A program made the translations under genes and the position numbers. 64,000 nt of DNA from Methylobacterium sp. PvR107 (lineage in GTDB: Bacteria; Pseudomonadota; Alphaproteobacteria; Rhizobiales; Beijerinckiaceae), in the NCBI RefSeq assembly GCF_017833295.1, contig NZ_JAFIBW010000001.1, positions 5,332,001 through 5,396,000 on the forward strand, read 5' to 3'. The notes beneath the pieces are model-generated. The model was not told where the DNA came from, made no database searches, and worked only from the letters and a program-made list of their open reading frames with translations. Below are positions 1-64,000 of this stretch, piece after piece; position 1 is the first letter of the stretch; every line of letters starts with the position of its first letter.

Positions 1-764
1 GCGGCCCGCACCTCGGCCTCGGCGGCGGCCGTGGCCGCCTTCCGGTCGGTCTTGGCTTCGAAGGCGATCGGCGCCCCCCACACCACATGCACGTCGATGG
101 GGCCGCCCTGCACGAAGGCGGCGAGGTGCGGCGCCAGCTCCATGTCGCCGTACCAGGCGATCTCGGCGCGCTCGGCGCGCGTCACCGGAAGGCCGTTGCG
201 CCGGGGATAGGTGATCGCCAGGGGCTGAAGGCGGACCCGACCGCACCCGGCCTCGGCCTGCAGGGCGGCCCGGGCGGCGCCGACCAGGGCGGAGCGGAAC
301 GGCAGGAGCCGGGTGCCGTCGCTGGTCGTGCCCTCGGCGAACAGCACCACCAGCTCGCCCTCGGCCAGGCGATGTCCCATCGCGGCACTGACCGCGGCCG
401 TCGCCCCGCGGCGCTGCCGGTCGATGTAGATCGTGCGCTGCAGCGCCGCGAGCGCGCTGATCACCGGCCAGCCGGCGATCTCCGACTTCGCCACGAAGGA
501 GAGGGGGCGCAGCGAGCCGATCGCGGCGATGTCGAGCCAGGACACGTGGTTGGCGAGCACCAGAGCCGCTTCGCCGGGGGCGGGCGGCGACCCGCTCTGC
601 ATCACCCGAACCGAGAACAGGCGCAGGAAAATCCGGTGGAACAGGATCGGCGCCAGGGTCGCGCGGCGGCCCAGGAGCCGCAGGGCCAGCCAGTGCGGCG
701 GCCCCAATACCGCGAAGGCGAAGGCGAGGGCCGCAACGCGCCAGGCGATGCCGAAGCGGCTCAC
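1..764 (-). CDS. 1-acyl-sn-glycerol-3-phosphate acyltransferase (PlsC family), 3' end outside window
   Basis: PlsC-family enzymes transfer an acyl chain to lysophosphatidic acid at the inner membrane during phospholipid synthesis. The HX4D catalytic block reads NHVSWLD at residues 72-78, and the substrate-binding block EGTTSDG lies at 144-150. A hydrophobic stretch at about residues 10-30 could anchor the protein. The start is a GTG at 764, four bases beyond the rimI stop, so the gene is the last of a tsaB-rimI-plsC run read leftward. The C-terminus is cut by the left window edge, after about 254 residues. Some paralogues are ornithine-lipid acyltransferases (OlsA), which cannot be excluded. 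Confidence 0.85.
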   Translation of the reverse strand, partial: MSRFGIAWRVAALAFAFAVLGPPHWLALRLLGRRATLAPILFHRIFLRLFSVRVMQSGSPPAPGEAALVLANHVSWLDIAAIGSLRPLSFVAKSEIAGWPVISALAALQRTIYIDRQRRGATAAVSAAMGHRLAEGELVVLFAEGTTSDGTRLLPFRSALVGAARAALQAEAGCGRVRLQPLAITYPRRNGLPVTRAERAEIAWYGDMELAPHLAAFVQGGPIDVHVVWGAPIAFEAKTDRKAATAAAEAEVRA

Positions 765-768
765 GGCG

Positions 769-1284
769 TCACAGATCGGCGCTCATCGTCAGCGCGGTCG
801 CCCGGCTGCCGTCGGCCTTCAGATAATAGCCGGTGCGCGCGCCCACCTGCCGGAAGCCGTTGCGGGCGTAGAGCCGCAGCGCCGGGGCGTTGCCCTCGTC
901 AACCTCCAGATGGACCCGCGCGACGCCGGCGAGCGCGAGGCTCGACAGGTGCTCGCGCAGGAGCTTGCGGCTGTGTCCGCCGCCGCGGAGCGCCGGGGAC
1001 AGCACGACCGTCAGGATCTCCGCCTCGTCGGCGGCCCGACGCGAGAGCACGAAACCCTGGAGGGTGCCCGCCCGCCAGAGACCATGCGCCTGGGTCGAGC
1101 GCTCGCAGAGCATCCGCTCGAATTCGTGCGCATCCCAGGGGCGGGCGAAGGCGGTGGCGTGCAGGCGGGCGAGGGCAGGGGCCTGCGCGGCGTCCGTCAG
1201 CGGCGCCACGTAGGGCTCCGGCGTGAGCGCGTCCCACCACGCGAACCACCAATCGAAGGGCCAGAACGGGATCGGACGCGTCAT
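769..1284 (-). CDS. rimI: Ribosomal protein S18-alanine N-acetyltransferase RimI
   Basis: A GNAT-fold N-acetyltransferase of 171 residues. The acetyl-CoA loop is at about residues 99-106 (LRGGGHSR, a variant of RxxGxG/A), followed by the usual helix and the ending NAPALRLYARNGF at about 132-144. RimI is known to acetylate the N-terminus of ribosomal protein S18. Identity rests on the GNAT signature plus position: its ATG overlaps the tsaB stop (ATGA), the common tsaB-rimI arrangement in alphaproteobacteria. A Trp/Phe-rich N-terminal extension of about 25 residues is longer than in E. coli RimI. Confidence 0.85.
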   Translation of the reverse strand: MTRPIPFWPFDWWFAWWDALTPEPYVAPLTDAAQAPALARLHATAFARPWDAHEFERMLCERSTQAHGLWRAGTLQGFVLSRRAADEAEILTVVLSPALRGGGHSRKLLREHLSSLALAGVARVHLEVDEGNAPALRLYARNGFRQVGARTGYYLKADGSRATALTMSADL

Positions 1285-1955
1285 CGCCGGGCAATCCGCG
1301 CGTGGTCCTGGGGCCGCGCATCCGGGCCGCGCAGGTAGAGGGGACGCGCCAGCGCCTGGGCCGGATCGGCCACGAGCCCGAGCGATGCCACCGAAGCGAT
1401 ATCCGGCCCGCCGACACCGGCGACGCGGGCGGTGACGCCGCGCTCGGCCAGCGCGGTTGCGAGGATCGGCGCTCCGGAGCCGGCCAGCACCACCGGTCCG
1501 CGTCCGAGACGCTCGGCGGCCTCTTCGACCGCCAGATGAGCCGGGGCCAAGCCCTCGCCGTGGCCCAGTGCCTGGACGTAGACGGCCCCGTGCCGGGCGT
1601 CGATCGCGGCCGCGATCGTCCCCTCGAAAGTCTCGGCCAGCAGCGGCGCGAGCAGCGCCGAGAGCGTGCCGACGCCCACCACGGGCTTGCCAGTCGCGAG
1701 GCCGATAGCCCGGGCAGCCGAGAGGCCGACACGGAGACCGGTGTAGCTACCCGGTCCGACCGTGACGGCGACACGGTCGATGGCCGCGAAACCACCTTCC
1801 ACGCGGGCGATGACCCGCTCGATCAGCGGCAGCAGGGATTCGGCGTGGCCCCGCGCCATCGCGAGCGTCTCGGCCGAGAGCGGCGCCTCGGCATCGTCCG
1901 CCGCCACGCAGGCGGCGCAATGGTCCAGCGCCGTGTCGATGGCAAGAATACGCAC
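1281..1955 (-). CDS. tsaB: tRNA threonylcarbamoyladenosine biosynthesis protein TsaB
   Basis: TsaB is the ASKHA-fold partner of TsaD in making t6A37 on ANN-decoding tRNAs in the cytoplasm. The sequence opens with the family hallmark RILAIDTAL and carries GPGSYTGLRVG at about residues 70-80. I chose the GTG at 1955, not the GTG two codons upstream at 1961, because a GGAG ribosome site lies five bases before it and TsaB proteins normally begin with this residue. About 224 residues, usual for the family. It leads the leftward tsaB-rimI-plsC unit and overlaps rimI by four bases. Confidence 0.9.
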   Translation of the reverse strand: MRILAIDTALDHCAACVAADDAEAPLSAETLAMARGHAESLLPLIERVIARVEGGFAAIDRVAVTVGPGSYTGLRVGLSAARAIGLATGKPVVGVGTLSALLAPLLAETFEGTIAAAIDARHGAVYVQALGHGEGLAPAHLAVEEAAERLGRGPVVLAGSGAPILATALAERGVTARVAGVGGPDIASVASLGLVADPAQALARPLYLRGPDARPQDHARIARR

Positions 1956-2215
1956 GCTCACTCCCGCATGCCGGTCCGGACCGGCCGCCGCCTCCCTGCG
2001 GCCCCGAAGGGCGCGAAGAGTCTCCAGCGTTAGAGCAAAACGGCCGTCCCGTCAGCGTCGCGGGAGCGGAAGCACCCGCATCTGCGGTGGAGTGTTGCCG
2101 GCTTGCGCCGGTCGGCGCACCCCTGGACGGCGCGCCCTCAAGGGGGCCAACGATCGCGGCCCCCCGATGCCATGACGAGACCGGATCCGATGCCGAACCG
2201 CCGAGAAGCGTCCGC

Positions 2216-2782
2216 TCAGATAGCCTGGACCTCGCGGATTTCCGGCAGGAAGTGCCGGAACAGGTTCTGCACGCCGTGCCGCAGGGTCGCCGTCGAGGAC
2301 GGACAGCCCGAGCATGCGCCCTTCATCTCGAGGTAGACCACACCCTCCTTGTAGCCGCGGAACGTGATGTCGCCGCCATCGCCCGCCACTGCCGGTCGCA
2401 CGCGGGTCTCGAGCAGGTCCTTGATGGTGACGACCGTGTCGTGGTCGGCCTCGTCGTAGAATTCGTCGCTGGCCTCGATCTCGCCATGGCCGCCCTCAGC
2501 CATCACCGGTGCGCCGGACTGGAAATGCTCCATGATCGCGCCGAGCACGGCGGGTTTGACCTGGGCCCATTCGGAGCCGTCCTCCGCCTTGGTGACGGAG
2601 ATGAAGTCGTGCCCGAAATAGACGCCGGACACGCCCGGCACGGCGAACAACGCCGCGGCGAGCGGCGAGCGGGCGGCAGCCTCGGCGTCGCGGGCCTCGA
2701 AGGTCGATTCAGCGAGAACCACGCGGCCGGGCAGGAATTTCAGGGTCGCCGGGTTCGGCGTGGCTTCGGTCTGGATAAACAT
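2216..2782 (-). CDS. Nfu-type iron-sulfur cluster scaffold protein (NifU family)
   Basis: A 188-residue Fe-S carrier. The N-terminal Nfu domain begins with the diagnostic FIQTEATPNPATLKFLPG, and the C-terminal NifU domain carries the cluster-binding CSGC at residues 157-160 within KGACSGCPSST. Nfu proteins accept [4Fe-4S] clusters and hand them to apoproteins; the mitochondrial orthologue NFU1 serves lipoate synthase and respiratory complexes. The ATG at 2782 gives the standard N-terminus. It stands alone, 250 bp from tsaB, with no other isc/suf gene in the window. Confidence 0.93.
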   Translation of the reverse strand: MFIQTEATPNPATLKFLPGRVVLAESTFEARDAEAAARSPLAAALFAVPGVSGVYFGHDFISVTKAEDGSEWAQVKPAVLGAIMEHFQSGAPVMAEGGHGEIEASDEFYDEADHDTVVTIKDLLETRVRPAVAGDGGDITFRGYKEGVVYLEMKGACSGCPSSTATLRHGVQNLFRHFLPEIREVQAI

Positions 2783-2938
2783 GATGGGCTTCACTCCGCT
2801 GCGCCGGTTCAAGGCCGGCCGGGACAGGCGCCGCGAGGCACCGCCTCTCATGTGGGCCGGCAACCGGATTTTCTCAACCTGGGCTTGGGGTCGGGAGAGT
2901 GGACATTCCGCCCATCCCACGACAGGACGGGACCATTC

Positions 2939-3424
2939 GTGGTGCCAGAGGAGCCGGCATTGGACGTGACCGGGGACGAGAAGCGCGCCCAGGACCTGGC
3001 GACAGACCTGCGCGAGGTTGAGGCCAGGCTCGAGGCCGCGCGGGCGGAGGCGGCGTCCTTGAAGGTTCTGCTCGCCGTGCGCACGCATCAGCACGATCAG
3101 ACGTGGCAGGCCAGGCAGCGCCTCGCGGCGGAACGCGATGGCGCCGGGGCCCGGATCGCCGCGCTGAGCGCGGAGCGCGATGCGGCCGCCGCGCGCGCCG
3201 CGGGGGCTGTGGCCGAAGCCGACGAGCGCGCCGAGGCGGTCCGCACCGTCCTGAGCGCCGTTCTCGCCAGCATCGGCGCGCGCGCCCTCGACCGCCGGCG
3301 GTTTCAGGATCTCATCGCCCGCGCCGGCCGCGAGGCGCCGGATCATGGCCCCGGTGCCGCACGTCACGCCGTGCTGCTGGCCGAGGCGCGCCGCGTCCTG
3401 GGGATTCCCAGCCCGGGATCCTGA
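2939..3424 (+). CDS. Hypothetical coiled-coil protein
   Basis: Not recognised. The frame begins near tandem GTG codons at 2939 and 2942 (another GTG at 2966) and gives about 161 residues. Residues about 15-110 are rich in Ala, Glu, Arg and Leu with heptad-like spacing, suggesting one long coiled coil. The C-terminal 50 residues (RRFQDLIARAG onward) look like a short helical tail. It is divergent from the Nfu gene, with about 155 bp between starts. No signal peptide or membrane segment is visible. The start codon and the reality of the gene are uncertain, since Ala/Arg-rich frames are common at this GC. Confidence 0.45.
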   Translation: MVPEEPALDVTGDEKRAQDLATDLREVEARLEAARAEAASLKVLLAVRTHQHDQTWQARQRLAAERDGAGARIAALSAERDAAAARAAGAVAEADERAEAVRTVLSAVLASIGARALDRRRFQDLIARAGREAPDHGPGAARHAVLLAEARRVLGIPSPGS

Positions 3425-3665
3425 GATCCGCACCGTGGCTTGCGCGGGACGGGCGAGTCCTTCGTCACCACCGGGGGATCGGAACCCGCATTGAGGCCGC
3501 GGGACGCTGGGGTGTTGCGGTACGCGGGCCCCGCAGCAATGTCCTTCGCCGGAAGCCGTCACGGTGCTGCTCACGTACCCGGCGCCGCGCGGCGGGTAGC
3601 AGGGTTAACCGACGCTTAACCCTCGCCTCCCATCGTTGCATGCGGGACGGAGAGGAGATCACCGC

Positions 3666-4055
3666 ATGCAGATCAGCGAGCACCACGTGCGCGAATGCGC
3701 CTATTACATCTGGGAGAACGAGGGCCGGATTCACGGGCAGGCTGCCGCGCATTGGCTGCGCGCCGAAGCCGCGCTGCGCGCCAACGCCATGCTGGCGGCC
3801 GGCGCTGCCGACGAGGCGACCGTGAAGGCTGCGGCCCCGAAGGCCGCCAAGTCCGCGGCCAAGAGCGCCGTCAAGGCCCCTGCGAAGGCCGTCGCGTCCA
3901 AGGACGCCGCCGCGAAGGTCGCCGCGCCGAAGCCCGCCACCAAGGCAGCCGCCAAGCCGGCCGCGCCGAAGCCTGCCCGGGCCTCCAAGGTCGCCGTGAC
4001 GGCGGGCCTGGCCGCCAAGGCGAAGCCGGCACGCGCTCCGGCCTCGATGCATTGA
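3666..4055 (+). CDS. DUF2934 protein with Lys/Ala/Pro-rich histone-H1-like tail
   Basis: The first 45 residues form a DUF2934-type domain (REC-YYIWENEGRIHGQAAAHWL), a short motif frequent in rhizobial small proteins and of unknown function. Residues about 55-129 are an almost uninterrupted Ala/Lys/Pro tail with repeated AAPKAAKSAAK-like units, resembling the C-terminus of histone H1 and of bacterial H1-like proteins such as AlgP or HctB. The ATG at 3666 is preceded by AGGAG. A strong hairpin follows at 4091-4120. The basic tail suggests nucleic-acid binding; that is inference from composition. Confidence 0.75.
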   Translation: MQISEHHVRECAYYIWENEGRIHGQAAAHWLRAEAALRANAMLAAGAADEATVKAAAPKAAKSAAKSAVKAPAKAVASKDAAAKVAAPKPATKAAAKPAAPKPARASKVAVTAGLAAKAKPARAPASMH

Positions 4056-4090
4056 AGCGACGGCGCTCCGGCGCCACCGAGGATTCAACG

Positions 4091-4120
4091 GAAGCCCGCC
4101 CCGCAACAAGGGCGGGCTTC
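4091..4120 (+). terminator. Hairpin downstream of the DUF2934 gene, likely terminator
   Basis: An 11-bp perfect stem (4091-4101 with 4110-4120) closes an 8-base loop, 35 bases after the DUF2934 stop. Little T-tract follows, so Rho-independent strength is uncertain. Confidence 0.65.
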
Positions 4121-4209
4121 TGTCGTTCCGGCGGTCATCGCCGGAACAGGCCGGGTTCCGCCCGGTTGGTTGCGCTGATGCGGGCGCCGTGCACCGCGAT
4201 GAGGCTGCG

Positions 4210-4875
4210 ATGCGCGCGGTGATCTTCGACATTGACGGGACCTTGCTCGACAGCGTCGATCTGCACGCACGCGCCTGGGTGGACGCGTTCGCGCATTTCG
4301 GCGTGAAGACCGACGCGGCGAAGGTCCGCAGCCAGATCGGCAAGGGCGGCGACGAATTGATGCCCGTCTTCCTGCCGCAGGAGCGGATCGACCGTGAAGG
4401 GGACGTGATCGAAGCGTACCGCTCGGACCTGTTCAAGCAGAAGTACCTGCCCGAGGTTCGACCGTTCCCCGGGGTCCGCGCGCTGTTCGAGCGGATCCGC
4501 GGGGCCGGATCGAAGATCGCCTTGGCCTCCTCGGGCAAGCGCACCGAGGTCGAGCGGTACACGGATATTCTGAAGATCGGCGACCTCGTCGATGTCGCCA
4601 CCAGCTCGGACGACGCGGAACGCTCGAAGCCGCATCCGGACATCTTCGAAGCGGCGCTGAAGAAACTCGCCTGTATTCCGCCCGACGCGATCATCGTCAT
4701 CGGCGACACGCCCTACGATGCGGAGGCCGCTGCGAAAGCGGGCCTGCGCACGATCGGCGTCCTCTGCGGCGGTTTCCCGGAAGCCGACCTGTCCGCCGCG
4801 GGCTGCGTTGCGATCTATCGCGATCCGCAGGACCTGCTCGACGGGTTCGAGCATTCCGTGCTGACGACCGGCTGA
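4210..4875 (+). CDS. HAD-superfamily phosphatase (phosphoglycolate phosphatase-like)
   Basis: A 221-residue HAD subfamily IA hydrolase. Motif I is FDIDGT (nucleophile Asp7, acid Asp9), motif II lies in LASSGKRTE, motif III is the Lys in SKPHPDIF, and motif IV is IGDTPYDAEAA. A helical cap sits between motifs I and II. Relatives are phosphoglycolate or sugar-phosphate phosphatases; the substrate cannot be read from sequence. The ATG at 4210 has GAGG five bases upstream; an in-frame ATG at 4189 would add seven residues. It is a single gene between two intergenic stretches. Confidence 0.85.
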   Translation: MRAVIFDIDGTLLDSVDLHARAWVDAFAHFGVKTDAAKVRSQIGKGGDELMPVFLPQERIDREGDVIEAYRSDLFKQKYLPEVRPFPGVRALFERIRGAGSKIALASSGKRTEVERYTDILKIGDLVDVATSSDDAERSKPHPDIFEAALKKLACIPPDAIIVIGDTPYDAEAAAKAGLRTIGVLCGGFPEADLSAAGCVAIYRDPQDLLDGFEHSVLTTG

Positions 4876-5065
4876 ACGGTCGCTCTGGCAAGCCGTCTTC
4901 CTGTCTTACGTAGCGTCATCCACAGTTTCCCGCCCTGCTGTTGCGCTGCGGTAACGGAGCACGATGCCGGCTACCTAATCCAACGAAAGGGGCTGGTGCA
5001 GCCCGACCGAAAGGCGTAGCGAGCCGCCCGCCAATCTGGATTCTTTCGAAGGACGAGCGCCTCGT

Positions 5066-5272
5066 ATGCCCCAGACCCATCAGGCCAGCCCGGCCCGGCG
5101 CTTCGTGCCGTGCGCCAAGCCCCTGCCCGAGCAGATCGCGGAGGCGATCGACAGCCGGTCCACGCCCCTGAGCCAATTGCTCCGCCTGATGTCCGCGCTG
5201 GAGGCGGAGGGTGGCAACGAGGCCCTGCGCCTCCAGCTGCGCGCCCGGATCGGCGCGCCGCTCAACGCCTGA
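5066..5272 (+). CDS. Small hypothetical protein (68 aa)
   Basis: Not recognised. A short soluble protein with an N-terminal CAKPLP patch and a C-terminal helical part (LSQLLRLMSALEAEGG). A purine-rich GAAGGACGAG stretch lies 10-15 bases upstream of the ATG. It follows about 190 bp of non-coding sequence after the HAD gene and converges on the next, leftward gene. Codon use is similar to the neighbours, which supports it modestly. Confidence 0.5.
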   Translation: MPQTHQASPARRFVPCAKPLPEQIAEAIDSRSTPLSQLLRLMSALEAEGGNEALRLQLRARIGAPLNA

Positions 5273-5277
5273 GCGCG

Positions 5278-5577
5278 TCAGTGGCGCCGATGCCGCTGAC
5301 GATGCCGCCGGCCTGAGCGCCTCACGGGTTGGGCGGAGGCCGGGCTGATCCGCTTCATGCAGGCGAAGTAGATCTGCCGGCCGACGTCCTCGATCTGCAG
5401 GCCGCCCGGATTGGGCGCGGAGAAAACCTTGGCGCGCGCCTCCAACCGGCAGGCCGCGTCCTCCGGACTACGGATCGGCGGCTCGGCACGCGCCGATCCG
5501 CCCAACAGGATCGATCCCATGAGGATCCCGGACGCGATCGACGCGGGAAGCGCCCCTTTCCCCCAAATATTCGGCAT
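5278..5577 (-). CDS. Small exported hypothetical protein
   Basis: Not recognised. About 99 residues from the ATG at 5577 (an in-frame GTG at 5595 would add six). Residues about 8-32 look like a Sec signal peptide ending in ARA. The mature part has two Cys (DAACRL and FACMKR), which could form one disulfide in the periplasm, and a strongly basic C-terminal tail of Arg/His repeats. It neighbours another small exported protein at 5686-5964. Confidence 0.55.
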   Translation of the reverse strand: MPNIWGKGALPASIASGILMGSILLGGSARAEPPIRSPEDAACRLEARAKVFSAPNPGGLQIEDVGRQIYFACMKRISPASAQPVRRSGRRHRQRHRRH

Positions 5578-5685
5578 ACGGAATGCTGTCCTCACTCGGT
5601 CGAAAGGCAGAAATAGAGCATCTTCGCGACCCGTGAAGCTTCGTCAGACTGCTGGGTTCGATCGGCCCGTCCGCGGGAGCGGCGC

Positions 5686-5964
5686 TCATGGCACGATCCA
5701 GAGACATCGTCCCGCGCCGGCAATGGTGATGCACTCATAGGGGGCGCCCCCGATCATCGCCCGCTGCTCCACCGTCCCGATGTCGCGGCGCGCGATCCGG
5801 CGACACCCGGATTCCGGCAGGTTCTGATGGTCCGATCCCACTGCGGCGTCGATCCGGCGTGCCGCCAGCAGCGTGTCGCAGGCCGTCACGTCTGCAGTCT
5901 GAGCCTGCACGTTGCCCGACCAGAACAGGACGGGCGCAAGCACCAGAGCCAATCGGGAAGCCAT
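5686..5964 (-). CDS. Small exported Cys-containing hypothetical protein
   Basis: Not recognised. 92 residues. The ATG at 5964 has a good GAGG site five bases upstream, so I prefer it to the in-frame start at 5988. Residues 1-22 form a signal peptide (ASRLALVLAPVLFW, ending VQA). The mature chain has four Cys (TACDT, ESGCRR, YECIT, GRCLW), enough for two disulfides, so a periplasmic location is likely. It is read in the same direction as the exported protein at 5278-5577, 109 bp away. Confidence 0.65.
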   Translation of the reverse strand: MASRLALVLAPVLFWSGNVQAQTADVTACDTLLAARRIDAAVGSDHQNLPESGCRRIARRDIGTVEQRAMIGGAPYECITIAGAGRCLWIVP

Positions 5965-6067
5965 GTTTTCCTCGCCCGCGCGCCGCACCGGCTGCGGCCA
6001 ACCTCGCGGCGCCCCTCAACGCAGGGTCGGGCGCATTGGTTGCGGATTGCGCGGCCCTACAAACGCG

Positions 6068-6096
6068 ACGACGCCCGCTTGGGCGGCGGGCGTCGT
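6068..6096 (-). terminator. Hairpin terminator after the DUF6481 gene
   Basis: An 11-bp perfect stem (6068-6078 with 6086-6096) with a 7-base loop, 37 bases past the DUF6481 stop in the leftward direction. It also has a short T-run on the plus side, but no rightward gene ends here. Confidence 0.65.
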
Positions 6097-6132
6097 TTAC
6101 TCAGGAAAGCTGGAATCGAGGTCGATCAGCGC

Positions 6133-6513
6133 TCAGTGCTTGATCTTGGCCTTCGCCTTCCGAGCTGCATAGCGGGCGTCGCGCTGCGCCTTCTTGGCGA
6201 CGAGCTCGGCCGACTTGCGCTCCTGCGCCGCGGCGAGCTCGGCAGCCTCACGGGCCAGCTGGGCAGCGAGTTCCGCTTCCTCGCGCTGCTGCTTCTCTTC
6301 AGCGGCCTTCCGCTCGGCGGCGATCCGGGCCGCCTCGCGCTCGCGGGCGCGCTCCTCACGGGCCTGCGCGATTTCGGCCCGAGCCTTGGCTTTGGCAATC
6401 ACCTCCGGATCATCGGCCGGCGGGCGAGCCTTGAATTTGGCCAACAGCGCCGCCTTGGCGCTCTGGGAGTGCTGGCGACGGTCGTCGAAGTTCCTGTAGT
6501 CGAATGCGCTCAT
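6133..6513 (-). CDS. DUF6481 family protein (charged alpha-helical)
   Basis: 126 residues. The N-terminus FDYRNFDDRRQ and the long charged helix that follows match DUF6481, a family common in Hyphomicrobiales without assigned function. Residues about 40-115 are a near-continuous Ala/Glu/Arg/Lys helix, probably a coiled coil, ending in a Lys-rich tail. The ATG at 6513 has AAAGG four bases upstream. There is no signal peptide or membrane segment. It is monocistronic and followed by the hairpin at 6068-6096. Confidence 0.8.
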   Translation of the reverse strand: MSAFDYRNFDDRRQHSQSAKAALLAKFKARPPADDPEVIAKAKARAEIAQAREERAREREAARIAAERKAAEEKQQREEAELAAQLAREAAELAAAQERKSAELVAKKAQRDARYAARKAKAKIKH

Positions 6514-6639
6514 CTGACCTTTCTCGGTTGGTACGCTTGTTGAGTCTCAGGGACTTCCGGCACAGCCGGGAACACCGTCTCTGCCAGTCCCAATGCCGTC
6601 CCCGGGCATTGGAACCGCACCGATCCATCGGATACACCG

Positions 6640-6689
6640 ATGATCAGACCCGAGCGCTGGGCCACGCCGGAGCGCTCGGGTCTGATCAT
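6640..6689. repeat. Perfect 19-bp inverted repeat with 12-base spacer
   Basis: Arms 6640-6658 and 6671-6689 are exact reverse complements built around ATGATCAGACCCGAGCGCT. Nothing resembling a T-tract follows either side, and no gene ends nearby, so a REP-type element or a dyad protein-binding site is likelier than a terminator. Confidence 0.85.
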
Positions 6690-7325
6690 GTGCCGAAAAC
6701 GGAAAGCCCTTAACCGGAGCGGCGTCCCGGATGCAATCGCGATGACCTCCGCCCGGCGCGGGCAACGCGACAATTCAGGCCCTCTCTATAAAAAATCCGT
6801 CGGGCGATGCCGAAACACCGCAACGTGCCATACGCGCCGCTGACGGGAACAGAGTACGCGATCATGCCACTCGCTCGCTGCCCGCGACAGATAAGTGGCT
6901 CAAGGAAGTCCGGCAAGGATAGGACGGGCTTTCCCGAACGCCGTCTGGTCCGCACAGCATTGATGCGCGCCTGCCAAGCATGTCGCGAGATCCGCTCAGA
7001 GGCGAGGCGCCCCTAAGTCACGGCGCATTCGTAAACAGCAATCCTCATATGCGATTTTTACATCGGATACTCAGATCCTCCTAAAATGGGGCGATCGGGG
7101 AGGGCTGCGCGCGTCACAACTTTGATCCGGGATCCGCTTCCCGGGCAACGCGCGGCTGAACCCCATCGGCGTCGCCCTTCAGAGCGATGCTCCAGCCGGT
7201 GTCGCTCGGACGTCAAAGCCAAGCCCGATCTGACGTTGAACGCAGGTTATTCGGCTGGCAAGAACAACAACAGCGGGCTCGGCAACATGGCGACACGTTG
7301 CATTGCGGGTGTCCTCTCACAAAAT

Positions 7326-7347
7326 GGCTTCCGCACGCGCGGAAGCC
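7326..7347. repeat. Short hairpin in the gene-poor interval
   Basis: A 9-bp perfect stem (GGCTTCCGC with its complement) and 4-base loop. No T-run and no adjacent gene end; function unknown. Confidence 0.5.
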
Positions 7348-7539
7348 GGGCCATCCGTGATCGCGCCACGCCGCCCACAAAATGGGCAACGCTGCCGCGT
7401 GCTCGAGGGTCATCGAGCCGGATTGCCGAAATGCACATAAATGAGGCAGCCCAGCGAATCTGCTCAGGATGCCCGCTGCGGCATGAGCCCTGCTAAGGTC
7501 GACCCCTGCAGCCAGACCAAGGACAGCGCGAGGACCTTG

Positions 7540-7734
7540 ATGCTCGACCTATCCGCTTCCTTCGATCCCGAAGCGTATGCCGCGGCCGCGGCACCGCTGC
7601 TTGGGCTTTCCCTCGATCCCCGCTGGCTCGATTCCGTCACCGCCAATCTCCGCGTCCTGGCAAAGGCCGCCGAGTTGGTGAGCGGCTTCCCGCTTGCCGA
7701 CGAGGTCGAAGCTGCGCCGAGCTTCGAGGCATGA
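7540..7734 (+). CDS. AtzG-like small subunit (DUF4089) of the amidohydrolase
   Basis: A 64-residue protein. AtzG-like proteins are small partners that form a stable complex with the AtzE amidohydrolase (1-carboxybiuret hydrolase in the cyanuric acid pathway). The sequence is all-helical with the family pattern LGLSLDPRWLDSVTANLRVL at about residues 18-37 and a short acidic tail. The ATG at 7540 has GAGG seven bases upstream. Its stop overlaps the amidohydrolase start (ATGA at 7731-7734), which implies translational coupling and complex formation. It opens the amide-utilisation and ABC-importer unit. Confidence 0.8.
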   Translation: MLDLSASFDPEAYAAAAAPLLGLSLDPRWLDSVTANLRVLAKAAELVSGFPLADEVEAAPSFEA

Positions 7735-9128
7735 GCGCTCGACAGCATCCGAGCGCCGGTTCGCTCGCCGACCTGGTCAATCGTCGGCAGCGGAGCGCGC
7801 GCGACGTCGTGACCGAGGCCCTGGATCGGATCGGGCGCCACGATCCGCGCGTCAACGCCTTCACCGACCTACTCACCGGGCGTGCGCTGGCGCGGGCGGA
7901 CGCGCTCGATGACGAGCTGGATGGGGGCGGGCCGCCCAAACCGCTCGCGGGCGTACCCTTCGCGGTGAAGAACCTGATCGACATCGCGGGTCTGCCAACC
8001 CGTGCGGGCTCGAAGATCAACCGGGAGCGACCGCCGGCCAGCCGTGACGGCGCCCTGGTTCGGCGCCTGGAGGCTGCGGGGGCCATTCTGGTCGGCGCCC
8101 TCAACATGGGCGAATACGCCTACGACTTCACCGGCGAGAACGTCCACGACGGCGACGCGCACAACCCGCACGCCCTCGATCATATGACCGGCGGCTCGTC
8201 CGGAGGCTCCGGGGCGGCCCTCGCTGCCGGGATGGTGCCGCTGACGCTCGGCTCCGACACGAACGGCTCGATTCGCGTTCCCGCTGCCTTCTGCGGCTGC
8301 TTCGGGCTGAAGCCGACCTATGGACGGCTCAGCCGCGCGGGCAGCTTTCCCTTCGTCGGCAGCCTCGACCATCTCGGCCCCATGGCCCGGAGCGTGAGCG
8401 ACCTCGCGCTCGCCTATGACGCCATGCAGGGTCCGGATCCGGACGACCCCGTCGCGACGACCCGACCGCCGGAGCCGGCCCTGCCTGCCCTCGATGCAGG
8501 AATCGACGGCCTGCGGATCGCGGTGGCGGGGGGCTACTTCGCGCGCGGCGGCGATCCGGAGGCCTTCGCCGCGGTGGCGCGCGTCGCTGAGGCCCTCGGC
8601 GCGCGCGGCACCGTCGAACTGCCCGAAGCGGCACGCGCCCGCGCTGCCGCCTACCTCATCACCGCCGCCGAGGGCGCCACCCTCCATCTCGACCGCCTGC
8701 GCACCCGGCCGCAGGATTTCGACCCGGCCGTGCGGGACCGGCTGATCGCCGGGGCGATGCTTCCCGCCGCCCATGTCGAGCGGGCGCAGCGGTTCCGCCG
8801 CTGGTACCGGACGCGCGTGCTGGACTTGTTCGACACCGTCGACGTGATCCTGGCCCCGACCACACCCTGCCGGGCACCGAGGGGCGGCCAGACCCATTTC
8901 GTCCTCGACGGCGTGACGCTGCCCGTGCGGGCCAATATCGGCGTGTTCACGCAGCCGATCTCGTTCATCGGCCTGCCCGTGGTGGCGGCACCGGTCTGGC
9001 TCGACGATGGCTTGCCGCTCGGCGTGCAGGTCATTGCCGCCCCCTGGCGCGAGGATCTCGCCCTGCGCGTCGCGCACCATCTCGAACGGACCGGAATCTG
9101 CGCGGCGCCGATCGCGGAGTTGGCCTGA
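7731..9128 (+). CDS. AtzE family amidohydrolase (amidase signature)
   Basis: A 465-residue amidase-signature enzyme. The Ser-cisSer-Lys triad is readable: Lys80 (PFAVKNLID), Ser156 in GGSSGGSG, and Ser180 in GSDTNGSIR. AtzE hydrolyses 1-carboxybiuret; relatives in purine catabolism act on oxalurate-type amides. It overlaps the AtzG-like gene upstream and shares one base with the HpxZ-like gene downstream, the AtzG-AtzE-AtzH order. The importer that follows suggests its amide substrate, or a precursor, is imported. The precise substrate cannot be assigned from sequence. Confidence 0.87.
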   Translation: MSARQHPSAGSLADLVNRRQRSARDVVTEALDRIGRHDPRVNAFTDLLTGRALARADALDDELDGGGPPKPLAGVPFAVKNLIDIAGLPTRAGSKINRERPPASRDGALVRRLEAAGAILVGALNMGEYAYDFTGENVHDGDAHNPHALDHMTGGSSGGSGAALAAGMVPLTLGSDTNGSIRVPAAFCGCFGLKPTYGRLSRAGSFPFVGSLDHLGPMARSVSDLALAYDAMQGPDPDDPVATTRPPEPALPALDAGIDGLRIAVAGGYFARGGDPEAFAAVARVAEALGARGTVELPEAARARAAAYLITAAEGATLHLDRLRTRPQDFDPAVRDRLIAGAMLPAAHVERAQRFRRWYRTRVLDLFDTVDVILAPTTPCRAPRGGQTHFVLDGVTLPVRANIGVFTQPISFIGLPVVAAPVWLDDGLPLGVQVIAAPWREDLALRVAHHLERTGICAAPIAELA

Positions 9129-9511
9129 TGATCATCGACGATCCCGCCGTCAAAGCCGAAGTCGCGGCCGCGTTCCGGTCCTACGAGATCGCGCTCACCA
9201 CCAACGATGTCCCGACTCTCGAGGCGCTGTTCCGGGACGATCCGCTGACCATCCGCTACGGGATCGGCGAGAACCTGTATGGCATGGACGCGATCCGCGC
9301 CTTCCGCCGCGCCCGCTCGCCGGTGGGCCTGGAGCGTGTTCTGGCGCAGACGCAGATCACCACCTACGGGTGCGACTTCGCCACCGCGATGACGTTGTTC
9401 ACCCGCGCGGGCGTGCCCGGAAAGATCGGCCGGCAGAGTCAGACCTGGGTGCGCTTCCCAGAGGGCTGGCGGGTGGTCGCGGCCCATGTAAGCCTCATCG
9501 ACGCGGGATAG
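9128..9511 (+). CDS. hpxZ: HpxZ/AtzH-like protein (DUF3225, NTF2-like fold)
   Basis: 127 residues with the DUF3225 pattern: a helical N-terminus (AEVAAAFRSYEIALTTND), then LFRDDPLTIRYGIGENLYG and a closing beta-sheet ending GWRVVAAHVSLI. Members occur as HpxZ beside oxalurate amidohydrolases and as AtzH beside AtzE; AtzH hydrolyses 1,3-dicarboxyurea in the cyanuric acid pathway. The start shares one base with the stop of the amidohydrolase (TGATG). Together with the two preceding genes it forms the amide-degrading module. Which of the two known roles applies is not decidable here. Confidence 0.8.
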   Translation: MIIDDPAVKAEVAAAFRSYEIALTTNDVPTLEALFRDDPLTIRYGIGENLYGMDAIRAFRRARSPVGLERVLAQTQITTYGCDFATAMTLFTRAGVPGKIGRQSQTWVRFPEGWRVVAAHVSLIDAG

Positions 9512-9600
9512 GTCTGCGGACCGACTGGCCGCGGGCTTGCATATGGTCGAGCGTATCACGGGCCCGATAGGCCCGGACCAACGCGAGTACCCGACCCAAG

Positions 9601-11223
9601 ATGCTGTCCCGCCTTAGAAAACTCGGTGCCCGTGCGGCGCTGGCCGGCGCCCTGGCGCTCTCCGCGAGCACCGCGACCCTCGCGCAGGGGACGCTGCGGA
9701 TCGGCATGACCGCCTCCGACATCCCGCTGACCACCGGCCAGACCGACAATGGCGGCGAGGGCATGCGCTTCCTCGGCTATACGGTCTATGACGGGCTGAT
9801 CAATTGGGACCTGTCGAGCGCGGAACTCGCCTCCGATCTCGTGCCCGGCCTCGCCACCAGCTGGGCCGTCGACCCGAACGACAAGACCAAGTGGACCTTC
9901 AAGCTCAGGCCCGGCGTGAAATTCCACGACGGCTCGGACTTCAGCGCCGACGCGGTGGTGTGGAACCTCGACAAGCTGCTGAAGGCCGACGCGCCGCAAT
10001 ACGACCCGCGCCAGTCGGCGCAGGGCAAGACCCGCATCCCGGCCGTGGCGAGCTACCGCGTGGTCGATCCGCTGACGGTGGAGATCACCACCAAGGCCCC
10101 CGACGCGACGCTGCCCTACCAGATCGCCTGGATCATGATGTCCTCGCCCGCCCAATGGGAGAAGCTTGGCAAGTCCTGGGACGCCTTTGCTAAGCAGCCC
10201 TCGGGCACCGGCCCGTGGAAGCTGACCCTGTTCGCTCCGCGCGAGCGCGCCGAGATGGTCCCCTTCAAGGAGTACTGGGACAAAGACCGGGTGCCGAAGC
10301 TCGACAAGCTGGTGCTGATCCCGCTGCCCGAGGCCAATGCCCGGACCGCGGCGCTCCGTTCCGGCCAGGTCGACTGGATCGAGGCGCCCGCGCCGGATTC
10401 CGTGGCCTCGCTCAAAGGCGCCGGCTTCACCATCGTCACCAACGCCTATCCGCATAACTGGACGTGGCACCTGTCGCGGGTCGAGGGGTCGCCCTGGAAC
10501 GACGTCCGGGTGCGCAAGGCCGCAAACCTCGCCATCGACCGCGACGGGCTGAAGGAGCTGCTCGGCGGCCTCGCCATTCCCGCCAAGGGCTTCATGCCGC
10601 CCGGCCACCAATGGTTCGGCCACCCGACCTTCGACGTGAAATACGATCCCGAAGCCGCCAAGAAGCTGCTTGCCGAGGCCGGCTACAGCCCGGCCAAGCC
10701 GCTGAAGCTGAAGGTCGCGATCTCGGCGTCGGGCTCGGGCCAGATGCAGCCGCTGCCGATGAACGAGTTCGTCCAGCAGAACCTCGCCGACGTGGGCATC
10801 CAGGTCGATTACGAGGTGGTCGAGTGGAACACCCTGATCAACATCTGGCGGGCCGGCGCCAAGGCCGACATCTCCCGCGGCGTTTCGGCGATCAACTACT
10901 CGTACTTCATCCAGGACCCGTTCACCGGCTTCATCCGCCACCTGCAGTGTAACTTCGCCCCGCCGAACGGCACCAACTGGGGCTATTACTGCGATCCCGC
11001 GATGGACAAACTGTTCGAGCAGGTCCGCAACACCTTCGACAAGGCCGAGCAGACGAAGGTGCTTGAAAAGATCCACGAGAAGTACGTTGACGATGCGCTG
11101 TTCGTCATGATCACGCACGACGTCAATCCGCGCGCGATGAGCCCCAAGGTGAAGGGCTTCGTCCAGGCGCAGAACTGGTTCCAGGATTTCTCGAAGATTA
11201 CGATGGCGACGGCGGGGCGGTAG
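9601..11223 (+). CDS. ABC transporter substrate-binding protein, oligopeptide/dipeptide family 5
   Basis: 540 residues with a Sec signal peptide (about 1-29, ending TLAQG). The mature part is an SBP_bac_5 lobe pair: TSWAVDPNDKTKWTFKLRPGVKFHDG at about residues 87-112 is the typical DppA/OppA segment. It would capture a peptide-like or amide solute in the periplasm for the permeases encoded downstream. It starts 89 bp after the HpxZ-like gene in the same direction. A 186-bp gap to the first permease may allow higher expression of the binding protein. Confidence 0.9.
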   Translation: MLSRLRKLGARAALAGALALSASTATLAQGTLRIGMTASDIPLTTGQTDNGGEGMRFLGYTVYDGLINWDLSSAELASDLVPGLATSWAVDPNDKTKWTFKLRPGVKFHDGSDFSADAVVWNLDKLLKADAPQYDPRQSAQGKTRIPAVASYRVVDPLTVEITTKAPDATLPYQIAWIMMSSPAQWEKLGKSWDAFAKQPSGTGPWKLTLFAPRERAEMVPFKEYWDKDRVPKLDKLVLIPLPEANARTAALRSGQVDWIEAPAPDSVASLKGAGFTIVTNAYPHNWTWHLSRVEGSPWNDVRVRKAANLAIDRDGLKELLGGLAIPAKGFMPPGHQWFGHPTFDVKYDPEAAKKLLAEAGYSPAKPLKLKVAISASGSGQMQPLPMNEFVQQNLADVGIQVDYEVVEWNTLINIWRAGAKADISRGVSAINYSYFIQDPFTGFIRHLQCNFAPPNGTNWGYYCDPAMDKLFEQVRNTFDKAEQTKVLEKIHEKYVDDALFVMITHDVNPRAMSPKVKGFVQAQNWFQDFSKITMATAGR

Positions 11224-11409
11224 CGCCGCCGGCGCCCTTGCAACCTATCAGACGCAGGGAGCAGGTTTCCTGAGAGGCGCCGGTCCTCTCTCCCATGCAG
11301 AAGAGGGGGATCGTTGCGCCTCGCAAGGTCGGAAGCGTGATCTTCGGAGCCTCTGCGCGTCGGGGGTGACCGGACGGCGACAAGATACCGATGGGCCAAA
11401 AGGCAAGTC

Positions 11410-12363
11410 ATGCTGCTCTACATCCTCAAACGACTGGTCTACGTGACCCCTGTGGCGTTCGGGGTCAGTGTCGTCTGCTTTCTCCTCGTCCACCTCGCGC
11501 CGGGCGATCCCTTGAGCGCAGTGCTGCCGGCCGACGCCACCCAGGCGACCATCGACGAGATGCGGGCTGCCTACGGCTTCGACAAGCCGCTGCCGGTCCA
11601 GTACCTGATCTGGCTGTGGCACGTGCTGCATGGCGATCTCGGCGTCTCGATCGCCACCGGACGGCCGGTGCTGGGCGAGGTCAGCCGCGCCGTGGTGAAC
11701 TCCCTGATCCTCGCCTCGGTGGCGACCGTGATCGGCTTCACCTTCGGCACGCTGTTCGGCTTTGTGGCGGGCTATCATCGGAACTCGCTGGCCGACCGGG
11801 CAGCCTCGGCGCTCTCGGTGTTCGGCGTGAGCGTGCCGCATTACTGGCTCGGCATGGTCCTGGTGATCGTGTTCTCGGCCACCCTCGGCTGGCTGCCCCC
11901 CACCGGCGCCGGGCCCGATGGGTCGGGCAACTGGCGGCCCGATTTCGACCATCTGCGCTACCTGATCCTGCCGGCCGTCACGATGTCGGTGATCCCGATG
12001 GGCATCATCGCCCGAACGGTTCGGGCCCTGGTCGCCGACATCCTGTCCCAGGATTTCGTCGAGGCGCTGCGCGCCAAGGGCATGGATGAGCGCGGCGTGT
12101 TCAAGCACGTCGTGCGCAACGCCGCCCCGACGGCACTCGCCATCATGGGCCTGCAGCTCGGCTACCTGCTGGGCGGCTCGATCCTGGTCGAGACCGTATT
12201 CGCATGGCCGGGCACCGGCTTCCTCCTCAACGCCGCGATCTTCCAGCGCGACTTGCCCCTGCTCCAGGGCTCGATCCTCGTGCTGGCGATGTTCTTCGTG
12301 GCCCTCAACCTCCTGGTGGACGTGATGCAGACCGCCCTCGACCCGCGCATCGAGCGCGCCTGA
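11410..12363 (+). CDS. ABC transporter permease, DppB-like
   Basis: 317 residues with about six membrane segments beginning LLYILKRLVYVTPVAFG, the normal DppB/GsiC N-terminus. The cytoplasmic EAA loop that docks the ATPases is EALRAKGMDERGVFKHVVRNA at about residues 218-238 (given here as two joined parts, EALRAKGMDE and RGVFKHVVRN). It pairs with the DppC-like permease encoded 11 bases downstream. The ATG at 11410 has an AAGG site. Confidence 0.92.
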   Translation: MLLYILKRLVYVTPVAFGVSVVCFLLVHLAPGDPLSAVLPADATQATIDEMRAAYGFDKPLPVQYLIWLWHVLHGDLGVSIATGRPVLGEVSRAVVNSLILASVATVIGFTFGTLFGFVAGYHRNSLADRAASALSVFGVSVPHYWLGMVLVIVFSATLGWLPPTGAGPDGSGNWRPDFDHLRYLILPAVTMSVIPMGIIARTVRALVADILSQDFVEALRAKGMDERGVFKHVVRNAAPTALAIMGLQLGYLLGGSILVETVFAWPGTGFLLNAAIFQRDLPLLQGSILVLAMFFVALNLLVDVMQTALDPRIERA

Positions 12364-12374
12364 GCCGGAGCCTG

Positions 12375-13307
12375 ATGATGACCGCTCCCATCACCGCGGC
12401 CTCCATCGCCCTCGACGGCGGCGTGCTCGCCGCCGAGGACGCGGCACCCGAGGCCGCCTTCATCCCGTCGCGCGGCTTCTGGGGCCATGTCGGCCACCGG
12501 CTGGTGCGCGACCCCGTCGCCGTGAGCGCCGGCGCCCTGATCCTGCTCGTCGTGATCGTCGCGATCCTGTCGCCCTGGATCACCCCTATGGATCCCTACA
12601 AGGGCTCCATGCTGCGCCGCCTCCGCCATGTCGGCGACGCCACCTACTGGCTCGGCTCCGACGAGCTCGGCCGCGACATGATCAGCCGGCTGATGCTCGG
12701 CGCCCGGCTCTCGCTGTTCATCGGCGTCACGCCGGTCCTGATCGCCTTCGTGATCGGCTCCGCCATCGGCATCCTGGCGGGCTATGTTGGCGGCTGGACC
12801 AACACGATCCTGATGCGCACCATCGACGTGTTCTTCGCCTTCCCGTCCGTGCTGCTGGCCATCGCCCTGTCGGGCGCGCTCGGCGCCGGCATCTTCAACT
12901 CGATCGTCTCGCTGACCTGCGTGTTCGTGCCCCAGATCGCCCGGGTGGCCGAGAGCGTCACCACCGGGATCCGCCGCCGCGACTACATCGACGCCGCCAA
13001 GCTTTCGGGGGCCTCGGCGCTGACGATCATGCGCGTGCAGGTGCTGGGCAATGTCGTCGGGCCGATCTTCGTCTACGCGACCAGCCTGATCTCGGTCTCG
13101 ATGATCCTGGCCTCCGGCCTGTCGTTCCTCGGCCTCGGCGTGCGACCGCCGGAGCCCGAATGGGGCCTGATGCTCAACACCCTGCGCACCGCGATCTACG
13201 TCAATCCGGTCGTGGCCGCCCTTCCAGGGGTCTGCATCTTCATCGTTTCGATCGCCTTCAACCTGTTCTCGGACGGGCTCCGGTCCGCCATGGAGATTCG
13301 CCAGTGA
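12375..13307 (+). CDS. ABC transporter permease, DppC-like
   Basis: 310 residues, with the N-terminal OppC-type segment (FWGHVGHRLVRDPVAV) followed by six membrane helices. Landmarks are LGSDELGRDMISRLMLGARL at about residues 93-112 and the EAA loop IDAAKLSGASALTIMRVQVL. The ATG at 12375 (a second ATG follows at once) has GGAG upstream. Its last bases overlap the GTG start of the first ATPase. It is the second half of the membrane channel. Confidence 0.92.
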   Translation: MMTAPITAASIALDGGVLAAEDAAPEAAFIPSRGFWGHVGHRLVRDPVAVSAGALILLVVIVAILSPWITPMDPYKGSMLRRLRHVGDATYWLGSDELGRDMISRLMLGARLSLFIGVTPVLIAFVIGSAIGILAGYVGGWTNTILMRTIDVFFAFPSVLLAIALSGALGAGIFNSIVSLTCVFVPQIARVAESVTTGIRRRDYIDAAKLSGASALTIMRVQVLGNVVGPIFVYATSLISVSMILASGLSFLGLGVRPPEPEWGLMLNTLRTAIYVNPVVAALPGVCIFIVSIAFNLFSDGLRSAMEIRQ

Positions 13308-14359
13308 GCGTCATCCCGGACGCCCCCGATCCGTTCGCCCACGACCGCGGCGGACCGGCCCAGCCGCTCCTGTCGGTCTCGGGGCTGATCAAGCACTTCC
13401 CGGTCCGCAAGACCGGAGGCAAAAAGCAGGTGGTCCGCGCCGTCGACGGCATCGACTTCGACGTCCTGAAGGGCGAGACGCTCGGCATCGTCGGCGAGTC
13501 CGGCTGCGGGAAATCGACAACCGCCAAGCTGCTGATGGGCCTGATCGCGCGCGATTCGGGCCACATGCTGTACGACGGCCAGGCGATCGGCGAGCGCGCC
13601 ATGCCGTGGCGGTCCTACCGCCGCCAGGTCCAGATGGTGTTTCAGGACAGCTACGCGTCGCTCAACCCGCGCATGACCGTGGAGCAGTCGATCGCCTTCG
13701 GCCCGAAGGTCAACGGCGTGCCCGGCCGCGAGGCCGTGGAGCGCGCCCGCGCACTGCTCGCCCGGGTCGGCCTGGAGCCGAAGCGCTTCGCCGGCCGCTA
13801 CCCGCACGAGATTTCCGGCGGCCAGCGCCAACGGGTCAACATCGCCCGCTCCCTCGCCCTGGAGCCGCGGCTGGTGCTCCTCGACGAGGCGGTCTCGGCG
13901 CTGGACAAGTCGGTGGAGGCGCAGGTGCTGAACCTGCTCCTCGACCTCAAAGCCGAGTTCGGCCTGACCTACATCTTCATCAGCCACGACCTGAACGTCG
14001 TGCGCTTCATCTCCGACCGGGTGATGGTGATGTATCTCGGTCGGGTCTCGGAGATCGGCCCGTCCGACACGGTGCTCGACGCGCCGGCCCATCCCTATAC
14101 CGAGGCGCTGCTCGCCTCGATGCCGTCGCTCGATCCCGACAACCGCACCCAGGCCGCGCTGCTGCAGGGCGACCCACCCAACCCGATCGATCCGCCCACG
14201 GGGTGCCGCTTCCATCCGCGCTGCGCGCTTGCCGAGGGAGTCTGCGCCGAGAAGGAGCCGCCGCTCGACGCGATCCGGCCCCTGCACCGGGTCGCCTGCC
14301 TCGCCCGCCAGCCCGGCTCCGGCCATTCCGCGGCGCCCGGCGAGGCGCTCGCGGCATGA
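13304..14359 (+). CDS. ABC transporter ATP-binding protein, DppF-like
   Basis: 351 residues. Walker A is GESGCGKST, the signature is SGGQRQRVN, and Walker B is LVLLDEAVSALD (Ala where EPTSALD is usual). The C-terminal oligopeptide-transporter extension carries CRFHPRCALAEGVC, typical of Dpp/Opp ATPases. The start is a GTG at 13304 overlapping the permease stop (GTGA), so it is probably translated by coupling. It works as a heterodimer with the DppD-like protein whose gene overlaps its own stop. Confidence 0.92.
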   Translation: MSVIPDAPDPFAHDRGGPAQPLLSVSGLIKHFPVRKTGGKKQVVRAVDGIDFDVLKGETLGIVGESGCGKSTTAKLLMGLIARDSGHMLYDGQAIGERAMPWRSYRRQVQMVFQDSYASLNPRMTVEQSIAFGPKVNGVPGREAVERARALLARVGLEPKRFAGRYPHEISGGQRQRVNIARSLALEPRLVLLDEAVSALDKSVEAQVLNLLLDLKAEFGLTYIFISHDLNVVRFISDRVMVMYLGRVSEIGPSDTVLDAPAHPYTEALLASMPSLDPDNRTQAALLQGDPPNPIDPPTGCRFHPRCALAEGVCAEKEPPLDAIRPLHRVACLARQPGSGHSAAPGEALAA

Positions 14360-15393
14360 GCAATCCGATGCCTCCTTCAGAACCCGCCGTCGCACTCAAG
14401 GACCTCCGGGTCGCCTTCGGCAAGGTGCAGGTCGTCGACGGCGTCGATCTGACCGTCGAACGCGGGCAGGCGCTGGCGCTCATCGGCGAATCCGGCTCGG
14501 GCAAGAGCGTGACGCTCCGCGCGATCCTGCGCCTGTTCCCGGAAGGGCGCAGCCGGATCGAGGGGAAGATCCTGGCCGCCGGCAAGGACGTGCAGGCCCT
14601 CACCAAGCGCCAGCTCGCCGATTTCCGCGGCGGCGACGTCTCGATGATCTTCCAAGAGCCGCTGCTCGCCTTCGACCCGGTCTACACGGTCGGCCAGCAG
14701 ATCACCGAGGCGATCCACCGCCACGAGAAGATTTCCAAGGGCGATGCCCGGAAGCGGGCGCTCGCCCTGTTCGAGCGGGTGCGGATCCCGAGCCCGGAGC
14801 GGCGCCTCGACAATTATCCGCACGAGATGTCGGGCGGCATGCGCCAGCGGGCCATGATCGCGCTGGCGCTGTCCTGCCACCCACAGGTCTTGCTCGCCGA
14901 CGAGCCGACCACCGCGCTCGACGCGACCGTGCAGATCCAGGTTCTCCTGCTCCTGCGCGAGCTGCAGCGCGACCTCGGCCTGTCGATCGTGATCGTCACC
15001 CACGATCTCGGAGCGGCCGTCGAGGTCGCCGACCGGATCGCCGTGATGTACGCGGGCAAGATCGTCGAAACCGGCACCGCCCATCAGGTCGTGCTGAACC
15101 CGCACCATCCCTACACGATCGGCCTGCTGCGCAGCCGGGCCGAGGGGGCGCTGGCCAAAGGCTCCCGGCTCCAGACGATTCCCGGCAGCCCGCCGGACCT
15201 TGCCAACCGCCCGCCGGGCTGTCCCTTCGCGCCGCGCTGCTTCCTGGCCGAAGAGCGCTGCCGCCGGGAGATGCCGCCGGTCGGCGACATCGCCCCCGGC
15301 CATCAGGTCGCGTGCTGGCGGACAGAGGAGGCCGCGGCCGCCTACCGGGCCGGTCCGACCCCGGTCCGCGCCGCGGAGCTGGTTCCGGCCTGA
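14356..15393 (+). CDS. ABC transporter ATP-binding protein, DppD-like
   Basis: 345 residues. Walker A is GESGSGKSV, the signature is MSGGMRQRA, and Walker B is VLLADEPTTALD. The C-terminal family extension includes CPFAPRCFLAEERC. The ATG at 14356 overlaps the upstream ATPase stop (ATGA). This closes the importer and probably the whole 7540-15393 unit, after which a dispersed repeat follows and the next genes converge. The order ATPase F then D is reversed from E. coli dppDF. Confidence 0.92.
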   Translation: MSNPMPPSEPAVALKDLRVAFGKVQVVDGVDLTVERGQALALIGESGSGKSVTLRAILRLFPEGRSRIEGKILAAGKDVQALTKRQLADFRGGDVSMIFQEPLLAFDPVYTVGQQITEAIHRHEKISKGDARKRALALFERVRIPSPERRLDNYPHEMSGGMRQRAMIALALSCHPQVLLADEPTTALDATVQIQVLLLLRELQRDLGLSIVIVTHDLGAAVEVADRIAVMYAGKIVETGTAHQVVLNPHHPYTIGLLRSRAEGALAKGSRLQTIPGSPPDLANRPPGCPFAPRCFLAEERCRREMPPVGDIAPGHQVACWRTEEAAAAYRAGPTPVRAAELVPA

Positions 15394-15429
15394 CCCGCTC
15401 CGGCTCCGTGCGGCGACACCATCGCCGGC

Positions 15430-15558
15430 GTCATTCCGGGGCGCCGCAGGCGAGCCCGGACCCGGAGGCGCACGCCCGGTGGTGGGCAATCCAGAACCGC
15501 TGGTGATCCCAGAGGTCGCGGAACGGCGAGAATGGACCCGGACTCGCCCCGCCGTGAC
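15430..15558. repeat. Dispersed intergenic repeat, family A copy 1
   Basis: Begins GTCATTCCGGGGCGCCGCAG and ends in CCGTGACGG, an imperfect palindrome. The same ends recur at 23402, 31591, 54318 and 59727. It lies between convergent genes. Confidence 0.7.
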
Positions 15559-15585
15559 GGCGGCTGATCCGGCGATTCCGCGTGG

Positions 15586-16155
15586 TCACGCCTTCAGCAC
15601 GGGTTCGGCGATGTCGCCGCCGCCGCCGCGGGCCTTCAGGTAATCCGGCTGGAACAGGCACATCCGCACGGCGTCGCGATAGCGCCCGTTGACGAAGAAT
15701 TCGTCCTTCAGCACACCTTCGGGCCGGAAGCCGCAACGCTCGTAGATCCGCACCGCCCGGGCATTGTCCCGGTCGACGTGCAGGTAGAGCTTGTGGATGT
15801 TGAGCACGCTGAACGCGTAATCCATGGCGATCCGCGTCGCCTGCCAGGCGTAGCCCCGTCCCTGGAAGCTCGGGTGGATCGCGATCTGGAACTCGCAGCG
15901 CCGGTGCAGGTGGTTGATCTCGACGAGCTCGATCAGCCCGGCCGGCTCGCCGCCGGGATCAGCCACGATGAAGCGGCGCTCGGTCTGGTTGTGGATGTTG
16001 CGCTCGTAGAGCTGCTGCAGTTCGGCGAAGGACTCGTAGGCCTCCTCGAACCAGTAGCGCATGATGCTGTCGTTGTTGTTGAGCTGGTGGACGAAGCGGA
16101 GGTCCTCCCGTTCCAGCGGTCGCAGCTTGATGGTGATTCCGGTCATCGCGTTCAT
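15586..16155 (-). CDS. GNAT acetyltransferase, SpeG (spermidine N1-acetyltransferase)-like
   Basis: 189 residues. It has the SpeG-type opening [18 protein letters not shown], the acetyl-CoA loop [13 protein letters not shown], and the ending [23 protein letters not shown]. SpeG acetylates spermidine and spermine; other members of the group modify amino sugars or protein termini, so the substrate is tentative. The ATG at 16155 overlaps the argE stop (ATGA), so the two are probably co-translated. A link between arginine/ornithine and polyamine metabolism would fit. Confidence 0.78.
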
Positions 16156-17321
16156 GACGCATACGCCTCGATCAGGTTGCGCAGGAACCGCTCGCCCTGG
16201 CCGAGGGCGTCGAGGGTGATGAACTCGTCGGGCTGGTGGGCCTGCGCGATGTCGCCCGGCCCGCAGACGACGGTCGGGATCCCTGCTGCCTGGAATTGCC
16301 CGGCCTCGGTCGCGTAGGGGACCGCGATGGTGCGGTTGTGTCCGGCGAGCCGCAGGCAGAGCCGCTCGGCCTCGGATCCGGGCTCCGGGGCGAGGCCGGG
16401 GATGTCGACCTCCTCCAGGGTCTCGATCCGCCCGAACGCGCCGTAGCGGTTGAGGCGCTCGCGCGTCACCCGTTCGACCTCTACCGCGAAGAGCCGCGGA
16501 ATCTCGGCCGGGTCGAGGTCCGGCAGGCCGCGATACTCCCAATGGAAGCGGCATTCCTTGGCCAGGATGTTCCGGGCCGTGCCGCCGTGGATCGTCCCGA
16601 CATGGACCGTGGTCGAGGCCGGGTCGAACCGCCCCGACGGGTCGCCGCGCTCGATCATCAGATCGGCGATCCGGTTCAGACCGGCCACGAGTTCGCAGGC
16701 CGCGGTAACGGCGTTGGCCCCGAGGGCGGGCCGCGCCGAATGGGCCTCATGCCCGTGCACGGTGGTGAGGCAGGTGACGATGCTCTTGTGCGCGTCCGCC
16801 ACCTCCATGCCGGTGGGCTCGCCGACGATCACGGCGCCGGGCCGCGGCAGGTCGGCACCGAAGCGCCCGATCCCGTCCATGGAGCCCAGGCAGGTCGTCT
16901 CCTCGTCGTAGGAGAGCAGTATATGAATCGGCCGCTTCAGGTCGGCGGCCAGCATGTCGGGCACCAGCGCCAGCGCCAGGGCGTCGAAGCCCTTCATGTC
17001 GACGGCGCCCCGCCCATAGGCCCGGCCGTCGGCGACGCGCAGGATGAACGGGTCGGTGCTCCAGGCCTGCCCCGCCACCGGCACCACGTCGGTATGGCCG
17101 GAGAGGACGACACCGCCGTCGATCATCGGGCCGATCGTCGCGAGAACGGCCGCCTTGTCGCCTGCCGCGTTCGGCAGGCGCAGGTACGGCACGCCCCAGC
17201 CATCCAGGTAACCGCAGACAAACGCGATCAGCGCGAGATTGGATTTGTCGCTCTCCGTGTCGAAAGACACGAGGCGGGCCAGCATATCGAGCGTGCTCAG
17301 CCGCTCGCCGGTCGCAGGCAT
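16152..17321 (-). CDS. argE: Acetylornithine deacetylase ArgE (M20 family)
   Basis: 389 residues. M20 metallopeptidase landmarks are the metal His in [11 protein letters not shown], the metal Asp and catalytic region in [10 protein letters not shown], and the general base pair DEETTCLGS. ArgE removes acetate from N-acetylornithine in arginine biosynthesis in the cytoplasm. The ATG at 17321 has a strong GGAGG site five bases upstream, favouring it over longer in-frame starts. It overlaps the acetyltransferase gene downstream. M20 relatives such as succinyl-diaminopimelate desuccinylase are less likely. Confidence 0.87.
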
Positions 17322-17355
17322 GGATTCCTCCGGAGCGGGGCCCCGGGCCGGGGCC

Positions 17356-17748
17356 TCAATGCAGGCTGCGGCGGACGTGCGGGCTGTCGAGGGAGAAGGC
17401 GGGAATCTCCGCCTCGAAGCTCTCACCGGCCACCGTCGCCATGGTGTAGCTGCCGGCCATCAACCCGTCGGGCGTGTTGAGCGGGCAGCCGCTCGTGTAG
17501 CAGAAGGTCTCGCCCGGCTCCAGCACCGGCTGCTTGCCGACGACGCCGGTGCCGCGGACCTCCTGGCAGGCTCCGTGCCCGTCGATGATGCGCCAGTGGC
17601 GGGAGCGCAGCTGCACCTGTTCGCTGCCGTTATTCACGATCTCGACCGTATAGGCGAAGAAATACCGGCTCTCGTTCGGCGAGGATTCTTCCTCGACGAA
17701 ACGGGACTGAACCGTCACGCTAATTCCTCGCGTCTCGGCCTTGTACAT
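17356..17748 (-). CDS. apaG: ApaG protein
   Basis: 130 residues, the exact family length. It opens MYKAETRGISVTVQSRFVEE and contains YTVEIVNNG, LRSRHWRIIDG and FCYTSGCPLNTPDG, all ApaG hallmarks. The fold is a fibronectin-III-like beta sandwich. ApaG has been linked to Co/Mg resistance in Salmonella, and its molecular role is unsettled. The ATG at 17748 is the conserved start. The gene is divergent from the dCTP deaminase and 34 bp from argE in the same direction. Confidence 0.93.
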   Translation of the reverse strand: MYKAETRGISVTVQSRFVEEESSPNESRYFFAYTVEIVNNGSEQVQLRSRHWRIIDGHGACQEVRGTGVVGKQPVLEPGETFCYTSGCPLNTPDGLMAGSYTMATVAGESFEAEIPAFSLDSPHVRRSLH

Positions 17749-18018
17749 CGCCCTGTCAGGCCCTTCTTCGAACGGTTCGACTCGCTGAAGCCGAACGAAA
17801 CGCGCTTCACCGGGGGTGGTAGTAGGCGCTCTAATCCCCGTCAATCGCGGTGGACTACCTCGCGGGGCCCGGATCTGGCTAATTGGTGGTCGGGCGCGCA
17901 GAGGATGCAGCGTGCGGCGCGCCGGGGGGCCGCGCGGGTTAAGCCGGCATTAGCCAGTCGCGGCGGAAAACGGACGATGGACGCGGACCTGCCGGGGCGC
18001 GCGAAGGAGTCAGGCGCG

Positions 18019-19143
18019 ATGAACGCGGGCGCACGCAGGGGAGCCGCCGATTCGGGCGTGAAAGGCCGCGCCGGGATCCTGCCGGCCCAGGCGATCGCCG
18101 AACTCGCTGCGGCAGGCGGCATCCGCACCGCGCGCGCCTTCGCGACCGACCAGATCCAGCCCGCCAGCCTCGACCTGCGCCTCGGCGATACGGCCTACCG
18201 CGTCCGCACGAGCTTCCTGCCCGGGACGAGTCGCACGGTCCAGGCCTGCGTCGAGCGGCTGTCGCTGCATGCGATCGACCTGCGCCCCGGCGCGGTCCTG
18301 GAGACGGGCTGCGTCTATATCGCCGAGTTGCAGGAGGGCCTCGCGCTCCCGGCCGACCTCGCGGCCGCGGCGAACCCGAAGAGCTCGACCGGGCGCATCG
18401 ACGTGTTCACCCGGGTGATCACCGACCGGGGTGAGGCCTTCGACCAGGTCGAGCCCGGCTATACCGGCCCGCTCTACGCGGAGATCTCGCCGCGCACCTT
18501 CCCGGTCCTGGTCCGCACCGGCTCGCGCCTGTCGCAGATCCGCTTCCGCCGCGGCGCGCCGCGGCTGACGGAGGCCGAGCTCGGCCTGCTCCACGCCCGC
18601 TCGGCGCTGGTCGACGCGGGCAACCCGTCCTTCCAGGGCGGCGTCGCGGTCTCGGTGGACCTGTCCGGGTTCGACGGCCTCGTCGGGTATCGGGCCAAGC
18701 GCCATACCGGCCTCGTCGACGTGGACGCCCCCGGGCGTCACCGGGCTGCGGATTTCTGGGAGCCGCTCGCGGCCGACGGCTCCGGCAGCCTGATCCTCGA
18801 TCCCGGCCAGTTCTACATCCTGGCCTCGAAGGAATCGGTGCAGGTCCCGCCGGACCACGCCGCCGAGATGGTGCCGTTCGATCCCCTGGTCGGCGAGTTC
18901 CGGGTTCACTACGCCGGCTTCTTCGATCCGGGCTTCGGCTATGCCGGGGCCGGCGGCGAGGGCGCCCGTGCCGTGCTGGAGGTCCGCTCGCGCGACGTGC
19001 CGTTCCTGCTGGAGGACGGCCAGATCGTCGGCCGTCTCGTCTACGAGCGCATGCTCGACCTGCCGGAAACGCTCTACGGGGCAGGGGCCGGCTCGAACTA
19101 CCAGGCTCAGGGCCTCAAGCTCTCGAAGCATTTCGTCCTTTAG
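18019..19143 (+). CDS. dcd: 2'-deoxycytidine 5'-triphosphate deaminase (double-domain Dcd)
   Basis: 374 residues, about twice a standard Dcd, with two dUTPase-like beta-barrel halves in tandem as in the alphaproteobacterial form. The first half has SLDLRLGDTAYRV and PKSSTGRIDVF; the second has VPPDHAAEMVPFDP and a closing GQIVGRLVYERM. It makes dUTP from dCTP for thymidylate synthesis. The ATG at 18019 follows AAGGAG by about nine bases and is preferred over an ATG at 17977. A separate dUTPase gene occurs at 51882. Confidence 0.88.
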   Translation: MNAGARRGAADSGVKGRAGILPAQAIAELAAAGGIRTARAFATDQIQPASLDLRLGDTAYRVRTSFLPGTSRTVQACVERLSLHAIDLRPGAVLETGCVYIAELQEGLALPADLAAAANPKSSTGRIDVFTRVITDRGEAFDQVEPGYTGPLYAEISPRTFPVLVRTGSRLSQIRFRRGAPRLTEAELGLLHARSALVDAGNPSFQGGVAVSVDLSGFDGLVGYRAKRHTGLVDVDAPGRHRAADFWEPLAADGSGSLILDPGQFYILASKESVQVPPDHAAEMVPFDPLVGEFRVHYAGFFDPGFGYAGAGGEGARAVLEVRSRDVPFLLEDGQIVGRLVYERMLDLPETLYGAGAGSNYQAQGLKLSKHFVL

Positions 19144-19179
19144 GCGGGGCGCGGATCCACGGACGGGAGCTTCGATCGC

Positions 19180-19641
19180 ATGGATGCGGTGGACCGGAAG
19201 ATCCTGGACATCCTCCAGCAGGACGCGACACTCCCGGTGGCGGAACTCGCCGAGCGGGTCGGCGTCAGCGCGGCGCCGTGCTGGCGCCGGGTGAAGAAGC
19301 TGGAAGCGTCCGGCGTCATCCGCCGCCGGGTGGCGCTGGTCGACCGCCGCAAGGTCAACGTGCCGACAACGGTGTTCGTGGCCGTGAAGGCGCCCCGCCA
19401 CGCCGCCGACTGGTCCGATGCCTTCCGGCGGGTCGTCGCCGGCTTCCCCGAGATCGTCGAGGCGTGGCGCCTGACCGGCGAGATCGATTACCTGCTGCGC
19501 ATCGTCGTGCCCGATATCGAGGCCTATGACGCGGTCTATCAGCGCCTGATCGCCAAGCTCGAATTCTCGAACCTGTCCTCCTCCATCGCCATGGAGGAGA
19601 TGAAGTACACGACGGCCGTTCCGACGATCTACGTGGCGTAG
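19180..19641 (+). CDS. Lrp/AsnC family transcriptional regulator
   Basis: 153 residues. The N-terminal winged HTH spans about residues 1-55 (MDAVDRKILDILQQDATLPV, then SAAPCWRRVKKLEASG as recognition helix). The C-terminal RAM/AsnC effector domain begins near VPTTVFVAVKAP and ends TYVA-like. Lrp proteins bind amino acids and form octameric rings. It lies 36 bp after dcd in the same direction and converges with a cysteine dioxygenase-like gene, a plausible target, though no operator could be identified. Confidence 0.92.
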   Translation: MDAVDRKILDILQQDATLPVAELAERVGVSAAPCWRRVKKLEASGVIRRRVALVDRRKVNVPTTVFVAVKAPRHAADWSDAFRRVVAGFPEIVEAWRLTGEIDYLLRIVVPDIEAYDAVYQRLIAKLEFSNLSSSIAMEEMKYTTAVPTIYVA

Positions 19642-19693
19642 GTCGAGACGGGCGCGCCCCTGCCTCGCGATCGCATGGTCCGACCCACGATCG

Positions 19694-20215
19694 TCACCCC
19701 GCCGCGACCGCGTAGGTGCGGTGGATCGAGGAGGCCTGCACCCGGTGGTCGTATCCGTAGACGTGGATCGACACGGCCGCGTCGGGCCCGTCATTGGCGA
19801 TTCGATGCAGGTTCGGGCCGGACGGCATCATGCAGGCCACGAAGCCGGGCGCGCGGACCACGTCCTGAGTCGCCACCGCGTGCGTGTCGCTGATCGGGCG
19901 GTACCAGGTCTCGCGGAGCGTCCCGCGAAGCAGGCCGAAGCAGCACGAGCAATGGTGGTCGTGCACCGGCGTGACGGCGCCCGGCGGCCAGACCATGGCC
20001 CAGACGCTCACCGCCTCCGTGCCAAACAGCAGGTTGCGGGAGAGGCCTTCGCCGTGCGCCGTCAACCGCGACGGGTCGAGCAGCTCTGGGCGTGCCAGGA
20101 TGCGCAGCAGCGTCGCGCGGGCGGAGGCGAGATAGGCGTCCGGTGCGCGGCGGGCCGACACGGCGAGATCGGCCAGCATCGCTTCCATTTCGGCCGGGAC
20201 GGTTGGCTGCGGCAT
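19694..20215 (-). CDS. Cysteine dioxygenase-like cupin protein
   Basis: 173 residues. The cupin iron site is readable as VHDHH at about residues 84-88, with a second His in NLHRIAN near 137 and a closing ISIHVYGYD-like strand (VSIHVYGYD). The family oxidises cysteine, or a related thiol such as 3-mercaptopropionate, to a sulfinate. Three Cys directly after the HDHH motif (CSCC) are unusual, since members generally have one Cys or Trp there. The gene converges on the Lrp regulator. Confidence 0.8.
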   Translation of the reverse strand: MPQPTVPAEMEAMLADLAVSARRAPDAYLASARATLLRILARPELLDPSRLTAHGEGLSRNLLFGTEAVSVWAMVWPPGAVTPVHDHHCSCCFGLLRGTLRETWYRPISDTHAVATQDVVRAPGFVACMMPSGPNLHRIANDGPDAAVSIHVYGYDHRVQASSIHRTYAVAAG

Positions 20216-20424
20216 CGACAGGCTCCGGACGCGCTTTCAGGCTGCGCAGAGCGTAGCGCATCGACGCCGCCGTGCGTTTGCGAAAGCCGCCGCCAATCCA
20301 GCTTCTGGCGCAATCAGGTTGCTCCATAGCGGCAAAAGGCGAAATGCGGTGCCAATCGTCTGGCCGACGGAGACATGACAGTTTCGGCTGTCGGCCGCGG
20401 ATGGAGCAGAGCTGCCGATTCCGT

Positions 20425-21489
20425 TCAGGAGCCGGCGACGGACCGCTCGAAGGCGCGCACCAGGGCGATGTCGAGCTTGCCGTCCATGCCGTAGAGGATC
20501 TCCATGGCCTGCGCGGCCGGCATGGGCGGCCGGTAGGGGCGGCTCTCCACCAGGGCGGCGTAGACGTCGCAGACGGTGATCAGGCGGACGATGTCGCGGA
20601 TGGCCTCGCCCTTCAGCCCGTCCGGGTAGCCCGAGCCGTCCAGCATCTCGTGATGATGGCGCACCACCGTGAGGACGGTGTCGTCGAACCCGCCGGCCTT
20701 GACCAGGATCTCGTGGCCGAGGGCCGCGTGCTCGCGCATCACCGCCCGCTCCCCAGGATCGAGGGGCCCGGGCTTGTTCAGGATCGACAAGGGGATCTTG
20801 GCCTTACCGACGTCGTGGACCAGGGCAGCGCGGACGAGGTGCTCGCGATCCGCCGACGAGAATCCGAGGTCGATCGCGAACGTGGCGGCGAGGCCCGCAA
20901 CCAGCAGGCAGTGCTGGTAGGTCGCGTCGTCGTAGGCGCGCACGGTCTCGAGCCAGGCTTTGAGGCCGCCGGTGCCGATCGCCCCGAGGATCGGCTCAAG
21001 GGTGGCGTCGATGACGGCCGCATCGACCGTGCCGTGATCCCGCGCCGAGTCGAGCAGGTTGGCGATGGCGGCGCTCGCGCGGCCGGCGGCCTGCACGACG
21101 ACCGGGCTGCCCGTTACGGGCCGGCTCGGCGTCTGCGGCGACGCGGGCCGGAGCTGCGTCTGCAGCGCCTCGACCACCGTCGTGATCGGCGTATCCATCG
21201 GCAGGCACAGCCGCCCGCCGAGGTTGCGCGCCACGGATAGGCTGCGCTGGCCCATGCTGCGCATCAGGAAGACGCGGGGAAGCCCGGGATTTGCCGCGAT
21301 GAGGCTGCGCAGACCGGTGAGCGGCGAGGGCAGCAGGTCGAAGTCGACGACCACGGCCACGCACGGGCCGGGTGGCGGCGCCTCGGAGGCGCCGAGCACC
21401 GCGCAGGGGGCGATCTGCTCGAGCGCGTGCCGCAGGTCGGCGCGGCTGTCCGGCTGGTCGGTGTAGAGGATGAGCGTGCCCGCGCGCAT
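20425..21489 (-). CDS. HD-GYP domain phosphohydrolase with N-terminal pseudo-receiver
   Basis: 354 residues from the ATG at 21489 (AAGG site); an in-frame GTG at 21555 would add 22. The N-terminal 110 residues resemble a response-regulator fold (GTLILYTDQPDSRADL, VAVVVDFD) without a clear phospho-Asp/Lys set. The C-terminal half is HD-GYP: VHDVGKAKIP, then HHHEMLDGSGYPDGLKG, then CDVYAALVESRPYR. HD-GYP enzymes hydrolyse cyclic-di-GMP, so this is probably a c-di-GMP phosphodiesterase whose input is not phosphorylation. It is monocistronic, next to pgl. Confidence 0.87.
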   Translation of the reverse strand: MRAGTLILYTDQPDSRADLRHALEQIAPCAVLGASEAPPPGPCVAVVVDFDLLPSPLTGLRSLIAANPGLPRVFLMRSMGQRSLSVARNLGGRLCLPMDTPITTVVEALQTQLRPASPQTPSRPVTGSPVVVQAAGRASAAIANLLDSARDHGTVDAAVIDATLEPILGAIGTGGLKAWLETVRAYDDATYQHCLLVAGLAATFAIDLGFSSADREHLVRAALVHDVGKAKIPLSILNKPGPLDPGERAVMREHAALGHEILVKAGGFDDTVLTVVRHHHEMLDGSGYPDGLKGEAIRDIVRLITVCDVYAALVESRPYRPPMPAAQAMEILYGMDGKLDIALVRAFERSVAGS

Positions 21490-21589
21490 CTGGGCCTTGG
21501 CGAGGATGGACACCGCCAGGTTCGGCCGGGGGCGTCGGGTTCCGTGTGATAGCACACAGATCTTGCCAGAGCTTTACGGGCGCCCCGCG

Positions 21590-22315
21590 TCAGCCGGCAG
21601 CCGCCGCGTCGAGGAGCCACGCCACCTCGCCCGCGCTGATCACGCGGCCCGCAGGAAGCTCCGCGCCCGCGGCAAGGCGGGTCAGCGGCGCCCGCTTGCC
21701 CGCACCGGTCACGAGGAACAGCACGTGCCGGGACGAGGCGAGCGCCGGGACGGTGAGGGTGATCCGCGGCACGAACGGCGCCAGCCCGGCCTCCGGCACG
21801 GGCGCGACGAGCCGCGCAGTCTCGTCCACGGCCGGCTTACCGGGAAACAGAGAGGCGGTGTGGCCGTCCTCGCCGAGACCGAGGAGCACGAGGTCGAAGA
21901 GCGGCCGGGCGGGGTCGAGGCTGTCGGCCCCGTAGAAGTCCAGCAACGCGCGCTCGTAGGCGCGGGCGCCGGCCTCCGCACCTGAATCCGACGGGATGAA
22001 GTGCAGGTGGGTCGGCGGGATCGAAGCGCCGTGGCCGAACGCCTCGCGGACCATCCGGACGTTGCTGCGGGCGTCGTCCCACGGGACGACCCGGTCGTCG
22101 CCGAAGAACCAATGGACCCGCTCCCACGGCACCCGCGTCGCGTAGTCCGGGCCGGCGAGCAGCCCGTAGAGCACCTTGGGCGTCGAGCCGCCGGACAGGC
22201 AGATCGCAATCCGATCGGACCGGCTCTCGCCGCAGGCCGCGATCAGCCGCTCGGCCGCCTCGCGGGCGACGGCCTCGGGATCCTTCAGGATGTGGGTGCA
22301 AGCCGGAAGGCTCAT
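21590..22315 (-). CDS. pgl: 6-phosphogluconolactonase
   Basis: 241 residues. Pgl/NagB-fold hallmarks are CLSGGSTPKVLYGLL, VHWFFGDDRVV and LLGLGEDGHTASLFPG. It hydrolyses 6-phosphogluconolactone to 6-phosphogluconate in the oxidative pentose phosphate or Entner-Doudoroff route. It is the last gene of the leftward GH15-tkt-tal/pgi-gnd-pgl unit, starting nine bases after the gnd stop. The glucose-6-phosphate dehydrogenase that would make its substrate is not in this window. Confidence 0.94.
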   Translation of the reverse strand: MSLPACTHILKDPEAVAREAAERLIAACGESRSDRIAICLSGGSTPKVLYGLLAGPDYATRVPWERVHWFFGDDRVVPWDDARSNVRMVREAFGHGASIPPTHLHFIPSDSGAEAGARAYERALLDFYGADSLDPARPLFDLVLLGLGEDGHTASLFPGKPAVDETARLVAPVPEAGLAPFVPRITLTVPALASSRHVLFLVTGAGKRAPLTRLAAGAELPAGRVISAGEVAWLLDAAAAG

Positions 22316-22324
22316 GGAACGCCC

Positions 22325-23302
22325 CTACTTCTTCGGCTCCTGATGGCCGCCGAAGCCCTTGCGCATCGCCGACAGGAGCTTGTCGGCGTAGCTCTCGTGC
22401 TCGCGGGAGCGGAAACGGCGGTACAGGGCGGCTGACAGCACCGTGGCCGGCACGCTCTCCTCGATGGCGGCGTTGATGGTCCAGCGGCCTTCGCCGGAAT
22501 CCTCGACGTAGCCGGAGAAATCCGTGAGCTGCTCATCGCCGGCCAGCGCCTGGGCGGTGAGGTCGAGGAGCCAGGAGGAGACGACGCTGCCGCGCCGCCA
22601 GACTTCGGCGATGTCGCCCATGTTGAGGTCAAAGCGGCGCTCGGCCGGCAGCGCCTCGGAATTGGCGTGGCGGAGGATGTCGAACCCCTCCGCGTAGGCC
22701 TGCATCAGGCCGTATTCGATGCCGTTATGGACCATCTTGACGAAATGGCCGGCGCCGGTCGGCCCGGCATGGATGTAGCCCTGCTCGGCGCGCGGGTCGC
22801 GGCCGTCGCGGTTCGGGGTCTTGGGGATGTCGCCGATGCCCGGCGCCAGGGTCTTGAAGATCGGGTCGAGGCGGTCGACCGTCTCGGTGTCGCCGCCGAT
22901 CATCATGCAATAGCCGCGCTCCAGCCCCCAGACGCCGCCCGAGGTGCCGACATCGACATAGTGCAGGCCCTTCTCCTTCAGGGCGATGCCGCGGCGGACA
23001 TCGTCGCCGTAGAACGAGTTGCCGCCGTCGATGATGCAGTCGCCGGTTTGCATCAGGCCCGAGAGGGTTTGGACGGCCTCCTCGGTGATCGCCCCTGCCG
23101 GCAGCATCACCCAGGCCGCGCGCGGCACCTCCAGCTTGGAGACCAGATCCTCCAGGCTCGACGCGCCGACCGCTCCGGCCTCCACCAGGGCCGCGACCGC
23201 GGCCGGGTTCTGATCGAACACGACGGCCGTGTGGCCGTCCCGCAGGAGCCGCCGGACGATGTTGCCGCCCATCCGGCCGAGGCCGATCATGCCGAGTTGC
23301 AT
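22325..23302 (-). CDS. gnd: 6-phosphogluconate dehydrogenase, decarboxylating (short GndA type)
   Basis: 325 residues, the short form rather than the 470-residue E. coli type. The Rossmann motif is [14 protein letters not shown]; the substrate and catalytic blocks are [20 protein letters not shown] and [20 protein letters not shown]. It converts 6-phosphogluconate to ribulose-5-phosphate plus CO2 and NAD(P)H. The ATG at 23302 has GAGGAG seven bases upstream. A dispersed repeat separates it from the tal-pgi fusion gene by about 250 bp. Confidence 0.94.
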
Positions 23303-23401
23303 CTTCGATCTCCTCAGATTTTCCTTCCCCCTGCGGGGAGGGATCAGGAACGGGGGTGTCCCAGGATCGCGAGGCGCGGGGCCTCCTGGGACACCCTCCG
23401 G

Positions 23402-23513
23402 GTCATCCCGGGGCCGCGCAGCGGAACCTGGGATCCAGAGCCGTCAAGGCGCTCCGACCTCGCGCCACCGGCGGTTCCGGATTCCGGGCCCGCCTCCGGT
23501 GCCCCGGAATGAC
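23402..23513. repeat. Dispersed intergenic repeat, family A copy 2
   Basis: Starts GTCATCCCGGGGCCGCGCAG and ends CCCCGGAATGAC, so its ends are inverted copies of each other. It lies between the tal-pgi fusion gene and gnd inside the operon, where the folded RNA could affect mRNA stability. Confidence 0.75.
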
Positions 23514-23551
23514 AGCGCGGATCCAACACCAAGTCGGCCGGTAACGCGCGC

Positions 23552-26398
23552 CTAGGCAACCGCCGCCTTCAGCGCCGCCGCGACACGCTTCAGTCCGGTC
23601 TCGAGATCGCCCTTGATGTGCACCCGCAGCGCCCGGCGGCCGCGCTCGGCGAGCACCGCGAAATCGCCCCGCGCCTGCGCGGCCACCACAGTGGCGAACC
23701 CGAGCTTGCGGCCGGGAATCGGCAGGTCCTGCGTCGGGTCCGCGGTGATCTGGAGGAACACGCCGGTATCCGGGCCACCCTTGTAGGCCTGACCGGTGGA
23801 ATGCAGGAACCGCGGCCCGAATTCCAGGCAGGTCGCGACCTTGCGGGCGTCCCGAATGGCGATCCGTGCCTCCTGCAGGATGCCGGCGGTCGTGGCATTG
23901 CGCGGCACGTAGGCAAGCAACCCGAGATAGTCGCCGTCCTTCAGCCGGGCGAGCTGCGCCTTCAGCGCCGCCTCGAGGCCATCCGAGGCCTGCTTCAGCC
24001 CGTCGGCGTTGCGCGGGTCGGCGTAGAGGGCGATCGCGTTGTCGGAGAAGAGTGGCGTCTCCGGGGGGAGGGCGCCGCTCGCCTCGGCTTCCGCGAACAG
24101 CTTCTTGGTCTCGACCTTGCTGGCCTCGACATCCGGCTGATCGAACGGGTTGATGCCGAGTACCGCGCCCGCCACCGCGGTGGCCATCTCCAGGCGGTAG
24201 AATTCCTGGGGCAGCTGCTCGACCCGGTCGAGGGTGATGCGGGCGATCGGGTGGCCGTCCCGCTCCAGGGCGCGCAGGGCCTCGTCCTGCGCCGCCTCGG
24301 CCTGGCCATCGAGGCGCAGGTAGATGAAGAACCGGTCGCGGCCGTAGACTGCCGGAACATCGACCGGCTCGCCGTCCACCGGCACCAGGCCCTTGCCCTG
24401 CTTGCCGGTCGATTCCGCGATGAGCTGCTCGGCCCAAGCGCCGAAGCTGTCGATCGCCGGGGAGGCGATGACCGTCACCTTGTCCCGCCCCGCGAGCGCC
24501 GCCGCGCCCATGGCGGTGCCGAGCAGGACGGCGGGGTTCACCGCCGGAGGGACCACCGGCCCGCAGGAGCGGACCATGATCCGTGCCGTCTCGAGGAGCG
24601 CCTTCACGTCGAGGCCCATGGCGGCCGCCGGCACGAGGCCGAAGGCCGAGAGCACCGAGTAGCGCCCGCCGATCTGCTTCACCCCATAGAAGATCTTCTT
24701 GAAGCCGTCCGTCTTGGCGGCGCGCTCCATGTCGGAGCCCGGATCCGTGACCGCGACGAAATGGTCGCCGGCCCGATCACCGAGCACCTCCTTGGCGCGG
24801 CCCAGGAAGTAGTCGCGAAACACGTTGGGCTCCAGCGTCGAGCCGGACTTCGACGCGACGATGAACAAGGTCTTGGCCAGATCGATGCTCGCTTCGAGGG
24901 CGCGCACCTGATCCGGATGCGTCGAGTCGAGGATCTGAAGCTTGGGAAAACCCTCGCGGGGACCGTAGGTCAGGGTCAGCACCTCCGGGCCGAGGCTCGA
25001 CCCGCCCATGCCCAGTACCACCGCGTCGGTGAAGCCCTGGCCCTTCACCCATTCGGAGAAGGCGGCGTAATCGGCGGCCTTCTCAAGCTCCTCCTCGACG
25101 ATGTGCAGCCAGCCGAGCCAGTTCGCCTCGTCGTGGCCCGACCACACGGTGGCATCACCCGCCCAGAGGCGGCGGATCGCGCCGCTCGCGCGCCAGGATT
25201 CGACGGACTTCTTCGCTTCGTTCGCCAGCGTCTCGTCGAGCGCCAGGCTCTGCCCGTCCAGCCGGTGGCCGAGCAGCGCCGCGCGCTTGCCCGCCACGGC
25301 GCCGAGCAGATTGTCGGCCGCGTCGATGAAGAGCTGAACGCCCTCCCGCACCAGCTGCTCGGCGATTGTCTCGATGTCGATGCCCGTCCGGGCCAAGCGC
25401 GCCATCACGGCCTCGGCGCCGGGCACGTCCTCCTCGATCGTCGCCCGCACCACGCCGTGGTCGCGGAACGCGTCCATGGTGGCGGGCGGCATGGTGTTGA
25501 CGGTGTTCGGGCCGATCAGCTCCTCGACGTAGAGGACGTCGGAATAGGCCTTGTTCTTCACGCCCGTGGAGGCCCAGAGCAGCCTCTGTGCCTTGGCGCC
25601 CTTCTCGGCGAGCGCCGTCCACTTCGATTCCGCGAAGATCCTCTTGTAGCGCTGGTAGGCGAGCTTGGCGTTGGCGATCGCCACCTTCCCCTTGAGCTGC
25701 TCCAGGGCGATCTTCTCGTCCGGGTCGTTGGCCTGCGCGATCTTCTCGTCGAGGAGCTTGTCGACCAGCACGTCGATGCGGCTGATGAAGAAGCTCGCCA
25801 CGCTGGCGATCCGCGAGACGTCGTGGCCGGCCTTCGCGCGTTCGTCGAGACCGTCAATGAAGGCGCGTGCCACCGCCTCGTAGGCCTCCTGCGAGAACAG
25901 CAGGGTGACGTTGATCGAGATGCCCTCGCTGGTCAGTTGCCGGATCGCCGGGATGCCCTGGGGCGTCGCCGGCACCTTGACCATCAGGTTGTCGCGGGAG
26001 ACGGCCTTGTGCAGGCGCCGCGCCTCGTTCAGCGTCTCCTCGGTGTCGAGGGCGAGGTAGGGCGAGACCTCCAGGCTGACGTAGCCGTCGGCGCCGTCGC
26101 TGGCCTCGTAGACCGGGCGGAGCACGTCGGCGGCGGCCTGGATGTCGGCGATCGCCAAACCCTCGTAGAGGTCGATGACGCGGCTGTCGCCGGTCTCCTG
26201 GACGGCCTTGATGCTCGCATCGTACTCGTCCGAGTGGCCGATCGCCTTCTCGAAGATCGACGGGTTGGAGGTCACGCCCCGCAGGCCATCGCGTTCCACG
26301 AGTTGCTTGAGTTCACCTTTCTCGATGAAGCCCCGGGCCACGAAATCGAGCCAGACCGCTTGATCCTGTTCGTCGTGCAGGGCCTTGAGCGCGTTCAT
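23552..26398 (-). CDS. Bifunctional transaldolase / glucose-6-phosphate isomerase fusion
   Basis: 948 residues. Residues about 1-370 are transaldolase: GVTSNPSIFEKAI, Schiff-base Lys141 in NLMVKVPATPQG, and SINVTLLFS. Residues about 380-948 are phosphoglucose isomerase, with LFIVASKSGSTLEPN as its signature. The fusion links the non-oxidative pentose phosphate step (sedoheptulose-7-P plus glyceraldehyde-3-P) with fructose-6-P/glucose-6-P interconversion, so transaldolase product could feed the isomerase. The fused form is known in several bacteria, including alphaproteobacteria. It follows tkt in the same direction, with repeat family B between. Confidence 0.94.
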   Translation of the reverse strand: MNALKALHDEQDQAVWLDFVARGFIEKGELKQLVERDGLRGVTSNPSIFEKAIGHSDEYDASIKAVQETGDSRVIDLYEGLAIADIQAAADVLRPVYEASDGADGYVSLEVSPYLALDTEETLNEARRLHKAVSRDNLMVKVPATPQGIPAIRQLTSEGISINVTLLFSQEAYEAVARAFIDGLDERAKAGHDVSRIASVASFFISRIDVLVDKLLDEKIAQANDPDEKIALEQLKGKVAIANAKLAYQRYKRIFAESKWTALAEKGAKAQRLLWASTGVKNKAYSDVLYVEELIGPNTVNTMPPATMDAFRDHGVVRATIEEDVPGAEAVMARLARTGIDIETIAEQLVREGVQLFIDAADNLLGAVAGKRAALLGHRLDGQSLALDETLANEAKKSVESWRASGAIRRLWAGDATVWSGHDEANWLGWLHIVEEELEKAADYAAFSEWVKGQGFTDAVVLGMGGSSLGPEVLTLTYGPREGFPKLQILDSTHPDQVRALEASIDLAKTLFIVASKSGSTLEPNVFRDYFLGRAKEVLGDRAGDHFVAVTDPGSDMERAAKTDGFKKIFYGVKQIGGRYSVLSAFGLVPAAAMGLDVKALLETARIMVRSCGPVVPPAVNPAVLLGTAMGAAALAGRDKVTVIASPAIDSFGAWAEQLIAESTGKQGKGLVPVDGEPVDVPAVYGRDRFFIYLRLDGQAEAAQDEALRALERDGHPIARITLDRVEQLPQEFYRLEMATAVAGAVLGINPFDQPDVEASKVETKKLFAEAEASGALPPETPLFSDNAIALYADPRNADGLKQASDGLEAALKAQLARLKDGDYLGLLAYVPRNATTAGILQEARIAIRDARKVATCLEFGPRFLHSTGQAYKGGPDTGVFLQITADPTQDLPIPGRKLGFATVVAAQARGDFAVLAERGRRALRVHIKGDLETGLKRVAAALKAAVA

Positions 26399-26442
26399 GT
26401 CGGTTCCTCGTCTCGCGTACCGCTACTTGCCGGGCGCTCTCA

Positions 26443-26609
26443 CTCCCCCCTCTGCGGGGGAGGGTGGCCCTCGCGTCAGCGAGGGTCGGGAGAGGGGAAC
26501 CCGGGGTCAGAAGAGGGCGGAGCAGATGTGAAGGCCGCAGCCTCGTTCTGCACCGTCGCTCCCCTCTCCCGCTCGCCTTCGGGGCCACCCTCTCCCGCAG
26601 AGGGGGGAG
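26443..26609. repeat. Long inverted-repeat intergenic element, family B copy 1
   Basis: Outer arms of 27 bp (26443-26469 and 26583-26609) match at 26 of 27 positions, and inner arms (26488-26499 and 26560-26571) match exactly. A related element sits at 38938-39090. It lies between tkt and the tal-pgi fusion gene. Confidence 0.85.
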
Positions 26610-26631
26610 GGAGACCGTCGCGCCTGAGCCG

Positions 26632-28707
26632 CTACTTCCCGTGCTTGGCCACCTGTGCCTTGGCGGCCTCCAGAACCTTCTCGGGGGTAAAGCCGAACTT
26701 GCTCTGGAGATCCTTGATCGGCGCCGAGGCGCCGAACGTGTGCATGCCGATGATCGCGCCCTCGGTGCCGGCATAGCGATCCCAGCCGATCACGCTGCCC
26801 TGCTCGACCGCCACCCGCGCCTTCACGGCCGGCGGCAGCACCGAGTCGCGATAGGCCTGATCCTGCCGCTCGAACAGCTCCCAGGACGGCAGCGACACCA
26901 CCCGGGCCTTCACGCCGTCGGCCTTCAGCGCCTCGTAGGCGCCGATGCAGAGCTGCACCTCGGATCCGGCGCCCAGCAGGATCACCTCCGGCGTGCCCTC
27001 GCAGTCGGCCAGCACGTAGCCCCCCTTGGCGGTTCCCGAAGCCGCGCCGAACTTCGTACGGTCGAGCGTCGGCAGCGGCTGGCGGGAGAGGGCGAGCACC
27101 ACCGGCTGGTTCTTCGACGAGAAGATCACCCGGTAAGCCTCGGCCACTTCGTTGGCGTCGGCCGGGCGCAGGGTGATGAGCCCGGGGATGCAGCGCAGCG
27201 ACAGAAGCTGTTCCACCGGCTGGTGAGTCGGCCCGTCCTCCCCCACGCCGATCGAATCGTGGGTGAAGATGTGGAAGACCGGCAGCTCCATCAGGGAGGC
27301 GAGCCGGATCGGCGGCCGCATGTAGTCGGCGAAGACCAGGAAGGTCGCGCCGTAGGCCCGCAAACCGGAGAGGCCTAAGCCGTTCACGATCGAGCCCATG
27401 GCGTGCTCGCGGACGCCGAAATGCAGGTTGCGGCCGCCCGGCGAGAACGGGCCGAACGAGCCCGCGCCCGCGAAGGTCAGGTTCGACTTGTTGGACGGCG
27501 CCAGATCGGCCGAGCCGCCGAGGAGGAACGGTACGTGCTCGGCGATGGCGTTGAGCACCTTGCCGGACGATTCGCGGGTGGCGAGACCCTTGGCGTCCGG
27601 CTCGAAGACCGGGATGTCCTTCTCCCAGCCATCCGGGAGGCGGCCCTCCAAGAAGGCGTTCAGATCCTCGGCGTGATCGGCATCGGCCTCCTTGGCCTTC
27701 GTCAGCAGGTCCTGCCACGAATCGTAGAGGCCGGCGCCGCGCTTGCCGATCCCGTCCCGGAAGTTCTCCTGAACGCCGTTCGGCACGAGAAACTGGGCGT
27801 CCTCCGGCCAGCCATAGGCGCGCTTGGCGCCCTTGACCTCGTCCTCGCCGAGCGCGTCCGAATGCGCCTTCGACGTACCCTGCTTCTTCGGCGCGCCGTA
27901 GCCGATCACCGACTTGACGATGATCAGGGTCGGCCGGTCGCTGGTTGCGAGGAACGTCTCGATCGAACCCGCGAGCGCATGCACGTCGTTGGCGTCGGCG
28001 ACGCGCAGCACCTGCCAGCCATAGGCCAGGAACCGGGTCGCCACCTCCTCGCCGAAGGCCAGTTCGGTGTGGCCCTCGATGGTGACGGTGTTGTCGTCGT
28101 AGATCCAGCAGAGGTTGGCGAGCCGCAGGTGGCCGGCCAGCGATGCGGCCTCCGAGGCGACGCCCTCCATCAGGTCGCCGTCCGAGCAGATTGCGTAGAC
28201 GTTGTAGTCGAACAGCGGCAGGTTCGGCCGGTTCAGGTGCTGGCCGAGGAAGCGGCTGCCCATCGCCATGCCGACCGAGTTGGCGACACCCTGGCCGAGC
28301 GGGCCGGTGGTGGTCTCGACGCCGGTGGTGAAGTGATATTCCGGGTGGCCGGGCGTGCGGCTGTCGAGCTGGCGGAACTTCCGGATGTCCTCCAGCGACA
28401 CAGCCGGGGCGTTGCCGCCGTCGCTCTCGGCGACGCCCGCGAGGTGCAGAAGGGCGTAGAGCAGCATCGAGGCGTGGCCGCAGGACAGCACGAAGCGGTC
28501 GCGGTTCGGCCAGTGCGGATGCGCCGGGTCGTAGCGCAGGTAGCGGTTCCACAGGGTGTAGGCGACAGGCGCCAGCGCCATGGGCGCGCCCGCATGGCCG
28601 GAATTGGCCTTCTGCACCGCGTCGATCGCCAGCGTGCGGATCGTGTTGATGCTGAGCGTATCGATCTCAGCCAGGGCCGCCTTGGCGGGAGTGTCAGCAC
28701 CGCTCAT
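26632..28707 (-). CDS. tkt: Transketolase
   Basis: 691 residues. The thiamine-diphosphate block is [19 protein letters not shown] with the Mg-binding Asn in [10 protein letters not shown], and the Pyr domain carries [21 protein letters not shown] and [18 protein letters not shown] segments. It moves two-carbon units between sugar phosphates in the pentose phosphate pathway. The ATG overlaps the stop of the GH15 gene (ATGA at 28704-28707). In methylotrophs transketolase also helps regenerate sugar phosphates. A methanol-specific dihydroxyacetone synthase is less likely from context. Confidence 0.95.
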
Positions 28708-30593
28708 GATTTTGCGTCTTCCAGTTCGCCTCGCGCGGTCCGCTTCGCGGCTTCGCGCCGCCGCAGGACGGCGGGAGGAGCTCCGTTGGCCTTACCACCC
28801 TGCCGATCCGCCGGCCCTTCGCCGCGCGAATAGCTGAGGAGCGTGTTGACGAGCGCGACGTGGGTGAACGCCTGGGGGTAATTACCCACAAGGCGTTTGG
28901 CTTGCACGTCATATTCCTCGCTGACGAGACCCAGTTCGTTGCAGATGCCGATAAGGCGCTCGATGATCGTCCGCGCTTCGTCCCGACGGCCGAGACCGAT
29001 CAGGTTGTCGGCGTACCAGAAGGTGCAGGGCAGGAAGGCCCCCTCGTTGCCCGACAGGCCGTCGGTGGTCTGTCCCTCGGTCTCGTAGCGGAGGATGAAG
29101 CCGTCCCGCATCAGGTCCCTGCCGATCGCCGCGACGGTGCCGATCACCCGCGGATCGTCCTGCGGCAGGAACCCGGTATGGGCGATCAGCAGCAGGCTCG
29201 CGTCGAGCGCCTTCGACCCGTAGGACTGGACGAAACTGTTGAGCTCGGGATCGAACCCCTTCGCGCAGACCTCGGCGTGGATCTCGTCACGGACAGCGCG
29301 CCAGCGCCGGGCATGTTCCTCGGTGGCACCGGACTCGTGCATCTCGTGCATGCGCAGGGCCCGGTCGAAGGCCACCCACGCCATCACCTTCGAGTGGGTG
29401 AAATGGCGCGGGCCACCGCGCACTTCCCAGATCCCCTCGTCGGGCCGGCGCCAAGCCTGCTCGAGATGGCCCAGGATCGCCAGCCCGACCCGCAGCCCGT
29501 CCTTGCTGACCGGCAGGCCGCGGGCATGGGCCTGATAGAGCGCGTCGAACAGCTCGCCGTAGACGTCGAGCTGAAACTGGCTGGCGGCCGCGTTTCCGAT
29601 CCGCACCGGCTTCGAATTCTCGTAGCCGGGCAGCCAGTCGAGCTCGATCTCGGGCAGCAGGCGCTCGCCGCCGATGCCGTACAGGATATGCGCCTGCTCG
29701 GGGTTTCCGGCCACCGCCCGCTGCAGCCAGTCGAGCCAGTTGCGGGCCTCATCGATGTAGCCGCCGTCCATCAGGGCGATCAGCGTCAGCGTCGAGTCGC
29801 GCAGCCAGCAGAACCGGTAGTCCCAGTTGCGCTCGCCGCCGAGACCTTCGGGCAGGGAGGCGGTCGGCGCCGCCACGATGCCGCCGGTGGGCTCGTAGAT
29901 CAGTGCCTTCAGAGTCAGCAGGGAGCGCTGGAGCATCCGGTCCCAGGCCGTCCCCCCGGCACAGCGGCTCGACCACGCCTGCCAGTGCTGATCCGTCGCG
30001 TCGAGGGCCCGGCGCGGCTCGATCGCCACGGGATCGTTCTCGTGGGACGGGCCGTAGCTCAGGACGAAGCGGCGCTTCTCGCCGGCATGAACGGTGAACT
30101 CGGCGACCGTCGTCTGCGCCTCTGACCCTTTCAGGTGGACGTCGGTGCGCAGCACCACCTTGTGGGGGCCCGAGACGGCCCGCAGGTCGCCCAGTTCCGA
30201 GCGGGACACCCAGGGCACCGCCGAGCCGTAATCGAAGCGGACCGCCATCTCCATCCGCATGGCGACGCGCCCGTGGACCCCCTCGACGAGGCGCACGAGG
30301 TGCGATCCGTCGCCGATCGGCATGAAGTCGGTGACCAGAACCTCGCCCTGGCGGGTGGCATGCCGCGTCTCCAGCACGAGGCTTCCCGGGCGATAGGTCC
30401 AGCGGGTCTCGACCTGCTCGGCTTCTGGGAAAATCTTCCAGAAGCCGTGCGCCTCGGTTCCGAGCAGGCTGGTGAACAAGGCCGCCGCGTCGAAGCGCGG
30501 CCAGCACAGCCAGTCGATGCTGCCCTGTCGGCTGACCAGCGCGGCGCTCCGGCAATCCCCGATCAGCGCGTAATCTTCGATGCGTGCAGCCAT
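28704..30593 (-). CDS. Glycoside hydrolase family 15 protein (glucoamylase/trehalase-like)
   Basis: 629 residues. The N-terminal part (AARIEDYALIGDCRSAALVS, SIDWLCWPRFD) matches the bacterial GH15-related group. The (alpha/alpha)6 catalytic barrel carries ERNWDYRFCWLRDSTLTL and GLVSEEYDVQAKRLVGNYPQ, where the Glu is the expected catalytic base. Relatives hydrolyse trehalose or alpha-glucans, releasing glucose. There is no signal peptide, so it acts in the cytoplasm. The ATG at 30593 gives the conserved N-terminus. It heads the unit leading into tkt, tal-pgi, gnd and pgl, so storage sugar breakdown may feed this pathway. Confidence 0.9.
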   Translation of the reverse strand: MAARIEDYALIGDCRSAALVSRQGSIDWLCWPRFDAAALFTSLLGTEAHGFWKIFPEAEQVETRWTYRPGSLVLETRHATRQGEVLVTDFMPIGDGSHLVRLVEGVHGRVAMRMEMAVRFDYGSAVPWVSRSELGDLRAVSGPHKVVLRTDVHLKGSEAQTTVAEFTVHAGEKRRFVLSYGPSHENDPVAIEPRRALDATDQHWQAWSSRCAGGTAWDRMLQRSLLTLKALIYEPTGGIVAAPTASLPEGLGGERNWDYRFCWLRDSTLTLIALMDGGYIDEARNWLDWLQRAVAGNPEQAHILYGIGGERLLPEIELDWLPGYENSKPVRIGNAAASQFQLDVYGELFDALYQAHARGLPVSKDGLRVGLAILGHLEQAWRRPDEGIWEVRGGPRHFTHSKVMAWVAFDRALRMHEMHESGATEEHARRWRAVRDEIHAEVCAKGFDPELNSFVQSYGSKALDASLLLIAHTGFLPQDDPRVIGTVAAIGRDLMRDGFILRYETEGQTTDGLSGNEGAFLPCTFWYADNLIGLGRRDEARTIIERLIGICNELGLVSEEYDVQAKRLVGNYPQAFTHVALVNTLLSYSRGEGPADRQGGKANGAPPAVLRRREAAKRTARGELEDAKS

Positions 30594-30813
30594 CCGGCCC
30601 CGGCTCCGGTCCGCGGACGGCTGCCCGGACCGTCCGCTGCAACGCACCTAGGACGGGGAAGCGGGAGATCCAGGGGACCCGTGGGCGGCTGGGCGCTGCG
30701 GCCGGGCGGTGGTTCGGCTCAGTCCCGGGCCTGCTCGAGACGCGTCGCGATGGCGGGCCAGAACCGTCCGACACCGCTGCTCGCTTCGACCGATCCCAAA
30801 ATCCGTCGGCCGC

Positions 30814-31449
30814 TCAGCGGAGGCAGTCAGCCACCGCCAGGGAGACGGAGCCTTTCACCGCGGCAGCACCGCTGCGCACGAGGTCCGCGGCATCACCGAC
30901 AACCCTTGCGGCCGGCGCCAGGGTCTCGGCTACGGTCGCGACGAAGGGCAGGGCCGGCTCCGGGATCGAACCCTCTCCGCCCGGTTCCGCAGCCTCCGCG
31001 TGGGCGGCGGCGAACGGATCGGCGGCACGTTGCGGAACCTCCGGGCATCGGCGGCCCGGACAGGTTCGGCGGTTCGCGGCCAGACGCGGAGCCGGCCGGG
31101 CCGGCGTTCCCGCAGGAAGCGCCGCGGCCTTCGAGGTCGAACCGTCGAGCGGGTAAGCCTCCGCGAAGGCCATCGAGGCTGGCAGCCGACCGGGCACCGC
31201 GACGACGGCGGCCGTCCGTGCAAAATCCGTTGGGGAGGGCGCAGTCCCGGCGGGGGCGGCAATGGATTCGGTCGTGAGGGGATCGAGTTCCGCAAGTGCC
31301 GCCCGAGCGACGGGCGGAGCCGGATTCGACGACGGGCAATAGAGCGAAGCCACGCCCAGAACGGCCACGACGGCCAGTGTCGGCAGGAACGGCATCGAGA
31401 CACGGCCGGTGCCGGTTTCCGTCAGGGCGGGCTGATCTGGCCTGCGCAT
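30814..31449 (-). CDS. Hypothetical single-span membrane protein, Pro/Ala-rich
   Basis: Not recognised. 211 residues from the ATG at 31449; an internal ATG at about 31396 is an alternative start. One hydrophobic helix at about residues 20-37 (FLPTLAVVAVLGVASLYC) follows a short charged N-terminus, and the rest is a low-complexity Ala/Pro-rich region, probably periplasmic. Three Cys lie near the middle and end. It sits alone between the GH15 gene and the nasT promoter region. Confidence 0.5.
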   Translation of the reverse strand: MRRPDQPALTETGTGRVSMPFLPTLAVVAVLGVASLYCPSSNPAPPVARAALAELDPLTTESIAAPAGTAPSPTDFARTAAVVAVPGRLPASMAFAEAYPLDGSTSKAAALPAGTPARPAPRLAANRRTCPGRRCPEVPQRAADPFAAAHAEAAEPGGEGSIPEPALPFVATVAETLAPAARVVGDAADLVRSGAAAVKGSVSLAVADCLR

Positions 31450-31884
31450 CCGAATCACCGATCTCCATGACCGCTTCCCGAACTCCAAGAGCGGCCAGCA
31501 TTGCGGCGGAAGCTGGACCATTTGTTTTCGCGTCGGTTGCAGGCCATTGCGAACCGGCAGGGCTTCCCCCCCGGGCCGATCGCTCGCGCCGTCGTTCCGC
31601 GATGCCGCAGGCGAGCCCGGATCCGGAGGGGCACGCCGGAGCCGGGCAACCGGAACCGAAGGCGGAACAGAACCGCGGCGCTCCGGCATGTCTGGCTCAC
31701 GCGCTCCGTGGCGCAACCCCGGGATGAGGGGGCTGTCGTCGGTTCAACCAACCTTCCGATTCAGGACAGGATGCGTGGCCGCAGGGCTTTCCGCCGCCGC
31801 ATCCGGAGGGCACAGAGCTTGCGTAGCTTGGGCAGCCCGGACCGGGCCGCCCCTCCAAGACGACCCGCCCCGAACCGGGCTCCG
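31450..31884. other. Non-coding interval upstream of nasT
   Basis: About 435 bp that must hold the nasTS promoter and the promoter of the leftward membrane-protein gene. The only structure I can identify is the repeat at 31591-31727. No convincing sigma-54 or sigma-70 box was found. Confidence 0.5.
31591..31727. repeat. Dispersed intergenic repeat, family A copy 3
   Basis: Starts GTCGTTCCGCGATGCCGCAG, runs GCGAGCCCGGATCCGGAGGG, and ends CCCCGGGATGA; a diverged copy of the family at 15430 and 54318. Confidence 0.65.
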
Positions 31885-32472
31885 ATGACCGAAACCAACC
31901 TCACCGTCGCCGTGATCGACCCGAGCCGAGCCCGCGCGGCGATCCTGGAGGAAGGGCTGCGAGCAGCCGGCGTCGGCCGCGTCGTCGTCATCCCCGACAC
32001 CGCGGACCTGCTGGAGCGCGTCACAGCGCTGCGGCCCGACGTGGTGGTGATCCATCTCGAGAGCCCGAGCCGGGACATCCTGGAGCAGATGTCGGGGGTC
32101 TCACGGCAGGTCGAGCGGCCGGTGGCGATGTTCGTCGACCGCTCGGACACGACCATGATGCAGGCCGCCGTGGATGCAGGGATCTCGGCCTACGTCGTGG
32201 ACGGGCTGCGCGCCGAGCGGATCAAATCGATCCTCGACATCGCAATCCTGCGCTTCAACGCCTTCGCGCGGCTTCAGCGTGAACTCTCGGAGGCGCGGGG
32301 CGAGCTCGCCGATCGCAAGCTGATCGAGCGGGCCAAGGGCATCCTGATGAATCTGAAGGGCCTCAGCGAGGAGGAGGCGTACAAGCAGCTGCGCCGCAAG
32401 GCCATGAACGAGAAGCGCAAGATCGCCGATATCGCCCGTGCGATCGTCACCACGGCGGACCTGCTCGGATGA
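31885..32472 (+). CDS. nasT: ANTAR-domain response regulator NasT
   Basis: 195 residues. A receiver-like domain (about 1-125, TVAVIDPSRARAAILEEGL) is joined to an ANTAR RNA-binding domain (about 140-190: LIERAKGILMNLKGLSEEEA then KIADIARAIV). NasT binds paired hairpins in nas leader RNA and prevents termination; NasS holds it inactive until nitrate or nitrite is sensed. The ATG at 31885 fits the family start. It overlaps nasS by four bases. The probable target leader is at 34079-34228. Confidence 0.93.
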   Translation: MTETNLTVAVIDPSRARAAILEEGLRAAGVGRVVVIPDTADLLERVTALRPDVVVIHLESPSRDILEQMSGVSRQVERPVAMFVDRSDTTMMQAAVDAGISAYVVDGLRAERIKSILDIAILRFNAFARLQRELSEARGELADRKLIERAKGILMNLKGLSEEEAYKQLRRKAMNEKRKIADIARAIVTTADLLG

Positions 32473-33467
32473 GGCTCCAGCTCGGCTACGTCCCGCTCTG
32501 CGACGCCGCGCCCCTCATCGCCGCGCACGAGCTCGGCTTTGCCCGGTCCGAGGGGCTCGAACTCGACCTTACGGCCGAGCCGTCCTGGGCGACCCTGCGC
32601 GACCGGCTGGCGCTCGGGCATCTCGACGGCGCCCACATGCTGGCACCGCTGGCGCTCGCCAGCCGGCTCGCCCTTTCGGGACCGCCCTCCGATTTGGTCG
32701 TGCCGCTGCAGCTCAGCGTCAACGGCAATGCCATCACCCTGTCGCGCGGCCTCTGGGCGGCGATGGATCCGGCAAGCGAGGAGCCGACGGATGTCGCCCG
32801 CGCCTTCGCGCGGGCCGCGGAGGAGCGGGCCCGGGCCGGCCGGCCCCTGACGCTGGGCACCGTCCATCCGTTCTCGTGCCACAGCTACCAGCTGCGGCTG
32901 TTCGCCGAGGCCGGCGGGCTCGACCCGGCGACCTTCCGCACCGTCGTCGTCCCGCCCCAGTACAGCGTCGAGACCCTGGCCCGCGGCCTCGTCGACGGGT
33001 TCTGCGCCGGCGCGCCATGGAACGACGTGGCGGTGGCGGCCGGGCACGGGCGCATCGCCGTGCAGGGCGGCGCGCTGGCACCCGACGCCCCCGAGAAGGT
33101 TCTGGCCGTGTCGGAGCGGCTCGGCGATGGGATCCTGCCGCTGGTGCGGGCGGTGGCGCGCGCCGGGCGCTGGTGCGCCGATCCGGAGAACCGCTCCGAG
33201 CTGATCCACCGAATCGCCCGCCGCGGCTATCTCGACCTCGACACGGCTCTGCTGGGACGGACTTTCGCGGGCGACCCCGCGGCGGCGGCGGAGGCCGGCC
33301 TGCTCCTGCGCTTCGGCGCCTCCGTCGAGGAGCCGCGCCTCAGGGACGCCGAGTGGCTGTTGGCGCAGATGCGCAGCTCGCAGCAGATCAGGTCCGGAGC
33401 CCTCGAAGGCTCCGCCGCGATGGTCTACAGGCCCGATCTCTACCGGGCCGCGGCGGCGGATCTCTGA
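32469..33467 (+). CDS. nasS: Nitrate/nitrite sensor NasS (NrtA/CmpA-like, cytoplasmic)
   Basis: 332 residues. The fold is that of NrtA-type nitrate-binding proteins (LGYVPLCDAAPLIAAHELGF, then LDGAHMLAPLALASRLAL and CAGAPWNDVAV), but there is no signal peptide or lipobox, so it stays in the cytoplasm. This is the diagnostic difference between the sensor NasS and the transport protein NrtA. Its ATG overlaps the nasT stop (ATGA), consistent with assembly of a NasS-NasT complex. Confidence 0.92.
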   Translation: MRLQLGYVPLCDAAPLIAAHELGFARSEGLELDLTAEPSWATLRDRLALGHLDGAHMLAPLALASRLALSGPPSDLVVPLQLSVNGNAITLSRGLWAAMDPASEEPTDVARAFARAAEERARAGRPLTLGTVHPFSCHSYQLRLFAEAGGLDPATFRTVVVPPQYSVETLARGLVDGFCAGAPWNDVAVAAGHGRIAVQGGALAPDAPEKVLAVSERLGDGILPLVRAVARAGRWCADPENRSELIHRIARRGYLDLDTALLGRTFAGDPAAAAEAGLLLRFGASVEEPRLRDAEWLLAQMRSSQQIRSGALEGSAAMVYRPDLYRAAAADL

Positions 33468-33612
33468 GGCCGGCGACAGACGGACATGTTCGTCATTTTC
33501 GTGCAACGTCAGGCCGGGAAATGCTGGAACGTCGAGCGGGCTTGCCCGTTGTGTCTCCGCCATGCCCGGATGCCGCAAGCTCGATACTGGATCGTCGTCG
33601 TCGCATCCGCAG

Positions 33613-33774
33613 ATGCGGGTCGAACTCCGACGCTACGTCTGCCGGGGCGCGAAGCCGCCCAGGGCGTCCAATGACAACCGCCGTCCCGGTATCGGCCACG
33701 CCTGGTACTGGGTCCTGGCAGCCGGCGTGATGCCGACGCTGGGCCTCCTGGCGATACTCTCCTCGTTGATCTGA
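33613..33774 (+). CDS. Possible small membrane protein (53 aa)
   Basis: Not recognised. The N-terminal half is basic and contains ASNDNRRPG, a NDN-type motif that recurs in small Hyphomicrobiales proteins. The C-terminal half is hydrophobic (WYWVLAAGVMPTLGLLAILS), consistent with one membrane span. No clear ribosome site precedes the ATG. It lies between nasS and the nas leader. Confidence 0.35.
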   Translation: MRVELRRYVCRGAKPPRASNDNRRPGIGHAWYWVLAAGVMPTLGLLAILSSLI

Positions 33775-34052
33775 ATCGGTTCGGCCGGTCGGGCGACGCG
33801 CTGCCACGTGGCGGCGGTCGCGGCCTGTCTCGGCCGGGGCCGGCGTTCAGCCGCCCGGGTCGGCGGCGCCCGCGGGCGAAGCGAGGCGTCACCGCGCGTC
33901 TCCGGCCGAACGCGACCTCCGCCGCCTGCCGATTGAGCCGCCGTGCGCCCGTTTTTTGTGCAGCGCATCGTGCAGGGCCGTGCCCCGCGCCAACACAGCG
34001 GTGATCAAACTTTCCTCAACGGCCGGAATGGCTTAGCGCGCCGCCGCCAACT

Positions 34053-34068
34053 TGGCACGAAGCCTGCT
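34053..34068 (+). promoter_or_regulatory. Sigma-54 (RpoN) promoter for the nitrate assimilation genes
   Basis: TGGCACG-N4-CTGCT matches the -24/-12 consensus TGGCACG-N4-TTGCW with one mismatch, and the GG and GC dinucleotides are 12 bases apart as required. It predicts transcription start near 34079, exactly at the base of the first leader hairpin. Confidence 0.8.
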
Positions 34069-34078
34069 TGGATCTTGG

Positions 34079-34228
34079 CGTCCGTCAACGGCGACGGACA
34101 GCGCCGTCAGCGAGGCCGCTGATCCGGTTCTCCTGAGGCAGCCCCCTGCCGAGAGACGACCGGCAGCGGCTTTTTCGTGGCGGTCCGCCAACGATCCTGC
34201 ATCCGAGGTTCCAAGACGCGATCGAGCG
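34079..34228 (+). promoter_or_regulatory. NasT-responsive (ANTAR) leader RNA with antiterminator and terminator
   Basis: Hairpin P1 has a 7-bp perfect stem (34080-34086 with 34093-34099) and the hexaloop AACGGC, with A at position 1 and G at position 4, as ANTAR targets require. A second hairpin (34107-34112 with 34117-34122) overlaps the left arm of the terminator at 34115-34175, so the two exclude each other. This is the expected arrangement for NasT antitermination. The loop of the second hairpin does not fit the A1/G4 rule well. Confidence 0.75.
34115..34175 (+). terminator. Intrinsic terminator inside the nas leader
   Basis: Stem GCCGCTG (34115-34121) pairs with CAGCGGC (34164-34170), continues with CCGGT/ACCGG, TCTC/GAGA and GGCAG/CTGCC, and is followed by five T (34171-34175). 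It ends 53 bases before the first coding start. Confidence 0.82.
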
Positions 34229-35497
34229 ATGGCGACATCTCCTACGCACACCCGTGTTCACGATCCGCGCGCCGAAACCGGGCCGCCGCGCGAGCGACTC
34301 GTCGTCGTCGGCAACGGCATGGCGTCCCTACGCTTTCTGGAGCGCCTGACCGAGGGCTCCCCCGGCCGCTACGACGTGACCTGCGTCGGCGCGGAGCCGA
34401 CCGCCGCCTACAACCGGGTCCTGCTCTCCTCGCTGCTCGGCGGCGAGGTCGACGAGGCGGCCTGCGCGTTCCGCAACCTCGACTGGTACGCTGCCCACGG
34501 CATCCGCCTGATCACCGGCGCGCCGGTGACGCAGATCGACCGGGAGAACGGCATTGTGATCGTGGGCGAGACCCACATCCTGCCCTTCGACAAGCTGGTG
34601 CTCGCGGTCGGATCCCTTCCCATCCGCCTGCCTAAGCCCGGCATGGACCTTCCGGGTGTCATCACCTTTCGCGACCTTGCCGATGTCGCGGCGATCCGGA
34701 AGGCCGCCGTCCAGCATGCCCGCGCCATCGTCATCGGCGGCGGATTGCTGGGCCTTGAGGCTGCGGTCGGGCTCGCGCGCCTCGGGGTCGACACGAGCCT
34801 GCTCCACGTCATGGACCGGCTGATGGAGCGCCAGCTCGATCATCATGCCGCCGGACTGGTGAAGCGCGCCATGGAAGCGCGTGGCGTGCGGATCATCCTC
34901 AAGGCCGACACCGACCGGATCGAGGGGGACGGCCGCGTCGAGCGCCTCGTCCTGGCCGACGGCACCGTTCTCCCGGCCGATCTGGTGGTGATGTCGGTGG
35001 GCGTGCGCCCCTCGGTGGCGCTGGCGCAGGCTGCCGGGCTGACGATCGGCCGCGGCATCACGGTCGACGACCGGATGACGACCTCGGATTCGCGCATCTT
35101 CGCGCTGGGCGAGTGTGCCGAGCACCGCGGCCAGGTCTACGGGCTGGTCGAGCCCGCCTATGAGCAGGCCGAAACGCTGGCCCGCCACCTCGCCGGTCAT
35201 CCGGCCGAGTACCGCGGGACGGCTCTGTCCACGAGCCTCAAGGTGTCGGGCCTGCCGGTCTTCTCGGCGGGGATCGTGGACACGCCCGACGATGCCGAGG
35301 CGATCGTGCTCTCCGATCCGGGTGCCGGCCTCTATCGCAAGCTGCTTGTGCGCGACGGCCGGCTGCTCGGCGCGGTGTTCGTCGGCGACATCGCCGAGCA
35401 GGGCGCCTGCAAGGGGCTGATCCGCTCCGGCGATCCGATCGAGAGCGTGGACGACTTGATGTTCGGGCGCCCGGCGCCCGAGCCGCTGGCTGCTTGA
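34229..35497 (+). CDS. NirB-like FAD-dependent NAD(P)H oxidoreductase (nitrite reductase electron donor)
   Basis: 422 residues, with two Rossmann FAD/NAD(P) domains: VVVGNGMASLRFLERL near residue 28 and IVIGGGLLGLEAAVGLARLG near 165, with a FALGECAEH FAD motif near 290. It resembles the N-terminal half of NirB/NasB (and NasC-type proteins) but stops before the BFD and siroheme parts. It probably passes NAD(P)H electrons to the reductases encoded downstream. The ATG at 34229 is the only start after the leader terminator. The stop lies 10 bases before the NirA-type gene. Confidence 0.85.
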   Translation: MATSPTHTRVHDPRAETGPPRERLVVVGNGMASLRFLERLTEGSPGRYDVTCVGAEPTAAYNRVLLSSLLGGEVDEAACAFRNLDWYAAHGIRLITGAPVTQIDRENGIVIVGETHILPFDKLVLAVGSLPIRLPKPGMDLPGVITFRDLADVAAIRKAAVQHARAIVIGGGLLGLEAAVGLARLGVDTSLLHVMDRLMERQLDHHAAGLVKRAMEARGVRIILKADTDRIEGDGRVERLVLADGTVLPADLVVMSVGVRPSVALAQAAGLTIGRGITVDDRMTTSDSRIFALGECAEHRGQVYGLVEPAYEQAETLARHLAGHPAEYRGTALSTSLKVSGLPVFSAGIVDTPDDAEAIVLSDPGAGLYRKLLVRDGRLLGAVFVGDIAEQGACKGLIRSGDPIESVDDLMFGRPAPEPLAA

Positions 35498-35507
35498 GGA
35501 GGCGCGG

Positions 35508-37325
35508 ATGTCCGAGACCACCACCCAGATCGCCGCGGTCGCGTTCGAGGCCGAGCAGAAGCGCTATCTCGAAGGCTTCGCATCCGGCATCGCCGCCGTC
35601 CGCATGACCGGCGGCCTCGCCGCGGGCGGGGCCGGGGCGGCCGCGCCGCCCGCCGAGCTCACGGGCCCGGACGCGATCCACATCAAGGCGCAGGACCGGA
35701 CCGTCAAGGACGGCGGCAAGCTCTGCGAGCAGGAGAAGTGGAAGCGCGCCGAGAGCCCGTTCGACGGCCACAACCGCCTGATCCAGGAGGCCGCCGCCGG
35801 CAAGCAGCCGAAGCCCGAGGACAATTTCCGCTGGCGCTATCACGGGATGTTCTGGGTCGCGCCGAATCAGGTCTCGTACATGTGCCGGATGCGGATCCCG
35901 AACGGGATCCTGCACCACTGGCAGTTCGCGGGCGTCGCCGACCTCGCCGACCAGCATGGCGGCGGCTACGTCCACGTGACGACCCGGGCCAACCTGCAGG
36001 TCCGCGAGATCAGCCCCGAGCACGCCCAGCCCTTCCTCGACGGCCTGACCGATATCGGCCTCACGGCCCAGGGCGCGGGTGCCGACAACATCCGCAATGT
36101 CACCGGCTCGTCCACCGCCGGCATCGACGCGCAGGAGTTGCTGGACACGCGCCCGCTCGCCAAGTCCTGGCACAACTGGATCCTGAACGACCGCTCGCTC
36201 TACGGCCTGCCGCGCAAGTTCAACGTCGCCTTCGACGGCAGCGGCGTCATGCCGACCCTGGAGGAGACCAACGATATCGGCTTCCAGGCGGTGGAGGTTC
36301 TGGAGGGCGCCTCGGTGCCTCCGGGGATCTACATGCGCCTCGTGCTCGGCGGCATCTCGGGCCACCGGGACCTCGCCCGCGATACCGGCATCGTGCTGAA
36401 GCCAGCGGATTGCAATGCGGTCGCCGACGCGATCATCCGTGTGTTCATCGAGAACGGCGACCGGACCAACCGCAACAAGAGCCGGATGAAATACGTCCTC
36501 GACGCCTGGGGCTTCGACAAGTACCTCGCCGCCGTCGAAGACAAGCTCGGCCGCAAGCTCGACCGGGTCGCGCCGGAGCGCGTGGCGCCGCGCAAGGCCA
36601 CCGACCGCTTCGCCCATGTCGGGGTCCACGCCCAGAAGCAGCCCGGCCTCAACTGGATCGGCGTGGTCCTGCCGGTCGGCAAGATGACCAGCGATCAGGT
36701 GCGGGCGCTCGCCAAGATCGCGGCCGAGTGCGGCGACGGACAGATCCGCCTCACCGTCTGGCAGAACTTCATTTTTTCCGGCGTACCGGATGCGAAGGTC
36801 GCCGAGGTTGAGCAGCGGGTGCTCGATCTCGGCCTCACGACCAAGGCGGCCGGCATCCGCTCCGGCCTCGTAGCCTGCACGGGCGCCAAGGGCTGCAAAT
36901 TCGCGGCCTCCGACACCAAGGGCCACGCGCTGATCATCGCCGACCATGTCGAGAAGGCCGTGCCGAACCTCGACGTGCCGGTGAACGTCCACCTCACCGG
37001 CTGCCACCACAGCTGCGCCCAGCACTACATCGGCGATATCGGGCTGATCGGCGCCAAGGTCGTCGTCTCGGAGGAGGGCGACACCGTCGAGGGCTACGAC
37101 ATCGTGGTCGGCGGCGGCTTCGCCGAAAACCCCAAGATCGGCACCGAGATCTGGAAGGCCGTGAAGGCCGAGGACGCACCCTCCCGCGTCGAGGCGCTGC
37201 TGCGCGCCTACCTCGCCCTCCGCCAGGGGCCCGAGGAAAGCTTCCTGGCCTTCACCAGCCGCACCGGCGCGGAGGCGCTCCGCGACGCCGCCGAGGACCA
37301 GCCCGCCCTGAAGGCCGCCGCATGA
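35508..37325 (+). CDS. NirA-type siroheme nitrite/sulfite reductase
   Basis: 605 residues. Two ferredoxin-like half domains (FRWRYHGMFWVAPNQ, HVTTRANLQVREI) surround the siroheme and [4Fe-4S] site. The cluster Cys are in ACTGAKGC (CX5C) and GCHHSC (CX3C). It reduces nitrite to ammonium by six electrons; context with nasA, cysG and a nas leader favours nitrite over sulfite. An N-terminal extension of about 75 residues precedes the first half domain. The ATG at 35508 has GAGGAGG. Its stop overlaps the flavoprotein start (ATGA). Confidence 0.9.
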   Translation: MSETTTQIAAVAFEAEQKRYLEGFASGIAAVRMTGGLAAGGAGAAAPPAELTGPDAIHIKAQDRTVKDGGKLCEQEKWKRAESPFDGHNRLIQEAAAGKQPKPEDNFRWRYHGMFWVAPNQVSYMCRMRIPNGILHHWQFAGVADLADQHGGGYVHVTTRANLQVREISPEHAQPFLDGLTDIGLTAQGAGADNIRNVTGSSTAGIDAQELLDTRPLAKSWHNWILNDRSLYGLPRKFNVAFDGSGVMPTLEETNDIGFQAVEVLEGASVPPGIYMRLVLGGISGHRDLARDTGIVLKPADCNAVADAIIRVFIENGDRTNRNKSRMKYVLDAWGFDKYLAAVEDKLGRKLDRVAPERVAPRKATDRFAHVGVHAQKQPGLNWIGVVLPVGKMTSDQVRALAKIAAECGDGQIRLTVWQNFIFSGVPDAKVAEVEQRVLDLGLTTKAAGIRSGLVACTGAKGCKFAASDTKGHALIIADHVEKAVPNLDVPVNVHLTGCHHSCAQHYIGDIGLIGAKVVVSEEGDTVEGYDIVVGGGFAENPKIGTEIWKAVKAEDAPSRVEALLRAYLALRQGPEESFLAFTSRTGAEALRDAAEDQPALKAAA

Positions 37326-38926
37326 CCCAGCACGTCTCGCCCCCCCTCGTCCTGATCCCCGAGACCGCGCCCTTCAACGAGGACCAGCGCGCCTGGCTCT
37401 CCGGCTATTTCGCGGCCCTGCTCGGCCCCGCCGTCGCGGGCGCCACGGCGCTCGCGCCCGGCGAAGGCCCCGCGACCGGGCCGAAACTGGCCGACAACGA
37501 CGACGCCCCCTGGCACGACCCGTCGGTGCCGCTCGGCGACCGGATGGAGATGGCCAAGGACCGGCCCGAGCCGCAGAAGCTGATGGCCGCCATGGCCCAG
37601 CAGGATTGCGGCCAGTGCGGCTACAACTGCGCCGACTACGCCAACGCGATCTTCCTGAAGAACGAGGCGCGCCTGAACCTTTGCCAGCCCGGCGGCAAAG
37701 AGACTTTGCGCATGCTCAAGAAGCTGGACGAGGAGTTCGGCGCCGCCGGAGGCACCCCGGCCGCGCCGAAGGCGGACGACGACGCCCCGAAGGCCGCCGC
37801 CGACCTCGGTCCCCTCGGCTTCTGCCGCGAGAACCCGGTCGAGGCGCTGTTCCTGTTCCGCCGCCGCCTCAACGATCCGGGCGGCGAGAAGGAGACGTGG
37901 CACATCGAGATCGGCCTCGACGGCACGCCGATCGAGTACGAGGCCGGTGATTCGCTTGGCCTGTTCCCCGCCAACGCCCCGGCGCTGGTCGACGCGGTGA
38001 TCGCGGAACTCGGCGCCCGGCCCGAGCGGGTGATCGGCGACAGGACCCTGCGCGAGCACCTGCTGATCAACTACGCGCTCGGCGCGGCGCCCGACAACCT
38101 CTACCAGCTCCTGTCGCTGCTCACCTCGGGCGCGGCCCGCAAGAAGGCCCAGGCGCTCGCCTCCGGCGAGGATCCGGACGGGGACGCGGCCTATCTCGAC
38201 GTGCTCGGCGCGCTCCACAAATTCCCGGGCGCGCGGCCCGACGCCGAGGTCTTTCTGGAGGCCTTGGACGAGCTACAGCCGCGGCTCTACTCGATCTCGT
38301 CTTCGCCCAAGATGGATGTCGGCCGCGTGTCGCTGACCGTGGACGCGGTGCGCTACAATCATCGCTCGCGGCTGCGGCTCGGCGTCGCCTCGACCCATCT
38401 GGGCGAGCGCCTGCCCGAGCAAACCAAGGTGAAGATCTACCTTCAGAAGGCGCACGGGTTCGGGCTGCCGGCCGACCTGTCGAAGGACGTGATCATGTGC
38501 GGCCCCGGCACCGGGATCGCGCCGTTCCGGGCCTTCCTGCGCGAGCGCGCCGCCACGCAGGCGCCGGGCCGCAACTGGCTGTTCTACGGCCACCAGCGGC
38601 AGGCGAGCGACTTCTTCTACAAGGACGAACTGACCAAGCTGAAGGACGACAAGGTGCTCACCCGCCTGTCCCTGGCCTGGTCCCGGGACGGCACAGAGAA
38701 GACCTACGTTCAAGACCGGATGCGCGAGAACGGCGCCGATCTGTGGAAGTGGCTCGAAGGCGGCGCGCATTTCTACGTCTGCGGCGACGCCAAGCGCATG
38801 GCCAAGGATGTCGAGCGGGCGATCATCGACGTGGCGGCGCAGTTTGGCGGCAAGAGCCCCGAGGACGCGGTGGCGTATCTCGCCGCGCTGAAGAAGGCCG
38901 GGCGCTATCAGGCCGACGTGTACTGA
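37322..38926 (+). CDS. CysJ-like flavoprotein reductase with N-terminal Fe-S domain
   Basis: 534 residues. The N-terminal part has a four-Cys Fe-S motif (DCGQCGYNCADYANA and LCQPGG, about residues 95-127). It is followed by FAD-binding and NADPH-binding domains of the CysJ/P450-reductase type: RLYSISSSPK, GPGTGIAPFRAFLRER and FYVCGDAKRMAKDVE. The flavodoxin (FMN) domain of ordinary CysJ is absent, apparently replaced by the Fe-S domain. It probably relays NADPH electrons to the NirA-type reductase, whose gene it overlaps. A role in sulfite reduction remains possible. Confidence 0.87.
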   Translation: MTQHVSPPLVLIPETAPFNEDQRAWLSGYFAALLGPAVAGATALAPGEGPATGPKLADNDDAPWHDPSVPLGDRMEMAKDRPEPQKLMAAMAQQDCGQCGYNCADYANAIFLKNEARLNLCQPGGKETLRMLKKLDEEFGAAGGTPAAPKADDDAPKAAADLGPLGFCRENPVEALFLFRRRLNDPGGEKETWHIEIGLDGTPIEYEAGDSLGLFPANAPALVDAVIAELGARPERVIGDRTLREHLLINYALGAAPDNLYQLLSLLTSGAARKKAQALASGEDPDGDAAYLDVLGALHKFPGARPDAEVFLEALDELQPRLYSISSSPKMDVGRVSLTVDAVRYNHRSRLRLGVASTHLGERLPEQTKVKIYLQKAHGFGLPADLSKDVIMCGPGTGIAPFRAFLRERAATQAPGRNWLFYGHQRQASDFFYKDELTKLKDDKVLTRLSLAWSRDGTEKTYVQDRMRENGADLWKWLEGGAHFYVCGDAKRMAKDVERAIIDVAAQFGGKSPEDAVAYLAALKKAGRYQADVY

Positions 38927-38937
38927 GCGGCCCAAAT

Positions 38938-39090
38938 CCTCCCCCCGATGCGGGGGAGGGTGCCCCGCGGATGCGGGGCGGGAGAAGGGAGCCCGGCTTC
39001 CGAACAAGGCTCTGCGGAGGTGCCACGCTCCAGCCTGCGCCGGCGCTCCCCTCTCCCGACCCCTTCGGGGGCTACCCTCCCGCAGAGGGA
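38938..39090. repeat. Intergenic inverted-repeat element, family B copy 2
   Basis: Begins CCTCCCCCCGATGCGGGGGA and ends with the inverted CTCCCGCAGAGGGAG, with the inner segment GCTCCCCTCTCCCGA shared with the copy at 26443-26609. It fills the gap between the flavoprotein gene and nasA. Confidence 0.8.
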
Positions 39091-39145
39091 GACGCGGCGC
39101 GAAGCTTGCTCCCGCCGGGGACACGACCCTTCGAGGACTTGAGCC

Positions 39146-41842
39146 ATGACCCAGCCAGTGGCGGCGCCGACGGTGCGGACCACCTGCCCCTATTGCGGGG
39201 TCGGATGCGGCGTGCTCGCGACCCCGGACGAGCAGGGCGGCGCCACCATCGCGGGCGATACCGAGCACCCGGCCAATTTCGGCCGCCTGTGCTCGAAGGG
39301 CTCGGCGCTGGGCGAGACCCTGTCGCTGGAGAACCGCCTGCTCCATCCGCAGGTCGATGGCGCCCAGGTCTCGTGGGACGCGGCCCTCGACACGGTCACG
39401 GATAAGCTGCGCGCGGTCGCCGCGGAGCACGGGTCGGACGCCATCGCCTTCTACCTCTCGGGCCAACTTCTCACCGAGGACTATTACGTCGCCAACAAAC
39501 TCGCGAAGGGCTTCATCGGCACGCCGCACGTGGACACCAATTCGCGGCTGTGCATGTCGAGCGCGGTCGCGGCCCACCGCCGGGCCTTCGGCTCCGACAC
39601 GGTCCCGGGCTGCTACGAGGATCTCGACGAGGCCGACCTGATCGTGCTGGTCGGCTCCAACACGGCCTGGTGCCACCCGATCCTGTTCCGCCGCATGGCC
39701 GACGCGAAGGAACGCCGCGGCACCAAATTCGTGGTCATCGACCCCCGCCGGACCCAGACCGCGCAGGAATCCGACCTGTTCCTCGGCATCCGGCCAGGCA
39801 CCGACACCGCCCTGTTCTCCGGCCTGCTGGTCCACCTGTCGGATAACGGTTTTCGCGATCGCGCCTTCGTCGATGCCCATACCGCCGGCCTCGACGGCGC
39901 CCTCGACCGCGCCCGCCAGATCGCACCCGACATGGCGGCGGTGGCCGCCCAGACGGGCGTGCCGGAGGCCGACATCGCGGCCTTCTACGCCCTGTTCGCC
40001 GGCACCCGCCGGGTGGTCACGGCCTTCTCGCAGGGGGTGAACCAGTCGGCGCAGGGCACCGACAAGGGCAACAGCATCATCAACTGCCACCTGATCACCG
40101 GCCGCATCGGCGAGACCGGGATGGGGCCGTTCTCGCTCACCGGACAGCCCAATGCCATGGGCGGGCGCGAGGTCGGGGGCTTGGCCAACATGCTGGCCGC
40201 CCACATGCACTTCACCCCCGAGGAGGTGGACCGGGTACGGCGCTACTGGGGCGCCCCGAGGATCATCACCGGCGAGGGCATGAAGGCGGTGGCGCTGTTC
40301 GAGGCGATCAGCCGGGGCAAGATCAAGGCGCTCTGGGTGATGGGCACGAACCCGCTGGTCTCGATGCCGCGCGCCGACGCGATCCGCGACTCGCTCGCCG
40401 GGCTCGACCTCTACGTGGTGTCCGAGGCGGTGGCGGATTCCGACACCGCCCGGGGCCGGGCCAGGACCACCGTGCTGCTCCCCGCCCAGGCCTGGGGCGA
40501 GAAGGACGGCACCGTCACCAATTCCGAGCGGCGGATCTCGCGCCAGCGCCGCTTCCTCAAGAGCCCCGGAGAGGCGCGGCCCGACTGGGCGGTGCTGTCG
40601 GAGGTCGGCCGCCGGCTCGGGCATGGCCGGGCCTTCGCGTTCGACTCCGCCGCCGCGATCTTCCGCGAGCATGCCGGGCTCTCGGCCTACGAGAACAACG
40701 GCACCCGCGATTTCGACCTTGGCGCGCTGACCGATCTCAGCGATGCCGCCTATGACGCGACCCTGCCGGTGCAATGGCCGATCCCCAGGCGCTCCGGTTT
40801 CCGGGGCGCGCCGCACGGCAAGGCGCGCCTGTTCGGCGACGGTCGGTTCTACACCTTCGACCGACGTGCCCGCTTCGTGGCGGTGCAGCCGCCGGGCCTC
40901 GCCCAGGCGGTCTCGGAGGCGTTCCCCTTCGTGCTCAACACCGGTCGGGTGCGCGACCACTGGCACACGATGACGCGGACCGGGAAGAGCCAACGCCTGT
41001 CGGCGCACCGGGCCGTCCCGTTCGTCGAGGTCCACCCGGACGACGCGGCGGCCTACGGCCTCGCGGAGGGCGGCATCGCCCGACTGACGACCGAGCACGG
41101 CGTGGCCGAGCTGGAGGTGACGGTCACCGACACGGTGGTGCCGGGGAGCCTGTTCATGCCGATGCACTGGGGCGGCGCCTTCGCATCGCAGGCCCGGGTT
41201 GGCGCGCTGGTGCGCGGCATGCCGGATCCGGTGTCTGGACAACCCGAGCTGAAAGCGACCCCGGCCTCCATCGCGCCGGTCGCCTACCGGGCCCGCGGCT
41301 TCCTGCTGTCCCGGGCGCAGGTGGCGCTGCCGGAGGGCTGGTGGTGGGCGCGGGCGGCGATCACCGGCGGCTGGGGCGTGCAGTTCGCCACGCAGGACAG
41401 CTCCCGAGCCGTGGCACTGATGGTGCGCGGCCTGATCCAGAGCGAGGCGCTGCCGGGCTGCGAGCTGGCCGAGTACGCCGATCACGCCCGGGACCGCTAC
41501 CGCTGCGCCGTCTATGACGGCACGCGCCTCGTCACCAGCCTCGCCTATGCACCCGCCGCGGCGCGCCCGGACTGGGAGGCCGCCAAGGCCCTGTTCGCCG
41601 CCGAAGAGCCGGAGACGCCTGAACGACTGGCGCTGCTCTCCGGGCGGGCTGCCACGGCTTCGGCCGGCCCGGTGGTCTGCGCCTGCCACGGCGTCGGCGC
41701 CGATGCGATCGCCGCCACCATCGCGGGGGGCGCCGGCTCGGTGGAGGCGGTGGGCGCCGCCTGCAAGGCCGGGACGAATTGCGGCTCCTGCATACCGGAG
41801 ATCCGCAAGATGCTCGCAGGTCAGACCGCCCGTGCCGCGTGA
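39146..41842 (+). CDS. nasA: Assimilatory nitrate reductase catalytic subunit NasA
   Basis: 898 residues. The N-terminal [4Fe-4S] motif is CPYCGVGCGVL with a fourth Cys in GRLCSKGSAL. The molybdopterin-guanine-dinucleotide domains follow (LCMSSAVAAHRRAFG, SQGVNQSAQGTDKGNSI, GRVRDHWHTMTRTGKS). The C-terminus carries a BFD-like [2Fe-2S] domain: VCACHGVGADAI then CKAGTNCGSC. It reduces nitrate to nitrite in the cytoplasm. It is separated from the reductases by repeat family B and is likely still part of the nas transcript. No nitrate transporter gene is adjacent. Confidence 0.93.
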   Translation: MTQPVAAPTVRTTCPYCGVGCGVLATPDEQGGATIAGDTEHPANFGRLCSKGSALGETLSLENRLLHPQVDGAQVSWDAALDTVTDKLRAVAAEHGSDAIAFYLSGQLLTEDYYVANKLAKGFIGTPHVDTNSRLCMSSAVAAHRRAFGSDTVPGCYEDLDEADLIVLVGSNTAWCHPILFRRMADAKERRGTKFVVIDPRRTQTAQESDLFLGIRPGTDTALFSGLLVHLSDNGFRDRAFVDAHTAGLDGALDRARQIAPDMAAVAAQTGVPEADIAAFYALFAGTRRVVTAFSQGVNQSAQGTDKGNSIINCHLITGRIGETGMGPFSLTGQPNAMGGREVGGLANMLAAHMHFTPEEVDRVRRYWGAPRIITGEGMKAVALFEAISRGKIKALWVMGTNPLVSMPRADAIRDSLAGLDLYVVSEAVADSDTARGRARTTVLLPAQAWGEKDGTVTNSERRISRQRRFLKSPGEARPDWAVLSEVGRRLGHGRAFAFDSAAAIFREHAGLSAYENNGTRDFDLGALTDLSDAAYDATLPVQWPIPRRSGFRGAPHGKARLFGDGRFYTFDRRARFVAVQPPGLAQAVSEAFPFVLNTGRVRDHWHTMTRTGKSQRLSAHRAVPFVEVHPDDAAAYGLAEGGIARLTTEHGVAELEVTVTDTVVPGSLFMPMHWGGAFASQARVGALVRGMPDPVSGQPELKATPASIAPVAYRARGFLLSRAQVALPEGWWWARAAITGGWGVQFATQDSSRAVALMVRGLIQSEALPGCELAEYADHARDRYRCAVYDGTRLVTSLAYAPAAARPDWEAAKALFAAEEPETPERLALLSGRAATASAGPVVCACHGVGADAIAATIAGGAGSVEAVGAACKAGTNCGSCIPEIRKMLAGQTARAA

Positions 41843-41892
41843 TTATCTGGTACACTCGCGAAAGAGGATAGGCTGGCTTCTCCCATCCGATC

Positions 41893-42001
41893 CCCTCATT
41901 CTGAGGTGCCCGCGTCAGCGGGCCTTGAAGGAGCCCTCCAGCCGGCCGCGCGATCCCTGGAGCCCTCCTTCGAGGCTGCTGCGCAGCATCTCAGGATAAG
42001 G
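41893..42001. repeat. Intergenic imperfect palindrome, family C
   Basis: The left end CCTCATTCTGAGGTGC and the right end GCATCTCAGGATAAGG are near-perfect inverted copies, with further pairing inside (CTTGAAGGAGCCCTCC and GAGCCCTCCTTCGAGG). It lies between nasA and cysG. Confidence 0.75.
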
Positions 42002-42045
42002 GGGCGAACCGGGGCGGCCGGATCAGGACGATTCAGGACGGACCC

Positions 42046-43524
42046 GTGACCGATACCCCCCTGCGCGCGGCCCGCGCGCCCCGCGAGACCAAGGCCGCCG
42101 GCCTCGAGCCGCTGGCGGTGCTGCCCGTCTTCGTGCCGCTGCGCGGCAAGCGGGTGGTGCTCGCCGGCTCCTCCGGCGGCGCGCCCTGGAAGGTGAAGGT
42201 GCTGGCTGCCGCCGGCGCCCATGTCGACGTCTACGCACCCGAGCCCAGCGAGGAGCTGCGCGCGGTGCCGGGCGAGATCGTGGACGGAGAGGTGGTGCTG
42301 CACGAACGCGCCTGGAGCCCGGACGATCTCTGGGGCGCGGTTTTCTGCATCGGCGCCATGGAAGACGAGATCGAGTGCGTCGCCTTCGTGGCGGCGGCCC
42401 GCGGGGCCGGTGCCATCGTCAACGCGGTCGACCGGCCGCATCTCTGCGACGTGAAGTTCGGCGCCATCGTCAACCGCTCGCCGCTCGTGGTCGGCATCTC
42501 GACGGAGGGCGCCGCCCCGGTCTTCGGCCAGACCGTGCGCGCCCGGATCGAGGCGTTGCTGCCCCGCGGCTTCGCCCGCTGGATGGGCGCGGCCCGCGAC
42601 TGGCGGGACGGCGTCACGGCGCGCTTCCACGGGTTCGCCGAGCGCCGGGCCTTCTGGGAGCGCTTCACCGACCGGGCCTTCGCGGAGCCCGACCGGGCGC
42701 CGTCGGATCGGGATCTGGCCGAGCTGCTCGGCGAGACCGAGGCTGCCCCGAAGGGCGGGGCGGTGACCCTGGTCGGTGCCGGCCCAGGCGATGCGGAACT
42801 GCTGACCCTCAAGGCGCTGCGGGCGCTGCGCAACGCCGACATGATCCTCTACGACGACCTCGTCGCCCCCGAGATCCTCGACTACGCCCGCCGCGAGGCC
42901 CGCACCATGCTGGTGGGCAAGACCGGCCACGGCCCGTCCTGCCGGCAGGACGACATCAACGCGCTGATGGTGCAGCTCGCCCGCTCCGGCAAGCAGGTGG
43001 TGCGGCTGAAATCCGGCGACCCGCTGGTCTTCGGCCGGGCCGGCGAGGAGATCGAGGCCTGCCGCGCCGCCGGCATACCGGTCACGGTGGTCCCCGGAGT
43101 CTCGGCGGCGCAGGGCGCTGCGGCAGCCCTCGGCGTGTCGCTGACCCACCGCGATGCCGCGCGCCGCCTCCAGTTCGTCACCGGCCACGACCGCCGCGGA
43201 GCGCTGCCCGACGATCTGAACTGGGGCGCGCTGGCCGATCCCAGCGTGACGACCGTGGTCTACATGCCCAAGCGCACCTTGCGGGCGCTGCTCGCCCGGG
43301 CGGTCGCGGAGGGGCTGGCGCCCGCGACGCCGGCGCTCCTCGTCTTCAACGCCACGCGCCCGAACCAGACGGCCCTGCGCGGTACGGCGGCCGATCTCGC
43401 CGATCGGGTCGAGGCAGCGGGCCTCGACGGGCCGGCGCTGCTGATGGTGGGCGAAGCCTTTTCCGAGATGCGGGGCGCGCTTCCGGCTCAGGCGGAGCAG
43501 AACCGGGTGGCGGTCCGAGGCTGA
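42046..43524 (+). CDS. cysG: Siroheme synthase CysG
   Basis: 492 residues in the usual trifunctional order. The N-terminal precorrin-2 dehydrogenase/ferrochelatase part has VPLRGKRVVLAGSSGGAPWK and a long Sirohm_synth region. The C-terminal uroporphyrinogen-III methyltransferase has VTLVGAGPGDAELLTLKAL, VRLKSGDPLVFGRAGEE and VVPGVSAAQGAAAALG. It makes siroheme for the NirA-type reductase. The start is a GTG at 42046 with an AGGACGG site. The N-terminal Rossmann glycine motif is somewhat atypical, so the dehydrogenase activity is less certain than the methyltransferase. Confidence 0.93.
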   Translation: MTDTPLRAARAPRETKAAGLEPLAVLPVFVPLRGKRVVLAGSSGGAPWKVKVLAAAGAHVDVYAPEPSEELRAVPGEIVDGEVVLHERAWSPDDLWGAVFCIGAMEDEIECVAFVAAARGAGAIVNAVDRPHLCDVKFGAIVNRSPLVVGISTEGAAPVFGQTVRARIEALLPRGFARWMGAARDWRDGVTARFHGFAERRAFWERFTDRAFAEPDRAPSDRDLAELLGETEAAPKGGAVTLVGAGPGDAELLTLKALRALRNADMILYDDLVAPEILDYARREARTMLVGKTGHGPSCRQDDINALMVQLARSGKQVVRLKSGDPLVFGRAGEEIEACRAAGIPVTVVPGVSAAQGAAAALGVSLTHRDAARRLQFVTGHDRRGALPDDLNWGALADPSVTTVVYMPKRTLRALLARAVAEGLAPATPALLVFNATRPNQTALRGTAADLADRVEAAGLDGPALLMVGEAFSEMRGALPAQAEQNRVAVRG

Positions 43525-43540
43525 GTGCGCCAAGGGCCAC

Positions 43541-43580
43541 CCGCTCCGCCATCACGAGCGTAGCGACGTGATCCAGGGCG
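43541..43580. repeat. Partial copy of repeat family D
   Basis: CCGCTCCGCCATCACGAGCG then TAGCGACGTGATCCAGGGCG, matching the left half of the element at 57338-57433. It lies between the convergent genes cysG and nudC. Confidence 0.7.
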
Positions 43581-43583
43581 GGC

Positions 43584-44486
43584 TCAGGTCTCGCCGGCCA
43601 CGAAGGCGCGCATCAGGTAATTGGCGATCGCCATGGGCGGTGGCGCCTGGATGCCCTCGGGATGCGTACCGTCGAGCATCGCGGCGACGGCCGCGCGGTC
43701 GAACCAGCGGGCATCCTCAAGCTCGCTCGGATCGGTGACGATGGCGCCGTCGAGGGCCTCGGCGGCGCAGCCGAGCATCAGCGAGGATGGGAACGGCCAG
43801 GGCTGCGAAGTGCGGTAGGTGACCGCGCCGACGCGGATCTGCGTCTCCTCGAAGACCTCGCGGCGGACCGCGTCCTCGATCGTCTCGCCCGGCTCCAGGA
43901 AGCCCGCGAGGCAGGAATACATGTGCGGCCGGAAATGCGGACCGCGGCCGAGCAGGCAGGTGTCGCCGCGGCGCACCAGCATGATCACCACCGGGTCGAC
44001 CCGCGGGAAGTGGTGGGCGCTGCAGTTCGGGCACTCGCGGCGGAAGCCGCCGGCCTTCACCACGGTGGCGGTGCCGCAATTGGCACAGAAGCCGTGACGG
44101 GAATGCCAGTCGAGCATCGACTTGGCCACGGCCAGGAGCCCGAGCTCCTCGGCCTCAACGGCGGATTCGGTGGCGATGGAGCGCAGGTCGAGGGTGCGGA
44201 TCCCGTCGTCGGCGAACCGCACCGCGGCCTCGGCCGGCGCCGCGGCAGCGAAGACCGGCTGCCCGTCCCGATGCCCCAGGAAGATCCGCATCCCGTCGGT
44301 CAGGCCCGCTGCGTCGGCGGGATCGATCAGGGCCGTCGAGCCCCGCAGGACGAGCCGGTCGCCGCAGAGCAGGACCAGCCGCGCCTCCGGCGTGTCGAGG
44401 GCAGGTACCGCTTCCTCTGGCTGCTCGGCCGAATGCCGATCGAGACGGTTCCGGACGAAGCCGAGGGTATCGCGGGGATCGGTCAT
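43584..44486 (-). CDS. nudC: NAD(+) diphosphatase NudC
   Basis: 300 residues. The zinc site is CANCG and CPNCSAHHFPR at about residues 137-160. The Nudix box is GFLEPGETIEDAVRREVFEE, followed by TQI, and the NudC-specific SQPWPFPSSLM follows it. NudC hydrolyses NADH/NAD+ to NMN(H) and AMP and removes NAD caps from RNA. It is read leftward and preceded by a HIT-family gene eight bases away, so the two are probably one transcript. Confidence 0.94.
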   Translation of the reverse strand: MTDPRDTLGFVRNRLDRHSAEQPEEAVPALDTPEARLVLLCGDRLVLRGSTALIDPADAAGLTDGMRIFLGHRDGQPVFAAAAPAEAAVRFADDGIRTLDLRSIATESAVEAEELGLLAVAKSMLDWHSRHGFCANCGTATVVKAGGFRRECPNCSAHHFPRVDPVVIMLVRRGDTCLLGRGPHFRPHMYSCLAGFLEPGETIEDAVRREVFEETQIRVGAVTYRTSQPWPFPSSLMLGCAAEALDGAIVTDPSELEDARWFDRAAVAAMLDGTHPEGIQAPPPMAIANYLMRAFVAGET

Positions 44487-44494
44487 GCGTGCGT

Positions 44495-44914
44495 TCAGGC
44501 CGCGGAGAACAGGGCGCCGGCGCGCTCGATGAGCTGCGCGCGGGCATGAAGCGGGTAGGGCGTGCGGGTTCCGACACCCCAGACCGGGCCGGGCCAGGCC
44601 GGGTCCGAGCGGAAGCGTCCGACGACATGGACGTGAAGCTGCGCGACGACGTTGCCGAGGGCTCCGACATTCACCTTGTCGGGCCGGGACAGGGCCTGCA
44701 TCACGCCGACGGCGATGCGGGCCTCCTGCCAGAGCGCCTGCGCGTCCGGCTCTGCGAGATCGGTGATCTCGACGAGATCCGTGCGGCGCGGCACGAGGAT
44801 CAGCCAGGGAAACCGGGCATCATCCATCAGCAATACGCGGCACAGGTCCAAGTCGCCGATCTCGACGGAGTCGGCGGCCAGGCGCGGATCGAGGGTGAAG
44901 TCCGAGTCGCTCAT
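44495..44914 (-). CDS. HIT-family nucleotide hydrolase/transferase
   Basis: 139 residues. The histidine triad is QLHVHVVGR at about residues 97-105, preceded by LILVPRRTDLVEI. HIT proteins hydrolyse dinucleotides or AMP conjugates, with the second His as nucleophile; this subgroup is common in alphaproteobacteria without an assigned substrate. It is expressed ahead of nudC in the same direction, a pairing that suggests linked nucleotide housekeeping. Confidence 0.88.
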   Translation of the reverse strand: MSDSDFTLDPRLAADSVEIGDLDLCRVLLMDDARFPWLILVPRRTDLVEITDLAEPDAQALWQEARIAVGVMQALSRPDKVNVGALGNVVAQLHVHVVGRFRSDPAWPGPVWGVGTRTPYPLHARAQLIERAGALFSAA

Positions 44915-45005
44915 CGCTCACCGATGTAGCGCAGCTCCGGCCGCGGCGCGCGGCCGGTTCGTGGGAACGGTGACGCAGCACACGCGCGGCGGCGGACCGG
45001 CACGG

Positions 45006-45608
45006 TCAGAGGCCCGGCACGACACCCTGGCGTCCGACCGCGATCGTGACGGCGTCGAGCGATCCGTCCGGTGCCGACCGGGCGAAGATGGTCACGGCTG
45101 CGCCCGGTTCGAGCAGGGCCTTCTCGCCGGGCGAGATCTGGGTCACCGGCGTGTCGCGGGGGACCTCGAAGGCGGATCGGCCGCCGCCGTAGCTCAGCGC
45201 AACCCGCAGGGGCGATCCGGCCTGCAGGTCGGCGACCCAGCCGGCCGTCAGGGTGGCGCCGGGCGCGGTGTCCCAGGGTTGGCTTCCCGCCTCGAAGCCC
45301 CGTTCGGACGGCGAGTACAGCGTCACCGCCGTGGCGCGCTGCGGCTCCGATCCGGGAGCACCGACCACGCTGACGTAGCTCTCAGGCTTGATCGCCCACA
45401 CGGACGACTGGTTCACCGCGTAGACCCGGGTCCGCGGGCCCATCCGCAGGCTCAGGGTGCTGCCGCTGGACCGCCTGATCTCCAGGCGGTCAGCCTCGGC
45501 GCGGATCACCGTACCGCGAAACCGGGGCAGGATTGCTTCCGCGCGGGCGGCGGTTGTGGCGGCCAGGGCCAGCACGGCGGCAAGGAGAAGGCGTCTCACA
45601 GGGCTCAC
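45006..45608 (-). CDS. Exported hypothetical protein (DUF5666-like)
   Basis: About 200 residues. I favour the GTG at 45608 because AAGGAG lies just upstream, although its spacing is short; a GTG at 45599 and a longer start at 45653 are alternatives. Residues 1-23 are a signal peptide (RRLLLAAVLALAATTAARA). The mature part is beta-rich, with FRGTVIRAEADRLEIRRSSG and repeated VTIF/VTL strands that recall DUF5666-type small barrels. Function is unknown; it is probably periplasmic and monocistronic. Confidence 0.7.
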   Translation of the reverse strand: MSPVRRLLLAAVLALAATTAARAEAILPRFRGTVIRAEADRLEIRRSSGSTLSLRMGPRTRVYAVNQSSVWAIKPESYVSVVGAPGSEPQRATAVTLYSPSERGFEAGSQPWDTAPGATLTAGWVADLQAGSPLRVALSYGGGRSAFEVPRDTPVTQISPGEKALLEPGAAVTIFARSAPDGSLDAVTIAVGRQGVVPGL

Positions 45609-45710
45609 GGGCTCCTTGTCGCTCAGGTCCGGGAGCCGAACGTCAGGCGCCACGCCCGGTTCCCGCCCGCAGGCCTGCCATCCCGCACGCCGCCGCTCAA
45701 GGCCCCGCCC

Positions 45711-46574
45711 TCAATGCGCCATCAGCACCGGCATGTCGGCGTGGGCGAGCACGTGGCTGGTGACGCCGCCGAAGATCATCTGGCGCAGGCGGCTCTGGGT
45801 GTAGGCGCCCTTGATCAGCAGGTCGCAGCCGAAGGCCTGAGCCTCGGTGAGGAAGGTCTCGCCGGGGGCGCGCCGACCGGCCGGCAGCGCCCGGTGGGAC
45901 GCGTCCACGCCTTCGCAGGCCAGCGCCTGGGCGAGATCCTGCGCGGTCGGGCCCGGGACCATGCCGCCCTCGACGCTGAGCACCAGCACCCGCTGCGCCT
46001 TGCGCAGGAACGGCATCGCGAAGGCGACGGCCCGGGCGGTCTCGGTGGAGCCGTTCCAGGCGATCAGGATCGCCTCGCCGAGGCTCGACGGCGGGGTCGG
46101 CGGCGCGAGCAGGATCGGCCGGCCGCTCTCGAACAGGGCGGTCTCGAAGGTGGTCATGCGCGGCGCGTTGTCGGTGGTGCCCGGACGGCCGACCACCGTC
46201 GCCGAGAACAGCCGCGCGTACTGACCCAGGAAGGCGTCGCCGGTCGGCACATCCTGCCGCCAACGGAAGCGCGGGCCGGCATCGGCGACGCGATCCGGGA
46301 TGCACAGCCCGTCACGCGCGTGCCGGGGAATGCCGGCCGCGTCCATGAAGGCGACGAAGCGGCCGCCCGCCTCCTCGGCTTCCGCCCGGTCGGCTTCCTC
46401 GTCGCGCAGCCACGTCATGCCGCCGACCATATCGACGGGCACATATTCGGCGAGCGCAGGACGTAGAGACACGCCCTCGATCAGGCTGCCGAAGCGCGAA
46501 GCCGCCAGCCGGGTCGTCTCGAACACCGAGGGCAGGGCGTCGTGCATCGCGACGGGTACGAGCAGCGTCTTCAT
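45711..46574 (-). CDS. Universal stress protein (UspA family, tandem domain)
   Basis: 287 residues. Two Usp domains are present: the first begins KTLLVPVAMHDALPSVFETT; the second is clearer, with ILIAWNGSTETARAVAFAMP and a C-terminal GAYTQSRLRQMIFGGVTSHV segment carrying the ATP-binding G-x9-GS/T pattern in diverged form. Tandem Usp proteins respond to stress and may bind ATP. It is followed by nothing in operon distance and preceded by an acyltransferase gene 27 bases away in the same direction. Confidence 0.9.
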   Translation of the reverse strand: MKTLLVPVAMHDALPSVFETTRLAASRFGSLIEGVSLRPALAEYVPVDMVGGMTWLRDEEADRAEAEEAGGRFVAFMDAAGIPRHARDGLCIPDRVADAGPRFRWRQDVPTGDAFLGQYARLFSATVVGRPGTTDNAPRMTTFETALFESGRPILLAPPTPPSSLGEAILIAWNGSTETARAVAFAMPFLRKAQRVLVLSVEGGMVPGPTAQDLAQALACEGVDASHRALPAGRRAPGETFLTEAQAFGCDLLIKGAYTQSRLRQMIFGGVTSHVLAHADMPVLMAH

Positions 46575-46600
46575 GGCAGCGTCCTCCTCGGGGAGCGAGG

Positions 46601-47749
46601 CTAATCCGGGCGGCCGCTCTGTGGAACCGGCCTCGGCGCGGCGCGCACACGGTTTTGCGCGTCGCTTGGATCAAGGCGGGCGCGCGCCCACCGGGTGAGC
46701 GGCCGCTCGACGAGGTGATGGACCAACAGGGCGGCCGCGACACTGCCGGCGAGCATCAGAACCATGCCGCCCCAGGGGTGCAGGGCCGGCGCGGGGCCGA
46801 GCCGGATCAGCGCCTCGCGGACGAGGCGCAGCGCGAAGGGATGCACGAGATAGAGGGCGTAGGAGGCGTCTCCCAGGATCACGAGGCCGCGCACCGCTGC
46901 CGGCAGCCGTGAGACCTGCGCGGCGTCGCGTTCCGGCCCGAGGGCAGCGGCCACCAGCAGCGCCGCCGGCACGCCGACGAGCAGCGGGCGGAGAAACCCG
47001 TCGGCCCCGTCCAGGCCGGCGAGCCAGCGGGCCGCCAGGACAAGGCCAAGGGTGCCGAGGATCGCGAGGACGACGCGGACCGGCAGCCCCGGCCGGAACC
47101 CGCCCCGATAGGCGGAAGCGAGGCCGGCACCGACGGCGAATTCCAGTACGATCGGGTCCGCCCAGAAGCGTAGCGGCACCGGCAGGTCGGGTATGAACCT
47201 CCCGGCGGCCACGAGGAGCGCCAGGATCAGGACCAGCCAGGCGACCGCACCACGCCGGCCGAATCCAAATCCGGCTGCGAAGAGAACGTAGAAGAAGGCC
47301 TCGTAGTTCAGGGTCCAGCCCAGCCCGTAGACCGGCTGGATGGTGCCGTCGGGCCGGGCCGCCGGCCAGAACAGGAACCCGGCGACGAGCGCACCGGGAT
47401 CACGAACCAGGGCGGCGGCCTCGCCGAGAAGCTCCGGACGCGCGAGGGCGAGGCCGAGATACGCGAAGCTCACCAGCCAGTAGAGCGGCACCACCCGTGC
47501 AACCCGGTGCGCCAGGAAGCGCCCCGGGCCGCCCGGCTGTCCGACCAGGCGCCCGGCCGCCAGGACGATGACGAGGCCGGAGATCACGAAGAACAGGTCG
47601 ACCCCGCCCCACCAGGGCATCAGCGTGCCGGGGCCGAGCGCCGGGCCGGTGCCGCGCCCGGCGAGCAACCCGGCCTCGTGCCGTGCGTGATGCCACACCA
47701 CCATCAGCGCCGCCGCGGCGCGCAGGATCTGGACTGCGACGAGGCTCAT
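46601..47749 (-). CDS. Acyltransferase 3 family membrane protein (OafA/YrhL-like)
   Basis: 382 residues with about ten hydrophobic segments. The family opening is present: RAAAALMVVWHHARHEAG, with the conserved His-Xn-H region, followed by WWGGVDLFFVISGLVIVLAA. Such proteins O-acylate surface polysaccharides or other exported glycans at the inner membrane. The acceptor cannot be inferred, as no polysaccharide genes are adjacent. The reading direction matches the Usp gene downstream. Confidence 0.9.
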   Translation of the reverse strand: MSLVAVQILRAAAALMVVWHHARHEAGLLAGRGTGPALGPGTLMPWWGGVDLFFVISGLVIVLAAGRLVGQPGGPGRFLAHRVARVVPLYWLVSFAYLGLALARPELLGEAAALVRDPGALVAGFLFWPAARPDGTIQPVYGLGWTLNYEAFFYVLFAAGFGFGRRGAVAWLVLILALLVAAGRFIPDLPVPLRFWADPIVLEFAVGAGLASAYRGGFRPGLPVRVVLAILGTLGLVLAARWLAGLDGADGFLRPLLVGVPAALLVAAALGPERDAAQVSRLPAAVRGLVILGDASYALYLVHPFALRLVREALIRLGPAPALHPWGGMVLMLAGSVAAALLVHHLVERPLTRWARARLDPSDAQNRVRAAPRPVPQSGRPD

Positions 47750-48043
47750 GGAGCGGCCGCGCCACGCTCGCGACGCCCCCCCCTCCCGACGCCGGACGGT
47801 CGCGCCGTGATCCCGTCGCGCCGGGAGCGAGCCCTGAATTCATCGTCCTGAGGGGAGGGTGACACGTGTCTTCGAGGCCGCCAATCCATCGCAGGTCCTA
47901 CTGGCGCAAAGCAAAAACGGCAGGAACCATAGGCCGAGGGCCTCGTTGACGCACCAATTCGCGAACGCGCTGGCGTGAGGTCTTCGATCTCCGCGTGCAG
48001 CCTACCAGGCCCGTTCGCGCATCCACTTCGAGAAGAGGTTCCG

Positions 48044-48748
48044 ATGCTCAAGAATTATGCTGCCGCTTCCGCGCTCGTCATGGCGCTGTCGACCCCGGCT
48101 CTCGCGCAGAGCGCCAACGACTTCCGCCTGCAGGCGATGCAGGCCAATACGTTCGAGATCCAGTCCTCGCAGATCGCGCTGTCCAAGTCGCGCAACCCGC
48201 GGATCCGCTCCTATGCGCAGGAAGTCCTGCGTGACCACCGCGCCGCCAACGTCGCCCTGGCCGGCGGCCAGACCGGCGCCATGGCGGCCGGCGATCCGGG
48301 CCTCGGCGGTCTGGTCACCGCCCCGATCGCGGTGGCGGGGAGCGCGGTCGGCGCGGGCGTCGGCGCGGCGACCGGTGTGGTCGGCGGCACCCTGTCGGGT
48401 GGCCCGGTCGGCGGCCTGGAGGGCGCGGGCGCCGGTGCGGCGAACGGCGCCGCTGCGGGCGGCCGCATCGCTCGCGGCGACGTCGCGGCGACCGGCGCCT
48501 CGACCATCGTGCCGCCGAGCCCCGAGCAGCAGGCGATGCTGTCCGAGCTGTCGGCGGCCCCGGCCGGCGCGCGCTTCGACCGCCTGTACACGGCCCAGCA
48601 GATCCAGGCGCATCAGATGAGCATCGCGATGACGCAGGCCTACGCTCAGGGCGGCCCGAACCCAGCCCTGCGCAACTACGCCCAGCAGGCCCTGCCGGCC
48701 CTGCAGATGCATCTCCAGGAGGCCCAGCGCCTGCCGGGCGCGATGTAA
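48044..48748 (+). CDS. DUF4142 exported protein with glycine/alanine-rich insert
   Basis: 234 residues with a signal peptide (about 1-20, ending ALAQS). The DUF4142 ferritin-like helical bundle is split. The first half has AMQANTFEIQSSQIALSKSR and YAQEVLRDHRAAN; the last half has YTAQQIQAHQMSIAMTQAYA. Between them lies a Gly/Ala-rich insert at about residues 95-145 of repeated GAG/GGP units, longer than in ordinary members. The ATG at 48044 has AGAGG. It is followed by two tandem hairpins and likely acts in the periplasm, perhaps in stress. Confidence 0.85.
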   Translation: MLKNYAAASALVMALSTPALAQSANDFRLQAMQANTFEIQSSQIALSKSRNPRIRSYAQEVLRDHRAANVALAGGQTGAMAAGDPGLGGLVTAPIAVAGSAVGAGVGAATGVVGGTLSGGPVGGLEGAGAGAANGAAAGGRIARGDVAATGASTIVPPSPEQQAMLSELSAAPAGARFDRLYTAQQIQAHQMSIAMTQAYAQGGPNPALRNYAQQALPALQMHLQEAQRLPGAM

Positions 48749-48765
48749 CGCGCGATTTCGGACGC

Positions 48766-48786
48766 GGCCCGGCTGTGAGCCGGGCC
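48766..48786 (+). terminator. First of two tandem hairpins after the DUF4142 gene
   Basis: A 9-bp perfect stem (48766-48774 with 48778-48786) and 3-base loop, directly before the T-tailed hairpin at 48791. Alone it lacks a T-run. Confidence 0.5.
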
Positions 48787-48790
48787 GACC

Positions 48791-48819
48791 GGCGGCGGGT
48801 GCGAGCCCGCCGCCTTTTT
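48791..48819 (+). terminator. Rho-independent terminator of the DUF4142 gene
   Basis: A 9-bp perfect G/C stem (48791-48799 with 48806-48814), a 6-base loop, and a run of five T directly after. It separates the gene from the convergent carbonic anhydrase. Confidence 0.88.
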
Positions 48820-48835
48820 CATGTCCGCATCGCGG

Positions 48836-49501
48836 TCAGTCGCACGCGATGGCGGCGACCGAGCGGACCGCAAGCCCGGCGGTGTCGAGCGGCGGCTTGA
48901 ACTCGCCGGTCTTCGGATCACAGACCAGCAGCGAGCCGGTGGCGACCCCGAAATGAGCGCCGTGGAGTTCGATCCGGCCGTCGTCGACCCGCTCCTTCAC
49001 GAACGGGAAGGTCAGCAGGTTCTCGATGCTCTGCTTGACGACGGCGAGCTCCAGCTTGGTCAGGTAGTCCGGCGCCTCGGGATCGCCCGCCTTGGACTCG
49101 GCCTGACCCACGAGCGAGACCCACTTGCCGATGAAGTCGCCCGGGGAAAGCGGCTTGGCCTTGTTGGCGTAGGCCTTGATGCCGCCGCAGGTGGCATGGC
49201 CAAGCACGACGATGTGCTTCACCTCCAATGCCTGGACGGCGAATTCCAGTGCCGCCGAGGTGCCGTGATACTGCCCGTCGGGCTGATAGACCGGCACGAG
49301 GTTGGCGACGTTGCGGATCGTGAACAGCTCGCCCGGACCGGCATTGAAGATCGCGCTGGGCGAGACCCGGCTGTCGCAGCAGCTGATGATCAGGATTTCG
49401 GGATTCTGGCTGGAGGCGAGCTGCGCGAAGCGCCGGCGCTCCGTCGGGAAGCGGTCCTGCAGGAAGGACCGGTACCCCTCGGTCAGGTAGATGGGGAACA
49501 T
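48836..49501 (-). CDS. Beta-class carbonic anhydrase
   Basis: 221 residues. Zinc ligands and catalytic dyad are readable: ISCCDSRVSP (Cys and Asp/Arg) and VVLGHATCGGIKA (His and Cys). It interconverts CO2 and bicarbonate in the cytoplasm, useful for carboxylases. The ATG at 49501 follows GGAG by eight bases; a TTG just upstream is unlikely. It is read leftward, with a Nudix hydrolase gene 45 bp upstream in the same direction. Confidence 0.94.
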   Translation of the reverse strand: MFPIYLTEGYRSFLQDRFPTERRRFAQLASSQNPEILIISCCDSRVSPSAIFNAGPGELFTIRNVANLVPVYQPDGQYHGTSAALEFAVQALEVKHIVVLGHATCGGIKAYANKAKPLSPGDFIGKWVSLVGQAESKAGDPEAPDYLTKLELAVVKQSIENLLTFPFVKERVDDGRIELHGAHFGVATGSLLVCDPKTGEFKPPLDTAGLAVRSVAAIACD

Positions 49502-49546
49502 CAAATCGTCTCCGGTTAGAGGATTCCGCGTCGCGCGGAGTGGAAG

Positions 49547-50062
49547 TCAAGGATCCTGCCAAGTCAGAACGCGCGGCTCGACCGGAATAGTCCCGGCGGC
49601 GACTTCGGCTGCAAGCGCGGCAAGTCCCGCGGGCTCGACGCGCTCGCCGCTGGCGCGCAATTCATCGAGCGGCCACCAGCGCGTGCCGATCACGGGATTG
49701 TCCTCGGTCTCGGCGAGACGGCTGGTATCGACCCGGTCGTCGGGCAGGCGCACCAGGAAGTAGCGTTCGCGCGCGTCCCGCGACTGGCGGAACAGGTGGA
49801 ACGGCCCGTCGCATGCGGCGATCTGCGGGCCGATAATCGCGTCGCCGCGGCCGATCTCCTCCTCGAGCTCGCGCCGGCAGGCGGTGACGTGATCCTCGCC
49901 CGGTTCCAGGCCGCCGCCGGGCATGAACCAGAACCGGAGCGGCTGCCCGTCCGGCCCTTTGGCGTGGACCGACGAATAGGCGATCAGCAGGATCCGGTCC
50001 TGCGGATCGAGGACGATCGCCCGGGCAATATGACGAATCGGAAGAGGGGTCGCTGCGCTCAT
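49547..50062 (-). CDS. Nudix hydrolase
   Basis: 171 residues. The Nudix box reads GGGLEPGEDHVTACRRELEE then EIG, fitting G-x5-E-x7-REUXEEXGU. The preceding strands (ARAIVLDPQDRILLIAYSSV) are typical of NTP-pyrophosphatase-like members. Substrate unknown. The frameshifted DUF429 gene lies just upstream in the same direction (50117-50877), and carbonic anhydrase follows. Confidence 0.9.
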   Translation of the reverse strand: MSAATPLPIRHIARAIVLDPQDRILLIAYSSVHAKGPDGQPLRFWFMPGGGLEPGEDHVTACRRELEEEIGRGDAIIGPQIAACDGPFHLFRQSRDARERYFLVRLPDDRVDTSRLAETEDNPVIGTRWWPLDELRASGERVEPAGLAALAAEVAAGTIPVEPRVLTWQDP

Positions 50063-50116
50063 GACGGCTGAGCTAGAGCGCCCGGTTCGCGATGAACACC
50101 GGTTCGGACCAAATGA

Positions 50117-50877
50117 TCACCGTTCCGGCGGGGTTCGGTTCCTCGCCGGCGAGCCCGGCGCCCAGATCACCACGGGCAACCCGTGCGCGTCGCGCTCCGG
50201 CAGCGCGGGCAGCGGCACGGCGCATCCGTCGAGGATGTCGCGGGCGACGATCACCGCCGCGAGGGCGTCGAGATGGTCGTCCTCCGGAACACCGCGGACC
50301 CGGCCGGCGATCAGCGCCTCGGGCAGGCCGGCGGCAGCCAGGAGCGTCCGCCGCACGGCGAGACCCGCCTGCGCGTTCCGGCCCTTCTTGGGCAGGCCGA
50401 GCGGCCGGTCGCCATTCAGTGCATGAAACGCGACCTCCGGGTGGACCTCGTAAAGCCGGTCGCGCGCGTCCGGGCGCTCCCGCAGCAGCGTGTCGACCGC
50501 GCGGACGTAGCGGAAGATGTTGAAGCCTTGGATCGAGGGTGCGAAGGGCGGTTCGCTGCCGGCGCGGGAGGCTGCCTTGGCGGACTCGTAGTCCGGCGCG
50601 TACACGGCGGCCCGGGGCGGCATCGAGAAGACCGAGGATCGCGCCGGCCCCAAGCGCGCGCGGGCGGCGCGGTCGGCGGACCGTCCGCCACCGAGGATCC
50701 GGTCGGGCAATCCGATCGGCACGTCGATCCCGACGACGAGGGGCTGCTCCGGCGCGTCTAGACGGCGGCAACATCCGGGAACAGGGCGCAGCGGTGGCGG
50801 GCCGGATCGTCGAGATCGATGAGCGCGCCCGCCCAGGCGCCCCGGCACCCGTCCAGCCCCGCGATCCAGCGCGCCAT
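50117..50877 (-). pseudogene. DUF429 family gene interrupted by a -1 frameshift
   Basis: A start with a strong AAGGAGG site opens at 50877 and encodes the DUF429 N-terminus ARWIAGLDGCRGAWAGALID, but the frame ends after 39 codons at TAG 50758-50760. The next frame continues without a gap in similarity: LDAPEQPLVVGIDVPIGLPD, then PPRAAVYAPDYESAK, to the stop at 50117. One missing C near 50761 would restore a 253-residue protein. DUF429 proteins have an RNase H-like fold with the conserved Asp in GLDGCR and GIDVPIGL. It is either a recent mutation or a sequencing error. Confidence 0.8.
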
Positions 50878-51003
50878 CCTGCCTCCTTTGCCGATCCCCG
50901 CGCCGCGGAACCCAGCGCCCGCGATGGTCTTGTCTGCCTTGCCCGCCCGGGCGCGGAAAGCTATCCGCGTCGCGGCGGGCGCCGCAGCCCCGGGAGAAGC
51001 GTG

Positions 51004-51885
51004 ATGAGCGAGATCCGTCCCCGCCGCAGCGTGCTGGCAATGCCCGGCTCCAACGCCCGGGCGCTGGACAAGGCGCGGACGTTGCCCGCCGACGTGATCC
51101 TGATCGACCTTGAGGACGGCACCGCCCCCGCGGTCAAGGCCCAGGCCCGCGCGCAGGTCGCCGCCGCGGTCGCGGCGCGCGGCTTCGGGCCGCGCGAGGT
51201 CGTGGTCCGCATCAACCCGCCCGACACCGAGGACGGCGAGGCGGATCTGATCGCGCTCGCGCCGGCCGGCCCGGACGCGATCCTGGTGCCGAAGGTGCGC
51301 GCCTCCGACACGCTGATCGCCGTGGGCTCGCGCCTGCGCCGGCTCGGCGCGCCGCTCGCCACACGGGTCTGGGCGATGATCGAGACGCCGATGGCGGTGG
51401 TGAATGCCGCCGAGATCGCCGGCGCCGCCCGGGACGTGGACGGCCGGCTCGGCGCCCTGGTGATCGGCCCGAACGACCTGCTGAAGGCCTCGCGGATCCG
51501 TCCTCCGGGACGGGCCGCCCTGATCCCCTGGCTGATGAACGTCCTGGCCGCCGCCCGAACCTACGAGATCGACGCGATCGACGGCGTCTTCACCGACCTC
51601 ACCGATTCGAGCGGCTTCGAGACCGAATGCGCGCAAGGGCGCGACCTTGGCTTCGACGGCAAGATGCTGATCCACCCGAGCCAGATCGGCCCGGCCAACG
51701 CCGCATTCGGGCCGGACGCCGAGGAGATCGCGCAGGCGCGCCGGATGATGGATGTCTTCGACACCCCGGAGAACCGCGAGCGCGGCGTCATCGCGGTGGA
51801 CGGCAAGATGGTCGAGCGCCTCCATGTCGAGGCGGCCCGGCGGACGCTCGCCATGGCCGAGGCGATCGCGCGGCTGTCCGCGTGA
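51004..51885 (+). CDS. HpcH/HpaI aldolase / CitE-like CoA ester lyase
   Basis: 293 residues. CitE-family landmarks are RRSVLAMPGSNARALDKA, VILIDLEDGTAP (metal-binding Asp/Glu), VWAMIETPMAVVNAAEIA and GFDGKMLIHPSQIGPANAAF. Relatives are citryl-CoA, malyl-CoA or beta-methylmalyl-CoA lyases. In methylotrophs malyl-CoA lyase serves the serine cycle, but that enzyme (MclA) is longer and this looks like the generic CitE-like group. The ATG at 51004 follows GGGAGAAG. Its stop overlaps the dut start (GTGA). Confidence 0.87.
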   Translation: MSEIRPRRSVLAMPGSNARALDKARTLPADVILIDLEDGTAPAVKAQARAQVAAAVAARGFGPREVVVRINPPDTEDGEADLIALAPAGPDAILVPKVRASDTLIAVGSRLRRLGAPLATRVWAMIETPMAVVNAAEIAGAARDVDGRLGALVIGPNDLLKASRIRPPGRAALIPWLMNVLAAARTYEIDAIDGVFTDLTDSSGFETECAQGRDLGFDGKMLIHPSQIGPANAAFGPDAEEIAQARRMMDVFDTPENRERGVIAVDGKMVERLHVEAARRTLAMAEAIARLSA

Positions 51886-52352
51886 GCGACCTGCCCGAGG
51901 TCGGCCTGCGGCTGCTCGACCCGCGCCTGCCGGGCTGGGGCTTCCCGCGCTGGGGTTCGTCGGCCGCCGCCGGCCTCGACCTGCATGCCTGCCTCGACGC
52001 GCCGCTTGAGCTGCCGCCTCAGGCGAACCCGGTCCTGATCCCGGCGGGATTCTGCGTGCTGATCCGCGATCCGGCCTGGTGCGGACTGATCTTCCCCCGC
52101 TCGGGGCGCGGCCACCGGGAAGGTTTGGTTCTCGGCAATGGCACCGGGGTGATCGACGCGGATTACGAGGGTCCGCTGCTGGTCTCCGCGTGGAACCGCG
52201 GCGCGGCCGAGCCGGTCCGCATCGAGCCGGGCGAGCGGATCGCGCAGCTCGTCTTCACGCGGATCACGCGGCCGGCGCTGATCGTGCTGGAGGACGCGCC
52301 CGGCCCCGGCTCGGAACGGGGCACGGGCGGGTTCGGGTCGAGCGGGCGCTAG
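51882..52352 (+). CDS. dut: Deoxyuridine triphosphatase (dUTPase)
   Basis: 156 residues. Motif 1 is SSAAAGLDLHA, motif 2 is FPRSGRGHR, motif 3 is GNGTGVIDADYEGPL, motif 4 is GERIAQLVF, and motif 5 is RGTGGFGSSG near the end. It hydrolyses dUTP to dUMP, protecting DNA from uracil. Gly-His after PRSGR differs from the usual PRSGLA. The start is a GTG overlapping the upstream lyase stop, so it is probably translated by coupling. It acts downstream of the dCTP deaminase at 18019. Confidence 0.92.
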   Translation: MSDLPEVGLRLLDPRLPGWGFPRWGSSAAAGLDLHACLDAPLELPPQANPVLIPAGFCVLIRDPAWCGLIFPRSGRGHREGLVLGNGTGVIDADYEGPLLVSAWNRGAAEPVRIEPGERIAQLVFTRITRPALIVLEDAPGPGSERGTGGFGSSGR

Positions 52353-52359
52353 GCCCCCG

Positions 52360-53235
52360 TCAGTCCAGCGTCTTGCCGAGCCGGCCCGCCAGATCCTGGA
52401 TGAACTGGAAGGCGGTGCGGCCCGAGCGCGAGCCGCGTGTGGTGGCCCATTCCAGGGACTCGGCCCGTAGCTGCTCCGGCGGCACGGCGAGGCCGTAGCG
52501 GTCGGCATAGGCGCGGATCATCGCCAGGTACTCGTCCTGGCTGCACTTGTGGAAGCCGAGCCAGAGGCCGAACCGATCCGAGAGCGAGACCTTCTCCTCC
52601 ACGGCCTCGCCGGGATTGATCGCGGTCGAGCGCTCGTTCTCCATCATGTCGCGGGCCAGCAGATGCCGGCGGTTGGAGGTGGCGTAGAACAGCACGTTGC
52701 CCGGCCGCCCCTCGATGCCGCCGTCGAGCGCCGTCTTGAGCGACTTGTACGAGGTGTCGTCGGCGTCGAAGGAAAGGTCGTCGCAGTAGACGAGCCAGCG
52801 ATGCGGGTCGGGCCGCAGCAGCCCCATCAGGTCCGGCAGCGCCTCGATGTCCTCGCGGTGGATCTCGACGAGCTTCATCGGCAGGCTGCCGGAGGGCCGG
52901 CGGGCGTTGATCTCGGCGTGGGCCGCCTTGACCAGAGAGGACTTGCCCATGCCGCGGGCGCCCCACAGCAGGGCGTTGTTGGCCGGCAGCCCGCGGGCGA
53001 ACCGCTCGGTGTTCTCCACCAGCGTATCGCGCGCCCGGTCGATACCGGTGAGGAGCCCCATCTCGACTCGCGCCACCTGCGGCACCGGGGTCAGCCGGCG
53101 CTCGGGCCCCCACAGGAAGGCGTCTGCGGCGTCCGGGTCGAAGGCCGGCGGGACGGCGGGCGCGGCCCGCTCCAGCGCGGTGGCGATGCGCTCCAGGAGC
53201 GGCATCAGCGTGTCGAGGGTCGCAGGGCTCGTCAT
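52360..53235 (-). CDS. DUF815 AAA-type ATP-binding protein
   Basis: 291 residues. Walker A is LLWGARGMGKSSLVKAA, Walker B is LVYCDDLSFD, and the DUF815 continuation is GNVLFYATSNRRHLLARDM then SLSDRFGLWLGFHKCSQDEY. The family is widespread and its function is unassigned; it belongs to the AAA+ class. It converges on dut with eight bases between stops, and its start lies 167 bp from the divergent OsmC gene. Confidence 0.9.
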   Translation of the reverse strand: MTSPATLDTLMPLLERIATALERAAPAVPPAFDPDAADAFLWGPERRLTPVPQVARVEMGLLTGIDRARDTLVENTERFARGLPANNALLWGARGMGKSSLVKAAHAEINARRPSGSLPMKLVEIHREDIEALPDLMGLLRPDPHRWLVYCDDLSFDADDTSYKSLKTALDGGIEGRPGNVLFYATSNRRHLLARDMMENERSTAINPGEAVEEKVSLSDRFGLWLGFHKCSQDEYLAMIRAYADRYGLAVPPEQLRAESLEWATTRGSRSGRTAFQFIQDLAGRLGKTLD

Positions 53236-53402
53236 CGGATCGGGGGGTTCGCGTGCAGGTCGGTCAGGCGGTCGGTTCTACGGGGAAGACCCAGGGAAAT
53301 CATCCGTATCTGGATGCATGACGCAGGTCTTCCGAACGCGAACCTGGATCGGGCGTTGGATATCCCGGCAGGTCGAACCAACACGCCCGCCGGGGAGCAT
53401 CG

Positions 53403-53846
53403 ATGGAAACGGAACCGACGATCCGGATCACCCAGGTCGCCGATTACATCTTCACGGTGGATTTCGGTTCGACCCTGCCGGCGCTCATCACCGACGAGGC
53501 GCCGCCGATCGGTGGCGGGACTGGGCCTTTCCCCGAGCAGCTTCTGATCTCCGGGGTCGCGAACTGCCTCTGCGCCAGCCTCGTCTTCGCCCTGGGCAAG
53601 TTCCGCCAGGAGGCGCAGGGCGTCGCGGCCGAGGCATCCTGCCGGGTGGAGCGCAACGCCGAGGGGCGGCTGCGCGTCACCGGGATCGGCGTCCACATCC
53701 AGCTCGGCGCGGCCGCCGCCGACATGCCGCGGATCGACCGGGTGCTGGAGCAGTTCGAGCGGTTCTGCACCGTCTCGGAGAGCGTGAAGGCTGGGATCCC
53801 GGTCGCCGTCTCGGTGGCCGACCGCGACGGCACGCGCCTGAAATGA
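53403..53846 (+). CDS. OsmC family protein
   Basis: 147 residues. The OsmC fold pattern includes FPEQLLISGVANCLCASLVF at about residues 42-61, where ANC supplies the peroxidatic Cys, and EASCRVERNAEGRLRVTGIG. OsmC proteins reduce organic hydroperoxides with paired Cys; here two nearby Cys (CLC) and a third at SCRV make the resolving residue unclear. It is a single gene 81 bp before an NTF2-like gene in the same direction. Confidence 0.85.
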   Translation: METEPTIRITQVADYIFTVDFGSTLPALITDEAPPIGGGTGPFPEQLLISGVANCLCASLVFALGKFRQEAQGVAAEASCRVERNAEGRLRVTGIGVHIQLGAAAADMPRIDRVLEQFERFCTVSESVKAGIPVAVSVADRDGTRLK

Positions 53847-53926
53847 CCGGCGCGACGGGGAAAGATCGGCCGCCGGGCGCATTGCTGCAACACCAACCAG
53901 TCGCAGGCGCCGGCCGAGGAGACGCC

Positions 53927-54292
53927 ATGACGGACCAGACACGTGAGCCCGCCCGCAACCCCGAGGCGCTGGCCGCCCTGTTCAACCGACGCGCCAATGC
54001 CGGCGATGTCGAGGGCCTCGTCGCCCTCTACGAGCCCGACGCGGTGCTGGCGGCCGGCCGCGTCGTCGCCACCGGCCATGCCGAGATCCGGACCTTCTAC
54101 GCCGACCTGCTGGCGCGCAAATCGGACTTCCCCGAGCCGGAAACGCCGCCGCCCCTGCGCAACGGCGTGCTGGCGATGACTTTCGCGCGGCTGCCCAACG
54201 GCGCGTTCTCGGTGGAGGTCGCCCGCGAGCAGGCGGACGGGACGTGGCTCTGGGCGATCGACCAGCTCAAGCTCGCGCCGCCGAAGGCGTGA
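53927..54292 (+). CDS. SnoaL/NTF2-like protein
   Basis: 121 residues with the cone-shaped NTF2 fold pattern: PEALAALFNRRANAGDVEGL, VALYEPDAVLAAG, GHAEIRTFYADLLARK and the final strand WLWAIDQLKLAP. Members are isomerases, hydrolases or binding proteins; no catalytic residues can be assigned here. The ATG at 53927 has a GAGGAG site. It follows the OsmC gene and is followed by repeat family A. Confidence 0.8.
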   Translation: MTDQTREPARNPEALAALFNRRANAGDVEGLVALYEPDAVLAAGRVVATGHAEIRTFYADLLARKSDFPEPETPPPLRNGVLAMTFARLPNGAFSVEVAREQADGTWLWAIDQLKLAPPKA

Positions 54293-54317
54293 CAGGCGGC
54301 CCCTTTGTCACCGCCGT

Positions 54318-54456
54318 GTCATCCCGGGGCCGCGCAGCGGGAGCCGGGATCCAGACGCACAAACGTGCCAGGTGCTGGCGCGCGTAGCGGTCCTGGATTG
54401 CCCGCCTCCGGCGTGCCCCTCCGGGTCCGGGCTCGCCTGCGGCGCCCCGCAACGAC
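54318..54456. repeat. Dispersed intergenic repeat, family A copy 4
   Basis: Starts GTCATCCCGGGGCCGCGCAG and ends CGGCGCCCCGCAACGAC, with inverted internal halves (GGGTCCGGGCTCGCCTGCGG is the reverse complement of the copy 1 core). It fills the gap before serS. Confidence 0.75.
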
Positions 54457-54579
54457 GGAATTCGGGCGAATGCCGATCCGAGGCGGACCGGTCCGTTTCC
54501 CGCGCTTGTCCGGCCGGACGCGATGCGGCAAAGCGGAGCCCGCGCGCTCAACCCCGCGCAGAAGATCCGAGCCGACTCG

Positions 54580-55926
54580 ATGCACGACATCCGCGCCATC
54601 CGGGAGAACCCGGACGCCTTCGACCGCGACCTCGCCCGCCGGGGCCTCGCGCCGCTCTCGGCCGCGCTGATTGCCCTCGACGAGGCGCGGAAATCGTCCG
54701 TCTCGGCCGCGCAGGCCAATCAGGAGCGGCGCAACGCGCTGGCCAAGGAGATCGGCGGCGCCAAGAAGGCGAAGGACGAGGACCGCGCCGCGGCCCTGAT
54801 GGCCGAGGTCGCGGAGCTGAAGGCTGCCGAGCCGGAGCTGAAAACCGCGCAGGACGCGGCCGACAAGACCCTGGCCGACCGGCTCGCCGCGATCCCGAAC
54901 CGGCCGAAGCCGGACGTGCCGGAGGGCGCCGACGAGCACGGCAACGTCCTCTACCGCAGCCACGCCGCGACCCGCGAGCGGCTGGCCGAGGGGAAGGAGC
55001 ATTTCGAGCTCGGCGAGGCCACGGGCCTGATGGATTTCGAGGCAGCGGCCAAGTTGTCCGGCTCGCGCTTCGTGGTGCTGAAGGGTCAGCTCGCGCGACT
55101 GGAGCGGGCACTCGGCCAGTTCATGCTCGACCTGCACACGCAGGAGCACGGCTACCTGGAGGTGGCGCCACCGGTGCTGGTGCGCGACGCCGCCATGTTC
55201 GGCACGGCGCAGCTGCCGAAGTTCGAGGACGACCAGTTCTCGGTCTTCAAGGGCCTCGATTACGTCAGGTCGCTGCAGGGGCAGGCCGGCGCGGGTTCCG
55301 CGCCCGTCAGCGACGAGCATTTCTGGCTCGTGCCCACCGCCGAGGTGCCTCTGACGAACCTCGTCCGCGAGGCGATCCTCCGCGAGGAAGAACTTCCCCT
55401 GCGCTTCACCGCGCTGACCCCCTGCTTTCGGGCCGAGGCAGGCGCGGCGGGGCGTGATACCCGCGGCATGCTGCGTCAGCACCAGTTCAGCAAGGTCGAG
55501 CTGGTTTCGATCACGACGCCGGAGGAATCCGCCAACGAGCACGAGCGGATGCTGACCAGCGCCGAGGCGGTCCTGAAGAAGCTGGATCTGCCCTACCGGG
55601 TGATGACCCTCTGCACCGGCGACATGGGCTTCGCGAGCCAAAAGACCTACGACATCGAGGTCTGGGTGCCGGGCCAGCGCACCCACCGCGAGATCTCCTC
55701 GTGCTCGGTCTGCGGCGACTTCCAGGCGCGGCGGATGAACGCCCGCTACAGGGGCAAGGACGGCAAACCGGCCTATGTCCACACCCTCAACGGCTCGGGC
55801 GTGGCGGTCGGCCGCGCGCTGATCGCCGTGATGGAGAACTACCAGAACCCGGACGGAAGCATCACGATTCCGTCGGTGCTCCACCCTTACATGGGCGGGC
55901 TCAACCGGATCGAGGGCACCCGCTGA
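54580..55926 (+). CDS. serS: Seryl-tRNA synthetase
   Basis: 448 residues. The N-terminal two-helix tRNA-binding arm runs from [20 protein letters not shown] to about residue 110. Class II motif 2 is [20 protein letters not shown] and motif 3 is [20 protein letters not shown]. It charges tRNA-Ser and tRNA-Sec. The ATG at 54580 gives the conserved N-terminus; an in-frame start at 54523 would add 19 unsupported residues. Its stop shares one base with the surE start (TGATG). Confidence 0.95.
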
Positions 55927-56690
55927 TGCGCATCCTGGTCACCAACGACGACGGCATCCATGCACCGGGGCTCAGTACCCTGGAGGAGATCGCCCGGGAG
56001 CTCTCGGACGATGTCTGGGTCGTGGCGCCCGAGAGCGACCAGTCGGGCGTGTCGCACTCGCTCTCGCTCAACGACCCGCTGCGGCTGCGGCAGGTCTCTG
56101 AGCAGCGCTTCGCCGTGAAGGGCACGCCGTCAGACTGCGTGATCCTGGGCGTGCGCCACATCCTGAGCGATCACGGGCCGGACCTCGTTCTGTCGGGGGT
56201 GAACCGCGGCCAGAACGTCGCCGAGGACGTGACCTATTCGGGCACGATCGCGGCCGCCATGGAGGGCACGATCCTCGGCATCCGCTCCATCGCCATGAGT
56301 CAGGCCTACGGCGCCGGCGGGCGCGGCGCGCTCAAGTGGGACTGCGCCCGGACGCACGGTGCGAAGGTCGTCCGCAAGATCCTGGAGACCGGGATCGAGC
56401 CCGGCATCCTGGTCAACGTGAACTTCCCGGACTGCGAGCCGGGCGACGTGCAGGGCATCGCGGTGGCCGCGCAGGGCTTTCGCAATCAGGCGCTGCTGTC
56501 GATCGACGCGCGGGTCGACGGGCGCGGCAACCCGTATTTCTGGCTCGCCTTCGCCAAGGCCCGGTTCGAGCCGGGCCACGGCTCGGATCTGAAGGCCATC
56601 GCCGAGAAGCGGATCTCGGTCACGCCCCTGCGCCTCGACCTCACCGACGAGCCGACGCTGACGCGATTCGCGCAGGCCTTCGCCGAGTGA
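55926..56690 (+). CDS. surE: 5'/3'-nucleotidase SurE
   Basis: 254 residues. The metal-binding N-terminus is RILVTNDDGIHAPG (Asp8, Asp9), followed by APESDQSGVSHSLS and VLSGVNRGQNVAEDVTYSGT. SurE dephosphorylates nucleoside monophosphates in the cytoplasm. The start overlaps serS by one base, and the stop overlaps the pcm GTG start, so serS-surE-pcm forms a coupled operon, a common alphaproteobacterial order. Confidence 0.95.
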   Translation: MRILVTNDDGIHAPGLSTLEEIARELSDDVWVVAPESDQSGVSHSLSLNDPLRLRQVSEQRFAVKGTPSDCVILGVRHILSDHGPDLVLSGVNRGQNVAEDVTYSGTIAAAMEGTILGIRSIAMSQAYGAGGRGALKWDCARTHGAKVVRKILETGIEPGILVNVNFPDCEPGDVQGIAVAAQGFRNQALLSIDARVDGRGNPYFWLAFAKARFEPGHGSDLKAIAEKRISVTPLRLDLTDEPTLTRFAQAFAE

Positions 56691-57334
56691 TCGATCTGGG
56701 CAGCCTGGAGGCGGCTGCCGGCAATGCGGCCTTCGTGATGGCGCTCCGGGGGCGGGGCCTTCGGGACACCGCGGTTTTGCGGGCCATGGAGCAGGTGCCG
56801 CGTGAGGCCTTCGCGCCGTCGCAGCACCGGGAGCATGCCAGGCGGGACATAGCCCTGCCCCTGGCCTGCGGCGCGTCCATGACGGCGCCCTCCACCGTGG
56901 CGCTCATGCTGGCGCTGCTGCGCGTCGGACCTGGCCAACGCGTGCTCGAGATCGGCACCGGCTCGGGCTACGTGACGGCGCTCCTTGCCCGGCTCGGAGC
57001 GAGTGCGGTGCTGAGCCTGGAACGCTCGGTGACGCTCGCCGTCGAGGCGACGCGGCGGCTCGCGGCACTCCCGGAGGCGCACGTCGTCCGGGCGGACGGT
57101 CTGGCACCGGAACTGCCGGACGGCGGCTTCGATAGGATCCTCGTGCACGGCAGCGTAGAGGCGATCCCGCCGCACTGGCGCGCGGCGCTCGAACCCGGCG
57201 GACGGCTGGTCACGGGTCTCAGCGGCGACGGGCTGTGCCGGGCCGCCGTGCTGGCGTCGCCGGAGGCCGAAGCGGAGCGGGGCGCGCCGGTGCGCCTCGC
57301 GGCGCTGGTGCCGGGGTTAGCGCGGGTTCTCTGA
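56687..57334 (+). CDS. pcm: Protein-L-isoaspartate O-methyltransferase
   Basis: 215 residues. The SAM motif I is RVLEIGTGSGYVTALLARLG, the catalytic-side opening is AMEQVPREAFAPSQHREHAR, and the acidic and post-I motifs follow. Pcm repairs isoaspartyl residues by methylating them. The start is a GTG at 56687 overlapping the surE stop (GTGA). The usual Pcm QT/SxP motif near the active site reads MTAPST here, giving moderate divergence typical of the alphaproteobacterial PIMT-like group. A repeat element follows. Confidence 0.88.
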   Translation: MIDLGSLEAAAGNAAFVMALRGRGLRDTAVLRAMEQVPREAFAPSQHREHARRDIALPLACGASMTAPSTVALMLALLRVGPGQRVLEIGTGSGYVTALLARLGASAVLSLERSVTLAVEATRRLAALPEAHVVRADGLAPELPDGGFDRILVHGSVEAIPPHWRAALEPGGRLVTGLSGDGLCRAAVLASPEAEAERGAPVRLAALVPGLARVL

Positions 57335-57337
57335 TAC

Positions 57338-57433
57338 CGCTCCGTCATCGCGAGCGTAGCGAAGCGATCCAGGGCAGCGCGACAGGCGTGCGCGTGGCGG
57401 CGCCGGATTGCTTCGCTGTGCTCGCAAAGACGG
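57338..57433. repeat. Intergenic imperfect palindrome, family D
   Basis: The left end GTCATCGCGAGCGTAGCGAA and the right end TTCGCTGTGCTCGCAAAGAC are inverted relatives. It lies between the convergent genes pcm and the squalene synthase-like gene. A half copy occurs at 43541-43580. Confidence 0.75.
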
Positions 57434-57445
57434 CGAAGCCACCGC

Positions 57446-58324
57446 TCACCCGATCCGCCGCGACGCCCGCCACAGGCGCCACAGCCGGCGCCAGCGCGGC
57501 ATCTCGACGAGCGTGTTGAGCGGATCGTAGGATGCTCGCTCCATGACGGCGAGGTAGGGCTCCACCAGGGCCACAGGCAGGAACGCCGCCCCCGCCGAGG
57601 GCGCGATGGTCGGGCGCGCCGCCTCGAAGGCCTTCAGGTGCTGCCGGGCAAGGGCGCGCAGGTCGGCGCAGGCGCGCCGCAGGCCCGGCCCGCCGCGGCC
57701 CGTGACGATGTCCTCGCGGGTGACGCCGTAGCGGCCGAGGATCTCGGTCGGCAGGTAGACCTGCCCCGAACGGGCGTGCCAGGGCAGGGCGCGCAGCAGC
57801 CCCGTGATGCCGTAGGCCACGCCGGCATGGCCGGCCGCCCCCGCGCCGCCCGGCTCAGTGCCGTTGCCGATCACGAGGCTCGCCAGCCGGAACAGGGCCG
57901 AGGCGGTCTCGCCGCAATAACCCTCCAAGTCGTTCACCCGGGGCATCGGGTCTTCGTAGAGGTCGAACACCCGGGCATCGATCAGATCGACGAAGGGTTG
58001 GCGGCCGAGGCGGTTGACCCGGATCGCCTCTTCGAGCGCCGCCGCCACCGGGTTGGCGCGCACGTCGCCCCGCGCCTCGCCCTGAAGGGCGTCGCGCCAC
58101 CATTGCAGGCGGATCTCACCGGCCATCGGGTTCGAGGCGGCCTCGCGCACCCGGGCGACGGTCAGGCTGAAGGCGTAGAGCGCGAACAGGTGCGGGCGGG
58201 CGGCGGCCGGGGCGAACAGGGTCGCGTAGTAGCGGTCCGGATCGCCGGCCCGCACGAGTTCCTCGCAATGGGACTGCGCGAAGGCGAGCCCGGTCTCGGC
58301 CGTCTTGCCGTCGGCCTCCGGCAT
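57446..58324 (-). CDS. Squalene/phytoene synthase-like protein (NDUFAF6-like)
   Basis: 292 residues with the isoprenoid synthase fold pattern (YYATLFAPAAARPHLFALYA, LQWWRDALQGEARGD). The Asp-rich motifs that bind diphosphate in true phytoene synthases are missing: the first site reads ARVREAASNPM and the second VFDLYEDPMPRVND. That pattern resembles NDUFAF6, a mitochondrial complex I assembly factor without known catalysis. It shares one base with the Mth938-like gene upstream (TGATG), whose relatives include NDUFAF3. A complex I assembly role is therefore an inference from sequence and neighbourhood. Whether any terpenoid activity remains cannot be excluded. Confidence 0.8.
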   Translation of the reverse strand: MPEADGKTAETGLAFAQSHCEELVRAGDPDRYYATLFAPAAARPHLFALYAFSLTVARVREAASNPMAGEIRLQWWRDALQGEARGDVRANPVAAALEEAIRVNRLGRQPFVDLIDARVFDLYEDPMPRVNDLEGYCGETASALFRLASLVIGNGTEPGGAGAAGHAGVAYGITGLLRALPWHARSGQVYLPTEILGRYGVTREDIVTGRGGPGLRRACADLRALARQHLKAFEAARPTIAPSAGAAFLPVALVEPYLAVMERASYDPLNTLVEMPRWRRLWRLWRASRRIG

Positions 58325-58722
58325 CAGGTCACCGCGATCAGCGCGGCCGCAACCTTGCGGTTCTCGGCCACCAGGATGTTGTAGGTGCGGGCGGCGGCGC
58401 CGGTCTGCATCACGTCGAGCCCGACTCCGAAATCCTTGAGCCAGCTGCGCAGCGCCGGGTCGATCGCCGCGATGTCGAGGCCGGTGCCGACGAGAAGCAG
58501 CTCGATTCCCGCGGCCTCTGCCTGGACCGGGCGGAGCGCCGTGCGGTCAATGGCCCGGGGCTCCGTCACGTCCCAGGCGCGCACCCCCGAGGGCAGCATC
58601 AGGATCGAGCCGCGATGCGACATGCCGGCGAAGCGGAAGCCGCCATTGCCGTAGGTGTCAATGATGTGCCGCCCCGGCACGAAGCCGGAGTCAAAAGTTT
58701 TCGGGCTTGGCTGATCGGCCAT
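58324..58722 (-). CDS. Mth938-like domain protein (NDUFAF3-like)
   Basis: 132 residues. The Mth938/DUF498 pattern is clear: IDTYGNGGFRFAGMSHRGSI, then ELLLVGTG and the tail GLDVMQTGAAARTYNILVAE. The human member NDUFAF3 helps assemble respiratory complex I. The gene lies between secF (13 bases upstream) and the squalene synthase-like gene (overlapping), in one leftward unit. Conserved adjacency of these genes to secDF in alphaproteobacteria supports a shared expression unit; the biochemical role is unproven. Confidence 0.87.
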   Translation of the reverse strand: MADQPSPKTFDSGFVPGRHIIDTYGNGGFRFAGMSHRGSILMLPSGVRAWDVTEPRAIDRTALRPVQAEAAGIELLLVGTGLDIAAIDPALRSWLKDFGVGLDVMQTGAAARTYNILVAENRKVAAALIAVT

Positions 58723-58735
58723 ATCGGAAAAAAGA

Positions 58736-59677
58736 CTACTCCGCCGGTTGCGGGACGCTCGACCGCTCGGCCGCCGCGCGGGCGCCCGAGAGCATCAGCC
58801 CCAGGTAGATCAACACCGGCGTCGAGACGAAGATCGCCGAATAGGTACAGATCACGACGCCGCAGAGCATCACCACGGCGAAGCCCTTGATCGCCTCGCC
58901 GCCGAACAGCACCAGCGCCAGCAGCGACAGGGACGACGAGATCGACGTCATCACCGTGCGCGACATGGTCGAGTTGATCGACAGGTTGAGCAGGTCGACG
59001 GTGGGGATGGTCTTGTACCGGCGCATCAGCTCGCGGGTCCGGTCGAACACCACGACGGTCTCGTTGAGCGAGTAGCCCACGATCGTCAGGATCGCGGCGA
59101 TCGAGGTCATGTTGAACTCGATGCGGGTGATGATGAACACGCCGACCGTCAGCACGATGTCGTGGAGGGTGCCGACGATGGCGCCGAGGGCCAGCTCCCG
59201 CTCGAACCGGAACCACAGGTAGAGCAACACCGCCACGACCGAGAGCACGACGCCGAGCGTGCCGGACTGGACCAGCTCGCCGGAGACGCGCGGACCCACC
59301 GTCTCGGTGCGGCGGAAGTCGTAATCCTTGTCGAAGGCGGCGTGCGCCTTGTTCATCACCGCGGTCTGACCCTGCTCGCCGGGCTGGAGCGGCAGGCGGA
59401 CCAGCACGGTGCCCTGGTTGCCGAGTTCCTGCACCTCCGGCTCGCCGAAGCCGAAGCCGGCGGCGGTGTGCCGGATCGACGCCACGTCGGCCGTGCCGGA
59501 CTTCGCCTGCAACTCGACCAGGGTGCCGCCCTTGAAGTCGATGCCGAAGTTCAGCCCGATGGTCAGGAACAGCACCACGGTCGCGAGCGAGAGCAGCGCC
59601 GAGAGCGGGAAGGTGAAACGCCGGAATCGCATGAAGTCGAAATGCGATTCATCGGGCCAGAGGCGGAGCAGGCGCAT
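58736..59677 (-). CDS. secF: Protein translocase subunit SecF
   Basis: 313 residues with about six membrane helices. Hallmarks are IGLNFGIDFKGGTLVEL near residue 43, a short periplasmic P1 domain, and the RND-type LWFRFERELALGAIVGTLHD and TIVGYSLNETVVVFDR blocks. SecF with SecD uses the proton gradient to help complete Sec export. The ATG at 59677 gives the family N-terminus. The gap to secD (about 250 bp) contains a family A repeat, unusual for a secDF pair. Confidence 0.94.
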   Translation of the reverse strand: MRLLRLWPDESHFDFMRFRRFTFPLSALLSLATVVLFLTIGLNFGIDFKGGTLVELQAKSGTADVASIRHTAAGFGFGEPEVQELGNQGTVLVRLPLQPGEQGQTAVMNKAHAAFDKDYDFRRTETVGPRVSGELVQSGTLGVVLSVVAVLLYLWFRFERELALGAIVGTLHDIVLTVGVFIITRIEFNMTSIAAILTIVGYSLNETVVVFDRTRELMRRYKTIPTVDLLNLSINSTMSRTVMTSISSSLSLLALVLFGGEAIKGFAVVMLCGVVICTYSAIFVSTPVLIYLGLMLSGARAAAERSSVPQPAE

Positions 59678-59726
59678 GGTCGGTCTCGATAGGCGGAGCC
59701 GCGGAGCGAACTCGTCCGGAACCGCC

Positions 59727-59840
59727 GTCCTCCCGGGGGCGCCCGCAGGGCGAACCCGGAAACCAGATCCGCGACGGCGCCAGGGCGGGCTTCGTCGGCG
59801 TGTCTGGATCCCGGGCCCTGCTGCGCAGCCCCGGGATGAC
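59727..59840. repeat. Dispersed intergenic repeat, family A copy 5
   Basis: The ends GTCCTCCCGGGGGCGCCCGC and GCGCAGCCCCGGGATGAC are inverted relatives. It is inserted between secD and secF. Confidence 0.75.
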
Positions 59841-59926
59841 GGGGTGGGTCGCCCGATCGGGCAATCAGACGAGAGACGCTTCGCCAACCTCCTGAAAAAG
59901 CTCTTGGGCGTGCAACGAGCCCGTCG

Positions 59927-61531
59927 TCAGAACGGCAAGGCCTTCGGTCGGAAGGCCTTATACCACACAGCGATCATCATCCGCGTCAGCGTCACCGCGG
60001 TGATGACCGTGGTCAGGATGCCGAGGATGAACACCACGGCGAAGCCCTTCACCGGGCCCGAGCCAAGGAAGAACAGGATCAGGGCGGCGATCGCCATGGT
60101 CGAGTTCGAATCGATGATGGTGGCGAAGGCCCGGTCGAAGCCCGCCTGCAGCGCCGAGATCAGCGAGCGGCCGGCATGGCTCTCCTCGCGCATGCGCTCG
60201 TAGATCAGCACGTTGGAATCCACCGCCGTGCCGATCGTGAGCACGATGCCGGCGATGCCCGGAAGCGTCATGGTCGCCTCCAGTACCGACATCAGGCCCA
60301 GGATCAGCCCGACGTGGACCATGAGGGCGATGTTGGCGATGAAGCCGAAGGTGCCGTAGGTCGCGAACATGAAGGCGACCACCAGGGCCGCCGCCACCAG
60401 GGTCGCGAGCTTGCCGGCCTCGATCGAATCGCGGCCGAGGCCCGGCCCGACGACGCGGCGCTCGACCACGGTGAACTTCGCCGGCAGCGCGCCGGCGCGC
60501 AGCAGGACCGACAGGTCGTTGGCCTGCTGGACTGTGAAGTTGCCGGTGATCTGGCCCGAGCCGCCGGTGATCGCAGAGCGGATCACGGGAGCCGAGACCA
60601 CCTCGTTGTCGAGCACGATCGCCATGCGCCGGCCGACATTCTCCGAGGTCGCCTGCCCGAAGCGCTGGGCGCCCCGCAGGTTGAACTTGAAGCTCACCAT
60701 CGGCTCGTGGGATTGCTGATCGAAGGACGGCTGCGCGTCGGTCAGCTCGCCGCCATCGGCCATGACCCGGCGCTCGACCGGCACCTTGGCGCCCTTCTCG
60801 TCCTTCGACGGCAGCATGTCGACGTCGCCGGACGGGCTGTCGGCGAGCATGCGGAACTCGAGCTTGGCGGTGGAGCCGAGGAGCCTCTCGAGCCGCTCGG
60901 GATTTTGCTCGCCCGGCACCTGGATCAGGATCCGGTCGGCGCCCTGCTGCTGGATCGACGGCTCGGTGGTGCCGGTGGAATCGAGACGGCGCCGGATGAC
61001 CTCGATGCCCTGGCTCACCGCCCGGCGGGTCCGGTCGGTGATGCCGGCATCGGTCAGCGTCAGGCGGATCACGCCGCCGGGCTGCTCGGAGACGTCGAGG
61101 GTCCGGGCCGCCGTCTGGCCGAGCGACGTGGTGATCGGCAGCGACAGTTCCTGGAGCTTCGGCAGGACCTTGGCCCGGGCCGCGTCGTCCGCGACCTTCA
61201 CCTGGACGCCCCGCTGGAGCAGGCCGATGCCGCCATCGGCGCGGACGTTCTCCTGCTGGAGCACGCGGCGAACGTCGTCGCGCAGGGCCTTGGCCTGAGA
61301 GGCGATCAGCTCGTTCTGATCGACCTCGAGCAGGAGCTGCGAGCCGCCCTGCAGGTCGAGCCCGAGCACGATGGCGCGGGTCGGCACCACCCAGGCGGGG
61401 AACCAGGCGGGCAGGCTGGCGACGAAGCCCTTGCGCTGCTCGGGCGAGAAGAAGCTCGGCACGGCGAGCATCAGCCCCACCAGGATCAAGCCCAGCGTCG
61501 CGATGATCTTCGCACGGGAGAAGCGCAGCAT
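59927..61531 (-). CDS. secD: Protein translocase subunit SecD
   Basis: 534 residues. After the first helix comes GLDLQGGSQLLLEVDQNEL, then the periplasmic P1 domain, then five more helices with YGTFGFIANIALMVHVGLIL and the RND block GTAVDSNVLIYERMREE. It partners SecF in late steps of protein export. The ATG at 61531 is the conserved start. It lies 57 bases after yajC in the same direction. Confidence 0.95.
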   Translation of the reverse strand: MLRFSRAKIIATLGLILVGLMLAVPSFFSPEQRKGFVASLPAWFPAWVVPTRAIVLGLDLQGGSQLLLEVDQNELIASQAKALRDDVRRVLQQENVRADGGIGLLQRGVQVKVADDAARAKVLPKLQELSLPITTSLGQTAARTLDVSEQPGGVIRLTLTDAGITDRTRRAVSQGIEVIRRRLDSTGTTEPSIQQQGADRILIQVPGEQNPERLERLLGSTAKLEFRMLADSPSGDVDMLPSKDEKGAKVPVERRVMADGGELTDAQPSFDQQSHEPMVSFKFNLRGAQRFGQATSENVGRRMAIVLDNEVVSAPVIRSAITGGSGQITGNFTVQQANDLSVLLRAGALPAKFTVVERRVVGPGLGRDSIEAGKLATLVAAALVVAFMFATYGTFGFIANIALMVHVGLILGLMSVLEATMTLPGIAGIVLTIGTAVDSNVLIYERMREESHAGRSLISALQAGFDRAFATIIDSNSTMAIAALILFFLGSGPVKGFAVVFILGILTTVITAVTLTRMMIAVWYKAFRPKALPF

Positions 61532-61588
61532 CGGCCGTCTTTTTCTCTTGTGGGTCGGCGCGTTACGCCGGCCAGTTCAACCGGGGAT

Positions 61589-61921
61589 TCAGGCGGCCTT
61601 GACCGAGCCCTTGGCCCGGACCTCGGAGATCATCGTCCGGACCACCCGCACGCGGACGTTCGGGGCGATCTCCACCTCGATCTCCGGCTGATCGTCCGCC
61701 GCCTTGGTCACCCGCCCGACGAGGCCGCCATTGGTGACGATCGTGTCGTCCCGGCGCACGGACTTGAGCAGGGTCTGGTGGTCCTTGACCCGCTTCTGCT
61801 GCGGCCGCAGGATCAAGAAGTACATGATCACGAAGATCAGGACGAACGGGATCACCTGAAAGGCGATCTCCGCTCCGCCAGCGGCCGTACCGGCCCCTTG
61901 CGCGAAGGCGGGGGTGATCAA
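61589..61921 (-). CDS. yajC: Preprotein translocase subunit YajC
   Basis: 110 residues with one membrane helix (FQVIPFVLIFVIMYFLIL) followed by the family's RPQQKRVKDHQTLL and a small cytoplasmic domain with IVTNGGLVGRVTKAADD. YajC associates with SecDF. The start is TTG at 61921, preceded by AGGAG with seven bases of spacing; no in-frame ATG is near. It heads the yajC-secD-secF-Mth938-squalene synthase-like run. Confidence 0.95.
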   Translation of the reverse strand: MITPAFAQGAGTAAGGAEIAFQVIPFVLIFVIMYFLILRPQQKRVKDHQTLLKSVRRDDTIVTNGGLVGRVTKAADDQPEIEVEIAPNVRVRVVRTMISEVRAKGSVKAA

Positions 61922-62053
61922 CGAGCGTCTCCTGCAAATGGCGATCGGGCCTGCCGCCGGTTTTCGGCGTGGGCAGACCTATCGAAAAGCGCGCGGACTA
62001 TAGCCAGGGGCTTCCCGAAAGCAACGTCGAAGCGACGGGCATCGGCGGCGGCG

Positions 62054-62935
62054 TCAGAGAAGGGCGCGCACCGCCGCCGCGAAGGCTTCGGGTGCCTCCT
62101 GTGGAAAGTTGTGGCCCACCCCCGCGACGATCTCACGCCGATACGGGCCGGTGAAGTGGCGGGCATCGGTGTCGGCCGCCGAGGGCGGCGCAACGCCGTC
62201 GTCGGCGCCGAGCAGCACGATCGACGGAACGGTGATCGCCGGCTGGGCGGCGAGCCGAGCCTCGATCTGGACGAGTGCCGGGTCGCTGGGCACCAGTCCG
62301 AAGCGGTGGCGGTAGGAATGCACCACCACGTCGACGAAATCGGGATTGTCGAAGGACAGGGCGGTCTGCGCGTAGGTAGCCGCGTCGAAGGCCCAGCTCG
62401 GCGACCAGAGCTGCCAGAGCAGGCGGCAGAACGCCTCCCGGTCGCCCGTGAGGCCAGCGCGACCGCGTTCGCCGTGCAGGTAGTACTGATACCAGAGCCG
62501 ATGCTCCGCCTCGGGCGCGACAGGCCGCGAGGCGGCCGGGATATTCTGGATGTTGTAGCCGACGCCGCAACTCACCAGCCCCTGGGCCCGGTCCGGCCAG
62601 AGCGCCGAGACCACGCAGGCGGCCCGGCCGCCCCAATCGTAGCCGGCCAGCACGGCGCGCGCGATGCCGAGGGCGTCCAGGAAGGCCAGCAGGTCGGCTC
62701 CGAGCGCCGCCTGCTCGCCTGAGCGTGGCGTCGCCGCATCCAGGAACCGCGTCGGCCCGTAGCCGCGCAGGTAGGGCACGAGGCAGCGGATTCCGGTGGC
62801 GGCGAGCCGCTCGGCAGCTGCGGTGCAGGCGCGGGCGTCGTACGGGAAACCGTGGAGCAGCACGGTGGGCGGCCCGTCGGGCGGCCCGAATTCCAGATAG
62901 GCGACGTCGAGGATACCGGCCTGAACACGCTTCAT
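62054..62935 (-). CDS. Alpha/beta hydrolase (epoxide hydrolase/haloalkane dehalogenase-like)
   Basis: 293 residues. The oxyanion segment is VLLHGFPYDAR, the nucleophile elbow is LAGYDWGGRAAC, which uses Asp (as in epoxide hydrolases and dehalogenases, rather than Ser), and the catalytic His is in AGVGHNFPQEAPEA. A cap domain lies between. The substrate is unknown. The ATG at 62935 is the likely start; the opening RVQAGILDVAYLEFGPPDG is typical. It is monocistronic, divergent from the DUF937 gene. Confidence 0.88.
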   Translation of the reverse strand: MKRVQAGILDVAYLEFGPPDGPPTVLLHGFPYDARACTAAAERLAATGIRCLVPYLRGYGPTRFLDAATPRSGEQAALGADLLAFLDALGIARAVLAGYDWGGRAACVVSALWPDRAQGLVSCGVGYNIQNIPAASRPVAPEAEHRLWYQYYLHGERGRAGLTGDREAFCRLLWQLWSPSWAFDAATYAQTALSFDNPDFVDVVVHSYRHRFGLVPSDPALVQIEARLAAQPAITVPSIVLLGADDGVAPPSAADTDARHFTGPYRREIVAGVGHNFPQEAPEAFAAAVRALL

Positions 62936-63060
62936 GGATGGCTCCCGCAAGGCCGAGACAGGGATCCTAACCGCGTCCCGCGCAATTGCCGCACGCGCTT
63001 GCCGGCGCCGATCCGCGCCCGACTTTCCCACGCGGTTGACAAGCGCGACGGAGGACTTTG

Positions 63061-63483
63061 ATGGGCCTGCTCGACGGTGCGAAGAACTTGATCGGCGACG
63101 TTGCGGCTGCAACCGACCGGGTTCTGGAGCGGACCGGGAGCGGCAAGCTAGCCCTGACGATGGCAAAATTCTATCCCGGCGGCCTCCCCGCCTTCCTCGA
63201 CCGCCTGCGAGGGGCCGGCCACGGCGACGCCGTCGCGTCCTGGCTGGCTACAGGGACGGGGCCGGAGGCGCGCCAATCGGTGCCGGCGGCCGCCATCGCG
63301 CGCTGCCTGCCGGAGGGCGTCGCGGAGCGTCTCGCCTATGACCTGGGTGTGCCGGAGGGCCGCGTGGCCGTCGTCCTGTCGGAGTTCCTGCCGGCCGCCG
63401 TGGCGGAGCAGAGCGAGAACGGGCGGCTGAAACCGCAGCCGAATTTCAGCACCCAGGTGCGATCAGCGCCCGGCGTCCCCTAA
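63061..63483 (+). CDS. DUF937 (YidB-like) protein
   Basis: 140 residues. The DUF937 pattern is GGLPAFLDRLRGAGHGDAVA then SWLATGTGP, then the LAYDLGVPEGRVAVVLSEFL pair of helices and a closing LKPQPNF. YidB-family proteins are small cytoplasmic proteins without assigned biochemistry. The ATG at 63061 has GGAGG six bases upstream. A second gene of the family begins at 63913, with a small exported protein encoded between them on the other strand. Confidence 0.8.
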   Translation: MGLLDGAKNLIGDVAAATDRVLERTGSGKLALTMAKFYPGGLPAFLDRLRGAGHGDAVASWLATGTGPEARQSVPAAAIARCLPEGVAERLAYDLGVPEGRVAVVLSEFLPAAVAEQSENGRLKPQPNFSTQVRSAPGVP

Positions 63484-63749
63484 GGGGTCGCGCATTTCAT
63501 CAGGGGCGGAGCGGTCGCGCAGCTCAGGTAGCAGGTCTGTTTCGCGAAGCAGAACCAGGAGAGCTCACCGCTCTTGAGGCAGGCCCCGCCACAATGGCGG
63601 TACGTGCCGAAGAGCGGCCGGACAAACACCGCGTCCGTGAGGGCGCGCGCCTCCGCGAGCCGGGACGTTTCGGGAGGCGCCGCGAGGGCCGCGCCCCACC
63701 AGACCGAGAGAATCAGGGGCAGGACCAGCGATCGGACCGGAAATCTCAT
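63480..63749 (-). CDS. Small exported Cys-rich hypothetical protein
   Basis: Not recognised. 89 residues from the ATG at 63749. The first 23 residues form a signal peptide (RSLVLPLILSVWWGAALA, then A). The mature part has six Cys (HCGGAC, SWFCF, TCYLSC, MKCA), suggesting three disulfides and a periplasmic or outer location. Its stop overlaps the end of the YidB-like gene by four bases in opposite orientation. Confidence 0.6.
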   Translation of the reverse strand: MRFPVRSLVLPLILSVWWGAALAAPPETSRLAEARALTDAVFVRPLFGTYRHCGGACLKSGELSWFCFAKQTCYLSCATAPPLMKCATP

Positions 63750-63912
63750 GACCGCTCGACCGTAAGACGTATTGCGGGCCGTCATTCCGGGCCACGGCCG
63801 AACTCCTGTCGACTAAATTGCGGTTCACGCCGTCCGGTCGCGCCGCAGGTCTCTCGCTCTTCGGGCGCGGTGCTCTACTATCGCCGTCAACGATTCACGA
63901 CAGGAGACCCGC

Positions 63913-64000
63913 ATGAGCCTGTTCAATTCCCTCGGGGGCTCCCTCGGGCAGATGGCGCTCAAGGCGTTGCCCGGCGTCATCCAGCAGGTGCTTCCCGGCG
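63913..64000 (+). CDS. Second DUF937 (YidB-like) protein, truncated by window end
   Basis: Only the first 29 codons are visible (LFNSLGGSLGQMALKALPG), matching the DUF937 N-terminus seen in YidB-type proteins (a Gly-rich helix followed by a Leu/Val-rich one). A CAGGAG ribosome site precedes the ATG. The rest lies beyond the window. Its nearness to the gene at 63061 suggests a duplication, though the visible parts are too short to measure similarity. Confidence 0.7.
   Translation, partial: MSLFNSLGGSLGQMALKALPGVIQQVLPG

Follow-up and report, generated by a model that had tools for sequence, protein, structure and literature searches.

Sequence and comparative evidence indicates, with a probability that we put at about 0.88, that two inputs control the nitrate-assimilation operon of Methylobacterium sp. 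PvR107 through the DNA between nasS and the nasB-like gene: an NtrC-dependent sigma-54 promoter would set the start of transcription, and NasS-NasT would decide on read-through. The 761-base gap between these genes contains all the control elements that we report. Their coordinates, together with those of the surrounding genes, are given in Table 1 in the numbering of the window, that is, the whole stretch of 64,000 nucleotides that was analysed.

Table 1. Coordinates of the control elements and genes, in window positions unless another sequence is named.
Feature	Position	Strand	Description
Window	5,332,001-5,396,000 of the contig		on a single 6.36-Mb contig
nasT	31885..32472	+	receiver-like and ANTAR RNA-binding domain, 195 aa from ATG
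nasS	32469..33467	+	nitrate-binding-protein-like sensor; PF13379 NMT1_2, 203 bits
Candidate NtrC-type element GCC-N6-TTGTGCA	33947..33962	+	ends 117 bases ahead of the predicted +1
Sigma-54 -24/-12 element TGGCACGAAGCCTGCT	34053..34068	+	11/12 consensus positions
Predicted transcription start	34079	+	from -12 spacing, 12 bases past the -12 C
P1 hairpin GTCCGTC-AACGGC-GACGGAC	34080..34099	+	7 Watson-Crick pairs, loop with A1 and G4
P2 hairpin (antiterminator) GTCAGC-GAGGCC-GCTGAT	34106..34123	+	6 pairs (one G-U), loop with G1 and G4
Predicted intrinsic terminator, overlapping P2	34115..34175	+	five-T tail
nasB-like	34229..35497	+	FAD/NAD(P) oxidoreductase, like the N-terminal part of NirB; first gene past the leader
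nirA	35508..37325	+	NirA-family nitrite reductase; NF007126, 1036 bits
CysJ-like reductase	37322..38926	+	NF004859, 909 bits
nasC-like	39146..41842	+	molybdopterin nitrate reductase with BFD domain; PF00384, PF01568, PF04879, PF04324
cysG-like	42046..43524	+	siroheme synthase; PF00590, PF13241
Second sigma-54 leader, before a narK-like gene	G000:C1 ~1711340-1711482	-	congener loci L264, L279-L328

The start of nasS overlaps the stop of nasT, and both genes adjoin the nas operon, which is the gene context of a NasS-NasT regulated operon. The NasT product matched the ANTAR domain (PF03861) with 70.1-73 bits and PF00072 with 30.1 bits, just below the cut-off of 30.2, and NasT was matched at E ≤ 1e-60 in 108 of 111 genomes of the genus. 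We call the first gene past the leader nasB-like on the basis of Pfam domains and of TIGR02374, which matched over the first half of its profile with 397 bits, under the cut-off of 578. Among the loci compared, the closest relatives of the window belong to Methylobacterium. The genome has one match to the sigma-54 DNA-binding domain (rpoN). Besides NasT it encodes one further ANTAR protein, of AmiR type, in a 510-aa frame at G000:C1:3780165-3780323 (L010:1441-2973, minus strand). In one congener locus a serC leader (RF00517, 64 bits) lies upstream of nasT on the minus strand (L125:4779-4830).

The leader contains two hexaloop hairpins and a terminator. P1 is the perfect seven-pair hairpin with loop AACGGC that the original prediction had placed one base past the start, and a linker of 6 bases separates it from P2. 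The second hairpin had been predicted to overlap the left arm of the terminator, and it does: the arm GCCGCTG at 34115-34121 pairs with CAGCGGC at 34164-34170, followed by TTTTT at 34171-34175. An automatic terminator scan, which permits loops of 3-8 only, reported none here. Compared with the description of ANTAR dual-hairpin leaders (Ramesh et al. 2012), the region has the two hexaloop hairpins, A1 and G4 in the P1 loop and the overlap of P2 with the terminator. The P2 loop, in which A1 and G4 are likewise expected, is GAGGCC and has G4 without A1, so that it departs from the consensus in the way that had been pointed out.

The 150-base stretch folded better than most shuffles of it (z -2.40; 3 of 200 shuffles equal or better). 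In the folding of the growing transcript, P2 formed with a probability of 0.80-0.85 at transcript ends 34123, 34130, 34158 and 34165, and its formation fell to 0.00 at 34140 and to 0.58 at 34150, which we count against the model. The probability of the terminator rose from 0.39 at end 34165 to 0.97 at 34170 and 0.99 at 34175. P2 and the terminator are mutually exclusive in folding, and P1 with P2 (-44.5 kcal/mol) lies 5.9 kcal/mol above P1 with the terminator (-50.4 kcal/mol). Because the terminator folding is the more stable one, termination would be the default unless something holds P2. In the forced fold with P1 and P2, G1 of the P2 loop (34112-34117) pairs with C6, which shrinks the hexaloop to four bases. 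An alternative pairing of the 3' arm of P1 with the start of P2 (GACGG/CCGTC) is possible in 89% of the alignment cells; it was dropped because it showed no two-sided changes and a folding probability of at most 0.02.

The conservation of the leader was examined with a model, R1, made from 26 sequences (the window and 25 loci of the genus) in which only P1 and P2 were aligned and which contained no promoter bases. R1 scored at least 50 bits in the window and in 74 of 80 Methylobacterium and Methylorubrum nasT loci, which gives 75 leaders; the window and 25 of the 74 loci belonged to the building set, and 49 loci are independent of it. In its own genome the leader of the window scored 66.3 bits and the next best match 25.1 bits. 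R1 found no leader in six of the 80 loci. Three of them (L124, L140 and L142) end about 1.1 kb or less past nasT, and in L138 nirA lies on the opposite strand. The other two, L102 and L103, are close relatives that keep nasTS and show neither an R1 leader nor nasB or nirA within about 5 kb downstream; NasT may have different targets in them. Applied to L077-L090, 14 loci from other families, R1 gave nothing of note, the best score being 15.3 bits. Across 297 genomes of the order, strong matches (at least 58.8 bits) occurred in the genus only, and the others listed reached at most 32.4 bits; 200 of these genomes had some match at E ≤ 0.5, and those outside the genus were treated as noise.

All 75 leaders have A1 and G4 in the P1 loop, in a tally whose script searched for A at position 1 of that loop, and a terminator overlapping P2 was found in 73, with L164 and L125 failing the rule. 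The covariation that had been suggested as a check was borne out for P1 and not for P2. In alignment A3, two-sided changes occurred in four of the seven P1 pairs, with 92.9% of the cells paired. In P2 no pair had two-sided changes and variation was confined to one side, since P2 is too conserved for covariation to be visible. For P1 and P2 together, we counted 9 two-sided cells, where shuffles gave 2.8±1.3 (0 of 500 reached 9); pairs with two-sided changes numbered 4 (shuffles 1.9; 2 of 500), and the covariation score was 0.222 against 0.178 (1 of 500). Further pair types were barely above the shuffles (10 against 8.8; 65 of 500). As a control, the structure slid by +3 gave 10 two-sided cells against 9, yet just 34.5% of the cells were paired. 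Overall, the layout of putative promoter, P1 and P2 is widely conserved in the genus.

The predicted promoter has the 12-base spacing from GG (34054-34055) to GC (34066-34067) that had been described, and it was scored with a GG-N10-GC -24/-12 consensus string, which we take to represent the sigma-54 promoter. Taken alone, the element is not significant: the 64-kb window, on both strands, has 4 sites scoring at least 10/12, and 20 Markov resamples averaged 4.2. Its combination with an A1/G4 hexaloop hairpin of at least 6 pairs at the same distance was seen a single time in the window and in none of the 20 resamples. The best upstream site scored 11/12 in 59 of the 75 leaders and 10/12 in the remaining 16; counted across these loci with their leaders, sites of at least 10 have a density of 0.067 per kb and strand. 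Because the site is kept in 75 of 75 leaders that were detected without using the promoter, coincidence is very unlikely.

The near absence of a spacer between promoter and P1 is real as well. The distance from the -12 C to P1 is 12 bases in 59 of the 75 leaders, 13 in 6, 15 in 1 and 16 in 9. We suspected that the 12-base distance was constrained, as a kind of lock, and rejected this on comparison with the linker between P1 and P2: the fraction of leader pairs that differ in promoter-P1 length is 0.12 in the clade of the window and 0.37 among all leaders, and the corresponding values for the linker are 0.00 and 0.54; we therefore claim no special constraint on the spacer. The 59 twelve-base spacers have a mean pairwise identity of 33%.

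Further upstream, the most common 8-mers before the 75 promoters are pieces of GCM-N6-TNGTGCA, which we regard from its sequence as a candidate NtrC enhancer. The motif is present in 67 of the 75 upstream regions, compared with 0.1% of shuffles and 2.7% of pieces drawn at random from these loci, which may themselves include the element. In 41 of the 67 regions its end lies 117-119 bases ahead of +1, and in the remainder 106-274 bases. Its half-site spacing, GCM-N10-GCA, is that of the Paracoccus NtrC consensus as given in the available part of the source (PMC5424462), and two consensus letters differ. The proposed reading as RpoN control joined to NasS-NasT control thus gains support, at the level of sequence, from nasTS, the nas operon, rpoN, the sigma-54 sites in 75 of 75 leaders, the NtrC-like element in 67 of 75, the covariation of P1 and the terminator overlapping P2 in 73 of 75.

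The elements suggest the following course of events. When nitrogen is short, phosphorylated NtrC bound at 33947-33962 would activate sigma-54 RNA polymerase at 34053-34068, and the transcript would begin near 34079, almost directly at the base of P1. When nitrate is absent, NasS would hold NasT, and the polymerase would make P1 and, some of the time, P2, until the more stable terminator formed and stopped it. Nitrate or nitrite would cause NasS to release NasT, whose ANTAR domains would hold the loops of P1 and P2. P2 held by NasT would retain the left arm of the terminator, with read-through into nasB-nirA-cysJ-nasC-cysG as the predicted outcome.

The second loop divides the leaders into two groups. 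It reads GAGGCC in 30 leaders, GAGGCT in 2, AGAGCC in 27, AAAGCC in 8 and AAGGCC in 8, so that position 1 is G in 32 of the 75, where it is fixed in the clade of the window, and A in 43. The odd base is common to 32 related leaders and hence not a sequencing error. A single change at this position accounts for the G1 leaders on a nasTS tree of 80 rows made with a quick method, and the loss of nrtABC takes two. Of the 43 A1 leaders, 42 are followed by NrtA; none of the 32 G1 leaders is, and nasB comes next in them. In the genome of the window, the only match to NrtA was nasS, with 32% identity. In the locus of the A1 leader that is the exception, L134 from Methylobacterium gossipiicola, nrtABC is missing from the stretch that separates the leader from nasB, an absence independent of that in the clade of the window. 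Elsewhere G1 occurs in 3 of 20 other-family leaders (L089, L212, L216) and in two Rfam narK members (L333, L355). The other G1 loops encountered (GAAGCC, GATGCC, GCAGCC, GAAGAC, GATGAC) likewise end in C; GAGGCT ends in T. We also looked for a change in NasT accompanying that of the loop base. At the thresholds used, only residues 45 (receiver) and 191 (ANTAR, T versus A) separate the groups; because the groups are clades, these residues prove nothing, and the co-change was rejected as evidence.

The G1 base counts against the model, since A1 was found to be important in both P1 and P2 of ANTAR leaders according to the available portions of two reports (PMC3369931, PMC3369936). It could mean that only P1 and the terminator act, that the NasT of this clade no longer uses P2 after the loss of A1, and that the leader is decaying or constitutively attenuated following the loss of nrtABC. 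The presence of G1 in all 32 leaders of the clade, none of which has nrtABC behind it any longer, would fit this account, as would the fact that the tree requires just one change at this loop position, and the ability of G1 to pair with C6 and close the loop. However, the P2 stem and loop are intact throughout the clade, the overlapping terminator is present in all its members except L125, G1 is also found in the other-family leaders and narK members named above, and L134 keeps A1 where nrtABC is absent. On balance we consider the loss of P2 function unlikely.

Two other explanations concern the 5' end. P1, with its foot at about +2 in most of the genus, might mainly shield the 5' end of the mRNA or tune early elongation, with NasT regulation secondary, and the narK-like leaders described below, which have a different hairpin at that place and P1 downstream of it, are in keeping with such a role. 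However, every P1 loop has A1 and G4, and 73 of 75 leaders have the terminator overlapping P2; protection needs neither of these, so it is insufficient alone, and we give this explanation very little weight. It is more improbable still that the sigma-54 match is fortuitous, with the promoter further upstream and the hairpins forming an ordinary leader. The chance frequency of such sites in the window would allow it, but the site stands at a short distance from P1 in all 75 leaders, the NtrC-like element accompanies it in most of them, and no sigma-70-like site was found in 33500-34800.

The control logic is already known from Pseudomonas nalA and Klebsiella nasF, and the combination is not new in kind. 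As far as the available text describes it, the Pseudomonas nirBD leader NalA has an NtrC/sigma-54 start, a leader RNA and NasS-NasT control by nitrate (PMC12830290). The inputs described for P. putida and P. aeruginosa, and their order, are the same as those predicted for the window; the operon of the window is a different one (nasB-nirA-cysJ-nasC-cysG), and its clade has G1 in P2. Klebsiella nasF, in the accessible parts of the reports (PMC3369931, PMC3369936), shares the P1 and P2 hexaloops and the overlap of P2 with the terminator, and its antitermination is induced by nitrate. There the sensor NasR is a one-component NIT-ANTAR protein, whereas here the two proteins NasS and NasT are encoded, and both nasF loops have A1, unlike P2 of the window. 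Paracoccus denitrificans nasA has the same order of nasTS, leader and nas genes (PMC3795266, PMC5424462). In the sections available to us, its leader RNA is bound by NasT (PMC3795266), and hairpin HI is required for expression while mutation of HII has little effect on nitrate (PMC3795266, PMC5424462). By contrast with the window, the same sections report no sigma-54 site, and the NtrC site is given there as not yet identified (PMC3795266, PMC5424462).

Outside the genus, a strict scan for hairpins plus terminator in 68 loci of the order (L077-L090, L209-L262) gave the 20 other-family leaders; the scan presupposed A1 and G4 (A or G at position 1 of P2) and required an exact six-mer of the terminator, and it misses leaders such as L085 and L088. 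A sigma-54 site of at least 10 was present in 13 of the 20 and absent in 7. We also examined 5 of 208 plasmid records with a NasT relative. A Rhizobium rhizogenes plasmid has a 12/12 site and P1, with P2 and terminator recognised by eye. The plasmid leaders of Haematobacter, Paracoccus yeei and Blastomonas (Rhodobacterales/Sphingomonadales) have hexaloop hairpins and no site of at least 9, and in the unannotated stretch of Sinorhizobium meliloti pSymB at which we guessed (L272:6700-7600) neither site nor hairpins were found. The coupling of promoter and hairpins thus depends on the lineage; that the two are not always joined outside the genus counts against the model. In L085, L086, L088 and L089, P1 lies at least 30 bases from the -12 C, and another hairpin seems, by eye, to lie just past +1, a placement that resembles that of the narK-like leaders.

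A second leader with a predicted sigma-54 promoter precedes a narK-like MFS gene (TIGR00886, 238 bits, cut-off 311.7), which is present in 99 of 110 genomes of the genus. Fifty of the 99 loci were examined with a script that presupposed A1 and G4, and 49 had a sigma-54 site and an A1/G4 hexaloop (L303 failed). The sites scored 11/12 in 42 loci, 10 in 6 and 9 in 1, and the first base of the hexaloop lies 36-39 bases past the -12 C in 47 and 45 bases past it in 2. A three-helix structure in 32 aligned leaders had 31 two-sided cells, where shuffles gave 12.4±3.9 (0 of 500), with 88.6% of the cells paired overall (5' helix 81.9%, P1 helix 85.7%, third helix 99.4%); the third helix had no two-sided change. 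The RNAalifold consensus kept the P1 core and the third hairpin and not the 5' hairpin. The loop of the third hairpin is a six-base A1/G4 loop in some rows only and has seven or eight bases elsewhere. No stretch of four consecutive T occurs from +1 to the start codon in any of the 49 leaders, 6 of which have an NtrC-like element. Rfam gave no family in L279 and two weak, unrelated matches in 8 other narK-like leaders.

The narK-like leader might thus be a second NasT-type target in the genome, one without classical antitermination, a tentative reading that we regard as doubtful. ANTAR control without a terminator has been reported for actinobacteria (PMC8164766, in the part available). The available text on a Bradyrhizobium nasT mutant describes narK expression as up, not down, and a NasT-type hairpin as predicted in the narK leader (PMC6759348). 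By analogy, that result speaks against a simple activating role of NasT at narK and makes a second target less probable. If NasT does act there, the last step would be translation, Rho or RNA stability.

Up to E = 10, region 33900-34400 matched a single Rfam family, narK RNA (RF03032), with 28.2 bits at 34054-34119 against a gathering score of 43.2, and the window's leader is accordingly not a member. At the gathering score there was no match in 11 congener loci; one congener nas leader reached 33.8 bits. The family consensus opens with GGCaC-N5-UUGCU, which equals a -24/-12 element as in the leader of the window, and continues with the hairpin CAACGGCG 16 bases past the -12 C. Its unpaired tail holds CGAC-AAAGAC-GUCG, a second hexaloop hairpin; the structure line of Rfam marks P1 only.

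In 398 genomes of Pseudomonadota, RF03032 had matches at E ≤ 0.001 in 21, of which 16 were over the cut-off. We examined 30 of the 36 matches listed (22 over the cut-off, 8 below) with a script that presupposed A1/G4 loops. Scored as sigma-54 sites, the 22 reached 11/12 in 15 cases, 10 in 5 and 9 in 2, and the 8, among them the congener nas leader with 33.8 bits, reached 12 in one case, 11 in five, 10 in one and 6 in one; these scores arise partly by construction, as the Rfam consensus contains the element, and are no independent test. Gaps of 41-44 to the hairpin (four loci over the cut-off, one below) were taken as P2 misread for P1 and were not interpreted. A nitrate gene lies directly downstream in 22 of the 22 loci over the cut-off (narK-like 15, nasC 3, nasS/nrtA-like 3, nirB 1). 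Judged by its sequence, narK RNA looks like a sigma-54 promoter joined to a NasT-type leader, which suggests that about the first third of it is promoter DNA and the remainder an ANTAR leader. Our literature search found no paper that reads narK RNA in this way; it was made without the original description of the motif, reportedly by Weinberg et al. in 2017, which may say it.

What is added here to the known control logic is its architecture across a genus, a clade with G1 in the second loop and nasB right behind the leader, the promoter-plus-leader reading of the Rfam narK RNA, and a narK-like leader without a T-run. The promoter-plus-leader reading would correct how RF03032 is read and used for annotation. 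As one clade of 32 leaders has G1, the A1 and G1 leaders offer a natural test of the rule for the P2 loop. If the second target is real, a nitrate transporter would respond to both of these signals as the operon does, but through another final step. For Methylobacterium itself, an AND gate of NtrC/sigma-54 and NasS-NasT would be the usual entry to nitrate assimilation, with all its parts within about 230 bp and its core of promoter, P1 and P2 kept in 75 leaders.
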